Assembly: GCA_002840095.1 (NCBI GenBank)
Contig: PGZL01000010.1
Coordinates: 142,888 to 189,465 of the forward strand
Reading direction: 5' to 3'
Source of the DNA: Gammaproteobacteria bacterium HGW-Gammaproteobacteria-1
GTDB taxonomy: Bacteria; Pseudomonadota; Gammaproteobacteria; Thiohalomonadales; Thiohalomonadaceae
Length of the DNA: 46,578 bases
The notes under the pieces are model-generated. The model had not been told where the DNA came from, searched no databases, and saw nothing but the letters and a program-made list of their open reading frames with translations. Of the stretch, positions 1 through 46,578 are shown one piece after another. Numbering within the stretch: position 1 is the stretch's first letter; every line of letters starts with the position of its first letter. Position numbers and translations under genes: made by a program.

Positions 1-98
1 CGAAACTCGAAACTCGAAACTCGAAACTCGAAACTCGAAACTCGAAACTCGAAACTCGAAACTCGAAACTCGAAACTCGAAACTCGAAACTCGAAACT
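1..98. repeat. Perfect heptamer tandem array, 14 copies of CGAAACT
   Basis: Fourteen uninterrupted copies of the 7-base word CGAAACT run from the window edge to position 98, where the last base overlaps the stop codon of the minus-strand gene at 98-493. The array is cut by the window boundary, so its true length is unknown. The period of seven matches the other heptamer elements in this window, and perfect identity suggests recent expansion by slippage. Confidence 0.97.
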
Positions 99-493
99 TA
101 TTTGATCTTGAGACTGCCGATGATCTCCACCAGCTCGTCGTCCTCGGCGCCTTCCAGTTCTTCCGGGCAGTCGTAGGTGATGAAAAAAATGCAGCTGCCG
201 GCCGCCAGATACCATTCCTTCCAGGCCATGCCTTCCTCGGTGTAGAAGAACAGCAGGCCGTCCATGCCGCCCAGGTTGACGTCCATGCGGCGCGCACCGG
301 AGGCGATGGTGTCGGCGGCGAGGTCGAGCAGTTCTTCCGCCGTGGTGCTGCCGTCCTCTTTGCAGAAACAGCTGATCTCCAGTGTGCCGACGCCGTTGTC
401 CGGGTCGTACAGCAGCACGCTGTCCTCATCGGTTTCCATGACCCAATCCTGCGGGCAATGGGCGGTCCAGAGAGGGTGGTTGGCGGTGGTCAT
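98..493 (-). CDS. Small acidic hypothetical protein (131 aa)
   Basis: I do not recognise this protein. It is 131 residues, rich in Asp/Glu, with no signal peptide or membrane segment, so it is probably cytoplasmic. The order of apparent strands and helices (an aromatic start containing HPLWTAHCPQDW, a central MDGLLFFYTEEGMAWKEW stretch, a C-terminal ELVEIIGSLKIK helix) suggests one compact alpha/beta domain. It begins 36 bases downstream of the PAS/HD-GYP gene on the same strand and is probably the last gene of that transcript. Its stop codon is fused to the heptamer array. High-GC codon use and clean reading make it a real gene; function is unknown. Confidence 0.8.
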   Translation of the reverse strand: MTTANHPLWTAHCPQDWVMETDEDSVLLYDPDNGVGTLEISCFCKEDGSTTAEELLDLAADTIASGARRMDVNLGGMDGLLFFYTEEGMAWKEWYLAAGSCIFFITYDCPEELEGAEDDELVEIIGSLKIK

Positions 494-529
494 GGCGGCA
501 GTCGCTGTGAGAGTGGGGAGCGGATTATA

Positions 530-1741
530 TCAGTTGGCGGGCCAGGGCAAGCCGGCGGCTTCGATTTCGGTCAGGCAGGCGTCGACCACCACGGCGTCGT
601 AACGCACGCCGCGGCCGTTGCGCAGCTCTTCCGTGGTCTGGGCGAGGCTTCGGGCCGGGCGGTAGGGACGGTGGGAGGTCATGGCCTCGACCACATCGGC
701 CACGGCGATGATGCGCGCCTCCAGGATGATGGCGTCGCCGCTGAGGGCCTGGGGGTAACCGCTGCCGTCCAGCCGTTCCTGGTGCTGGAGGATCATGTCC
801 TGCACCGGCCAGGGCAGTTCCACGTCCTTGAGGATGTCGTAACCCACCTGCGGGTGGGTCCTGACCAGGGCCAGCTCGTAGTCGTTCAGCTTGCCGGGAC
901 GGTTCAGGATTTCCGTGGGGACGTAGATGTTGCCGAGGTCGTGGATCTGTGCCCCGAGGCGGATGCCCTCCTGCTGCAGGGGCGGCAGGTTCATGCGGGC
1001 GGCGATGGCGCCGGCCAGCAGGGCGGTGCGCTCATGGTGGCCGGCGGTATAGGGATCGCGCTTTTCCACCGAACGGGCGAGCGAGTGGACCAGTTGCAGC
1101 AGGGCCTGGTCCAGCGCGACGGTGGCGGAGCGGGCCGAGGTTTCGGCGTTCTTGCGTGCGCTGATGTCCTCCACCACCGAGATGAAGTATTCCGGCGCGC
1201 CGCGGCCGTCGCGGTGCAGCGACACCGTGAGATTGGCCCACAGCTTGCTGCCGTTCCTGCACAGATAGCGCTTCTCTACGGCATAGGTGTTGAGTTCCCC
1301 GGCAATCAGGCGCCGGGCCGCGTCGAGATCGGTGGCGAGGTCGTCGGGGTGAGTGATGTCCTGGAAGGTGAGGGAGTGCAACTCGTCGCTGCTGTAGCCG
1401 AGGATTTCGCACATCTTGCTGTTGACCCGCAGCCAGTGTCCGTCCAGCGCCACATGGGCGATGCCCACGGCCGCCTGTTCGAAGGTGTTGCGGAAATACT
1501 GTTCGCTTTTCCGCGCCTCTTCGCGCGAGGCCAGCACGATGCCGATGCTGCGCTGGATCAGGTGATAGAGCAGGAGGCCGGTGATGGCGACGAAGGCCCA
1601 GCCCTTGACGGTCTGCAGCCGCGCCATGGTTGCGGCATTGTCGGTGACCAGTTGCAGCAGCTGATCGGAAAACAGGATATACAGCGCGGCGAACACCACA
1701 TACAGTCCGACGATACGGAGGGCTTCACTATGTTTGTCCAT
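530..1741 (-). CDS. Membrane-anchored PAS/HD-GYP domain protein, putative c-di-GMP phosphodiesterase
   Basis: A 403-residue signalling protein. Two hydrophobic segments at about residues 8-30 and 45-62 anchor it in the inner membrane. A PAS domain follows (about 80-195, ending in VVEDISARK), then an HD-GYP domain (about 215-395). Visible HD-GYP motifs are HHER at 235-238, HD at 267-268, H296, and HQERLDGSGYP at 320-330. HD-GYP proteins normally hydrolyse c-di-GMP. The usual HDxGK is HDLGN here, so the lysine is replaced by Asn271 and activity should not be assumed. The start has an AGGGAGGA ribosome site, somewhat far upstream. It lies 58 bases downstream of the EAL-HDOD gene on the same strand, suggesting a shared c-di-GMP signalling transcript. 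Confidence 0.9.
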   Translation of the reverse strand: MDKHSEALRIVGLYVVFAALYILFSDQLLQLVTDNAATMARLQTVKGWAFVAITGLLLYHLIQRSIGIVLASREEARKSEQYFRNTFEQAAVGIAHVALDGHWLRVNSKMCEILGYSSDELHSLTFQDITHPDDLATDLDAARRLIAGELNTYAVEKRYLCRNGSKLWANLTVSLHRDGRGAPEYFISVVEDISARKNAETSARSATVALDQALLQLVHSLARSVEKRDPYTAGHHERTALLAGAIAARMNLPPLQQEGIRLGAQIHDLGNIYVPTEILNRPGKLNDYELALVRTHPQVGYDILKDVELPWPVQDMILQHQERLDGSGYPQALSGDAIILEARIIAVADVVEAMTSHRPYRPARSLAQTTEELRNGRGVRYDAVVVDACLTEIEAAGLPWPAN

Positions 1742-1799
1742 GGTTGCGTGTGGTCCTCCCTGTCATCGCACGGCGGCTGCCCAGGCCGACATTTGCCCA

Positions 1800-3029
1800 T
1801 CAGGCGGCGCGCAGCGCCTTGCTGCTGTTGTCGGCCCAGCTCATCGCCGCGAGATAGGCACTGTTGTAGTCGATGGAAACCGCATCACGTTCGGCCAGGC
1901 CGTCCCATTGGCCGCGTTCGTAACGCACGACGTCGTCGAGCAGGGTGCCGAGCACGCCTTCGCGATTGAGTAATGCGAGCTTGATGGGCAGCGACAGCGG
2001 CATCTGGTCGAGCAGGTTTTCCATGGGCACGTCGAGCATGGCGTCGAGCAGCGAGAACAGCCCGGTGGTGAAGGCCTGGCCGGCGTCGATACGCGGGTCA
2101 GTGACCGAGAGCAGCTCGCACATGCGGGCACGGATCAGGGCGATGGTCATCAATTCGCGCGGCTTGCGATCGTCGAATTGGGACAACAGCAGCAGGGTGG
2201 CCCAGTTGCGCACCGTGGCAAGGCCGAGCAGCATGATGGCCTGACGGATCGAATCCACCTCGCGGCGCAGGCCGAAGGTGGCGCAGTTGATGTAGCGCAA
2301 CAGGCGGAAGGAGAGGATCACGTCCTGGGCGATGAGCGTCTCCACTTCCCGCAGGTCGATGGACGGATCCTGCAACTGAGCGATCAGGCGGATCACCACG
2401 CTGCGATTGGCGGTATTGGTGTGGGTCTGGATGACGTCCGGATAGCTGAAGAAATAACCCTGAAACAGATCGAAGCCCAGTTCCCGGCAGGCGTCGTAAT
2501 CGGCAGGGGTTTCCACTTTCTCGGCGATGAGCATGAGGTCCCGGCGCCGCAGCCGCTCGACGGTGCGCGCCAATTCGTCCCGTTGCATGTTCAGCACGTC
2601 CAGTTTGACGAACGAGGCCAGCTCCAGCAGCGGCAGCGTGTCCTGCCGGAGCAGATAATCGTCGAGGGCGATGCGGTAGCCCTGCTCCACCAGCCCACGT
2701 ACGCCGTTGATGACCTCGGCGGTGGGTTCGACGGTTTCCAGCAGCTCGAACACCACCTGTTCGTGGGACATGGGCAGGGGATACTGGCCGGTAAAGAAAT
2801 CGCCGGTGATGTTGATGAAGGCAGGCCGGCTGCCGACGATGTTCTCCAGCCCGATTTCCATGAAGGTGTTGATCAGCAGCTGGGTGGTGGCCAGGTCGCC
2901 GTCGGAGAAGGTGGCGCGATTGACGTTGCCGCGGCGGTAGAGCAGTTCGTAGGCATAGACATCCAGGGCCCGATCGTAGATGGGCTGCCGGCCGACGTAA
3001 GTACCCTTGCTCTGCGTGTGCTGTCTCAT
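1800..3029 (-). CDS. EAL-HDOD (YuxH-type) signalling protein
   Basis: A 409-residue protein with an N-terminal EAL-like domain (about 10-200) and a C-terminal HDOD domain (about 205-400). The opening GRQPIYDRALDVYAYELLYR is typical of the EAL-HDOD family. The EAL motif itself reads ELL (28-30), while other EAL positions such as N73, E95, D123-D124 and E170-K171 are present. Many family members are catalytically poor and act as c-di-GMP sensors or protein adaptors. The start has a GGGAGAGG ribosome site. The gene begins 21 bases after dam and precedes a PAS/HD-GYP gene, so it is probably co-transcribed with both. Whether it degrades c-di-GMP cannot be read from the sequence. Confidence 0.9.
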   Translation of the reverse strand: MRQHTQSKGTYVGRQPIYDRALDVYAYELLYRRGNVNRATFSDGDLATTQLLINTFMEIGLENIVGSRPAFINITGDFFTGQYPLPMSHEQVVFELLETVEPTAEVINGVRGLVEQGYRIALDDYLLRQDTLPLLELASFVKLDVLNMQRDELARTVERLRRRDLMLIAEKVETPADYDACRELGFDLFQGYFFSYPDVIQTHTNTANRSVVIRLIAQLQDPSIDLREVETLIAQDVILSFRLLRYINCATFGLRREVDSIRQAIMLLGLATVRNWATLLLLSQFDDRKPRELMTIALIRARMCELLSVTDPRIDAGQAFTTGLFSLLDAMLDVPMENLLDQMPLSLPIKLALLNREGVLGTLLDDVVRYERGQWDGLAERDAVSIDYNSAYLAAMSWADNSSKALRAA

Positions 3030-3050
3030 GCCTCTCCCTGGGGCAGCGTA

Positions 3051-3887
3051 TCAGCCGGCGGCCGGGTACAGGGCCAGCAACTCGTCCACCCGGCGCCGCT
3101 TGTGCCCGTGGCAGCTGATGGAGCGCTGCACCGATAGTCGTTCTATGTCCGCCGCCTGGTAGGCAGTGCGGGTGAAGGCGGTGTCATGGTTGGAGATTAG
3201 CACCGTTATGCCCCGTTGTGCCGCACCGGCGGCGATGTCGGCCAGGTGCTGCTGCTGGTCCAGGTTGAAACCGTCGGCGTGATAGGCGGTGAAGCTGCTG
3301 GATACGGACAGCGGCACATAGGGGGGGTCGCAATACACGATGTCGCCCTCGCGCACATTGCGCAGAGTCCGTTCGAAGGTTTCGTGGCGGAACACTGCGC
3401 GTTTGGCCTTGAGGTGAAAGGCGAGCATCTCCTTCTCGGGGAAATAGGGTTTCTTGTAGCGGCCGAAGGGTACGTTGAAGCCGCCCTTGGCGTTGTAGCG
3501 GCACAGGCCGTTGTAGCCGTGGCGGTTCAGGTAGACGAACAGAACGGCGCGGCGGCGGGGATCGGCGCAGGCATTGAATTCGGCGCGCAGCCGGTAATAG
3601 GCCTCGGCGTTGTTGTTGCCGGGGCGGAACAGTTTGCGGCAGTCGGCGATGAAGGCCGCGCCTTCCTTCTTCAGCGTGTTGTAGAGATCGATAAGGTCCT
3701 TGTTGCTGTCGGCCAGCAGATAGCGCGGGTAGTCGGTGTTGAGGAACACGGCACCGGAACCGGTGAACGGCTCCACCAGGCGGCGGCCGGCGGGCAGGCG
3801 CGCTCGCACCCGCTCGATGATGCGGTATTTGTTGCCGGCCCATTTGAGGAACGGGCGCATGGGCTCGGTGCGGGTAGTCATCAGCAT
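3051..3887 (-). CDS. dam: DNA adenine methylase (Dam)
   Basis: Transfers a methyl group from S-adenosylmethionine to N6 of adenine, expected at GATC by family. The motifs are clear: FLKWAGNK near the N-terminus, EPFTGSGAVFLN (39-50) for cofactor binding, and the catalytic DPPY at 187-190. From the chosen start the protein is 278 residues, the same length as E. coli Dam. An upstream ATG at 3920 is in frame, but its first bases abut a dispersed GCAGAG repeat, whereas AGGGG sits about 7 bases before the ATG at 3887. It heads a block of c-di-GMP signalling genes 21 bases away. Dam normally serves mismatch repair and replication timing; no restriction partner is visible, which favours a housekeeping orphan methylase. 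Confidence 0.95.
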   Translation of the reverse strand: MLMTTRTEPMRPFLKWAGNKYRIIERVRARLPAGRRLVEPFTGSGAVFLNTDYPRYLLADSNKDLIDLYNTLKKEGAAFIADCRKLFRPGNNNAEAYYRLRAEFNACADPRRRAVLFVYLNRHGYNGLCRYNAKGGFNVPFGRYKKPYFPEKEMLAFHLKAKRAVFRHETFERTLRNVREGDIVYCDPPYVPLSVSSSFTAYHADGFNLDQQQHLADIAAGAAQRGITVLISNHDTAFTRTAYQAADIERLSVQRSISCHGHKRRRVDELLALYPAAG

Positions 3888-3920
3888 GCCGCCGCCCCTG
3901 ACGTGGGCAAACAAAAACAT

Positions 3921-4066
3921 CTGACGCAGAGGCGCAGAGGCGCAGAGATAATTGTGTAGGAGTCCGATTTATCGGACGATGGGAACTGTCCAAGCGCCGC
4001 CATCGCCCGGCATAGCCCTGCTCCCACAAAGCAGTATCTCTGCGCCTCTGCGTCTCTGCGTTGGAT
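3921..4066. repeat. Inverted-arm repeat with 8-base GCAGAG words
   Basis: The left arm (about 3923-3949) repeats GCAGAG every 8 bases and the right arm (about 4036-4063) carries its reverse complement, CTCTGCG. Between them lies a second imperfect palindrome, from GTAGGAGTCCGATT to CTGCTCCCAC. The element fills the gap between the end of argA and the start of dam. It belongs to the same family as the copies near 10217, 13383 and 17435. Confidence 0.85.
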
Positions 4067-4083
4067 TGTCGCCTTTATCCCCA

Positions 4084-5400
4084 TCACAGCACCTTGATGA
4101 ACACTTTGGAGCGGCGCTGCCAGTTGTACATGGCCTGTTTTTTCACCGGCAGGGCCTTGATGTCGGCCTCGCGGAAGCCGCGTTCCAGGAACCAGTGGGC
4201 GGTGCGGGTGGTGAGCACGAACAGCCGCTCGATGCCCATGTCCCGCGCCTGCTTTTCGATGTAGGCGAGCACGGTGTCGCCGCGGCCCTGTTTGCGGTAG
4301 TCGTGATGCACCGCCAGGCAGGCCAGTTCGCCCACCTGTTCCTCGGTAAAGGGATAGAGCGCGGCGCAGGCGACGATCATGCCGTCGCGTTCGGTCACCA
4401 CGAACTGATCGATCTCCATTTCCAGCAGCTCGCGCGAGCGGCGCACCAGCACGCCGTCCGCCTCCAGCGGGGCGATCAGTTCCAGGATACCGCCGACGTC
4501 GTCGATGGTGGCGCGGCGCGTGCCCTCGAACAGCTCGCCGCTGACCAGGGTGCCGATGCCGTCGCGGGTGAACAGCTCCAGCAGCAGCGCGCCGTCGATG
4601 TGGTGATCAATGAGATGGGCGCGGCGCACGCCCGCACGGCAGGCGCGCAGGGCGCCGCCGAGACAGCGGGCCATTTCTTCGGACAGCTTGCGGGTAAGTG
4701 CCTGCTCGGCGTCGGCCAGGCCCAGCTCGCGCACCAGCCGCCGCCGGCTGTCGGTGACGCCCTTGGCATCGGTGAAAAAGATCAGCTTGTCGGCGCGCAG
4801 CTGCATGGCCGTGGCGGTGGCCACGTCCTCGGCGCTGAGGTTGAAGGTTTCGCCGGTGGGCGAGTAGCCGATGGGCGAGAGCAGCACGATGCCGCCGTCG
4901 TGCAGCTGCTTCTGGATGGCCTCGCCGTCGATGCGCCGCACCTCGCCGGTGTGCTGGTAGTCGACGCCCTCGCGCACGCCTAGCGGCTGCGCGGTGACGA
5001 AGTTGCCGGAGGCGACGCGGATGTGCGCACCGGCCATGGGGGAGTTGGCCAGGCCCATGGAGAGCAGGGCCTCGATCTCCACCCGCACCGTACCGGCGGC
5101 CTCCTTGACGCAGGCCAGGGCCTCGCCGGTGGTGACGCGCAAGCCGGCCGCGTACTGCTGTTCGATGCCGCGGGCATGGAGCCGCTCCTCGATCTGCGGC
5201 CGCGCGCCGTGCACCAGCACCAGGCGGACGCCCAGGCTGTTGAGCAGGCCGATGTCGTGCACGAAGCTGGCGAACTGTTCCTCGGCCACCAGCTCGCCGC
5301 CGAAGGTGATGACGAAGGTACGGCCGCGGAAGGCGTTGATGTAGGGCGTGGAGCCGCGGAACCAGCGGACAAAGGCCTGTTCGTCGGTGGGCGTGGTCAC
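4084..5400 (-). CDS. argA: N-acetylglutamate synthase (ArgA)
   Basis: Catalyses the first committed step of arginine synthesis, acetyl-CoA plus glutamate to N-acetylglutamate. An N-terminal amino-acid-kinase-like domain (about 1-280, with ITFGGELV and LVLVHGARPQI) carries the arginine regulatory site in this family, and a C-terminal GNAT domain (about 290-438) holds the acetyl-CoA loop RKQGRGD. I start at GTG 5400 because GGAAAGGA precedes it and the resulting 438 residues match classical ArgA (443 in E. coli). The in-frame upstream ATG at 5487 would add a low-complexity tail and lacks support. It lies 156 bases downstream of argE on the same strand, with a heptamer element in the gap. Feedback inhibition by arginine is expected from the family. 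Confidence 0.95.
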   Translation of the reverse strand: MTTPTDEQAFVRWFRGSTPYINAFRGRTFVITFGGELVAEEQFASFVHDIGLLNSLGVRLVLVHGARPQIEERLHARGIEQQYAAGLRVTTGEALACVKEAAGTVRVEIEALLSMGLANSPMAGAHIRVASGNFVTAQPLGVREGVDYQHTGEVRRIDGEAIQKQLHDGGIVLLSPIGYSPTGETFNLSAEDVATATAMQLRADKLIFFTDAKGVTDSRRRLVRELGLADAEQALTRKLSEEMARCLGGALRACRAGVRRAHLIDHHIDGALLLELFTRDGIGTLVSGELFEGTRRATIDDVGGILELIAPLEADGVLVRRSRELLEMEIDQFVVTERDGMIVACAALYPFTEEQVGELACLAVHHDYRKQGRGDTVLAYIEKQARDMGIERLFVLTTRTAHWFLERGFREADIKALPVKKQAMYNWQRRSKVFIKVL

Positions 5401-5469
5401 AAGCGGATCCTTTCCTTCCTGTTGTTCTGATTGGGCATTTTCCGGGCAGCGGAGGGGAATGTCCAGTCG

Positions 5470-5556
5470 GAAAGTGGCAAGTTCCAAGTTTCAAGTTGCA
5501 AGAAAAACCAAGGGAGCTTTGACTTGGAACTTGAGACTTGTCACTTGCAACTGCCT
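5470..5556. repeat. Heptamer-phased inverted repeat between argE and argA
   Basis: The left arm iterates CAAGT with a period of 7 (GGCAAGTTCCAAGTTTCAAG). The right arm carries the complementary CACTTGCAACTGCC, ending at 5555, one base from the argE stop codon. The arms can pair into a long stem. This is one of several copies; others lie near 21780, 25749, 28060 and 28802. Confidence 0.85.
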
Positions 5557-6708
5557 TTACAAACAAAACCGCGCGATCAGCCCCTTCAAGATCCCAACCA
5601 TCGGATCGATCCGTTCCAGTCCCAGGTATTCATCCGGCTGGTGGGCCTGGGCGATGTCGCCGGGGCCGAGGATCACGGTGTCCATGCCCAGTTGGTTCAG
5701 GTACGGCCCTTCGGTGCAGAAAGCCACCGCCTCGGCGCTGTGGCCGGTGAGCCGCTCCGCGGTCTGGACGATGGCAGAGGTTTCCGGCGTGTGCATGGGG
5801 GGCGTGCCGTGGAACAGGCGCCGCACCTCCAGTTGCAGGCCGCTGCCGGCCAGGGTTTCGCCCAGGCGGTGTTCCATGGTGGCGCGCAGTTCGTCCAGCT
5901 CCATGCCGGGCAGTGGGCGCAGGTCGATGTGCAGGTCGCACTGGCCGCAGATGCGGTTGGGATTGTCGCCGCCATGGATGTGGCCCAGGTTGAGGGTGGG
6001 TACCGGCACGGTGAAGCGGGGATCGCGGTGACGGGCCTGCAACTCGCCGCGCCAGGCCAGCAGTTCGCCGATGACCTTGTGCATGCCCTCCAGGGCGCTG
6101 TTGCCGAGGCTGGGGTCGCTGGAGTGGCCGGAACGACCGGTGAGACGGATGCCTTCCATCAGGATGCCCTTGTGGGCGTTCACCGGGCGCAGGCCGGTGG
6201 GTTCGCCGATGACGGCGTAGCGCGCCCGCGGGCGGCCCAGCTCCACCAGGGCCTGGGCGCCGTCCATGGAGCTTTCCTCGTCGGCGGTGGCGAGGATGAT
6301 CAGCGGGTGTTTCAGCTCGCCGGCGCGCAGGCCGCGCGCCGCCTCGATGGCGAGGGCGAAAAAGCCCTTCATGTCCGAGGTGCCGAGGCCGTAGAAGCGG
6401 TTGTCCGCCTCGATGAGGCGGAAGGGGTCGTGGTTCCAGCGCCCTTCGTCGTAGGGCACGGTGTCGGTGTGGCCGGCCAGCACCAGCCCGCCCGGCCCCT
6501 GGCCCAGGGTGGCGATGAGGTTGGCCTTGTGCGGCTGGGTGGGCAGCGGCAGCACCTCCACCGTGAAGCCGAGCCCGGAAAGCCACACGGCCAGCAGGTC
6601 TATGACCGGGCGGTTGCTGGTGTCGAATTCCGGGCTGACGCTGCTCATGGAGGGGGCGGCGATCAGGGCGGCGAGCATGTCGCGCAGGGCGGGGGGCGGT
6701 GTGGGCAT
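5557..6708 (-). CDS. argE: Acetylornithine deacetylase (ArgE)
   Basis: An M20-family metallohydrolase that removes the acetyl group from N-acetylornithine to give ornithine in the linear arginine pathway. Family motifs include LAGHTDTVPYDEGRW (metal ligand His and Asp), DEESSMDG with the catalytic glutamate, and GEPTGLRPV. From ATG 6708 the product is 383 residues, identical in length to E. coli ArgE. The open frame extends further upstream, but that part lies in non-coding repeat sequence and has no family resemblance. Pairing with argA downstream fits arginine biosynthesis. Its stop codon is directly next to a heptamer element. Succinyl-diaminopimelate desuccinylase is the nearest alternative family, but length and context favour ArgE. 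Confidence 0.93.
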   Translation of the reverse strand: MPTPPPALRDMLAALIAAPSMSSVSPEFDTSNRPVIDLLAVWLSGLGFTVEVLPLPTQPHKANLIATLGQGPGGLVLAGHTDTVPYDEGRWNHDPFRLIEADNRFYGLGTSDMKGFFALAIEAARGLRAGELKHPLIILATADEESSMDGAQALVELGRPRARYAVIGEPTGLRPVNAHKGILMEGIRLTGRSGHSSDPSLGNSALEGMHKVIGELLAWRGELQARHRDPRFTVPVPTLNLGHIHGGDNPNRICGQCDLHIDLRPLPGMELDELRATMEHRLGETLAGSGLQLEVRRLFHGTPPMHTPETSAIVQTAERLTGHSAEAVAFCTEGPYLNQLGMDTVILGPGDIAQAHQPDEYLGLERIDPMVGILKGLIARFCL

Positions 6709-6859
6709 GGTCGGCTTTTCGGGTCGTGGATGTGCGTAGTGTAATGCATGGGGGCGTGCTAGATTGATCAGCGTTGTTTTGGCGATTTTTAAAGAGGGGA
6801 CGTGCGCTGCGCGCGCTGTTAAGGCGGGGGATTCCGTCCCCGGACTCCGGGTGGGTTGT

Positions 6860-7507
6860 GCGCGCTGTCGCGCGGTTTTATTGGGTCGGGGTTCCGCCCC
6901 CGTACGACGTGTTACTTTCTTTTGCTCGGCCAAAAGAAACTAACGAAAGAAAAGGCGCCCGGGGCGGGTTCTTCCGACGGCACGTCCGTGTGCCGACGGA
7001 AGAATGCGCGCCATCCATGGCGCGCCCCCTGCGGGCTATTCCGCCCCGGGCTGCGTTGCTCTCGGCGAGACAAAGGGGTTTGAAAATCAAGACGGCTCGC
7101 CTGACGGCATCGCGCTGGACGGTGTGCGCTGCGCGCACACGATTTTGACTTTGGGTTTTGATTTTGACGTTTGGGTTTCCCCCCGTCTGCCGCGCCGAGC
7201 ATCGCAGCCCGAATCGGATTAAGCCCGAAGGGGACCCGCCAGGGATGGCGGGTCCTCGCCTTCGCGCCAGGACGGCGCGTAGGCGAGCGCCGATTCGGGC
7301 GAGACAAAGCGGCAGGATTGCCGATTTGCACAGCCGCAGGCTGCCCGAAGGGTGAGGCACAGGGATGTGCCGAATGAAGCGCAGGGTACCCGAAGGGCGC
7401 GGGAGTCGGGCCCGCCTTTCTTTGGTTACTTTCTTTGGCGGAGCAAAGAAAGTAACACGTCGTACGGGGGCGGAACCCCGACCCAATAAATCCGCGCGTA
7501 GCGCACA
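6860..7507. repeat. Large inverted-repeat element filling a gene-free gap
   Basis: The 831-base gap between argE and the GNAT/C39 gene holds no credible gene. Near-identical inverted arms of about 95 bases lie at 6860-6957 and 7411-7507, each with GTACGACGTGTTACTTTC and its complement. Inside each arm is a smaller hairpin built on TTACTTTCTTT and AAAGAAAGTAA. The centre carries stacked hairpins (for example GCGCGCCATCCATGGCGCGC). A related module recurs at about 34946-35270. Open frames through it give basic low-complexity peptides and were rejected as genes. It looks like a dispersed non-coding mobile or structural element. Confidence 0.85.
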
Positions 7508-7539
7508 AACATTTATATGCGGCGCCAAAGAGGCCACAA

Positions 7540-8682
7540 ATGATCCGCCCTGCCACAGCAGAAGATATCGACGCCCTGGTGGAGATCGAGAACCGCTGCT
7601 TCGATACCGATCGCCTGTCGCGGCGCAGTTTCCGGCACATGATTACCAAGGCCCATGCGGCGCTGCTGCTCGACGAGGAGGGCGGCACCGTACACGGCTA
7701 CGTGCTGGTGCTGTTCAACGCCGGCACCTCGCTGGCGCGCATGTATTCCATCGCCGTGGATCCGCAGTATCGCGGCCACGGCATCGGCCGCCGGCTGGTG
7801 ACGGCGGCGGAACAGGCGGTATTGGCGCAGGACTGCGTCACCCTGCGGCTGGAGGTGCGCATGGACAATGCCTCGTCCATTGCGCTGTACGAAGCCATGG
7901 GCTATCGCCGCTTCGGTTTCTACGACGATTATTACGAAGACCACATGGACGCCCTGCGCTACGAGAAGCGGCTGGTGCCGTCGCTGCGGCCGGATATGGC
8001 GCGGGTGCCGTATTACGAGCAGACCCTGGAATTCACCTGCGGCCCGGCGGCGCTGATGATGGCCATGGGCGCGCTGGACCCCTCCATCGAACTGAACCGC
8101 CGGCTGGAACTGCGTCTGTGGCGCGAGTCCACCACCGTGTTCATGACCTCCGGCCACGGCGGCTGCGGGCCGTTCGGGCTGGCGTTGTCGGCCCATCACC
8201 GCGGCTTCGAGGTGGAGGTGTACGTCAACGACGAGAGCGCGCTGTTCGTCGACTCGGTGCGGGCGGAGGAGAAGAAGGAAGTCATCCGCCTGGTGCAGGA
8301 CGACTTTACCGAGGAGATGGCGCAGCTCGGGTTACCGCTGCACTACCGCCGCATCACGGTCAGCGAGATAAAACAGGAATTCGCTCACGGCGCCATTCCG
8401 CTGGTGCTGATAAGTTCCTACCGCATCTACCAGGAGAAGTTTCCGCACTGGGTGGTGGTGACCGGCTTCGACGATCACTTCATCTACGTGCACGATTCCT
8501 TCGTGGATCGGGAGAAGGGCAAGACCGTCACCGACTGCGTGAACATGCCCATTCCGCAGAAAGATTTCGAACGCATGGCGCGCTATGGCAAGTCCGGCCA
8601 GCGTTCCGTGCTGATCATCCGCAAACCGCAGGCAACGACGCGCAACAGGACGGCGCGCAAGAGGTCAGCAGCAGGATCATGA
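7540..8682 (+). CDS. GNAT acetyltransferase fused to a C39-like peptidase domain
   Basis: A 380-residue two-domain protein. Residues 1-145 are a RimI-like GNAT domain: IAVDPQYRGHGIGRRLV is the acetyl-CoA loop and NASSIALYEAMGYRRFGFY the C-terminal signature. From about 155 to 365 lies a C39-like papain-fold domain. Its likely catalytic Cys is in QTLEFTCGPAALMMAMG, the His in FPHWVVVTGFDD and the Asp in IYVHDSF. The family is annotated GNAT/peptidase C39-like and is typically beside a RimK-type ligase, as here: the stop overlaps the next ATG in ATGA (8679-8682). There is no signal peptide, so it should act in the cytoplasm. I infer that it trims or acetylates a peptide or protein that the ligase modifies; the substrate is unknown. 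Confidence 0.88.
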   Translation: MIRPATAEDIDALVEIENRCFDTDRLSRRSFRHMITKAHAALLLDEEGGTVHGYVLVLFNAGTSLARMYSIAVDPQYRGHGIGRRLVTAAEQAVLAQDCVTLRLEVRMDNASSIALYEAMGYRRFGFYDDYYEDHMDALRYEKRLVPSLRPDMARVPYYEQTLEFTCGPAALMMAMGALDPSIELNRRLELRLWRESTTVFMTSGHGGCGPFGLALSAHHRGFEVEVYVNDESALFVDSVRAEEKKEVIRLVQDDFTEEMAQLGLPLHYRRITVSEIKQEFAHGAIPLVLISSYRIYQEKFPHWVVVTGFDDHFIYVHDSFVDREKGKTVTDCVNMPIPQKDFERMARYGKSGQRSVLIIRKPQATTRNRTARKRSAAGS

Positions 8683-10157
8683 CGACGCAGATTATCGTGG
8701 TGGAGGATACCGCGGACTGGAAATTCGACGGCCTCGGCTATCCGGTGGTCAACGTCGACGATTACTTCACCGGCAAGGAATACTTCAACCTCAAGCACGT
8801 GCAGGTCATCAACCTGTGCCGCAGCTACAAATATCTCAGCGTGGCCTATTACTGCTCGCTGCTGGCCGAGGCGCGCAACCACAAGGTGATTCCGTCGGTG
8901 AAGAGCATGCTGGATCTGTCCAGCAAGGCCATGTACAGCCTCAATGCGGTCAACCTCGACGAAGAGGTGGCGAAGAGCTTCCGCAAATACCGCAAGGACA
9001 GTTTTGAACGCGTGTTCGAGATGGACGTGTTCTTCGGCAAGTGCCTGTTCGAGCCGCTGGCCGACCTGGCGCGGCAGATCTTCGAGACCTTTCCCTGCCC
9101 GCTGCTGCGGGTCGGCTTCCGCCGCGCCGAGGGCGGCTGGCACATCGATTCCATCAAGCCGCTGTCGCTGCACAAGCTGGACCGGGAAAACCGCGAATTC
9201 TTCGTCGATCGCCTCAACGGCTATCTGAAGAAGCGCTGGCGCTCGCCCAAGTCGCGCAGCCAGGCGCGCTACGACATGGCAATCCTCTACAACAAGGACG
9301 ATCCGCTGCCGCCTTCCAACCTGAAGGCCCTGCAGCGCTTCATCAAGGCCGGTCGCGCCATGGACATCGACGTCGAGGTGATCGACCGCAAGGATTATTC
9401 GCGCCTGGCGGAATACGACGCCCTGTTCATCCGCGAGACCACCAACATCAATCACTACACCTACCGCTTCGCCAAGAAAGCGGAGAGCGAAGGCCTGGTG
9501 GTGATGGACGATCCGCAATCCATCCTGCGCTGTACCAACAAGGTGTATCTGGCCGAATTATTGCGCGCCAACAAGGTGCCGACGCCGCGCACGGTGATCG
9601 CCGGTCGCGGCGATCTCAAGGCGGCGGAGGACGCCATCGGCTATCCCATGGTGCTCAAGGTGCCGGACGGCTCGTTCTCGCGCGGTGTGGTCAAGGCGGA
9701 AACGCCGGAGCAGATGCGGCAGGAGGCGGACCGTCTGTTCAAGAGTTCGGAACTGATCCTGGCACAGGAATATCTCTACACCGAATTCGACTGGCGCATC
9801 GGCATCCTCAACCGCAAGCCGCTGTTCGCCTGCAAGTACTTCATGTCGAAGAAACACTGGCAGATCGTGCACCATGAATCGGACGGCACCTTCGAGGAAG
9901 GCGGTTGGAAGACCCTGGCGGTGGAGCAGGCGCCGCCGGAGGTGGTGGCTGTCGCGCTCAAGGCGGCCAACCTCATCGGCGACGGCCTCTACGGCGTGGA
10001 TCTCAAGCAGACCGAGCGCGGCATCTTCGTCATCGAGGTCAACGACAATCCCAACCTCGATGCCGGGGTGGAGGATCAGGTGCTGAAAGAGGAGCTGTAC
10101 CGGCAGGTACTGACGGAGTTCGTGCGGCGTCTGGAGCTGCGGCACCGCAACGGGTGA
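8679..10157 (+). CDS. RimK-family ATP-grasp ligase with RLAN-type N-terminal domain
   Basis: A 492-residue protein. The N-terminal half (about 1-190) resembles the RLAN domain found before some RimK-like enzymes; the C-terminal half is an ATP-grasp ligase. Visible ATP-grasp features are the lysine strand GYPMVLKVPDG, the glycine-containing loop SFSRGV, AQEYLYTEFDWRIGIL, and the metal-binding FVIEVNDNPNLD. RimK-type enzymes form amide bonds, usually adding amino acids such as glutamate to a protein or peptide. The open frame runs back to 7365, but the true start is the ATG at 8679, which overlaps the preceding stop and has AGGA upstream. Translational coupling with the GNAT/C39 gene suggests a two-gene modification system of unknown target. 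Confidence 0.9.
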   Translation: MTTQIIVVEDTADWKFDGLGYPVVNVDDYFTGKEYFNLKHVQVINLCRSYKYLSVAYYCSLLAEARNHKVIPSVKSMLDLSSKAMYSLNAVNLDEEVAKSFRKYRKDSFERVFEMDVFFGKCLFEPLADLARQIFETFPCPLLRVGFRRAEGGWHIDSIKPLSLHKLDRENREFFVDRLNGYLKKRWRSPKSRSQARYDMAILYNKDDPLPPSNLKALQRFIKAGRAMDIDVEVIDRKDYSRLAEYDALFIRETTNINHYTYRFAKKAESEGLVVMDDPQSILRCTNKVYLAELLRANKVPTPRTVIAGRGDLKAAEDAIGYPMVLKVPDGSFSRGVVKAETPEQMRQEADRLFKSSELILAQEYLYTEFDWRIGILNRKPLFACKYFMSKKHWQIVHHESDGTFEEGGWKTLAVEQAPPEVVAVALKAANLIGDGLYGVDLKQTERGIFVIEVNDNPNLDAGVEDQVLKEELYRQVLTEFVRRLELRHRNG

Positions 10158-10202
10158 GCGAGGCGACGAATACCGCATCCGCACCCTTTACACATATTTG
10201 CG

Positions 10203-13200
10203 TTACTGAGTCTTTTCTCCGCGCCTCTGCGTCTCTGCGGCAGGTATTTGACTCTGGGGCCGCCCGAGCAGCGCTGCGTTGCCGCCCACCGCGGCGGTGT
10301 TGGTGGTCACCGTCTTCTCGGCGGCGAAGCGCAGCAGGTAGTGCGGGCCGCCGGCCTTGGGGCCGGTGCCGGACAGGTGACGACCGCCGAAGGGTTGGCT
10401 GCCGACCACGGCGCCGATCATGTCGCGGTTGATGTAGACGTTGCCGGCCTCGACCCGGGCAGCGATGTAGCGGCCCACGGCGGCGATGCGCGTATGCACG
10501 CCCAGGGTGAGGCCGTAACCCAGGTGGTTGATGCGGTCGATGACGGCATCGAGGTCGTCGGTGCGGTAGCGCAGCAGATGCAGCACCGGGCCGAAGTGTT
10601 CCGTTTGCAGCAGGCGCAGGTCGTCGATTTCATACAGGCACGGCGCCAGGAACGCGCCGTGCACGCAGTCGGCGGGCAGGGGCGTGCGCGCCAGTAGCCG
10701 GCCGCAGCCTTCCAGTTCCGCCAGATGGGTTTCCAGCTTCTGCAAGGCCTCCCGATCGATCAGCGGTCCCACGTCGGTGGCGAGCAGGCGCGGGTCGCCC
10801 ACCCGCAGTTCCGCCATCGCGCCGGTCAGCACCTCGATCAGCCGGTCCGCCGCCTCTTCCTGTACGAACACCACCCGCAGCGCCGAGCAGCGTTGTCCCG
10901 CGCTGTTGAAGGCCGAGCGCAGGATGTCCGCCGTCGCCTGTTCCGGCAGGGCCGAGCTGTCGACGATCATCGCATTCTGGCCGCCGGTCTCGGCGATGAA
11001 CGGCAGGATGGGGCCGCGGCGCCCGGCCAGGCACTGCTGGATGCGGTGGGCCGTGTCCACCGCACCGGTAAAGGCCACGCCGGCCAGGGCCGGCGCCGTC
11101 AGCACGTTTTCCTCCACCAGCGTGCCCGACGCGGGCAACAGCTGCACCACCTCGGTGGGGATGCCGGCCTGATGCAGCAGCGCAATCACCGCCGCGCCGC
11201 ACAGGGGCGTCTGGTGTGCCGGCTTGGCCAGCACGGTGTTGCCGGCCAGCAGGGCCGCCACCACCTGGCCGGTGAAGATGGCGACGGGGAAGTTCCACGG
11301 GCTGATGCAGAGGAAAACGCCGCGGCCCTCGCTGCGCAGCAGGTTCTCCTCGCCGGTGGGGCCGGGCAGGGTGCGCTCGCGCAGCACCTCCAAGGCATTG
11401 ACGGCGTAGTAGCGGCAGAAATCCACCGCCTCGCGTACCTCGGCCAGGGCGTCGGGCACGGTGCGCCCGCCTTCCATGACGATGCGCGCGGCGAGGGCCG
11501 CGCCCTGCTGTTCGAGCAGATCGCCGGCGTGCCGGATCAGCGCCGCCCGCTCTTCCAGCGGGCGGCGCGACCAGACGGGCCAGGCCGCCTGTGCCCGCGC
11601 CAGCGCCGCAGCGGCCAGGTCCGGCGAGGCGATCTGCACCTCGCCGACGGTGTGGCGGCGATCGGCGGGAAACACCACGGCGCTGCGGCTGCCCCCGGAC
11701 GGCCCGGCCTGCCAGGGTTCCGCCAGGGCGTGGCGCAGCGCCGCGTGCAGGTCCGCCAGTGACGAGCCATCGTCGAGACAGGTGCCGCGGGCGGCGGTGC
11801 GTGCAGTGCCGTACAGGTCGTGCGGTGCGGGCAGGGTTGGCCGCCAGTCCCGCGCCAGCACCGCGGCAGCAGGGTCGGCCAGCAGCCGTTCCGGCGGCAG
11901 CGCCCGATCGGCGATGCGATTGATGAAGGAGGTGTTGGAGCCGTTCTCCAGCAGCCGGCGCACCAGGTAGGGCAGCAGTTCGCGGTGCCCGCCCACCGGT
12001 GCATAGACGCGGCAGGGCAGTCCCCACTGCGCCACCACGGTGTCGTACAACGCGGCCCCCATGCCGTGCAGGCGCTGGTACTCGAAGGGGGTATCGCCGG
12101 CCAGGGCGCGCACCGCGGCGATGGTGTGGGCGTTGTGACTGGCGAACTGGGGGTAGAAGTGCTGCGGCTGGGCCAGCAGCCGGCGCGCGCAGGCGAGGTA
12201 GCACACGTCGCTGTGCACCTTGTCGGTGAACACCGGATAGCCGGGCAGGCCCTGCTGCTGGGCGGCCTTGATCTCGCTGTCCCAATAGGCTCCCTTCACC
12301 AGGCGCAGGGTGATGGGGGCGCCACGGTGCGCAGCCAGCTCCGCCAGCCAGTCCAGCACGGCCGGCGCGCGCGGCTGATAGGTCTGCAGCGCGAGGCCCA
12401 GGCCGGGCCAGCGGCGCAGGGGGCCGTGCCGCGCCACCGCCTCGAAGATGTCCAGCGACAGTTCCAGCCGCCGCGCCTCCTCGGCGTCCAGGGTGACCGG
12501 AACCCCGGCGGCGCAGGCCTGCTCCAGCAGCGTCGTCAGGCGCGGCAGCAGTTCGGCCAGCACCCGTTCGCGCTGTTCCATTTCATAGCGCGGATGCAGG
12601 GCGGAGAGCTTGATGGACAGGCCGTTGCGGGCGTTGAGGTCGGTGCTGTCCGCGGCGGCGAGGGCGGCGATGGCCTCACTGTAGGCGGCGGCGTAGCGCA
12701 GGGCATCGGCCTCGCTCATGGCCGCCTCGCCCAGCATGTCGAAGGAGTGGCGATAGCGGCTGTCGCGCCCGGCGCGGGCGACGGCTTCTGTGATGGTGCG
12801 TCCCATGACGAACTGGCGCGCCAGCAGGTGCATGGCCCGGCGCAGCGCCTCGCGCACCACGCCCTCGCCGCTGCGCGCGACGAGACGCTGCAGCAGGGCG
12901 GGCGCGTCGTCGTCGAGGCGGACGATGCGCCCGGCCAGCATCAGGCCCCAGGTGGATGCGTTGACCAGTGCGCCGCCCTCCGCTCCCAGGTGCCGCTCCC
13001 AGCGGGCGCCGCCGAGGGTTTCGCGGATCAGGCGGTCGGCGGTGTCGGCATCGGGGATGCGGATCAGTCCCTCGGCCAGGCACATGAGCAGCACGCCCTC
13101 TTCGCTGGCGAGGGCGTACTCGTGCAGAAAGGCATCCAGCGGGTGGGGATGCTGCCGGGCGTGGTCGATGAGCGGGCGGCCCCAGGCCGCGATGCGCGAC

Positions 13201-13337
13201 TGCTTTGCCGCATCAAGGCGGGCCTCTTCGGCCAGGGTGCGGGCCAGTTCCCCTTCGTCCACGAAGTGGCTGGCGGCAATGGCGGCGCGCCGGCCGCCGG
13301 GCCGGGGAATGGCGTGACGGAACAGCAGCGGTTGCAT
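10203..13337 (-). CDS. putA: Bifunctional proline dehydrogenase / glutamate-semialdehyde dehydrogenase (PutA)
   Basis: Oxidises proline to glutamate in two steps: an FAD-dependent proline dehydrogenase (about 150-480, with LRLVKGAYWDSEIK and RRLLENGSNTSFINRIAD) and an NAD-dependent aldehyde dehydrogenase (about 560-1030, with FIAETGGQNAMIV and the catalytic Cys in NSAGQRCSALR). The start at 13337 has a GGAGG site; length is 1,044 residues. The short N-terminus shows no ribbon-helix-helix domain, so unlike E. coli PutA it is probably not its own repressor, and no C-terminal extension domain is evident. The last dozen residues (AAETQRRGEKTQ) are encoded by a dispersed GCAGAG repeat, so the natural terminus seems to have been replaced. 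It stands alone; no putP is visible. Confidence 0.95.
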   Translation of the reverse strand: MQPLLFRHAIPRPGGRRAAIAASHFVDEGELARTLAEEARLDAAKQSRIAAWGRPLIDHARQHPHPLDAFLHEYALASEEGVLLMCLAEGLIRIPDADTADRLIRETLGGARWERHLGAEGGALVNASTWGLMLAGRIVRLDDDAPALLQRLVARSGEGVVREALRRAMHLLARQFVMGRTITEAVARAGRDSRYRHSFDMLGEAAMSEADALRYAAAYSEAIAALAAADSTDLNARNGLSIKLSALHPRYEMEQRERVLAELLPRLTTLLEQACAAGVPVTLDAEEARRLELSLDIFEAVARHGPLRRWPGLGLALQTYQPRAPAVLDWLAELAAHRGAPITLRLVKGAYWDSEIKAAQQQGLPGYPVFTDKVHSDVCYLACARRLLAQPQHFYPQFASHNAHTIAAVRALAGDTPFEYQRLHGMGAALYDTVVAQWGLPCRVYAPVGGHRELLPYLVRRLLENGSNTSFINRIADRALPPERLLADPAAAVLARDWRPTLPAPHDLYGTARTAARGTCLDDGSSLADLHAALRHALAEPWQAGPSGGSRSAVVFPADRRHTVGEVQIASPDLAAAALARAQAAWPVWSRRPLEERAALIRHAGDLLEQQGAALAARIVMEGGRTVPDALAEVREAVDFCRYYAVNALEVLRERTLPGPTGEENLLRSEGRGVFLCISPWNFPVAIFTGQVVAALLAGNTVLAKPAHQTPLCGAAVIALLHQAGIPTEVVQLLPASGTLVEENVLTAPALAGVAFTGAVDTAHRIQQCLAGRRGPILPFIAETGGQNAMIVDSSALPEQATADILRSAFNSAGQRCSALRVVFVQEEAADRLIEVLTGAMAELRVGDPRLLATDVGPLIDREALQKLETHLAELEGCGRLLARTPLPADCVHGAFLAPCLYEIDDLRLLQTEHFGPVLHLLRYRTDDLDAVIDRINHLGYGLTLGVHTRIAAVGRYIAARVEAGNVYINRDMIGAVVGSQPFGGRHLSGTGPKAGGPHYLLRFAAEKTVTTNTAAVGGNAALLGRPQSQIPAAETQRRGEKTQ
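10217..10240. repeat. Single arm of GCAGAG repeat inside the putA 3' end
   Basis: The stretch CTCCGCGCCTCTGCGTCTCT is the CTCTGCG arm of the 8-base-word family. It lies within the last codons of putA, so the repeat is translated on the minus strand. Confidence 0.75.
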
Positions 13338-13382
13338 CGGCGACCTCCTTCCGCGCCATCGGCGCGAAATCCGCAAGGCAGC

Positions 13383-13458
13383 ATTCCGAGCCGCGAGGAA
13401 CACGGAGGCGAACGCCCAATGCAGCGGCTTATTGCCCTTCTCCGTGACTCTGCGTGGT
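13383..13458. repeat. Degenerate inverted repeat between putA and ilvD
   Basis: A left part AGGAACACGGAGGCG and a right part CTCCGTGACTCTGCG form a weak inverted pair. The words resemble the GCAGAG family. They occupy the divergent gap upstream of both putA and ilvD, so promoters must share this space; I could not place them. Confidence 0.5.
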
Positions 13459-13574
13459 TATTGCCGGGCCTTGCGCCTGTTAACAGTGTAGGCCTGCGCT
13501 GCCCGGCAGGGGTGTCACCGGGCCATGGGGCGGGATAAACTACCCGGCCCGATATATCGATCCGGAGTCGCATC

Positions 13575-15425
13575 ATGCCCGCTTACCGTTCCTGGACCAC
13601 CACCCGCGGCCGCAACATGGCCGGCGCCCGTTCCCTGTGGCGCGCCACCGGCATGAAGGACGACGACTTCAACAAGCCCATCATCGCCGTCGCCAACTCC
13701 TTCACCCAGTTCGTGCCGGGACACGTCCACCTCAAGGACATGGGCCAGCTGGTGGCGCGCGAGATCGAAGCGGCCGGCGGCGTGGCCAAGGAATTCAACA
13801 CCATCGCCATCGACGACGGCATCGCCATGGGCCACGGCGGCATGCTCTATTCGCTGCCCAGCCGCGAGATCATCGCCGACAGCGTCGAGTACATGGTGAA
13901 CGCCCACTGCGCCGACGCGCTGGTGTGCATTTCCAACTGCGACAAGATCACCCCGGGCATGCTCAACGCCGCCCTGCGCCTGAACATCCCCGTCATCTTC
14001 GTTTCCGGCGGGCCGATGGAGGCGGGCAAGGCGGTGCTGCACGAGCAGACCGTGGCGCTGGATCTGGTGGACGCGATGATCGCCGCCGCCGACAGCAAGG
14101 AGTCCGATGCCGACGTGCTCACCCTGGAGCGTTCCGCCTGTCCGACCTGCGGTTCCTGCTCCGGCATGTTCACCGCCAACTCCATGAACTGCCTCACCGA
14201 GGCGCTGGGCCTGTCCCTGCCCGGCAACGGCTCGCTGGTGGCGACCCACGCCGATCGCGAGCGCCTGTTCAAGGAGGCTGGCCGCATGATCGTGGCCCTG
14301 GCCAAGCGTTACTACGAAGGCGATGACGCCTCGGTCCTGCCGCGCTCCATCGCCACCTTCGAGGCCTTCGAGAACGCCATGAGCCTGGACATCGCCATGG
14401 GCGGTTCCACCAACACCATCCTGCACCTGCTGGCGGCGGCGGAAGAGGCCGGTGTGAAGTTCACCATGGCCGACATCGATCGCCTGTCGCACAAGGTACC
14501 GCACCTGTGCAAGGTGGCGCCGTCGATCCAGACCTATCACATGGAAGACGTGCACCGCGCCGGCGGCGTTATCGGCATCCTCGGCGAACTGGACCGCGGC
14601 GGCCTGCTGCACCGCGAGTGCAAGACCGTGCATGCGGCCAACATGGCCGAGGCCATCGCGCTGTGGGACGTACGCCTGACCGGGGATCAGAAGCGCAAGG
14701 ACTTCTTCCGTGCCGCTCCCGGCGGCGTGCCGACCCAGGTGGCCTTCAGCCAGAACAAGCGTTACGCAACGCTGGATACCGATCGTGAGAAAGGCTGCAT
14801 CCGCGACGTGGCCCACGCCTACAGCAAGGACGGCGGCCTCGCCGTGCTGTACGGCAACATCGCCCTCGACGGTTGCGTGGTGAAGACCGCCGGCGTCGAT
14901 GCGTCCATCCTCAAGTTCTCCGGTCCGGCGCGCATCTTCGAAAGCCAGGACGGCGCGGTGGAAGCGATCCTCAACGACAGCATCAAGGCCGGCGACGTGG
15001 TGATCATCCGCTACGAAGGCCCGCGTGGCGGCCCCGGTATGCAGGAAATGCTCTATCCGACCAGCTACCTGAAATCCAAGGGGCTGGGCAAGGCCTGCGC
15101 CCTGATCACCGACGGCCGCTTCTCCGGCGGCACCTCCGGCCTGTCCATCGGCCACGTTTCGCCGGAAGCCGCCGAGGGCGGCGCCATCGGCCTCATCGAG
15201 GAAGGCGATAGCATCGAGATCGACATCCCCGGCCGCAGCATCCGCGTCGCCCTGTCCGACGAGGTGCTGGCCCGGCGCCGCGCCGCGATGGAGGCCAAGG
15301 GCAAGGCCGCCTGGCAGCCGCTCAACCGTGAGCGCCCGGTGTCCGCGGCCCTCAAGGCCTATGCGGCGATGACCACCTCCGCCGCGCGCGGCGCGGTGCG
15401 GGATGTGAGCCAGCTGGAGAAGTAA
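13575..15425 (+). CDS. ilvD: Dihydroxy-acid dehydratase (IlvD)
   Basis: An iron-sulfur enzyme that dehydrates dihydroxy acids to 2-keto acids in valine, leucine and isoleucine synthesis. The 616 residues equal the length of E. coli IlvD. Key segments are [16 protein letters not shown] at the N-terminus, the cluster cysteines in [13 protein letters not shown] and [19 protein letters not shown], and the C-terminal [20 protein letters not shown] signature. The start has GGAG about eight bases upstream. It is transcribed alone, divergently from putA; no other ilv gene is present. REP palindromes follow directly after the stop. Confidence 0.97.
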
Positions 15426-15431
15426 GTATCC

Positions 15432-15526
15432 GGTGCGCGGTGCGCACCCTACCCCGGCTCGGATGTCCGGGTATTCGTAGGGTGCGCAGTGCGCACCGAA
15501 ACAATGTAGGGTGCGCACTGCGCACC
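15432..15526. repeat. REP palindromes upstream of the RAYT gene (three copies)
   Basis: Three copies of a 21-base palindromic unit, GTAGGGTGCGCA followed by NTGCGCACC or its complement, lie at 15432-15452 (inverted), 15477-15497 and 15506-15526. The first pair is arranged head to head, a typical REP doublet. The same unit recurs after the transposase and at 33916 and 42385. Confidence 0.92.
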
Positions 15527-15569
15527 AAATCGCTGTACCAAAGGCAAATCAACTTCAAGGACGAAGCCG

Positions 15570-16106
15570 ATGCCAAACTATCGTCGTTCCCATGCACCCG
15601 GTGCAATCTACTTCTTCACCCTGGCAACCCTCGGACGCAAACCTATACTGATGGAGGATCCGGTGCGCGTAGCACTGCGGCACGCCATCCAGCAGGTGCG
15701 CGTACTGTTTCCCTTCGTAATCGATGGTTGGGTGCTGCTGCCGGATCATATGCATTGCCTTTGGTGTCTGCCGGAAGGGGATGCGGATTTCGGCAAGCGC
15801 TGGGGCATGATCAAGCGCCTGGTGACGCGCGAGCTCGGTTGCCGCGGCGATCTTGTTTCTCTGTCCCGTCGCACGCGTCATGAAGGAAGCCTGTGGCAGC
15901 GGCGTTTCTGGGAACACCAGATACGGGACGAGGCGGACTACAGCAGGCATCTGGATTACCTGCACTGGAACCCGGTTAAGCATGGTTATGTACAGCGTGT
16001 CGTTGATTGGCCATATTCCAGCTTTCATCGCTACGTGCGGGAGGGTGTGTTGCCGGTAGCTTGGGGTGGTGGAAATGCACCGGCGACAGGGGCCTTCGGC
16101 GAGTAA
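15570..16106 (+). CDS. REP-associated tyrosine transposase (RAYT)
   Basis: A 178-residue Y1-type (HUH) transposase. The HUH pair is H60 and H62 in LLPDHMHCLW. The likely nucleophilic tyrosine is within the family motif DYLHWNPVKHGYV (Y130 is the best candidate). An N-terminal YRRSHAPGAIYFFTLAT block and GSLWQRRFWEHQIRD also match RAYTs. These single-copy enzymes are thought to nick and mobilise REP palindromes. Three REP copies lie before the gene and three after it, with further copies elsewhere in the window, which supports the pairing. The reading frame is intact. Codon use does not stand out, so it may be long resident. Confidence 0.93.
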   Translation: MPNYRRSHAPGAIYFFTLATLGRKPILMEDPVRVALRHAIQQVRVLFPFVIDGWVLLPDHMHCLWCLPEGDADFGKRWGMIKRLVTRELGCRGDLVSLSRRTRHEGSLWQRRFWEHQIRDEADYSRHLDYLHWNPVKHGYVQRVVDWPYSSFHRYVREGVLPVAWGGGNAPATGAFGE

Positions 16107-16110
16107 GTTC

Positions 16111-16235
16111 GGTGCGCAGTGCGCACCCTACATGTAACGCGATTAGCCAGCCCGTAGGGTGCGCACCGCGCACCAATCATTAACGGAGGGCAAGGCGATG
16201 AATTGTACTCAGTCGTAGGGTGCGCACTGCGCACC
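16111..16235. repeat. REP palindromes downstream of the RAYT gene (three copies)
   Basis: Copies lie at 16111-16131 (complement orientation), 16154-16174 and 16215-16235. Together with the upstream trio they bracket the transposase. The central variable bases differ (AG, AC, CC), giving slightly different hairpin tops. Confidence 0.92.
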
Positions 16236-16253
16236 ATGATGGGGGGCAAAGTG

Positions 16254-16601
16254 ATGATTAGATTGCACAAGGCCATGCAGGCATGGAATACACCCGCGTT
16301 CGAATCCGTGTTGAAGGAAGAGATCGAAGGGCTGGACGGCACGCTGCTGCCCTTGCAGCAGGGGCTGACGCGTACCAGCTATGCCATCACCGAGGGCTTC
16401 AGCGCGATCATCATCAACGTCACCGAGCTGGACGATGTGATCCGCGCCAAGGTGGGGCTGTCCTACCGCGGCATCATCCCCGGTTGCAGTTGCGCCGACG
16501 ACCCCACCCCCATCGACGAAGTGCCCGAGTATTGCGTGGCGCAGTTCGATATCGACAGGAAGACAGCGGAGGCGCAGGTCAGCTTGCTCGAAGGCGAATG
16601 A
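16254..16601 (+). CDS. Hypothetical protein (115 aa) next to the RAYT locus
   Basis: I do not recognise this 115-residue protein. It has no signal peptide or membrane helix. Its middle (GFSAIIINVTELDDVIRAKVGLSYRGIIPGCSC) suggests alternating strands, and the tail is acidic. Cysteines at GCSCADD and EYCVAQ could bind metal, but that is speculation. ATG 16254 is chosen because GGGGGG lies just upstream and the earlier in-frame ATG at 16236 is fused to a REP palindrome. It stands between the RAYT cluster and a GCCAAG repeat, apparently as a single gene. Confidence 0.7.
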   Translation: MIRLHKAMQAWNTPAFESVLKEEIEGLDGTLLPLQQGLTRTSYAITEGFSAIIINVTELDDVIRAKVGLSYRGIIPGCSCADDPTPIDEVPEYCVAQFDIDRKTAEAQVSLLEGE

Positions 16602-16618
16602 GTCGGTAAAGCGCAATT

Positions 16619-16743
16619 AGTCTCGCCAAGGCGCCAGGCACGCCAAGAAAACAACGCAGGGCTGTTTCTATCGCCGCCATCTTCGCGGGCCTAAATGCAT
16701 CATGCTTTGGCTTTTCTCTGCGTGCTTGGCGTCTTGGCGAGAG
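16619..16743. repeat. Inverted repeat with GCCAAG words
   Basis: The left arm TCTCGCCAAGGCGCCAGGCA and the right arm GTGCTTGGCGTCTTGGCGAG are reverse complements separated by about 65 bases. The word GCCAAG recurs every 8-9 bases. A second copy of the family lies at 45631-45833. The element sits between two convergent gene ends. Confidence 0.85.
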
Positions 16744-16770
16744 TTTGGTTTTGCAGCACCTTCTTCCGAT

Positions 16771-17385
16771 TTAGACCATGCCCCGTTCCGCCAGCACCCG
16801 TTCCACGGTGTCGACGATGGCCTGGGTCTGCGGATCGATTTCGATGTTGATGCGATCGCCGGGGCGGCGCGTGCCGATGTTGGTGCGGACCAGGGTCTCG
16901 GGGATCAGGTTGACGCAGAATTCGTCGCCGCGCACCTCGCCGATGGTGAGGCTGATGCCGTCGATGCCGATGTAGCCCTTGGTGAACACGTACTTGCCCA
17001 GTTGCGCCGGCACGCGGAACCACACCTGGCGGTTGTTCTCGCTCTCCAGCACCTGACTTACCTCGACGGTGGCCATGATGTGGCCGGACATGGCGTGGCC
17101 GCCGATGTCGTCGCCGAAGCGCGCGGCGCGTTCGACGTTGACCCGGTCGCCTACCCGTAGCAGGCCGAGATTGGTGATGCGCAGGGTTTCGCGCATCAGG
17201 TCAAAGGACACGCGATCGCCGTCGATGGCGGTGACGGTGAGGCAGCAGCCGTTATGGGCCACCGAGGCGCCGGCTTGCAGGCCGGGCAGTAGCTGCGACG
17301 GCAGGCGCACGGTGTGGGTGCGGAAGTCCTGCTTCTCGACGATGTCGACGATCTCGGCGGTGCCCTGGATGATGCCGGTGAACAT
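16771..17385 (-). CDS. ribE: Riboflavin synthase alpha subunit
   Basis: Dismutates two 6,7-dimethyl-8-ribityllumazine molecules to riboflavin, the last step of vitamin B2 synthesis. The protein shows the expected internal duplication: [13 protein letters not shown] begins the first barrel, and [13 protein letters not shown] starts the second, followed by [14 protein letters not shown]. From ATG 17385 it has 204 residues, close to the usual 205-215. GGAG lies 6-7 bases upstream. The gene stands alone rather than in a rib cluster, and I found no convincing FMN riboswitch upstream. The open frame extends upstream into a GCAGAG repeat, which I reject as coding. The symbol ribC is used for the same enzyme in some genomes. 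Confidence 0.95.
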
Positions 17386-17429
17386 GGGGTGCTCCGTGGT
17401 GAAGTGAGACGGGTGAATCCCAAAACACA

Positions 17430-17460
17430 TCTGTCGCCGAGACGCAGAGGCGCAGAGAAA
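17430..17460. repeat. Single arm of GCAGAG repeat upstream of ribE
   Basis: GTCGCCGAGACGCAGAGGCG and the bases after it repeat the 8-base word in the 123-base gap between ribE and the DUF3047 gene. No matching opposite arm is present. Confidence 0.75.
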
Positions 17461-17508
17461 ATTCGCCCGCTGCGTATCAGCAGTGGGTGTGTCGGATGAT
17501 AACACCGC

Positions 17509-18144
17509 TTACTCGGCGCTGAACCAGATGTCGCCGTACCAGGCCCCGGCGGTGGCGCCGGTGTTGTCGGTATCGGTCATCAAGGCCACGGCGACGATGC
17601 GGCCGGGCTCCTCGCCGAACAGGCGGCGGTAGTCGGCGCGCACGTCGCGCCGTTCGTGGATCCATTTCCCGGCGTGGGTCGCGCCGGATTCCACCGCGAT
17701 CATGCGCGCATTGCCGGTGTAGGCGTTGAGCCAGGTCCTCTCGATGTGCTGGTGGCTGGACCACACGTAGTTGACGGCGCGGGTGCGCCAGAACCACAGG
17801 CCGCCGGAAAACACCACGTAGATGCGTGCCGCATAGTCGTCGCCGCCGCGGCTGCGCTCGTCGTTGCCGTGCAGCACACCGTCCACCTTCCATGACCAGT
17901 GCAGATAGGGCGTGGCGGCGAGATCCACTTCGATCTCGCGAAACAGGCCCGAGGCGGCGGCATGGCTATCGGCGCGTAGGGCGCGCCGTCCCTGATCGTC
18001 GCCCAGCGCGTAGTGCGTGGTGCCGCGGAATTGCCGTTCCTGCCAACCCGCCATGTCGCCGGTGGAAAAGTGTGCCACGTCCACCCGCAGCGCTTCGGCG
18101 GCGAGCAGCAGCGGCAGGAAGGCCAACCAGCCCAGGTGTTTCAT
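17509..18144 (-). CDS. DUF3047-type secreted protein
   Basis: A 211-residue protein with a short N-terminal signal (MKHLGWLAFLPLLLAAEA), likely periplasmic. The body matches the DUF3047 family as I know it: a beta-rich fold with LHWSWKVDG, IYVVFSGGLWFW, and a C-terminal ADTDNTG-like segment (VALMTDTDNTGATAGAWYGD). The family has no established function; the fold resembles carbohydrate-binding beta sandwiches. Its ATG overlaps the stop codon of the upstream lipoprotein gene (ATGA, 18141-18144), implying translational coupling and a shared role at the cell envelope. The start is fixed by that overlap. Confidence 0.85.
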   Translation of the reverse strand: MKHLGWLAFLPLLLAAEALRVDVAHFSTGDMAGWQERQFRGTTHYALGDDQGRRALRADSHAAASGLFREIEVDLAATPYLHWSWKVDGVLHGNDERSRGGDDYAARIYVVFSGGLWFWRTRAVNYVWSSHQHIERTWLNAYTGNARMIAVESGATHAGKWIHERRDVRADYRRLFGEEPGRIVAVALMTDTDNTGATAGAWYGDIWFSAE

Positions 18145-19589
18145 GGCCGGTACTCGAACAGGGTTTCGATGAGTCGGGGATCGTCGAAGTGGCGGCGGCC
18201 GACGAAGGCGACGGCGTGGCGTCCCCACTGGCGCATGGCGCCGGGCGAGCGTATGCCCATGGGCCAGAGAATCCAGCGTTCCGGCCGTTCGCTGCCGGCG
18301 ACGATGCCGTGCGCGCCGAACAGGCTGCGGTGGCCGCCGGCCTCGGGCAATGCACGCAGCAGATCGTAGTCCTCCCATGCCAGCGGCGCGGCGGGCCGGT
18401 CTTCCCCCTGCGCTGCTGGATACACCCGCCGGATGAAGTGGGTGCGGTGGGCGATGCGCAGCACCAGCGGCCGTCCTTCCGGCGCTGCCTGCGGCAGCAG
18501 CGGCGTTTCGTAATAGAAATAGGGCAGATCGGTGCGCAGGCGCAGGTGGCGGGTGGGAAAGTACAGGTGATAGCAGCCGCAGGGGTGGATGGCGTCGTAT
18601 AGCCAGGGCTCGCCGTCGGGGCCCAGGGTGACGCGCCAATGCAGGCCGTCGAGGCGGCCGGCGTAGATGTCGTCGCCGGGACGGGCGGGGAACCACACCA
18701 GGTAATTCAGTTGCAGCAGGCCGAGGTCGCCGAAACGGGTGTGCGACAGCAGGCGAAATTCGGTGGGCCGGGCGATGTCGGCCGTGGGGCCATCGCGCTG
18801 CGGCAGGCCGATGCGATCGTTGTCGTCCATCACGTCCACCTCCCATATCGGTGCGAAGGTGTCGAACAGCCGGCGGGCCGCCGCCGCCTCCGGTTGCGGC
18901 AGGCCGAGGGGATCGCGGCTGTCGTGCAGGACGGAGCGCATCTCTTCCGGGTCGAGCGTTGCGTCGCGCGGCACGGCCCAACGGTGCAGCGTGCCGGAAA
19001 CAGGCAGCTCCTCCAGCGGCACGGCAAAGGTGGCGCGGGTATCCCGGTGCCAGGCGGCGACGCCCAGCGACACCAGGGGCGCGGTGAGCGGGTACAGTCC
19101 CGCCACCCGCCAGGCGAAAAGGTAGTCGTCGGGAACCACGACGGCGTCGCGCAATTGTGCCCGCCGTCCCGGTGCGGCCAGGTCGTCGCGCAGCAGGCGG
19201 GCGCGGCAGCCTGCCAGTTCGGCGGCGAGGGCCGCGTCGTCGTGACCCAGGTTGCGCAGTTCCAGGCTCCGGGCCGTGGTGTCCAGCTGCGCCATGTGCC
19301 CGGCCCAGGCGGCGAACTGCGCCGGGGCCCCCACCTCGTCACGGAACGAGGCGAGCAGGCGCGTGCTGCGCAGATAGGGAAAGCCGGGCACGGGATAGGG
19401 GCCTTCGTCGCGCACTCCCGCGGCCGTGATCCCCGCGTCCAAATCCTGGAACAGGCCGCGGCAGGCGGCCAGTCCGTCGTCGCGCGGCGGCGGTGCGACG
19501 GCGCATCCGGCCAGGCACAGCGCCAGCCACAAGGCTGCGGCCCGCAGTCGGTTTCCCGCCGTTCCGGACGCTGTCGGCTTTGCCGTCAT
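18141..19589 (-). CDS. Putative outer-membrane or periplasmic lipoprotein, unknown function (482 aa)
   Basis: A lipoprotein by sequence: a hydrophobic signal (LRAAALWLALCLAGC) ends in a lipobox with the predicted acylated cysteine. I chose ATG 19589 because GGAGG precedes it; an upstream in-frame ATG has no such site. The mature part is soluble, about 460 residues. Notable stretches are PTEFRLLSHTRFGDLGLLQLNYLVWFPA split across a central domain and YDAIHPCGCYHLYFP, whose paired cysteines and histidines could bind metal. I do not recognise a named family with certainty. It overlaps the DUF3047 gene by four bases. Its promoter region is divergent from phoB, so the Pho box there might influence it. 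Confidence 0.8.
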   Translation of the reverse strand: MTAKPTASGTAGNRLRAAALWLALCLAGCAVAPPPRDDGLAACRGLFQDLDAGITAAGVRDEGPYPVPGFPYLRSTRLLASFRDEVGAPAQFAAWAGHMAQLDTTARSLELRNLGHDDAALAAELAGCRARLLRDDLAAPGRRAQLRDAVVVPDDYLFAWRVAGLYPLTAPLVSLGVAAWHRDTRATFAVPLEELPVSGTLHRWAVPRDATLDPEEMRSVLHDSRDPLGLPQPEAAAARRLFDTFAPIWEVDVMDDNDRIGLPQRDGPTADIARPTEFRLLSHTRFGDLGLLQLNYLVWFPARPGDDIYAGRLDGLHWRVTLGPDGEPWLYDAIHPCGCYHLYFPTRHLRLRTDLPYFYYETPLLPQAAPEGRPLVLRIAHRTHFIRRVYPAAQGEDRPAAPLAWEDYDLLRALPEAGGHRSLFGAHGIVAGSERPERWILWPMGIRSPGAMRQWGRHAVAFVGRRHFDDPRLIETLFEYRP

Positions 19590-19710
19590 CGTGGCCTCCG
19601 TTGTGTTGCCGCCGCTCATTCAACTATAGCTGTGCGGCACGGCGGCCGACGCGGACGCAAAACCGGGTATGATGCAGCCTGATGACAGATGCCGAACCGC
19701 GGCGGGATGG

Positions 19711-19728
19711 GTGTCACGCGGTTGTCAC
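19711..19728 (+). promoter_or_regulatory. Pho box upstream of phoB
   Basis: GTGTCAC, GCGG, TTGTCAC is a 7-4-7 direct repeat matching the PhoB site pattern (CTGTCAT-like halves 11 bases apart). It lies 50 bases before the phoB start, consistent with autoregulation. The lipoprotein gene starts 122 bases away on the other side. Confidence 0.75.
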
Positions 19729-19777
19729 ATTAACCGTCTTTAATGTTACCGGTGACTCATCATCAGGTTTCAGAAAT

Positions 19778-20470
19778 ATGACAGCGAATTCCATACTTAT
19801 CGTCGAAGATGAACCGGCCATCCGCGAGATGGTGGTCATGGCCCTGGAGCGCGCCGGCTTTGAAATGCTGCAGGCCGCCAGTGCCGAGGAGGCGGAGCGG
19901 GTGCTCGCCAACGGCCTGCCCGCCCTGATCCTGCTCGACTGGATGCTACCGGGCATGAGCGGCATCGAGCTGGCCCGGCGCCTGCGCCGCGACGACTACA
20001 CCCGCGATATCCCCATCATCATGCTCACCGCGCGCAGCGAGGAAGACGATCGTATCCGCGGCCTGGAAGTGGGCGCCGACGACTACATCGCCAAGCCCTT
20101 TTCCACCCGCGAACTGCAGGCGCGCATCAAGGCGGTGCTGCGCCGCAGCCTGCCCCACGACGAAGAGGGCGTGCTGGCGGTGGAGAGCCTCAAGGTGGAC
20201 ACCTCCAGCCACCGCGTCACCGCCGGCGAACAGGCGGTGGACATGGGGCCGACCGAATTCCGCCTGCTGCATTTCTTCATGTCCCACCCGGAGCGCGTGT
20301 ACAGCCGCTCGCAACTGCTCGACATGGTGTGGGGGCGCGGCGCCTATGTGGAGGAACGCACGGTGGACGTGCACATCCGCCGTCTGCGCAAGGCACTGGA
20401 GCCCAGCGGCCACGACAACCTGATCCAGACGGTGCGCGGCGCCGGCTATCGATTCTCGCAGCAGGTCTAG
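19778..20470 (+). CDS. phoB: Phosphate response regulator PhoB
   Basis: An OmpR-family response regulator of 230 residues (229 in E. coli). The receiver domain has the acidic pocket (E10-D11), phosphorylated Asp54 in [11 protein letters not shown], and the conserved lysine in IAKPFS. The C-terminal winged helix (about 130-228) contains [25 protein letters not shown] and [14 protein letters not shown]. Phosphorylated by PhoR under phosphate limitation, it activates Pho boxes. The ATG at 19778 is chosen because the family N-terminus [12 protein letters not shown] starts there; the longer frame runs through the Pho box. phoR begins 16 bases after the stop, so the two form an operon. Confidence 0.97.
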
Positions 20471-20486
20471 GCAGAAACCGCCGCCC

Positions 20487-21779
20487 ATGCCCAATCCCTG
20501 GATACCGGAACTCCTGCGCCTGTTTTGGGTGTTGCTGGCCGCGACGCTGCTGGGGGCGGTGCTGCGCAACTTCCCCCTGGGCTGGGGCCTGGGCCTTGTG
20601 GCCTACCTGGGCTTCCACACCTGGCAGCTGCGTCGCCTGGTGAACTGGCTGCGCAGCGGCAAGACGCGCAACATTCCCGAGGCGGGCGGCATCTGGGGCG
20701 AGGTGTTTCACTTTCTCTACCAGCGCCAGCGCAAGCATCAGCAGCGCAAGCGCCAGCTCGAAGACATCCTCGAACGCTTCAATGAAGCGACCTCGGCGCT
20801 GCCCGATGCCACAGTGGTCATCGGGCGCAAGGATGAAATCCTCTGGTTCAACGAGGCTGCCGCCGGCCTGCTCGGCCTGCACTCCTCGCAGGACAAGGGC
20901 CAGGCCATCGACAATCTGTTGCGCCATCCCGACTTCATCACCTACCTGAACCAGAACGGCCACGGCGGCGAGCCGCTACGCATGCCCTCGCCGGTGGACG
21001 ATGCCCTCACCCTCAGCGTGCACCTCATCAACTACGGCCGCGACCAGCGCCTGCTGGTGGCGCGCGACATCAGCCAGCAGCAGCGCCTGGAACAGATGCG
21101 GCGCGACTTCGTCGCCAACGTGTCGCACGAATTGCGCACGCCGCTGACCGTTATCAGCGGTTTTCTGGAGACCCTGATGGACAGCGGCGACGAGTGCGCC
21201 GCCCGCTGGCAGCGCTCCCTTGACCTGATGCACCAGCAGGCGGCGCGCATGCAGCATCTGGTGGCCGATCTGCTGATGCTGTCGCGACTGGAGACCGACC
21301 GTTCCAGCCCGCCGCGCGAACTGGTGGAGGTGCCGGCGCTGCTGGCGGCCATCCGCGAGGACGCGCAGCTGCTGTCCGGCGACAAGGGCCATCATGTCAC
21401 CCTGGAGGCCGATGCGGGCCTGCGTCTGCACGGCGCCGAGCGCGAACTGTATAGCGCCTTTTCCAACATCGTCGGCAATGCCGTGCGCTACACGCCGGCG
21501 GGCGGCGAGGTCCAGATCCGCTGGTGGCGCGATGGCAGCGGCGCCCATTTCTCCGTCAACGACAGCGGCATCGGCATCCCACCTGAACACATCCCGCGCC
21601 TCACCGAGCGCTTCTACCGGGTCGATACCGGGCGCTCGCGCGAGGTGGGCGGAACCGGCCTCGGCCTCGCCATCGTCAAACACGTCCTGACCCGCCACAA
21701 CGCCCGCCTGCGCATCGACAGCAAGCCGGGCAGGGGCAGCACCTTCACCATCGATTTCCCGCCCGAGCGGATTGCTTAA
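20487..21779 (+). CDS. phoR: Phosphate sensor histidine kinase PhoR
   Basis: A 430-residue membrane kinase (431 in E. coli). Two N-terminal hydrophobic stretches (about 9-48) anchor it with almost no periplasmic loop, as in other PhoR proteins, which sense phosphate through the Pst-PhoU complex rather than by a ligand. A PAS domain spans about 95-200. The HisKA box FVANVSHELRTPLTVISGF has the phosphorylated His214. The ATPase domain carries the N box, DSGIGIPPEHI and GGTGLGLAIVKH. It phosphorylates PhoB, encoded just upstream. A heptamer repeat begins one base after its stop codon. Confidence 0.97.
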   Translation: MPNPWIPELLRLFWVLLAATLLGAVLRNFPLGWGLGLVAYLGFHTWQLRRLVNWLRSGKTRNIPEAGGIWGEVFHFLYQRQRKHQQRKRQLEDILERFNEATSALPDATVVIGRKDEILWFNEAAAGLLGLHSSQDKGQAIDNLLRHPDFITYLNQNGHGGEPLRMPSPVDDALTLSVHLINYGRDQRLLVARDISQQQRLEQMRRDFVANVSHELRTPLTVISGFLETLMDSGDECAARWQRSLDLMHQQAARMQHLVADLLMLSRLETDRSSPPRELVEVPALLAAIREDAQLLSGDKGHHVTLEADAGLRLHGAERELYSAFSNIVGNAVRYTPAGGEVQIRWWRDGSGAHFSVNDSGIGIPPEHIPRLTERFYRVDTGRSREVGGTGLGLAIVKHVLTRHNARLRIDSKPGRGSTFTIDFPPERIA

Positions 21780-21912
21780 AGCAGTTGCAAGTTGCAAGTG
21801 ACAAGTTGCAAGTGAACGAACTCGCTGCGCTCGTGCTGTTCTGAATAAAAATCACCGTGCGCGCAGCGCACTCATTCACTTGCAACTTGTCACTTGATAC
21901 TTGCCACTGCTC
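21780..21912. repeat. Heptamer-phased inverted repeat after phoR
   Basis: The left arm begins GCAGTTGCAAGTTGCAAGTG one base after the phoR stop. The right arm, ending CACTTGATACTTGCCACTGC, lies at about 21877-21911. The centre holds two small palindromes (ACTCGCTGCGCTCGT and GTGCGCGCAGCGCAC). GCAG and CTGC form the outer ends, as in the other members of the family. Confidence 0.88.
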
Positions 21913-21915
21913 CAT

Positions 21916-21947
21916 AAAAAAAAAAGCGACGCCGGGGGTGGCGTCGC
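21916..21947 (-). terminator. Rho-independent terminator on the minus strand
   Basis: Read on the minus strand, the stem GCGACGCC, loop ACCCCC and stem GGCGTCGC are followed by ten T residues. It lies 34 bases beyond the stop of the gene at 21982-22392 and should terminate it. It also faces the phoR end. Confidence 0.92.
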
Positions 21948-21981
21948 AATTCTGCGGCAGTTGCCAGAAAAAGCGGTCGTT

Positions 21982-22392
21982 TCAGGCAAAACGACCGCGG
22001 GGGGGAAGAGTGGGGGGCATCCAGGCGGGAGCACGCAGGCGCGGCAGGGGGCGCCCATGGCTCGCGGCCGGTACAGCGGTTTCACCATGGAAGAGTTTGC
22101 GCAATACTTCCTGGGTGGTGCGGGCGTAGTCGCAGAAGGCAAGTACGGCCCTGCCGCGCGACGAGGCGCTGACGCGGGCGCGGATGCGATGGGTGATGAA
22201 CTCACCGTTGTGGCGCTGGGTGAACGACAGCTCCACCTCGGCCTGCTCGTCCAGGGTGACCGTGCCGGTATCCACCGTCATGCCGTCATGGCGCAGGTGC
22301 CGCGCGGTCGCGCGCACCAGTCCGAGAGGGCTGCAGGCCAGCATTACATGGAACGGCAGATCGCCGATGAGTTCGAGATTTTCCGTGTGCAT
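21982..22392 (-). CDS. Small protein, possible degenerate PilZ domain (136 aa)
   Basis: A 136-residue soluble protein. The pattern of strands (VTLDEQAEVELSFTQRHNGEF, then RIRARVSASSRGRAVLAF) and the closing helix TTQEVLRKLFH resemble a PilZ beta-barrel domain. However, the c-di-GMP-binding RxxxR and D/NxSxxG motifs are not clearly present, so the assignment is tentative. The C-terminal 25 residues are proline- and arginine-rich and probably disordered. ATG 22392 is preferred over a start 33 bases upstream because GGGAGG lies at the right distance. It is a single gene with its own terminator. Confidence 0.6.
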   Translation of the reverse strand: MHTENLELIGDLPFHVMLACSPLGLVRATARHLRHDGMTVDTGTVTLDEQAEVELSFTQRHNGEFITHRIRARVSASSRGRAVLAFCDYARTTQEVLRKLFHGETAVPAASHGRPLPRLRAPAWMPPTLPPRGRFA

Positions 22393-22682
22393 AATCACCC
22401 TCCCGTTGTCTATCTTTGCTGCCACCGCGGTGGACCCATTGCGGTTTTGGGAAGCCTAACGATAGACGGTTACAGTTTTGGTGCCAGGGAGGGAAAACCC
22501 GCAGTACACCCTCATCGCGGCCGCAATGGCGTAGGGTGGCCCCTGCGCAACATTTTGCGGGGTGTCAAAATCCGGAGCGGAACCGCAAGTTAGGACAGGA
22601 AGTTAAAGCGGCTTGTGGGGCCTGTGGCGGGTGAACTACAAGTATTTGCTTAAGCATTTCAGTTAATGGATAAGAAAATTAA

Positions 22683-23963
22683 ATGAACAAATGTCGCCGG
22701 ACGGGATGGAAATGCTATGCACTGCTGCTGCTCCTGGCCTGGCCCCTGCTGGCCGGGGCCGGCGAGGAGCCCTGGTGGCGGCAGGCGCCGGACGGTGCAG
22801 TGACGGTGGATCTCTATTTCTTCTGGTCGCAGAGCTGCCCCCACTGCCAGGAGGCGCGGCCCGACGTGGCCGCCATGGCGGCGGAGCTGCCATGGCTGCG
22901 GTTGCACGAGCTGGAGGTGAGCCGCCAGCGCGACAATGCCGCCCTCTACGGCGAGATGGCCGCCGCCCTGGGGCGGGACGCGCAGTCGGTGCCCGCCTTC
23001 CTGTTCTGCGGTGCCATGACGGTGGGTTACGACAACCCCCAGGGCGTGGGCCGTTTCCTGCGCCGGCAGCTCACCCGCTGCCACGACAGCCTGGTTGCCG
23101 GGAACGGCATGCCGCCGCCGGCAACGCCGGGGACGGCGGAACTGCTGGCCCAGGCCGGCCTCGCCGGTATCAGCGGCGGCATGGATTCCCTGCCCCTGAT
23201 CACCGTGGTCATCGCCGGGCTGGACGCCTTCAACCCCTGCGCCTTCTTCGTGCTGCTGTTCCTGCTCAGCCTGCTGGTGCACGCCGGCGGGCGCCGCCGC
23301 ATGCTGCTGGTGGGCGGGGTGTTCGTCTTCATTTCCGGCCTGGTCTATTTCGCCCTGATGGCGGCCTGGCTCAACGTGTTCCTGGTGGTGGGGCAGCTGC
23401 AGCTGGTGACCCTGCTGGCCGGTGGGTTGGCGGTGGTCATGGGGCTGGTCAACATCAAGGACTATGTCCGGCCGGGACGCGGGCCCAGCCTGTCCATCCC
23501 GGCAGCGGCCAAGCCCGGCATCTACCAGCGGGTGCGCGGACTGCTGCGGGCCGACCACCTGCCGGCGCTGCTGCTCGGCACCGTGCTGCTGGCGCTGGCG
23601 GTGAACAGCTACGAGCTGCTGTGCACCGCCGGGTTTCCCATGCTCTACACCCGCCTGCTCACCCTGCACCAGCTGCCCAGCGCCAGTTACTACCTGTACC
23701 TCCTCCTGTACAACGCCATCTATATAGTGCCGCTGCTGGTCATCGTCGGCCTGTTCAGCTGGACCCTCGGTTCGCGCAAGCTGCAACCGGAGGAGGGCGC
23801 CCTGCTCAAGCTGCTCTCCGGCAGCATGATGCTGGGCCTGGGCAGCGTCCTGCTGTGGGCGCCGGAAAAGCTGTCCGATCTGCGGGTGGCCGTGGGACTG
23901 CTGGGCTTCGCCATGGGGGTGACGCTGCTGGCGTGGCTGGCGCAGCGCTTCAGGAAAACGTAG
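22683..23963 (+). CDS. Thioredoxin-like domain fused to a DsbD/CcdA-like membrane domain
   Basis: A 426-residue protein, probably a thiol-disulfide electron carrier at the inner membrane. After a signal or anchor segment (about 10-26), a thioredoxin-fold domain follows with the redox motif CPHC at 52-55 and a cis-proline (VPAF, 103-106). From about 170 come six or so membrane helices typical of the DsbD/CcdA family, with the conserved Cys186 in AFNPCAFFVLLF and Cys314 in LLCTAGFPMLY. DsbD-type proteins move electrons from cytoplasmic thioredoxin to periplasmic partners. Here the thioredoxin part precedes the membrane part and there is no third domain. The stop codon lies inside a GTAG-starting palindrome. 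Confidence 0.85.
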   Translation: MNKCRRTGWKCYALLLLLAWPLLAGAGEEPWWRQAPDGAVTVDLYFFWSQSCPHCQEARPDVAAMAAELPWLRLHELEVSRQRDNAALYGEMAAALGRDAQSVPAFLFCGAMTVGYDNPQGVGRFLRRQLTRCHDSLVAGNGMPPPATPGTAELLAQAGLAGISGGMDSLPLITVVIAGLDAFNPCAFFVLLFLLSLLVHAGGRRRMLLVGGVFVFISGLVYFALMAAWLNVFLVVGQLQLVTLLAGGLAVVMGLVNIKDYVRPGRGPSLSIPAAAKPGIYQRVRGLLRADHLPALLLGTVLLALAVNSYELLCTAGFPMLYTRLLTLHQLPSASYYLYLLLYNAIYIVPLLVIVGLFSWTLGSRKLQPEEGALLKLLSGSMMLGLGSVLLWAPEKLSDLRVAVGLLGFAMGVTLLAWLAQRFRKT

Positions 23964-24052
23964 GCCCGATAAAGCGCAGCGGTATCGGGCAGGGTTGCCG
24001 GACACCGCTGCGCTATGTCCGGCCTACATCACTTGTCACTTGCGACTGCCGT
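23960..24052. repeat. Compound palindromes, REP-like, with a heptamer arm
   Basis: GTAGGCCCGATAAAGCGCAG and GCGCTATGTCCGGCCTAC are two inverted modules, each with a hairpin of its own, resembling enterobacterial REP units. They are followed by a single heptamer arm (CACTTGTCACTTGCGACTGC) ending one or two bases from the next stop codon. The unit overlaps the stop codons at both ends of the gap. Confidence 0.75.
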
Positions 24053-24837
24053 TACAACCCGAAATAGCGGTTGTTCTTGCGCAGGGTGTTGAGAAAGGAG
24101 GCGAACTCCAGGTCGAGGGCCTTTTGCAGGTCGCGGGCGAGCGGGTCGAGGCGGCGCAGCTCGCGGCGCGGCTTGCCCTGCTGCATGACCAGGGCGATGA
24201 CGTTGGCCTTGCCCTCCACCGGCAGGCGCAGCAGGCGGCCGTCGAAGGCGTCGCCCAGGTCGTTGATGATGTCGTCCAGGCGGATGCGATCGCCCGACCA
24301 CAGGTTGGCGGCCAGCACGCCCCCGGCGGCGAGGCGCGTGCGGCAGGCCTCGAAGAAGGACAGGCCGCAGGTCTCCTGGGCGACGCCGTCGGCGGTGAAG
24401 GCGTCCACCAGGACCAGGTCGTAGTCGCTGTAGCCGGCATCGGCCTGGCGGATGAAATCGGCAGCGTCGGCGAAGTGCAGGGTGAGGCGCGGGTCGTCCG
24501 GCAACTGGAAAAAGTCCCGCGCCAGGCGGTGGACGCTGGCGCGGTATTCCACCGCGTCGATACGGCAGGCGGGAAAGTGATAGAGCAGGAATTTGGCCAG
24601 CGAGCCCCCGCCCAGGCCGAGCAGCAGGACCTTGCGCGGCGTGGGGTTGAACAGCAGCGCGCTCATCATGGCGCGGGTGTAGGTCAGGGCGAGGCGCAGC
24701 GGGTTGTGCAGGTCCATGCTGCTCTGCTTGGGTTCCGAACCGAAGTGCAGCGAACGCTGGTAGCCGTCCTCCACCACTTCGAGGCTGCCCAGTTCATCCC
24801 GGTCCTGATGTATGACGACGCCGCCGTATTTGTACAT
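24052..24837 (-). CDS. Spermidine synthase-like Rossmann-fold protein
   Basis: A 261-residue protein of the spermidine synthase / class I methyltransferase fold. The nucleotide loop is LLLGLGGGSLAKFL, followed by the acidic strand end IDAVEYRASV and the LVLVDAFTADG segment that forms the substrate wall. The N-terminal strands (GSLEVVEDGYQRSLHFG) match the small beta domain of polyamine synthases. The family includes true spermidine synthases and many orphan homologues; the short length and the lack of a speD or polyamine neighbour make the substrate uncertain. No clear ribosome site fixes the start, but ATG 24837 fits the family N-terminus. It is transcribed convergently with the thioredoxin/DsbD-like gene. 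Confidence 0.8.
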   Translation of the reverse strand: MYKYGGVVIHQDRDELGSLEVVEDGYQRSLHFGSEPKQSSMDLHNPLRLALTYTRAMMSALLFNPTPRKVLLLGLGGGSLAKFLLYHFPACRIDAVEYRASVHRLARDFFQLPDDPRLTLHFADAADFIRQADAGYSDYDLVLVDAFTADGVAQETCGLSFFEACRTRLAAGGVLAANLWSGDRIRLDDIINDLGDAFDGRLLRLPVEGKANVIALVMQQGKPRRELRRLDPLARDLQKALDLEFASFLNTLRKNNRYFGL

Positions 24838-24906
24838 GGGGCGATTCTACTCCCGCTGTCGTGCGAATATGTTCAAAGTCGAAGGAATCCCGGGCACACT
24901 CCCGCC

Positions 24907-25013
24907 GAACCTTGAACCTTGAACCTTGAACCTTGAACCTTGAACCTTGAACCTTGAACCTTGAACCTTGAACCTTGAACCTTGAACCTTGAACCTTGAA
25001 CCTTGACCTTGAA
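24907..25013. repeat. Heptamer tandem array CTTGAAC (13 perfect copies)
   Basis: Thirteen perfect copies of CTTGAAC run from 24911 to 25001, with degenerate copies at both ends. The array fills the divergent gap before the YgjP-like gene and ends 15 bases from its start codon, so copy-number change could alter its promoter or leader. Confidence 0.95.
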
Positions 25014-25028
25014 TCAGTTAATTGATCG

Positions 25029-25748
25029 ATGATCGAGTTCCCCGAAATCGACTGGCCCGGCGCGGCGCCTGAAACCAGCGTGCGCGTCAGTGCCCGCGCC
25101 CGCTACGTGCGGTTGCGCGTGGTGCCGCCCGGACGGGTGGAACTGGTACTGCCCAAGCGGCACGACCGCGCCGCGCTGCCTGGTTTCGTGGCCCAGCACC
25201 GGGACTGGCTGATCGCCACCCTGACGCGCATGCGCGCCGAGCATGCCGGCCAGCCGGCACAGCGTGTGGCGCCGGAGGATGTGTACCTGGCGGCCCTGGA
25301 CGAGCACTGGCGGCTGGAATACCGCAGCGGCAGCAGCAACCGCAGCTGGGAGCGGGCCGGGCGCGGCCTGCTGGTGCAGCACAAGGGCGAGGAATGGGAC
25401 AAGGTCCTGCAACGCTGGCTGGCGGAGCGCGCCCGCCAGACCCTGGGCCCGGCCCTGCTGTCCCTGGCCAACGAACTGGGTTTTACCTGCAACGGCTACG
25501 CCATCCGCGGCCAGAAGACGCGCTGGGGCAGCTGTTCCACCAAGCGGGTGATCAACCTCAACTGGCGCCTGCTGTTCCTGCCGCCGGAGCAGGTGCGCTA
25601 TCTCATGGTGCACGAGCTGTGTCACACCGTGCACATGAATCACTCGACCCGTTTCTGGGCCCTGGTCGGCGCCAAGGAGCCGGATTACCGCGCCCTGGAT
25701 GCGGCGATGCGCAAGGCGGGGCGGCTGGTGCCTGCTTGGGCTCTTTGA
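25029..25748 (+). CDS. YgjP-like (SprT-related) zinc metallopeptidase
   Basis: A 239-residue protein of the YgjP/DUF45 family. The C-terminal half holds the diagnostic RGQKTRWGSCSTKRVINLNW segment and the zinc site HELCH at 195-199, with a third ligand in VHMNHSTRFW (H205). Glu196 is the expected catalytic base. These cytoplasmic proteins are related to SprT and minigluzincin peptidases, but their substrates are not established. No signal peptide is present. The start codon follows the heptamer array closely, and no strong ribosome site is seen, so initiation may be weak. A heptamer element starts directly after its stop codon. Confidence 0.88.
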   Translation: MIEFPEIDWPGAAPETSVRVSARARYVRLRVVPPGRVELVLPKRHDRAALPGFVAQHRDWLIATLTRMRAEHAGQPAQRVAPEDVYLAALDEHWRLEYRSGSSNRSWERAGRGLLVQHKGEEWDKVLQRWLAERARQTLGPALLSLANELGFTCNGYAIRGQKTRWGSCSTKRVINLNWRLLFLPPEQVRYLMVHELCHTVHMNHSTRFWALVGAKEPDYRALDAAMRKAGRLVPAWAL

Positions 25749-25833
25749 AGCAGATACAAGAGGAAAGATACAAGATACAAGTAAAAAACGGGGTTCCACT
25801 TTCCTCTTGTATCTTTACTCTTGTACCTGCTTT
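25749..25833. repeat. Heptamer-phased inverted repeat between ygjP-like and crp/fnr genes
   Basis: The left arm AGCAGATACAAGAGGAAAGA starts at the base after the stop codon at 25748. The right arm, CTTGTATCTTTACTCTTGTA then CCTGC, overlaps the stop and last codons of the minus-strand Crp/Fnr gene. The loop is about 20 bases. The arms are almost fully complementary. Confidence 0.9.
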
Positions 25834-26585
25834 TCACCAGGCAACATCACCTTCAAATCCTGCTCCAGCGTATCCAGCAGCTGATCGATGCGGCAGAACT
25901 CGTGCAGTGTCTGCAGGTCGGTGATGCGCACTTCGTCGCCGCGCACGTTCACGCCATGACGGCGCAGTTCGGAAATGGCGCGGGACAGGCTTTCCGGAGT
26001 CATGCCGAGACGGGCGGCGAGCAGTTTCTTGTCGCAGGGCAGGCGCGCCTGATCGCTGCCGGCGTTTTCCACCAGGTGCAGCAGGTACACGGCGAGGCGC
26101 TGCGAGGCGGTGCGCAGGCGCAGGTCCTTTATTTCCCGCACCATATGGCGGTATTGCTGCGCCATGGAGCCGAGCAGGGTCAGGGCCAGCTCCGGGTTGG
26201 TCTTCAGCTCGGCCAGCAGCAGGCGGGCCGGAATGAGCAGGACCTGGGCCGGCTCCACCGCGCGTGCCGACATCAGGTAGGGTTGCGAGGTGAGCACAGC
26301 GGCCATGATGAAGGTGTCGATGGGGTGGAGCAGTTCGACCACCGCCTCGCGGCCGTCCGGTGTGCCGGCATTGAGCTGCACGCTGCCGTGCACGAGGAGG
26401 TGCAGGTATTCCGGTTGATCGCCGGCCTGGAACAGCGGGGCGTCGCGATCGTAGCGGCGCAGCAGCGCGCCGGCGGCCAGGGTGTTCAGGGTCTCCTTCG
26501 AGACGGCGGAGAACAGCGGCGTGCGGCCGAGCAGGGCCATGGCGATGGTGTGCGGATCCTTGCTGAGCAGAGGGGTGTCGTTCAT
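25815..26585 (-). CDS. Crp/Fnr-family transcriptional regulator
   Basis: A 256-residue regulator. Residues about 25-150 are a cyclic-nucleotide-binding-like beta barrel (FQAGDQPEYLHLLVHGSVQL), followed by the dimer helix and a winged helix with LAARLGMTPESLSRAISELRRHGVNV. No cysteine cluster at the N-terminus is visible, so it is not FNR itself; it resembles the Dnr/NnrR-like branch that often responds to nitric oxide, but this is inference. The start codon overlaps the stop of the upstream 107-residue gene (ATGA, 26582-26585). The final residues GEKQVQE are encoded by a heptamer repeat. Its targets are unknown. Confidence 0.9.
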   Translation of the reverse strand: MNDTPLLSKDPHTIAMALLGRTPLFSAVSKETLNTLAAGALLRRYDRDAPLFQAGDQPEYLHLLVHGSVQLNAGTPDGREAVVELLHPIDTFIMAAVLTSQPYLMSARAVEPAQVLLIPARLLLAELKTNPELALTLLGSMAQQYRHMVREIKDLRLRTASQRLAVYLLHLVENAGSDQARLPCDKKLLAARLGMTPESLSRAISELRRHGVNVRGDEVRITDLQTLHEFCRIDQLLDTLEQDLKVMLPGEKQVQE

Positions 26586-26905
26586 CCGGCGGAGCTCCCG
26601 AATTCGTGCCGTCCCGGACGCAGTCGCCGATACTGGCGCACCATGATGATGGCCTTGCGCAGGGTGGGGGTATCGAAACAGTCCACGTCGAGGACCACGG
26701 TCAGCTGCCGGCCGTGCGGGCCTTCCGCGCCGATGTCGATGAAGTTGCGCATCGTCTCCGTACCGTAATGTGAGCGTGTCATAAAGTGCGCATCCCACGT
26801 TATCTCCTGCCCCGCATAGGGGCCGCGAAAGCGCAGGCGCAGCTCGGTCCCGCCGAGGGGGCCGAGGATTTCGTAGTCAGGAGCGGTTGTTTCGGCGCAG
26901 GTCAT
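26582..26905 (-). CDS. Hypothetical protein (107 aa) coupled to a Crp/Fnr regulator
   Basis: I do not recognise this 107-residue protein. It has no signal peptide or membrane segment. Strands such as GGTELRLRFRGPYAGQEI and LTVVLDVDCFD suggest a small alpha/beta domain, and a basic helix LRKAIIMVRQYRRLRPGR lies near the end. Its stop codon overlaps the Crp/Fnr start by four bases, so the two are translationally coupled; a sensory or accessory role for the regulator is possible. The ATG at 26905 has no good ribosome site. The start lies only 45 bases from a Pho box that also serves pstS on the other strand. Confidence 0.75.
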   Translation of the reverse strand: MTCAETTAPDYEILGPLGGTELRLRFRGPYAGQEITWDAHFMTRSHYGTETMRNFIDIGAEGPHGRQLTVVLDVDCFDTPTLRKAIIMVRQYRRLRPGRHEFGSSAG

Positions 26906-26950
26906 GGGGGGATGGTACCTGCTGCGGAAGGGCCGGGCCAGACGGGAGCG

Positions 26951-26990
26951 CTGTCATAAAGACGTAACACGAGTGTCATACATATGACAA
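26951..26990 (+). promoter_or_regulatory. Multi-unit Pho box upstream of pstS
   Basis: Four seven-base units spaced by four bases: CTGTCAT, ACGTAAC, GTGTCAT, and a less conserved ATGACAA (26951-26990). The 11-base period and CTGTCAT core match PhoB sites. A possible -10, CATACT, lies at 27001-27006, at the usual distance. It is expected to activate pstS under phosphate starvation; the divergent 107-residue gene may share it. Confidence 0.88.
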
Positions 26991-27079
26991 ATCGCGTTCC
27001 CATACTGCGTTTCGTTGCAAAGCGGGGGCGGATGGCTCCGGTCCTTGTTTCAACCTACCCTGACAGAGGATTGACCTGT

Positions 27080-28057
27080 ATGACTTTCAAGAAAGTATTC
27101 GTCGCGGCCGCGATGGCCTCGGCGCTGGTAGCCGGCAGTGCAATGGCCGCCATGCCGAAGGTTGACGCCGGCCTGCCGGAATATCAGCGCGCCTCCGGCG
27201 TGTCCGGTAACTTCTCCAGCATCGGTTCCGATACCCTGAACAACCTGATGACGCTGTGGGCCGAGGACTATGCCCGCTTCTACCCCAACGTCAACATCCA
27301 GATCCAGGGCGCCGGTTCCTCTACCGCTCCCCCGGCGCTGACCGAAGGCACCGCCAACTTCGGCCCCATGAGCCGCACCATGAAGTCCTCCGAGGTCCAG
27401 GCCTTCGAGAACAAGTACGGCTATAAGCCGACTGCCGTGCCGGTCGCCATTGACGTGCTGGCCGTGTACGTCAACAAGGACAACCCGATCAAGGGCATGA
27501 CCATGGCGCAGGTGGATGCGATCTTCTCCGCCACCCGTCGCTGCGGCGGCAAGGAAGACATCACCCGTTGGGGCCAGCTGGGCCTGACCGGTGCGTGGGC
27601 CAACCGCGACTTCACCCTGTACAGCCGCAATGCCGTGTCCGGCACCTACGGCTTCTTCAAGGAGCATGCCCTGTGCAAGGGTGACTACAAGGCGTCCATC
27701 AACGAGCAGCCGGGTTCCGCCTCGGTGGTGCAGGGCGTGACCGAGTCCATCAACGGCATCGGCTACTCCGGCATCGGCTACATCACCTCCGGTGTGCGTG
27801 CCGTGCCCCTGGCCAAGGCCGAGGGTCAGCCCTTTGCCCCGGCCGACGCCGATCATGCCGCCGACGGCAGCTACCCGATGGCCCGTTTCCTGTACGTCTA
27901 CGTGAACAAGCACCCGAACCGCGAGCTGTCGCCGATGGAGCGTGAGTTCTTCAAGCTGGTGCTGTCCAAGCAGGGTCAGGAAACCGTGGTCAAGGACGGC
28001 TACATCCCGCTGCCTGCCGCCGTGGTCAAGCGTGAGCTGGAAAAGCTCGGCCTGTAA
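27080..28057 (+). CDS. pstS: Phosphate ABC transporter substrate-binding protein PstS
   Basis: A 325-residue periplasmic phosphate receptor. The signal peptide ([20 protein letters not shown], cleavage likely after AMA at about 23) is clear. The mature protein begins the PBP fold with [19 protein letters not shown], and [20 protein letters not shown] and [15 protein letters not shown] contribute serine and threonine ligands typical of phosphate binding. ATG 27080 is chosen because AGAGGA precedes it and the signal starts there; the frame extends back through the promoter. The Pho box 90 bases upstream implies PhoB control. pstC lies beyond a lipoprotein gene, an unusual insertion in a pst cluster. 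A heptamer element starts just after the stop. Confidence 0.95.
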
Positions 28058-28059
28058 AA

Positions 28060-28140
28060 CGCAGATACAAGATGCAAGGGTAAAGATACAAGGGAATGTA
28101 CCTGCTGCGCGGACACCGTTTATATGCGGTGTTCGCGCAG
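28060..28140. repeat. Heptamer arm and hairpin after pstS
   Basis: GCAGATACAAGATGCAAGGG and the following bases form the left arm of the heptamer family, two bases after the pstS stop. A separate 14-base-pair hairpin at 28105-28140 (CTGCGCGGACACCG with CGGTGTTCGCGCAG) follows. The opposite heptamer arm appears degenerate. Confidence 0.8.
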
Positions 28141-28198
28141 CGCACCCCATCACGTGTATCTCGTAGCTGTCCTCTTCGAATCAACAGGAGAATCAACG

Positions 28199-28801
28199 AT
28201 GCTTGCGAACAAAAGCAGGATGACGCTCGCCGCTGTGGCGCTGCTGGGTTTGGGTCTGACGGGCTGCGCCACCACCGAGCAGGGTGCGGCCAAGGGCGAT
28301 GCCAAGACCGAGATGACCAAGGCCGCCGCGGCCGACGTCCAGGCGGCGCTGCCGCAGCAGTATTTCGAGGCGCACAAGGACGGCCGTATCTGGGTGTTCG
28401 GCGACGCCGAACTGTACAAGACCGCCGTTGCCGGCAAGGAAGTTCCCCTGGCCCTGACCCGCATCGGTGCCGGTCCCAAGCGTGAAACCGTCGTCTTCGG
28501 CCTGACCAAGGCGGAGAGCAAGAAGGTCGCCGGCCTGGGCCAGGTCGCCCTGTTCGAAGGCAAGACCGAGGGCGCTGCCGAAGGCTTTTACGGCGAGGTG
28601 TTCAAGGACGGCCGCCACTACGTGTTCGACAGCTGGAAGGAGCTGAAGGCCTTCCGCCAGGCGGGTGAAGCCCCCTACGTCTTCACCTACGTGGGCGCCG
28701 GCCCCAAGCGCGCCACCGTGGCCTACGTGCGCAGCAAGGCTCAGAGCAAGACGGTACCGACCGAGCTGATCGCCAAGTTCCGCCAGTTCCACGCGCTGTA
28801 A
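28199..28801 (+). CDS. Lipoprotein with internally duplicated domain, inside the pst cluster
   Basis: A 200-residue lipoprotein. The signal ends in the lipobox LTGC (Cys23). The mature part has two similar halves, about 55-108 and 130-184. Each reads as aromatic-containing strand, KDGR, VF, then a helix, a strand and GAGPKR, followed by a strand with a terminal basic segment (KAESKK, KAQSKT). I know no named family. AGGAG is spaced well before the ATG at 28199. It lies between pstS and pstC, so phosphate regulation and an envelope role in phosphate uptake are plausible but not shown. Heptamer elements flank it on both sides. Confidence 0.85.
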   Translation: MLANKSRMTLAAVALLGLGLTGCATTEQGAAKGDAKTEMTKAAAADVQAALPQQYFEAHKDGRIWVFGDAELYKTAVAGKEVPLALTRIGAGPKRETVVFGLTKAESKKVAGLGQVALFEGKTEGAAEGFYGEVFKDGRHYVFDSWKELKAFRQAGEAPYVFTYVGAGPKRATVAYVRSKAQSKTVPTELIAKFRQFHAL

Positions 28802-28930
28802 GGCAGATACAAGAGAAAAGTTACAAGATACAAGGGATTGAGTGCGCTACGCGCACGCCGCATATCAAACGGCGCCCGCATAGCGGGCACATTCCCTTGT
28901 ATCTTTACTCTTGTATCTTGCAACTGCCCT
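28802..28930. repeat. Heptamer-phased inverted repeat upstream of pstC
   Basis: The left arm GGCAGATACAAGAGAAAAGT starts at the base after the lipoprotein stop. The right arm, ending CTTGTATCTTGCAACTGCC, stops at 28929. The loop holds stacked small hairpins (GTGCGCTACGCGCAC, GCCCGCATAGCGGGC). Its right end is two bases from a Pho box. Confidence 0.9.
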
Positions 28931-28931
28931 T

Positions 28932-28960
28932 ATGTAATCCATTTGTAACATTTGTGTAAT
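28932..28960 (+). promoter_or_regulatory. Pho box upstream of pstC
   Basis: Three 7-base units with 4-base spacers: ATGTAAT, TTGTAAC, GTGTAAT. The 11-base period matches PhoB sites, though the cores are TGTAA rather than TGTCA. It lies 53 bases before the pstC start and gives this operon its own expected PhoB control. Confidence 0.72.
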
Positions 28961-29013
28961 ACCGTAGCGTCCTGTCTTCTTTTGCCTTATCGCTGCCGCG
29001 AGAACGCCGACCC

Positions 29014-31311
29014 ATGACCGATACCGTCGTCAATGCTGTCCCCGCGGACGGCGCCCGTGTTTCCCTGCTGCCCAGCGGCGAGCAGCGCGCCCGGTTGCGG
29101 CGCTGGCGCTACGCCAAGGACCGCATCTCCCGTTACGGCGTCGCCGTGGGCGGACTTGGGGTGGTGGTCGCCCTGGCGCTGATCTTTGTCTACCTGTTCT
29201 ATGAAGTCTTTCCCATGCTGCGTTCCGCCGAGGTGACGCCGGTGGCGGCCTATGCCATGCCGGCCGGCGTGGCGGGCGACCAGGTGGTCGATGTGGCCAC
29301 CGAGCGCTATACCGAGGTGGCCGGCGTCTATGGCCGCGACGGCCGCGTGACCTTCCTCAATCCGCGCAACGGCGAGCTGCTCAAGCAGGTGTCCCTGCCG
29401 CTGCCGGAGGGTGTGAACGTGGTGAGCAGCGCCCCCGCCGAAGTGAAATACGGCCTGCTGGCCCATGGCCTGTCCGACGGCCGCGTGCTGGTGACCCAGC
29501 ATGAATACACCGTGACCTATCCCGATGACGTGCGCCACACCGAGCCGGCCATCACCTACCCCCTGGGCGAGCAGCCCCTGGTGCTGGACGAGCAGGGCGC
29601 GCCCCTGGCGGCGGTCGGCATCCAGGCCGTGGGCGAGGGCTTCTCCCTGGCCGGCGCCACGGCAGACGGCCGCCTGACGCTGGCGATTTACAGCGCCGCC
29701 GTGTCGTTCATGACCGGCGAGGTGGAGATCAAGCGCCAATCCTATCCCCTGCCGCAGCTGGCGGGCCGGGCCACCCACATCCTGATCAACAAGAGCATGC
29801 GCAACCTGTTCGTGGCGGACACGGAGGGTTACGTGTCGCACTACGACATCGTCGACCCCGACGAGCCGCGCCTGCTGGAGCGGGTGCACGCCGTGGCCGA
29901 CGGCGCCACCATCGCCGCCATGCGCTACCTCTCCGGCACCGTGTCGATCATCATCGGCGGTTCCGACGGCAGCGTGGCGCAGTGGTTCCCTGTGCGCGAC
30001 GAGCAGAATCAGTATCACCTGACGCATATCCGGGACTTCGAATCGCATCCCGGCGCCATCACCTTCATCGCGCCGGAGTACTCGCGCAAGGGCTTCGTCG
30101 CCGGCGACGCCGGCGGCCATGTCGCCGCGCACTTCACCACCTCCGGACGCACCGTGCTGATGGAGAAGGTGAGTGACGCCGCCATCACCGGCATCACCAT
30201 GTCGCCTGTGAACGACACCCTGCTGGTGACCGATGCCGGCGGCCGGATGCAGTACCTCAATCTGTACAACGAGCATCCCGAGATATCGATGAAGGCCCTG
30301 TGGGGCAAGGTGTGGTACGAAAACCGCGCCGGTGAGGAGTACGTCTGGCAGGCTTCCTCCGGCAGCGACGACTTCGAGCCCAAGCTGAGCCTGACGCCGC
30401 TCACCCTGGGCACCATCAAGGCCGCCTTCTTCGCCATGATGTTCGCCATCCCGCTCGCCATCATGGGTGCGCTGTACTCCGCCTATTTCATGACCTCGCG
30501 CCTGCGCGGCTTCGTCAAGCCGAGCATTGAGATCATGGAAGCGCTGCCGACGGTCATCCTCGGTTTCCTCGCCGGCCTGTGGCTGGCGCCGTTCATGGAA
30601 AACAACCTGCCGGCGGTGTTCAGCATCCTGCTGCTGATGCCGCTGGCCATGCTGGCGGTGGCCTATGCCTGGGCCAACCTGCCGGAGCGCCTGCGCCTGC
30701 TGGTGCCGCCCGGCTGGGAGGTGGCGATCCTGATGCCGGTGATCCTGCTGGTGGGCTGGCTGTGCATCGTGATGAGCCCGTCGCTGGAGCTGTGGTTCTT
30801 CAACGGCAGCATGCGCCAGTGGCTGACCGACGTCGGCATCACCTACGACCAGCGCAACGCCCTGGTGGTGGGCATCGCCATGGGCTTCGCCGTGATCCCC
30901 ACCATCTTCTCCATCGCCGAGGACGCCATCTTCACCGTGCCGCGCCACCTGACCCAGGGTTCCCTGGCGCTGGGCGCCACACCGTGGCAGACCATGGTGG
31001 GCGTGGTGCTGCCCACCGCCAGCCCCGGCATCTTCGCCGCGGTGATGATGGGCTTCGGCCGCGCCGTGGGCGAGACGATGATCGTGCTGATGGCCACCGG
31101 CAACAGTCCGATCATGAACTTCAACATCTTCGAGGGCATGCGTACCCTGTCGGCCAACATCGCGGTGGAACTGCCGGAGACGCCGCTGGGCAGCACCCAC
31201 TTCCGCGTGCTGTTCCTCGCCGCCCTGGTGCTGCTGGTGCTCACCTTCGTGATGAACACCGTGGCGGAAATCGTGCGCCAGCGCCTGCGCAAGCGTTACA
31301 GCACCCTGTGA
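29014..31311 (+). CDS. pstC: Phosphate ABC transporter permease PstC, long form
   Basis: A 765-residue inner-membrane permease. One helix at about 40-64 leads into a large extracytoplasmic region of roughly 400 residues with repeated strand motifs (for example SHYDIVDPDE, GGSDGSVAQWF, GDAGGHVAAHF) that resembles a beta propeller. The membrane domain occupies about 465-755 and holds EALPTVILGFLAGLWLAP and the coupling helix ALGATPWQTMVGVVLP. Long PstC proteins of this kind occur in several gammaproteobacteria; the role of the insert is unknown. It pairs with PstA, starting 16 bases after, to form the channel energised by PstB. It has its own Pho box. Confidence 0.92.
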   Translation: MTDTVVNAVPADGARVSLLPSGEQRARLRRWRYAKDRISRYGVAVGGLGVVVALALIFVYLFYEVFPMLRSAEVTPVAAYAMPAGVAGDQVVDVATERYTEVAGVYGRDGRVTFLNPRNGELLKQVSLPLPEGVNVVSSAPAEVKYGLLAHGLSDGRVLVTQHEYTVTYPDDVRHTEPAITYPLGEQPLVLDEQGAPLAAVGIQAVGEGFSLAGATADGRLTLAIYSAAVSFMTGEVEIKRQSYPLPQLAGRATHILINKSMRNLFVADTEGYVSHYDIVDPDEPRLLERVHAVADGATIAAMRYLSGTVSIIIGGSDGSVAQWFPVRDEQNQYHLTHIRDFESHPGAITFIAPEYSRKGFVAGDAGGHVAAHFTTSGRTVLMEKVSDAAITGITMSPVNDTLLVTDAGGRMQYLNLYNEHPEISMKALWGKVWYENRAGEEYVWQASSGSDDFEPKLSLTPLTLGTIKAAFFAMMFAIPLAIMGALYSAYFMTSRLRGFVKPSIEIMEALPTVILGFLAGLWLAPFMENNLPAVFSILLLMPLAMLAVAYAWANLPERLRLLVPPGWEVAILMPVILLVGWLCIVMSPSLELWFFNGSMRQWLTDVGITYDQRNALVVGIAMGFAVIPTIFSIAEDAIFTVPRHLTQGSLALGATPWQTMVGVVLPTASPGIFAAVMMGFGRAVGETMIVLMATGNSPIMNFNIFEGMRTLSANIAVELPETPLGSTHFRVLFLAALVLLVLTFVMNTVAEIVRQRLRKRYSTL

Positions 31312-31327
31312 TCCGGAGCGCCTAGTC

Positions 31328-33007
31328 ATGAGTCTTGTGAATATCAAAACCTGGGGCAAGAGCGGCGCGCCGTGGATCTGGCTCAACGCCGGTGCCGTGG
31401 CGGCCAGCATGGTGATGGTGCTGGGCCTGCTGCTGCTCATCTCCGTGCGCGGCTTCAGCCACTTCTGGCCCCATGCCCTGATGGAAGTGAACGTCACCAG
31501 TCCGGACGGCTCGGTGGAGCGCGTGCTGGGCGAGCTGGTGCGCAGCGAGGAGCTGGCCTCTTCCGTGCTGCGTGATGCCGGCGTGCAGATGACCGGACAT
31601 GCCGAGCTGGTCGAGCGCCATCTGATCAAGCAGGGCAACCGCGACACCCTGGGCCGTGATTTCGTCTGGTACCTGGCGCCGCGCATGGGCGAGCCCAGCT
31701 ACCCGGTTCACGCCACGATGCTGGAGCGGCGCGAGTGGGGCAATTTTTACGGTTATCTGCTGGAGCTGAAGGAAGAGGGGCGCAGCATCGCCCAGGGCGA
31801 TGCCCTGTGGCCGGAACTGCTGGCACGCGTGGAACGGGCCAATGCCATCCACGATGAAATCCGCAAGATCGAGCGCCAGGACATCGGCAAGGTCAACTTC
31901 CGCATGGAGCGTCTGCGCCTGGACGAGCGCCTCATGGCGCTGGACCCCAACATCCCGGCGGCGGAAGTGGCGCAGCGCAAGGCGGAGATGGCGGCCGAGC
32001 GTGCCGAGCTGGATGCCGAGTACGCCCGCTATGCCGAGCAGCTCGAAGTGCTGTACCGCGACGTGAAGCGCGACACCCTGGTGGCGGAGATCATGGACGG
32101 GCGCAAGGTGAACGTGCCGGTGGCCAACATCGTGCGCGCCTCGCAGCCCAACAATATGTCCATCTTCGCCAAGCTGGGTTACTACGCCGAGCGCTTTGCC
32201 GAATACGTCGGCGGCTATCCGCGCGAGGCCAATACCGAGGGCGGCATCTTCCCGGCCATCTTCGGCACTGTGACCATGGTGATGGTGATGTCCATCATCG
32301 TCACGCCCTTCGGCATCCTCGCCGCCATCTATCTGCGCGAGTACGCCAAGCAGGGGCCGCTGCTGCGCCTGATCCGCGTGTCGGTCTACAACCTGGCCGG
32401 CGTGCCGTCCATCGTCTTCGGCGTGTTCGGCCTCGGCTTCTTCGTCTATTTCCTCGGCGGCTCCATCGACGAGCTGTTCTATCCCGAGGCGCTGCCGTCG
32501 CCCACCTTCGGCACCCCCGGCCTGTTCTGGGCCTCGCTGACCCTGGCACTGCTCACCCTGCCGGTGGTCATCGTCGCCACCGAGGAAGGACTGGCGCGCA
32601 TCCCCAGCACCATCCGCATGGGCAGCCTGGCCCTGGGCGCCACCAAGGCGGAGACGCTGTGGAAGGTGGTGGTGCCGCTGTCCACCCCGGCGATGATGAC
32701 CGGCCTGATCCTGGCCATTGCCCGCGCCGCCGGCGAGGTGGCGCCGCTGATGCTGGTGGGCGTGGTCAAGCTGGCGCCGACCCTGCCCATCGATGGCAAC
32801 GCGCCCTTCATCCACATGGAGCGCAAGATCATGCACCTGGGCTTCCACATCTACGACGTCGGTTTCCAGAGCCCCAACGTGGAAGCCGCGCGGCCCCTGG
32901 TGTACGCCACCGCCCTGACCCTGGTGATACTGATCGTGCTGCTCAACCTGGCGGCCATCAGCATCCGTAACCACTTGCGCGAAAAGTATCGCAGCGAGTC
33001 CGATTGA
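31328..33007 (+). CDS. pstA: Phosphate ABC transporter permease PstA, long form
   Basis: A 559-residue inner-membrane permease. The N-terminal third (about 1-270) is a DUF3333-type extension with one helix at about 18-40 and a soluble, charged coiled segment (RKIERQDIGKVNFRMERL). The channel domain (about 300-545) has several helices and the coupling motif SLALGATKAETLWKVVVPLS. It partners PstC, 16 bases upstream, and PstB downstream. The long forms of PstC and PstA occur together, which suggests their extra domains interact in the periplasm or at the membrane surface; this is inference. Confidence 0.93.
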   Translation: MSLVNIKTWGKSGAPWIWLNAGAVAASMVMVLGLLLLISVRGFSHFWPHALMEVNVTSPDGSVERVLGELVRSEELASSVLRDAGVQMTGHAELVERHLIKQGNRDTLGRDFVWYLAPRMGEPSYPVHATMLERREWGNFYGYLLELKEEGRSIAQGDALWPELLARVERANAIHDEIRKIERQDIGKVNFRMERLRLDERLMALDPNIPAAEVAQRKAEMAAERAELDAEYARYAEQLEVLYRDVKRDTLVAEIMDGRKVNVPVANIVRASQPNNMSIFAKLGYYAERFAEYVGGYPREANTEGGIFPAIFGTVTMVMVMSIIVTPFGILAAIYLREYAKQGPLLRLIRVSVYNLAGVPSIVFGVFGLGFFVYFLGGSIDELFYPEALPSPTFGTPGLFWASLTLALLTLPVVIVATEEGLARIPSTIRMGSLALGATKAETLWKVVVPLSTPAMMTGLILAIARAAGEVAPLMLVGVVKLAPTLPIDGNAPFIHMERKIMHLGFHIYDVGFQSPNVEAARPLVYATALTLVILIVLLNLAAISIRNHLREKYRSESD

Positions 33008-33061
33008 CGTGACAGCACACCGGTATATAGATCAATGAACGCTATAGGCAAGGATATGGAC

Positions 33062-33910
33062 ATGACAACCAGCACCCAGTCCGCAGTGCGCACCCACGCC
33101 ATCGGCGCCCAGCTGTTCGAGGGCGAGGAACGGCAGAAACTCGTGCTCGACGACGAGTCCATCTGCCTCGACGTGCGCAACCTGAACCTGTATTACGGCG
33201 GTGACCAGGCGCTGAAAGGCATCAGCCTGAAGATCCCGGCCCAGCGCGTGACCGCCTTCATCGGTCCCAGCGGCTGCGGCAAGTCCACCCTGCTGCGCTG
33301 CTTCAACCGCATGAACGACCTCATCGACATCTGCCGCATCGAAGGCGAGGTGATCCTCGACAACGAGGACATCTACCGCCGCGGCGTCGACGTGGCCGAA
33401 CTGCGCCGCAAGGTGGGCATGGTGTTCCAGAAGCCCAATCCCTTCCCCAAGTCCATCTACGAGAACGTGGCCTACGGCCTGCGCCTGCAGGGCGTCAACA
33501 ACCGCCGCATCCTCGACGAGGCGGTGGAAAAGGCCCTGCGCGGTGCCGCGTTGTGGGACGAGGTCAAGGACCGCCTGCAGGACAACGCCATGGGTCTGTC
33601 CGGCGGCCAGCAGCAACGCCTGGTGATCGCCCGCGCCATCGCCATCGAGCCGGAAGTGCTGCTGCTCGACGAACCGGCCTCGGCCCTGGACCCGATCTCC
33701 ACCCTGAAGATCGAGGAACTGATCAACGAGCTGAAGTCGCAGTACACCATCGTCATCGTCACCCACAACATGCAGCAGGCGGCGCGCGTCTCCGACTACA
33801 CTGCTTTCATGTACATGGGTGACCTGATCGAATACAACGACACCGACACCATCTTCACCAACCCGTCCAAGAAGCAGACCGAGGACTACATCACAGGTCG
33901 CTACGGTTGA
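33062..33910 (+). CDS. pstB: Phosphate ABC transporter ATPase PstB
   Basis: A 282-residue ATPase that powers phosphate import. The Walker [10 protein letters not shown], signature LSGGQQQRL, Walker [13 protein letters not shown] and the switch histidine in [15 protein letters not shown] are all intact. ATG 33062 is chosen because AAGGA lies seven bases before it; the ATG at 33035 has no such site. The short N-terminal extension before the core ([11 protein letters not shown]) is usual for PstB. It follows pstA by about 55 bases. In most genomes phoU follows closely, but here a REP cluster of about 170 bases intervenes. Confidence 0.96.
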
Positions 33911-33915
33911 TGGAT

Positions 33916-34000
33916 GTAGGGTGCGCACTGCGCACCAGATACAGTTGGTAGGGTGCGCACCGCGCACCGATATTTGTAGGGCGGGCTTCAGCCCGCCACC
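33916..34000. repeat. REP palindromes between pstB and phoU
   Basis: Two copies of the RAYT-type unit lie at 33916-33936 and 33948-33968, then a variant palindrome, GTAGGGCGGGCTTCAGCCCG, at about 33976-34000. REP hairpins in an operon commonly affect message stability, so expression of pstB and phoU may differ. Confidence 0.9.
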
Positions 34001-34078
34001 CGCGGCCGCCGGGCAACTCCCGCGCCGCAGACGGCAGACAACTTCGAAACGCTGTATCGGCGAGAAGGAAACGCAGCA

Positions 34079-34798
34079 ATGGACAAGATGAGTATCGGCC
34101 AGCACATCTCCCAGCAGTTCAACGTCGAGCTGGAGGATATCCGCACCCGTGTGCTGACCATGGGCGGCCTGGTTGAGCAGCAGCTCGCTGACGCACTGAC
34201 GGCAGTGATGGACGAAAACACCGAAATGGCCGAACAGGTCATTAATGGCGACCTCAAGGTCAACGCCATGGAAGTTAGCATCGACGAGGAGTGCTCGCGC
34301 ATCCTGGCCCGGCGCCAGCCCGCCGCCAGCGACCTGCGCCTCATCGTCGCCGTGATCAAGACCATCACCGACCTGGAGCGTTGCGGCGATCAGGCCGAGC
34401 GCGTCGCCAGCATCGCCATGCGTCTTACCGGCGGCCGCGAGCAGCATCGCAACCATTACGAAGATCTGGTGCACCTGGGCAACCACGTGCGCCAGTTGTT
34501 GCACGACGCACTGGACGCCTTCGCCCGTATGGACCCCGAAGCGGCGGTGCAGGTGGCGCGCGATGACATCAACGTCGACAAGGAATACGACGCCCTGACC
34601 CGCCAGCTCATCACCTACATGATGGAAGATCCGCGCACCATCACCCGTTCCCTCGACGTGCTGTGGGCCGCCCGCGCCCTGGAGCGCATCGGCGACCACG
34701 CACGCAACATCTGCGAATACGTGGTGTACCTGGTGCGCGGCAAGGACGTGCGCCACATTTCACTGGAGCAGATGGAGGAGGAGGCGCGGAAGCGCTGA
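34079..34798 (+). CDS. phoU: Phosphate signalling protein PhoU
   Basis: A 239-residue cytoplasmic protein of two tandem three-helix PhoU repeats (about 15-115 and 120-215). Conserved metal-binding motifs appear as ITDLERCGDQAERVAS in the first half and AARALERIGDHARNICEY in the second. PhoU relays Pst transporter state to PhoR and so restrains PhoB when phosphate is ample. AAGGA lies about nine bases before the start. It is the last gene of the pst group, separated from pstB by REP palindromes, and is followed by a probable terminator. Confidence 0.97.
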   Translation: MDKMSIGQHISQQFNVELEDIRTRVLTMGGLVEQQLADALTAVMDENTEMAEQVINGDLKVNAMEVSIDEECSRILARRQPAASDLRLIVAVIKTITDLERCGDQAERVASIAMRLTGGREQHRNHYEDLVHLGNHVRQLLHDALDAFARMDPEAAVQVARDDINVDKEYDALTRQLITYMMEDPRTITRSLDVLWAARALERIGDHARNICEYVVYLVRGKDVRHISLEQMEEEARKR

Positions 34799-34828
34799 GG
34801 CGGGGCGCCGCAGGCGCCGCTGATTTTT
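34799..34828 (+). terminator. Probable Rho-independent terminator after phoU
   Basis: GGCGCC, GCA, GGCGCC forms a compact stem just after the phoU stop (near 34805-34819), followed by ATTTTT. The stem is short and the T run five bases, so termination may be partial. Confidence 0.55.
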
Positions 34829-35551
34829 CCCTCCGCCTAGTGGTAGGTTGGGCTGACGCAGGAAGCCCAACATCGTGATGGTGATGGAGGTTAAGGTGCG
34901 CTCCGCGCGCCGATTCTGACGGGGGATTCCGTCCCCCTACGCCGGATTACTTTCTTTTGCTCGGCCGAAAAGAAAGTAATCAAAGCGTCGCTCCTGCGCA
35001 TCCATGCGCCCGCGACATTAGTACTTCCATGTACGTCAAAGGCCGCCCCGATGTCTCGCCGCTATCGCGGTGCCCTGCGTTGCTCGCTCAAAACGGGGTT
35101 TCGCCGACAGGACGTCCCTGTCCTGACGGCGAAAGACGCGCCATCCGTGGCGCGTCCCCTGCGGGCCTGTCCGTTTTGAGCTGCGCTACTCGGCGAGACA
35201 AAGGGGTTGAAAGTCAAACCCGGCTCGCCTGATGGCATCGCGCGGGTGGCGTGCGCTCCGCGCACGCAGGAACCCCGGAATGTAGAAATGTAGGTTGGGT
35301 TAGCCTGACAAGGCGTAACCCAACATGACATCGTCTATTGGGCTTTACGCTACGGAAAATAAATCTGTCACCTTTTTCCTTTGTTACGTGCCGTCGGCCT
35401 TCGCATGGTGATTGGATTCGAGGAGGATAAAGCTCAGAAACACAACGCTTGCGCATAGTTGGCTTTGCCTGCGGCATCGCGCGGGTGGTGTGCGCGACGC
35501 GCACGCTCAATTTGTCCGCGGTCTATCCCAGGTTGTTCGCAGAATGAATTA
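34829..35551. repeat. Gene-free region with dispersed repeat modules
   Basis: This 720-base stretch has no credible gene. It starts with a TAGGTTGGGCTGA palindrome pair (about 34846-34873), then a hairpin TTACTTTCTTTTGCTCGGCC with its complement (34949-34980). From about 35098 to 35215 it repeats the core of the 6860-7507 element (CGCCGACAGGACG, CGCGCCATCC, CGGCGAGACAAAGGGGTT). A second TAGGTTGGGTTAG pair lies at about 35291-35324. The rest shows nothing that I can name. Confidence 0.8.
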
Positions 35552-36262
35552 TCAGGTGTTTTCCAGCAAGCGCGCGAATTCTTCCCGCACCACGCCATAA
35601 CACTCGCAGCACATCTTTTCCAGGCGTGGTCGGTCCAGTACCTTAACATGTCCCCGGCTGTAGGCGATCAGGCCTTGGTCGCGCAATTCGCCCGCCGCTT
35701 CGGTGATGCTCTCGCGACGCACACCCAACATGCGAGATACGGCCTCGTGAGTCAGGCGAAAATCGTCGGACAGCGACTTGTCGTTGATCATCAGCAAGTG
35801 CTGACACAACTGCTGGGTCAACGAATGGTGCCTGCCGCACACCACTGTTTGCGCGATCTGCGTCAGTGAGGCCTGCGCGTACAGCAATATGGTGTTGCGC
35901 AGTTCATCCGAACGTTTGAGGATTTGCTTCAGCGCAGCGACGGCGATATGCAGGACATGACCGGAAGTCTCCACAGTGGCCCAGTAGGGGATGACCTCTC
36001 ACCCCAGCACTTGCGCCACGCTGAACATACCCTCATTGCCGATAACCGCCACGCCCGCCGATTCGCCGTTCTCCAGGCGGTAAAACAGTGAGATCGCACT
36101 GTCGATGGGAAAAAATGCATGTTCGAGGACCTGACCGGACTCGGCCAGAGTGTCTCCAGCCTTGAGGTGCAGCAGCTGCAAATGGGGGAGTAGGGTTTCG
36201 AATTCGTGCTCGTGCAAAACCGCCAATAGACGGTTCTGCTTTGGGTTGTGTCGATGCGGCAT
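35552..36262 (-). pseudogene. Crp/Fnr-family regulator interrupted by an in-frame TGA
   Basis: A 236-codon regulator gene with an AGAGGAAACAG ribosome site. It reads through a cyclic-nucleotide-like barrel (to about residue 130) and a helix-turn-helix (LTHEAVSRMLGVRRESITEA), but codon 88 is TGA at 35999-36001. The flanking sequence on each side (GMFSVAQVLG and EVIPYWATVETSGHV) continues the same family in the same frame, so a single base change or a sequencing error is the simplest reading. The C-terminus has CCECYG, usual in this subgroup. It starts 18 bases after the giant CheB/CheR gene and is probably co-transcribed with it. A GTG just downstream of the stop could initiate a truncated DNA-binding fragment. 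Confidence 0.85.
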
Positions 36263-36280
36263 CTGTTTCCTCTGGTTGGT

Positions 36281-39200
36281 TCACGTCACCGCTTCATTGC
36301 AATAGCGCGCGATCAGAGCGTCGGCGCTCAGTGGATGGGCGAAAAGATAACCCTGGCCTATATCGCAGCCTGCGCCGCGCAACACTCCCAGTTGCTCGGC
36401 GGTCTCAACGCCTTCCGCGACGACGCTGAAACCCAGCGCCTGCGCCATCAGCAAGATGGTCTTGGCGATGGCTTGCGCATCAGAATTGGTCGCAATATCG
36501 ATGACGAAATGCTGGGCGATTTTCAGCTCATGTATCGGCATGCGCCGCAAGTAGGCCAATGATGAATAACCGGTGCCGAAATCGTCAATGCTGAGCTTTA
36601 TACCGAGCGATTTCAGTTCCTGCAGCAACTGGTGCGCCTGCTCGGTGTCTTCCGCCAGCGCGCTCTCGGTTAACTCCACCATTACGCGGCTGGCCTCAAG
36701 CCGATATTGGCTCAGCAGGCGCAGCATGAGTGCAGGGATGTTGCTGCGGCGAAACTGGTAGGGCGATATGTTGATGGACACACGTGGGATGTCGTGCCCA
36801 AGCTCGAGCCACGCCGCCATCTGCCTGCATGCGGTTGTTGCGACCCATTCCCCCAAACGGTCGATGATGCCGGTCTTTTCCGCCAGCGGTATGAACTTGG
36901 CGGGAGGGATCAGTCCCTCCGCCGGGTGCCTCCAGCGTGCCAGTGCCTCGACACCGACCAGACGCCCGCTTTCGATGTCCACCTGCGGCTGATACAGCAG
37001 GAACAATTCCTCGCGTTCAATGGCGCCGCGTAACTCCGTCTCCAGTTTCAAACGCTCGTCGGCGGCCTGTTTCAGCTCGTTGGTGAAGAAGTGGTGTGAG
37101 CGTTTGCCGCCATCCTTCGCCTGATACATGGCACTGTCGGCGTTCTTGAGCAGTGTCTCCGGGTCGAGGCCATCGTCGGGGTACAGGCAGATGCCGATGC
37201 TGGCGCCGGGATACACGTTCTGCCGCCCGATGGGGTGCGGGCGCAGCATGGCATCTGCGATTCGGTGCGCAGTCATCTCCGCTTCGGCTACGGTCGCCTC
37301 CTCGATCAGCAGTGCGAATTCGTCGCCGCCGAAGCGTGCCACGGTGTCGCCGCCACGCACGCATTCACGCAGGCGCCCGGCGATCTCCTTGAGCAGGTCG
37401 TCGCCCGCCGCGTGCCCCATGGAGTCGTTGATTACCTTGAAGTTGTCCAGGTCGATGAACAGCACAGCAAAGGATTCGCCACTACGTTCGGCATGGGCAA
37501 TGGCCTGACGCAGGCGATCCAGGAACAGGGTACGGTTGGGTAAACTGGTAAGCTCATCGTGTGTGGCGAGGAACTCGACCTTGCGCTGCGACTCCTTGAC
37601 CACGGAAATGTCACTGAAGATTCCGACATAATTGAGGAGGTTTCCGTCCGGGTCGTTCACCACGTTGATGGTGAGCCATTCCGGATATACCTCGCCGCTC
37701 TTGCGCTTGTTCCATATTTCGCCCTGCCACCAGCCGTACGTTTCCAGGTGGGTCCACATGCTCTTGTAAAAAGAGGCATCCTGCTTTCCCGAAGCCAGCA
37801 GCGTGGGCAGTTTCCCGATCACTTCTTCGGGCGCATAGCCGGTTACCTGGGTGAATGCGCTGTTGACGGTAAGAATGCGTTGGCGTGCATCGGTAACCAC
37901 GATGCCTTCACCGGAACGGTCGAACACACGTGCCGCCAGGCGCAACTGATCTTCGGCACGCTTGTGCTCAGTGACGTCTGTGGACTGGGTGCATATGCTG
38001 TACACCACTCCGTCGTCGGTCAGCAGCGGGAAACGTATCGAATGCAGAAAGCGCTCACGCCCGGCTGAAAAGATCAAGTGGTCCTCGAATTCCAGCGAGG
38101 TACGCAGGCGCATTACATCCAGTTCCTTGGCGCGGAAGTCGTCGGCAATTTTACGCGGCAGCACTTGTGCATCGGTCTTGCCGAGCACGTTGTTCGATTC
38201 CAGGCCAAAAAACTTCTCGAACTCGGTGTTGACGAACTCGTATCGACCGGCCAGGTCCTTGAGCGCGATGATGGAAGTGGAGTTGTTCATGATCGCCAGC
38301 AGAATCTCGCGATTCTTGCGTACGTCGCGCTCTGCCACCAGGCGTTCCGTGTGATCGAGCAGCACAATAATTGCACCGCGCGTTCCACGCATCTTGGTCT
38401 CGTAAGGCGAAATGTGCAGCAGGTAATGGCGCTCGTTGGAAAAGATATGCTTCTCGCTGACGCGGTTGCTGACGATGGCGTCATGCACTTCGGTCGAAAA
38501 TTCACTCATCCCTACCGGCAGGCGCATACCCTGCAACGGCTGGCGGATGGAGACCGAGGAAAGTGAGAACAATGCGGCCGCCGGGCTGTTGAAGCGCATC
38601 AGCTCAAGATGGGAGTTGCACACCATGATGGGAAAGCCGACGCTGTTCTGGATGTTCTCGAGGTCATTGAACAGATCGCTCAATTCACCGGAGCGTACCT
38701 GCAATTCCTCATTGACCGTGGTCAGTTCTTCGTTGGTGGATTGCAGCTCCTCATTGGCTGCTTCCAGTTCTTCATTGGAGGATTGCAGTTCCTCGTTGGC
38801 CGCTACTACTTCTTCGTTGAGCGCCTGCATTTCCTCGTTGGAGGTCTCTAGTTCCTCAATTACGGTCTGCAGGCGCTCTCGCGTGGAGATGAGTTCCTCT
38901 TCCAGTTCGCGCACATTACGGCCTTCCGCAGTGACCGGCACTTCCTCCCCATGTCCTGCCGCCGGTACTGCCTGCGGCATGATCTCGAATGATATCAGGT
39001 AGAAAGGATTGACCACCCCGCGATCCAGCGGGTGAATGACCAGGCGCACATCGCGCATTTCTTCGCCAATTTTTATACGGTGCGCACGCCCGATCGCCGA
39101 CTCCTGCTTGTGCTCGGCCTGATGCTGCAGCAGTTGCAGGTCGGCGCGCAGTTCGCGATGCAGAAGGTTCTGCAGGTTGAAATTGGGCTTGCCGGGCACG

Positions 39201-40891
39201 ATGGCGAGATAGGGGCTGACATCACCGTGCATGTGCAGGATATCGAACGTGCCGTTAATCAGCACGGTGGCCGGAACATAGCGGCGTACCGCTTCGTCCA
39301 GCAGGCGCGATTCGGAATCGGCGATGATCTTGGGGATGTTGCGCTCCGCCGAGTCGGGCAGGCGGAAGGCGGACACGCTGAGTCTGGACTCTCCCGGGCC
39401 ACGCCGGTAGATGCGCGATGCCTTGTCCAGCACATCGAATAGCGCCTCCTGCTGGAAGATGCCTTCCGACTTGCCGAGGAACAGCAGGCCATTGGGATTG
39501 AGGCTGTAGTGGAACGTGGACAGCACCTTGGCCTGTAGTTCGTTCTGCAGATAGATGAGCACGTTACGGCAGCTCACCAGGTCGAGGCGCAGGAAGGGCG
39601 GGTCCTGCACCAGGTTCTGTCGCGCCACCACCACCATGTCGCGCAAGGTGCGCGATACTTCGAGGTGGTTCCCCACCTTCTGGAAATAGCGGATCGCCAG
39701 TCCCGGCTCGAGATCGACCAGCGCACTCTCGGGATAGGAACCCTTGCGCGCAACCGCCAGCGCATTGAGGTCGATGTCGGTGGCGAAGATCTGGATGCGG
39801 AACTGATTGACGTTCGGCCCCAGCATCTCCGCCAGGATGATCGCCAGCGTGTAGGCTTCCTCGCCGGTGGCGCAGGCGGGTACCCAGATGCGAATCTCGT
39901 CACCGGGCCGCTTGGTCTGGATGATGCCTTGCAGCAAGGCGCGCAAGGCGGCGAACGAGGCCGGATCACGGAAGAAGGCGGTGACCGAGATCAGGATATC
40001 CTTGCCCAGATGCTCCAGCTCTTCCGGGTTGGCATCCACCAGTGCCAGGTAATCATCGAGGCTGCCGACGTGAGTGGCTGCCATACGCCGTTCTATGCGC
40101 CGCCACAGCGTACCTTCCTTGTATCCAGAAAAATCGATGCGCGTTTGCTGCTTGACCTTGATCAGCAGTTTCTTCAGCGTGGTTGCGCCGACCGGCGGTG
40201 TATTGGCGACGGTCACTGAGCCGTGCGAACGCGCGATGACGGCGATTTCCTTGGCGATTCCTTCCGGCGACAATACCCAGTCCACGCAGCCGGTATCGAT
40301 GGCAGATTGCGGCATGCCTACATATTTGGCGGTCTGCGGATCCTGGGCGAAGGTATAACCGCCCGCCGCCTTGATGTCGCGTAGCCCGGCGGAACCGTCA
40401 CTCCCCGTACCCGAGAGGATGACGCCGATGGCATCCTCGGTCTTTTCTTCCGCCAGCGAGGTAAGGAACATGCTTACCGAGGGGCGAGGAGTCGCTTCGC
40501 GGGGTCCCTCAATAAGCTCGAAACAGCCGTCTTTCAGTCTGACGTTGTTGCTGGCGGGGGCGACATAGATGGTGTCCGGCTCCGGCTGCACGCCGTTCTC
40601 CACCTCCTGCACGGCCATCGCAGTCTCGCGGCCGAGCAGTTGCGCCATCATGCTGCGGTGGGTGGGGGAAAGATGCTGGAGAACGACGTAGGAAATGCCG
40701 AGGTCGGTAGGCAGGGCCGCGATCAATGCCGAGAGTGCCTCAAGACCGCCTGCGGAGGCGCCGATGCCGACCATGTACGGGCGCAACGCCCGCAACGTCT
40801 TATCCGTCGTTTCGACCGGAATGGATGGCTTCTTTTTTTCCGCAGGTGCTTCGGGCTTATCTGATTTTTTCTTTCCAGCGGGACGGGTCAT
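36281..40891 (-). CDS. CheB-CheR-PAS-GGDEF-EAL multidomain signalling protein
   Basis: A 1,536-residue soluble protein. Domains in order: CheB methylesterase (about 40-225; [30 protein letters not shown]), CheR methyltransferase (about 240-500; [22 protein letters not shown]), a long coiled coil (about 690-780; repeats such as [18 protein letters not shown]), three PAS-like domains, then GGDEF ([10 protein letters not shown]) and EAL ([12 protein letters not shown]). Active-site motifs for CheB, GGDEF and EAL all look intact. It could combine chemoreceptor-style methylation signals with c-di-GMP turnover; no chemotaxis genes are near. A basic, lysine-rich N-terminus precedes CheB. The Crp/Fnr gene follows 18 bases later. 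Confidence 0.93.
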
Positions 40892-41115
40892 GGCATGCTA
40901 CTTAATAGGTTTTGGATCGCCTGAAAGGCTCGCCTGCTTGCTCCAAGGGTAACAAAACCATCCAAAGTCGGTCTGTACGATAGCACACACAAGCGTGAAA
41001 CCACGCAGTAACCAAGTTCTGCACGCGGCTACTACGCAGGTATTGATAGTCGCGTCAGTATTGGGGACCGCAGGTTTGCGCGACGACTCGCTACTTCATG
41101 TCTGGAATCCGCTGC

Positions 41116-42300
41116 TTACCTCTCGGCAATCCTAACCCCATCCCCGACCGTCTCATCCGGATGGATGATGACGCTCTCGCCTTCCTTCAGTCCGTCCAGG
41201 ATCTGCACCGCCAGCCCGCTGCGTTGGCCGGGCTTTACATCGCGCAGGCGGGCACGGCCGTCTTCCGCGACGAATACGGCCCAGCCGTCGTTGCGGCGGA
41301 ACAGGGCGCTGGCGGGGACCTGCAATACTGAATCGCCTTCCCACAGGATGAAGCGGGCGTCGACGCGGTAGCCGTCGCCGAGGGTTTGCCATTGCTGTGG
41401 CGGGGCGGCGATGTCAGCGATGACGAGGACGCGTTGTTCCTCGACGCCGAGGGCGGAGATCTTGGTGAAGCCTACCGGTTCGATGAGGCGCACGCGGCCT
41501 TCCAGCGGCGTGCCGCCCCAGCGCTCGAACAGGACGCGCATGCCGGGCTGGATGCGCACGGCGTTGGAGGACAGGGCTTCGATGGCGACTTCCAGCCGCT
41601 GGGGGTCGCCCACTTCGACGAGGGGCTGGCCGGCGTTCACCACGCCCTCGCTTTGCTGGTAGAGCTTCAATACACGGCCGTCCACCGGCGTGGTGACGGC
41701 GATGCGCGCGCCCGAGCTGGTGTCGCCGCCGGCGTATTGCAGGGCGGTGCGTGCCGCGTCGAGTTCATGGCGGCTGACCTCCACCGCGAAGCGGGCCGAG
41801 CGTTGCATCGCGGCGCTGGCGGCGGCCTGGGCGCGGACACGTTCCAGGTCGTTGGGTGACACCAGTTGTTGCCTGCTCAGTTCCTGCAGGCGCCTGTATT
41901 CGGCCTCGGCCTGGGTCGCTTCGGCGGCGGTGGCGTCGGCCTGCTCGCCGGCGGCCTGCAAGGCTGCCTGGGCGGCGGCGACGCGGGCTTTTGCCGCGGC
42001 CTGGCTGCGCGCATCCAGTGCTGCCGGGCGCAGCGGCTCCAGTTGCACGATAGTCTCGCCGTGCCGGACGCTGTCGCCCACGCGCTGGGTGATGCGCGGC
42101 GTGTAGCCGGCCACCGGCGCGGAGATGACGTAGCGGTCGATGACGCGGGTCTTGCCTTCCTCCTGCACCGTCACCTGAAGCGGGCCGGTGTGGACTGCGG
42201 CCAGATCCACTCCGCGCGGCGGCTGGCGGAAGCCGAGGGCAATCAGCACGAGGATGCCGAGGGCGATGAGGCCGAGAGAGAGGTTTCTGCGCCAGTGCAT
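41116..42300 (-). CDS. HlyD-family membrane fusion (periplasmic adaptor) protein
   Basis: A 394-residue adaptor. One membrane anchor at about 7-24 leads into a biotinyl-lipoyl-like half (APVAGYTPRITQRVGDSVRHG) and its partner (VTTPVDGRVLKLYQQSEGVV), separated by an alanine-rich coiled hairpin (about 105-205). A beta-barrel and C-terminal domain follow. Such adaptors connect an inner-membrane ABC exporter to the outer membrane. ATG 42300 has AAGGA six bases upstream. It lies after the FtsX-like permease on the same strand, 243 bases away across repeats, and likely belongs to the same exporter. Confidence 0.9.
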   Translation of the reverse strand: MHWRRNLSLGLIALGILVLIALGFRQPPRGVDLAAVHTGPLQVTVQEEGKTRVIDRYVISAPVAGYTPRITQRVGDSVRHGETIVQLEPLRPAALDARSQAAAKARVAAAQAALQAAGEQADATAAEATQAEAEYRRLQELSRQQLVSPNDLERVRAQAAASAAMQRSARFAVEVSRHELDAARTALQYAGGDTSSGARIAVTTPVDGRVLKLYQQSEGVVNAGQPLVEVGDPQRLEVAIEALSSNAVRIQPGMRVLFERWGGTPLEGRVRLIEPVGFTKISALGVEEQRVLVIADIAAPPQQWQTLGDGYRVDARFILWEGDSVLQVPASALFRRNDGWAVFVAEDGRARLRDVKPGQRSGLAVQILDGLKEGESVIIHPDETVGDGVRIAER

Positions 42301-42334
42301 GTTCATTCCTTGTGGTTGATCATTCCCGGTTCCA

Positions 42335-42549
42335 TTGTAGGAGCCGGGGCCTTGCGGCGAATGGTGCCGGCAAAAATCAGTTCCGTAGGGTGCGCATTGC
42401 GCACCGTGCCGATGCCCGGCTTGGGTTTGGTGCGCGGTGCGCACCCTACATCCTGCAAGCCCTGTGTCGTGCCCATTGTAGGAGCCTGGTCCTCTCGGCG
42501 AACAGTGTCGGGTCAAGCGCCGGTTCGCCCACGGAGTGGGCTCCTACTC
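42335..42549. repeat. REP palindromes and GTAGGAGC repeats between permease and HlyD genes
   Basis: RAYT-type REP units lie at 42385-42405 and 42429-42449 in opposite orientations. Around them are GTAGGAGCC words (about 42335 and 42479) with a complementary GGGCTCCTAC near 42538-42547. The last overlaps the permease stop codon. Confidence 0.88.
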
Positions 42550-44866
42550 CTTGGTCTTCAACACCGCTATCAAATCCAGTTTATCCAGCTTGCGCCTCAC
42601 CAGCAGTGCCGAGATTGCGGTGGCGGCCACCACCACGGCGGCGGAGAAGGCGTAGGTTTCCGTGTCGATGATCAGCGGCACGCGGTACAGCTCGTTCTGC
42701 AGCGTGCTGGCAATATAGCCGCACAGCGCATAGCCGAGCCAGAGGCCGAGGGGCAGGGCGGTGACGGTGAGCAGGGCCAGTTCGCCGAGCAGGATGTAGG
42801 AGATCTCACCGCGGGTGAAGCCGAGGACGCGCAGGCTGGCCAGTTCGCGGCTGCGTTCGGTGAGGATGATGCGCGCGCTGTTGTACACCACGCCCACGGC
42901 GATGATGCAGGAGAACACCGTGGAGATGAAGGCGATGTACAGCATGGTCTCCTCCATGATGCGGTTGAAGTTGTGCATGTCCTGGGTCCGTTCCACGACG
43001 CTGGCCACGCGCGGCGTGCCCTTGAAGCGGCGGTGCAGATCGGCGTAGGCGTTTTCATCCACCGCGAGCCAGACGCCGGAGATGGCGTGTCCCTCGTTGA
43101 GCATCTGGTTCAGCGCGGCGATGTCCATGTAGGCGAACATGCCCAGGTATTCCTTCACCAGTCCCGCCACCGGCACCCGGTAGGTGCGCCGGTTTCCTTC
43201 GAGCACCTCGACGGTAAGCATGTCGCCGGGCCGCACGTCGAGCAGGTGGCCGAGGTAGTCGGTGAGCAGCAGGCCGTCGGTCGGGATGGGCAGGGGGCGC
43301 AGATCGACATCGAGCAGGCGCTTGACCTGGTTGCCGGTCTCGACGCCGCGGATGGAGGTGCGGTGGCTGCGGTGTTCGTTGCGCAGCCGTACCGGCACGT
43401 TGCGAAACACCTCGCCGTGGGCGATGCCGGGCAGGCTCTCCAGTTCGTACAGCGCGCGATGGGAACTGGGTTCGGTGAAGCTCAGCGACATGTCCTCGCG
43501 CGAGGCCACGTTGTACTGGATGTCCATCATGTAGCCCACGGTGTCGCCCTGGAACAGCCCGGTGGTGGTGATGGCGCCGGCCAGGGCTATGCCGAGCACG
43601 GTGAGCGCCGACTTGAACGGACGGTGGCCGATGTGGCGGAAGATCATGCGCGTGGGCTGTGCCAGGGCGTGCTTGAAGCCGATGCGCTCGAACAGCGGCC
43701 GGGCGCAGGCGCGCGGCGGCGCGCACCGCCAGCAGGGTGCCGAGGGTGGCTGCGGCAGCGGTGAACAGGGTGGCGTACACCACCAGCGCCGGGCGCAGCA
43801 CGAACATCAGGTAGGGCAGCCGGTAGAAACCGAGATAAATGCCGCTGAGGCCGCGCCCCAGCCAGATGCCGGCGGCGAGGCCGACGATGACGGCGAGGGC
43901 AACCACCATCATGACCAGCTTGATGTAGTGCAGGGCGATGGCGGCGTTGCTGTAGCCGAAGGCCTTGAGCACGGCCACCTGCTCGCGTTGGGTGGTGACC
44001 AGGCGGTTGACGACGATGTTGAGCAGAAAGGCGGCGACGCCGAGAAAGATCACCGGGAAGATGCGCGTGATGGTTCCCAGCTGCTTGAATTCCTCGCTGA
44101 GGAATTTGTGCGACAGCTGATCGGCGCGGGCGTAGGCGCCGAGGCCGCCGTAGGGCGCCAGCACGTCATCCACGTGGTCGATCACTTGCTCCACGCTGCG
44201 GCTGCCGTCGAGGCGGATGGCCACGCTGTTGAAGGCGCCCTTCATTTCGTAGGCGTAGCCCAGCGGCGTGCGCGCCATCCACATCACCGCATAGCGCAGC
44301 TCGTCGGGGAAGAAGGCGCCGGGGCGCAGCTGGTAGATATGCTCCGGTGACATGGCCGTGCCGACGATGGTGAGCACGCGGCGTTTGCCCTTGATGATCA
44401 CCGGCAGCGCGTCGCCGGGGCGCAGGCCGTGGGCTGTGGCAAAGGAATGGTCGATGACCACTTCGTCGTCGCGCCCGCTTTCCACCAGGCGGCCCTGGCG
44501 CAGGTACAGATCGTTGAGCAGGGCCGGGCCGTGATCCGGCAGCGAGGTGATCAGGGCGGTGATGGTTTCGGGGAAGTCCGGCATGTCTACCGAGCCCCAG
44601 GCGGTCACCCGCGTATCCGCCACCATGACGCCGGGAATCTCCTCCAGCCGCGGACTGACCGCCTGCGGCGCGCGCTTCAGCGAGACGAAGGCATCGGCGA
44701 AGCGGTAATCGCGGTAGTAGTCGCCGCGGCTTTGCTGCAGGGAGTCCAGGGTGCTGCCGAACATGATGTAGGTGGCCACGCCGCAGGCCATCACCAGCAT
44801 GATGGCGAACATCTGCGCGCGCAGTTGCCACAGGTCACGCCACAGCTTGCGGTCGAGGGCGGTCAT
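42544..44866 (-). pseudogene. FtsX-like ABC permease, frame broken near 43700
   Basis: Two overlapping frames together make one FtsX/MacB-type permease. The N-terminal part from ATG 44866 has a first helix (about 18-38), a large periplasmic domain, and the first FtsX unit ending LLAVRAAARLRP. Homology then continues in another frame from RPLFERIGFKHALAQPTRMIFRH to the stop at 42544, with the second FtsX unit (LYIAFISTVFSCIIAVGVVYNS). The shift is near 43700-43715, in GC-rich CGCGCCTGCGCCCGGCC. A short deletion there, removing the usual linker, is the likeliest cause; a base-call error is possible. It starts six bases after the ATPase gene. If real, the exporter is inactive. Confidence 0.85.
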
Positions 44867-44872
44867 GGGCGC

Positions 44873-45598
<726 letters not shown>

Positions 45599-45630
45599 GC
45601 CGTGATCGCTCCTTCGAATCTCAAGGCTCA

Positions 45631-45833
45631 ACTCTCGCCAAGACGCCAAGCGCGCCAAGGAAACAATGTGCTACATGCGGCAGGGATTTCGGTGGGAGCC
45701 CGATTCTTTGTCATGGAAGGCATCATCCGGTGATGGTGCCTGTCGTGGCACCGCTATCGCCCGGCACAGCGGGCTCCCACAGGTGAACACTACAGTTCTC
45801 AGCCTCTTGGCGTTCTTTGCGCCTTGGCGAGAG
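45631..45833. repeat. Nested inverted repeat with GCCAAG arms
   Basis: Outer arms CTCGCCAAGACGCCAAGCGC and CTTTGCGCCTTGGCGAGA lie about 140 bases apart. Nested inside is a second pair, GTGGGAGCCCGATT and AGCGGGCTCCCAC. The structure resembles the copy at 16619-16743 and the middle of the 3921-4066 element. Confidence 0.88.
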
Positions 45834-45850
45834 CAAATGCAGTGTTCAGT

Positions 45851-46423
45851 TCACTTCCGGTCACGCCACTCTGCCGCCTTGGCGGGATCGGCTGCCAGGC
45901 CGAACATGCCTTCCTCATAGGCCCGCGCCAGCGCCTCGCGCGCCTGGCTGCTGCCCTTGGCCGCCGCCTGTTCCCACGTCGCGATCGCCTTCGCCACGTC
46001 TTTCCGGGTGCCCATGCCGTAGGCATACATCACGCCCAGGGTGTACATCGCCGGCACATGCTCCTGCGCCGCCGCATGCTCGAACAGCGGTACCGCCTGC
46101 CGGTCGCTGCGGAATACCCCTTCGCCCCGCGCATACATCAGGCCCAGGTTGTACATGGCGTCGGCCTGGCCCTGGTTGGCCGCCTGGGTATACCACTCGT
46201 GGGCCTGGCGCAGATCGCGCTCCACGCCCCAGCCCTTGTGATGCAGCAGTCCCAGGTTGAACTGCGCGTCGGCATTGCCCTCCTGCGCCAGCGGCTGCCA
46301 CAGCTGGCGCGCCCTGGCATAGTCCTTGGCCTTGAACGCGGCGAAGCCGTCTTCCAGCGGCCCGGCCAGGACGGCGGCGGAGAACAGGGCGAGGGTGGAC
46401 AGCATGAGTGCGATGCGTTTCAT
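45851..46423 (-). CDS. Sel1-repeat protein with signal peptide
   Basis: A 190-residue exported protein. The signal MKRIALMLSTLALFSAAVLA ends near residue 20. The body has four or so Sel1-like repeats of about 36 residues, each with an A-x-x-x-LG(L/V)(L/M)(Y/H) core and a closing W/F-containing helix with AA; the visible starts are ADAQFNLGLLHHKG, ADAMYNLGLMYARG and VPAMYTLGVMYAYG. Sel1 proteins form curved helical solenoids used in protein interaction. ATG 46423 is chosen because it begins a good signal peptide; the open frame upstream has none. No specific partner is visible. Confidence 0.88.
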   Translation of the reverse strand: MKRIALMLSTLALFSAAVLAGPLEDGFAAFKAKDYARARQLWQPLAQEGNADAQFNLGLLHHKGWGVERDLRQAHEWYTQAANQGQADAMYNLGLMYARGEGVFRSDRQAVPLFEHAAAQEHVPAMYTLGVMYAYGMGTRKDVAKAIATWEQAAAKGSSQAREALARAYEEGMFGLAADPAKAAEWRDRK

Positions 46424-46578
46424 GAGGTCTATTTCACCATGTCCCGGGGCGGATGGGAAACGGCCACGGGCAATAGCCTTGTAGATACTGTTATCCAGGT
46501 CAAGCACACGCGAGCCCATGAAGTGCCGGATTGAATGGCATTCCTGACTTGAGTACGCCGTAGGCGACGTGGACAAGC

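Follow-up and report, generated by a model that had tools for sequence, protein, structure and literature searches.

A GNAT-DUF3335 and RLAN ATP-grasp gene pair, a candidate amide-ligation and acetyl-capping module, and its alternating partners

The window, a stretch of 46,578 nucleotides of gammaproteobacterial DNA, contains a coupled gene pair that, judged by its sequence, is a further member of a known family set, RLAN + DUF3335. What is new here is the partner logic around this pair. Comparison of relatives indicates that the RLAN ligase is the constant part, that a homologous papain-like partner is usual and occurs in two architectures, and that GNAT, sometimes found without a papain domain, alternates with GCS2 + FGase. 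As a working explanation, to which we give somewhat less than an even chance, the pair would be a self-contained two-gene module for amide ligation and acetyl capping that acts on free amino acids or short peptides.

The gene pair and its domains

ORF1 and ORF2 (Table 1) are both open as the first-pass annotation had described them, with coordinates, strand and ATGA overlap unchanged and four bases common to both. Since homologous pairs adjoin each other in many lineages, the comparison indicates that both are genuine genes and not chance frames. An exact 4-base overlap was present in 16 of the 64 same-strand pairs among the loci compared here (median gap, 7 nt), and 8 further pairs in the same set were divergent or arranged in another way. 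Protein distances of the two genes were correlated over 72 loci (r 0.81, shared phylogeny being uncontrolled). Of 342 relatives, 80 were kept, among which the nearest with a species name was a MAG titled Thiohalomonas denitrificans (L052, RLAN 94%).

Table 1. Positions of the gene pair, its domains and neighbouring features (window coordinates unless a locus prefix is given)
Feature	Position	Strand	Basis
ORF1, GNAT acetyltransferase + papain-like C39 (DUF3335) fusion, 380 aa	7540..8682	+	ORF call, Pfam
ORF2, RLAN + RimK/LysX-type ATP-grasp ligase, 492 aa	8679..10157	+	ORF call, Pfam
ATGA overlap, ORF1 stop / ORF2 start	8679..8682	+	
GNAT domain, RimI/Ard1-like, ORF1 residues 11-122	7570..7905	+	PF00583
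DUF3335 papain-like domain, ORF1 residues 156-360	8005..8619	+	PF11814
RLAN domain of ORF2	8757..9209	+	PF14401
ATP-grasp ligase domain of ORF2, model residues 198-487	9270..10139	+	structure model, RimK PF08443
Long ORF downstream, PutA-like	10203-13403	minus	by eye
Long ORF downstream, IlvD-like	13575-15425	plus	by eye
PA3496-family gene beside module	L034:8222-8425		
PA3496-family gene beside module	L035:10922-11155		
PA3496-family gene beside module	L057:5610-5834		
PA3496-family gene beside module	L063:9574-9849		
PA3496-family gene beside module	L064:5606-5830		
PA3496-family gene beside module	L074:1387-1623		
PA3496-family gene beside module	L089:9300-9596		

The four domain calls made earlier (GNAT, C39-like, RLAN and RimK) all scored above their Pfam cut-offs. 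ORF1 matched GNAT at 6.3e-19 and DUF3335, the 'Peptidase_C39 like family', at 1.7e-91 (305.7 bits against a cut-off of 25). ORF2 matched RLAN at 1.1e-49 (168.4 bits against 25) and RimK at 1.3e-11 (44.9 bits against 21), with RLAN N-terminal to the RimK-like ATP-grasp domain, the arrangement by which we recognize an RLAN ATP-grasp protein.

Active-site positions were read from alignments of 75 GNAT-DUF3335 and 100 RLAN rows, both of which include two duplicate genomes (L033, L040). GNAT residue E105 (7852-7854) was invariant in 75/75 rows, and the column of Tyr 117 held Tyr in 42 and Phe in 32. In DUF3335, Q161, C167 (8038-8040) and H303 (8446-8448) were invariant as well (75/75), and position D319 was Asp in 68 rows and Glu in 7; we take these four to be the oxyanion Gln and the Cys-His-Asp residues. 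The domain thus combines the PF11814 match with all four residues expected of DUF3335, and its peptidase activity is a prediction. Residues K288, K327, D441, E453 and N455 of the ligase, presumably the nucleotide and Mg residues of the ATP-grasp fold, were identical in 100/100 rows. Both genes look catalytically competent; absence of catalytic residues, named at the outset as the finding that would count against the proposal, was not what the aligned relatives gave.

The two AlphaFold models had mean pLDDT values of 90.4 and 89.2, so the domains appear confidently modelled, and their relative placement is less so because pTM was 0.63 and 0.76 despite pLDDT ~90. The best structural matches of the GNAT half were RimI and Ard1 (TM 0.84-0.89, target-normalised, for RimI and Thermoplasma Ard1 chains). 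For the ligase half they were LysX (3vpd, Z 28.5), ArgX with LysW (3vpb, Z 28.3) and RimK (Z ~27), followed by D-Ala-D-Ala ligases, and LysX, ArgX and RimK were nearest by sequence profile too. Single-sequence searches of the PDB at E 1 gave no relative of the DUF3335 half or of the RLAN half; the Foldseek and VIA match lists were taken up by the GNAT and ATP-grasp domains and say little on either. Searches of phage records and viral contigs gave no match to ORF2.

Relation to described systems

The assignment to a known kind of system follows from two statements on domain fusion, one in Pfam and one in print. The Pfam note for RLAN is said to mention a GNAT fused to a papain-like peptidase; Iyer et al. 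2009 reportedly predicted amidoligase systems that include RLAN + GNAT-DUF3335. PMC10318531, with reference to the amidoligase work of Iyer et al. 2009, describes DUF3335 members as often fused to GNAT domains, for which a peptide-ligase or acetylating role is suggested. The pair had been put forward as the best candidate for an undescribed system, a description that no longer suits it, as both RLAN and DUF3335 have curated family entries and the fusion of DUF3335 to GNAT has been published (PMC10318531). Compared with RLAN + RimK-type ligases that have a GNAT-DUF3335 partner, this locus, whose family assignment is strong, is a plain member with the same domains and the same gene pair, and nothing was found that sets it apart. 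The literature searched gave no substrate for any member, in agreement with the substrate having been left unassigned.

The more distant relatives resemble one domain each. LysX and ArgX, which act on LysW, resemble the ATP-grasp half (Z ~28 over 260-268 residues), whereas ORF2 has an extra RLAN domain, shares 16-22% identity with them and had no LysW-like gene seen beside it in 79 loci; its score with the LysX_arch model was 76.2 bits against a cut-off of 275.6. The likeness to RimK, the ribosomal protein S6 glutamate ligase, lies in the same half, and the S6 RimK model NF007764 gave 43.6 bits against a cut-off of 331. Canonical RimK was found in 119/274 genomes of the class at E 1e-60 and was absent from the window's own genome and from its congener G125. 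At that threshold it occurred in 49/63 RLAN genomes and in 70/211 without RLAN. Because most RLAN genomes thus also carry canonical RimK, the idea of the RLAN ligase as a RimK replacement was rejected, although the own genome is without RimK.

The GNAT half resembles RimI and Ard1, and ORF1 differs from both in its fusion to a papain-like domain. With the RimI model TIGR01575 it scored 86.6 bits, 0.2 above the cut-off of 86.4, and another locus of the own genome scored 128.3; the score of ORF1 is borderline, and it is not the best RimI of the genome, a stronger one lying elsewhere. On these comparisons a replacement role for either RimK or RimI is unlikely. N-acetylglutaminylglutamine synthetase (TIGR03103) also combines GNAT with ATP-grasp. 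This candidate was rejected at 32.8 bits against 569, over ORF1 residues 57-128 only, and TIGR03103 was not among the 25 families listed for ORF2.

Partner genes, distribution and neighbourhood

Partner sets were obtained by scanning 121 sources with HMMs built here, and 116 RLAN rows were placed on a quick tree (SH-aLRT, no bootstrap) that left out three broken or partial RLAN (L145, L148, L154) and the two duplicates. The gene calling used for the loci missed RLAN in L053. GNAT-DUF3335 accompanied RLAN in 66 of the 116 rows, GNAT-DUF3335 + DUF2817 in 10 and GNAT without DUF3335 in 8. A second architecture, with a stand-alone C39 and/or GCS2 nearby, was found in 23 (18 of them with C39 + GCS2 + FGase), and a branch with 100% SH-aLRT separates these rows from the rest. 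RLAN stood alone in 9, which is an upper bound since contig ends truncate some loci. Homology of the stand-alone C39 to DUF3335 was shown by hhalign (96.7%, E 3.8e-10), and it is from this homology and the partner counts that we regard RLAN as constant and its partners as alternating. Because the GNAT-only state needs 6 changes among GNAT types on the tree, the papain-like domain appears to have been gained or lost repeatedly while GNAT and ligase stay. Four genomes (G040, G171, G177 and G272) had no strong DUF3335 anywhere.

A four-gene C39-RLAN-GCS2-FGase cluster was observed in L105, L114, L115, L119, L122, L124 and others, from several phyla and some Gammaproteobacteria. In L031, L106, L110, L156, L157 and L158, the GNAT-DUF3335 and RLAN genes are separated by a DUF2817 gene, whose product in L031 has an additional weak, sub-cut-off match to AstE/AspA. 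Strong DUF2817 matches (10 below 1e-70, out of 24 genomes at 1e-3) occurred in 4/63 RLAN genomes, each time adjacent to RLAN, versus 6/211 others, with no significant enrichment (p 0.25). Weak matches in RLAN genomes G025, G150 and G260 were not adjacent.

RLAN was present in 63/274 genomes of the class Gammaproteobacteria and in 23/56 genomes drawn as relatives, and strong DUF3335 in 44/274 (44 strong of 48 matched genomes). All but one of the strong-DUF3335 genomes (43/44) also hold RLAN (274 genomes; Fisher 1.6e-33, uncorrected for phylogeny). The two genes lie within 4 kb in 40 of these 43 and on different contigs in the other three; 20 RLAN genomes were without strong DUF3335. Among the 80 of 342 relatives kept, those at 45-55% identity outside the class were mostly MAGs, with record titles naming Alphaproteobacteria, Zetaproteobacteria, Planctomycetales, Bacteroidetes, Desulfuromonadales, Omnitrophota, Woesearchaeota and others.

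On the minus strand upstream of the pair lie genes for acetylornithine deacetylase ArgE (567.8 bits against a cut-off of 460) and amino-acid N-acetyltransferase ArgA (691.9 bits against 344). Both score as housekeeping equivalogs and were rejected as parts of the system, so that we note the linkage only and claim no function for it. With these and the PutA- and IlvD-like ORFs as neighbours, the earlier remark that no target gene lies beside the pair holds within the window. Just upstream of ORF1, inverted repeat arms of 54 nt (6869-6922 and 7445-7498, 98% complementary) bracket 522 nt, in what looks like a small REP/MITE-type element; a 32-nt core (7425-7456) has 4 copies in the own genome with no mismatch.

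Conserved neighbours had been proposed as the way to find a small precursor. When 918 small ORFs in 79 loci were compared at E 1e-3, no generally conserved precursor-like family emerged, a search in which very divergent ORFs could be missed; close to the window, the small-ORF clusters have the look of shared repeats. An ABC-ATPase-like cluster (c12, by eye, 7 loci) was scattered from -8.1 to +8.8 kb and did not lie beside the pair.

One small acidic protein family, PA3496 (NF046101), does adjoin the module in a minority of loci from several lineages (Table 1). Its genes lie up- or downstream of the module, in several cases along with a LysR-like gene. It was found in 8 loci (in L061, ~5 kb beyond RLAN) and, weakly, in one genome present in duplicate; five of six scanned proteins were over the model cut-off and the sixth scored 21.5 against 22. 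In the class it occurred in 60/274 genomes at E 0.01 (54 over cut-off), more commonly in those with RLAN (26/63 versus 34/211). It lay within ~2 kb of RLAN in 4 of the 26 genomes with both (G081, G128, G206, G239; by eye), versus ~0.2 expected by chance if a genome of roughly 3 Mb and a span of 20 kb are assumed. PA3496 was rejected as a general substrate because two of these four genomes are from one family, G206 is below cut-off, and the own genome has no match; at E 0.01 it was not detected there, in G125 (same genus) or in G240 (same family).

A Zn hydrolase was found within 4.5 kb in 51/119 loci (ArgE/DapE 16, FGase 18, DUF2817 10, M14 7), never two together. No match fell in the 674 kb farther out, a contrast that is biased and no fair control because the HMMs were made post hoc from families that had first been noticed in the vicinity of RLAN. 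NCBIfam models identified one ArgE and one DapE near the module, both as housekeeping equivalogs. The idea that M14, M20, FGase and DUF2817 belong to one Pfam clan was dropped after hhalign of shallow clusters gave it no support (M14-DUF2817 28%, other pairs <1%).

Candidate functions of the module

ATP-grasp family chemistry runs from a carboxyl through an acyl-phosphate to an amide. In the module reading, ORF2 would use ATP to activate a carboxyl as acyl-phosphate and would then couple it to an amino acid at the latter's amino group; kinship with RimK, ArgX and LysX suggests an acidic one, such as glutamate. The GNAT half would acetylate an amine, probably the alpha-amine, to leave an N-acetylated product, and the papain-like half would hydrolyse or transfer the amide of the same compound. 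The domains, their linkage, the kept active-site residues and the partner sets are what the sequences show; from these we infer the chemistry, the order of the steps, the substrate and the product. The substrate is most likely to be free amino acids or a short peptide, and the product would then be a metabolite of oligopeptide-like, N-capped form, because no cis-encoded precursor was found and because GCS2 and FGase, families known mainly from small-molecule chemistry, stand in GNAT's place in the sister architecture. Given the same two observations, the post-translational peptide modification favoured by the first-pass annotation is not supported. Its mention of peptide termini fares better in part: the proteins that the GNAT and ligase domains match best in structure presumably act on protein ends, judging by their record titles. 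That the closest structural relatives of the two enzymes work on proteins counts against the module reading.

Such kin (RimK, LysX/ArgX and RimI/Ard1/Naa10) speak for the main alternative, modification of a trans-encoded housekeeping protein, which is possible but on balance doubtful. The ligase would attach an amino acid to a carboxyl, either C-terminal or on a side chain; the GNAT would acetylate the newly added amine or an N-terminus; and the papain-like domain would trim or remove the tag, giving a writer and an eraser. The want of a general cis precursor in 79 loci fits this too, the extra RLAN domain could bind a protein, and PA3496 is commoner in RLAN genomes and lies beside the module in several lineages. 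However, PA3496 was not detected in the own genome, in G125 or in G240, the sister architecture carries GCS2 + FGase, canonical RimK coexists with RLAN in 49/63 genomes, and the own genome has a stronger RimI (128 bits).

LysX and ArgX as top structural matches also bring to mind a route in arginine or lysine metabolism that works with a LysW-like amino-group carrier or a protecting group, in which the ligase would block an amino acid and hydrolases of the ArgE, DapE, DUF2817 or FGase type would release it. An ArgE- or DapE-type gene does neighbour the module in 16/119 loci, and FGase, DUF2817 or M14 neighbour others, but ArgA and ArgE next to the pair have the scores of ordinary equivalogs, the 79 loci showed no small LysW-like gene, and the neighbours may be inherited synteny; we consider this route quite improbable. 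That the enzymes mature a RiPP whose precursor is encoded next to them is highly improbable. Precedents exist, in that double-glycine leaders are cut off by C39 peptidases of the kind fused to ABC transporters (PMC10318531) and ATP-grasp enzymes make graspetides (PMC8939145). Against these stand the 79 loci, with no generally conserved precursor-like ORF at a depth where very divergent short ones could be missed, and the scattered ABC-ATPase-like cluster c12.

A broader extension of the module reading, which we think unlikely in its full form, would make RLAN ligases the constant centre of an acyl-capped peptide pathway from Woesearchaeota to Proteobacteria. Acetylation by GNAT in one branch and ligation by GCS2 in the other would be alternative caps, the homologous papain-like enzyme would transfer or cleave the amide, and the cap would be removed by a Zn hydrolase such as FGase or DUF2817. 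If true, such a pathway would be a further logic of amino-group protection beside N-acetyl-ornithine and LysW. RLAN is widespread, in the class as in MAGs named for other phyla, and its active-site residues are kept in the aligned rows. The partner swap between GNAT and GCS2 + FGase, with a homologous papain-like partner, narrows the tests and points to cultivable hosts, namely the plant-associated Azospirillum brasilense, which carries an adjacent pair, and Pseudomonas aeruginosa with plasmid pZYPA1927.

The plasmid gene (L167:4992-6470) is named 'RimK family alpha-L-glutamate ligase' and is without a GNAT-DUF3335 partner in the stretch. It lies near a glutamate/aspartate transporter gene, and pagP is two genes away, on the other side of an SDR gene. 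Because PA1343 is pagP (PMC7916210), the chromosomal P. aeruginosa copy of RLAN is probably PA1345. In a Cpx study (PMC12802237), a table row for PA1345 gives the name 'Hypothetical ATP-binding protein' and a site at -69, which we read as a regulatory hint rather than as a function.
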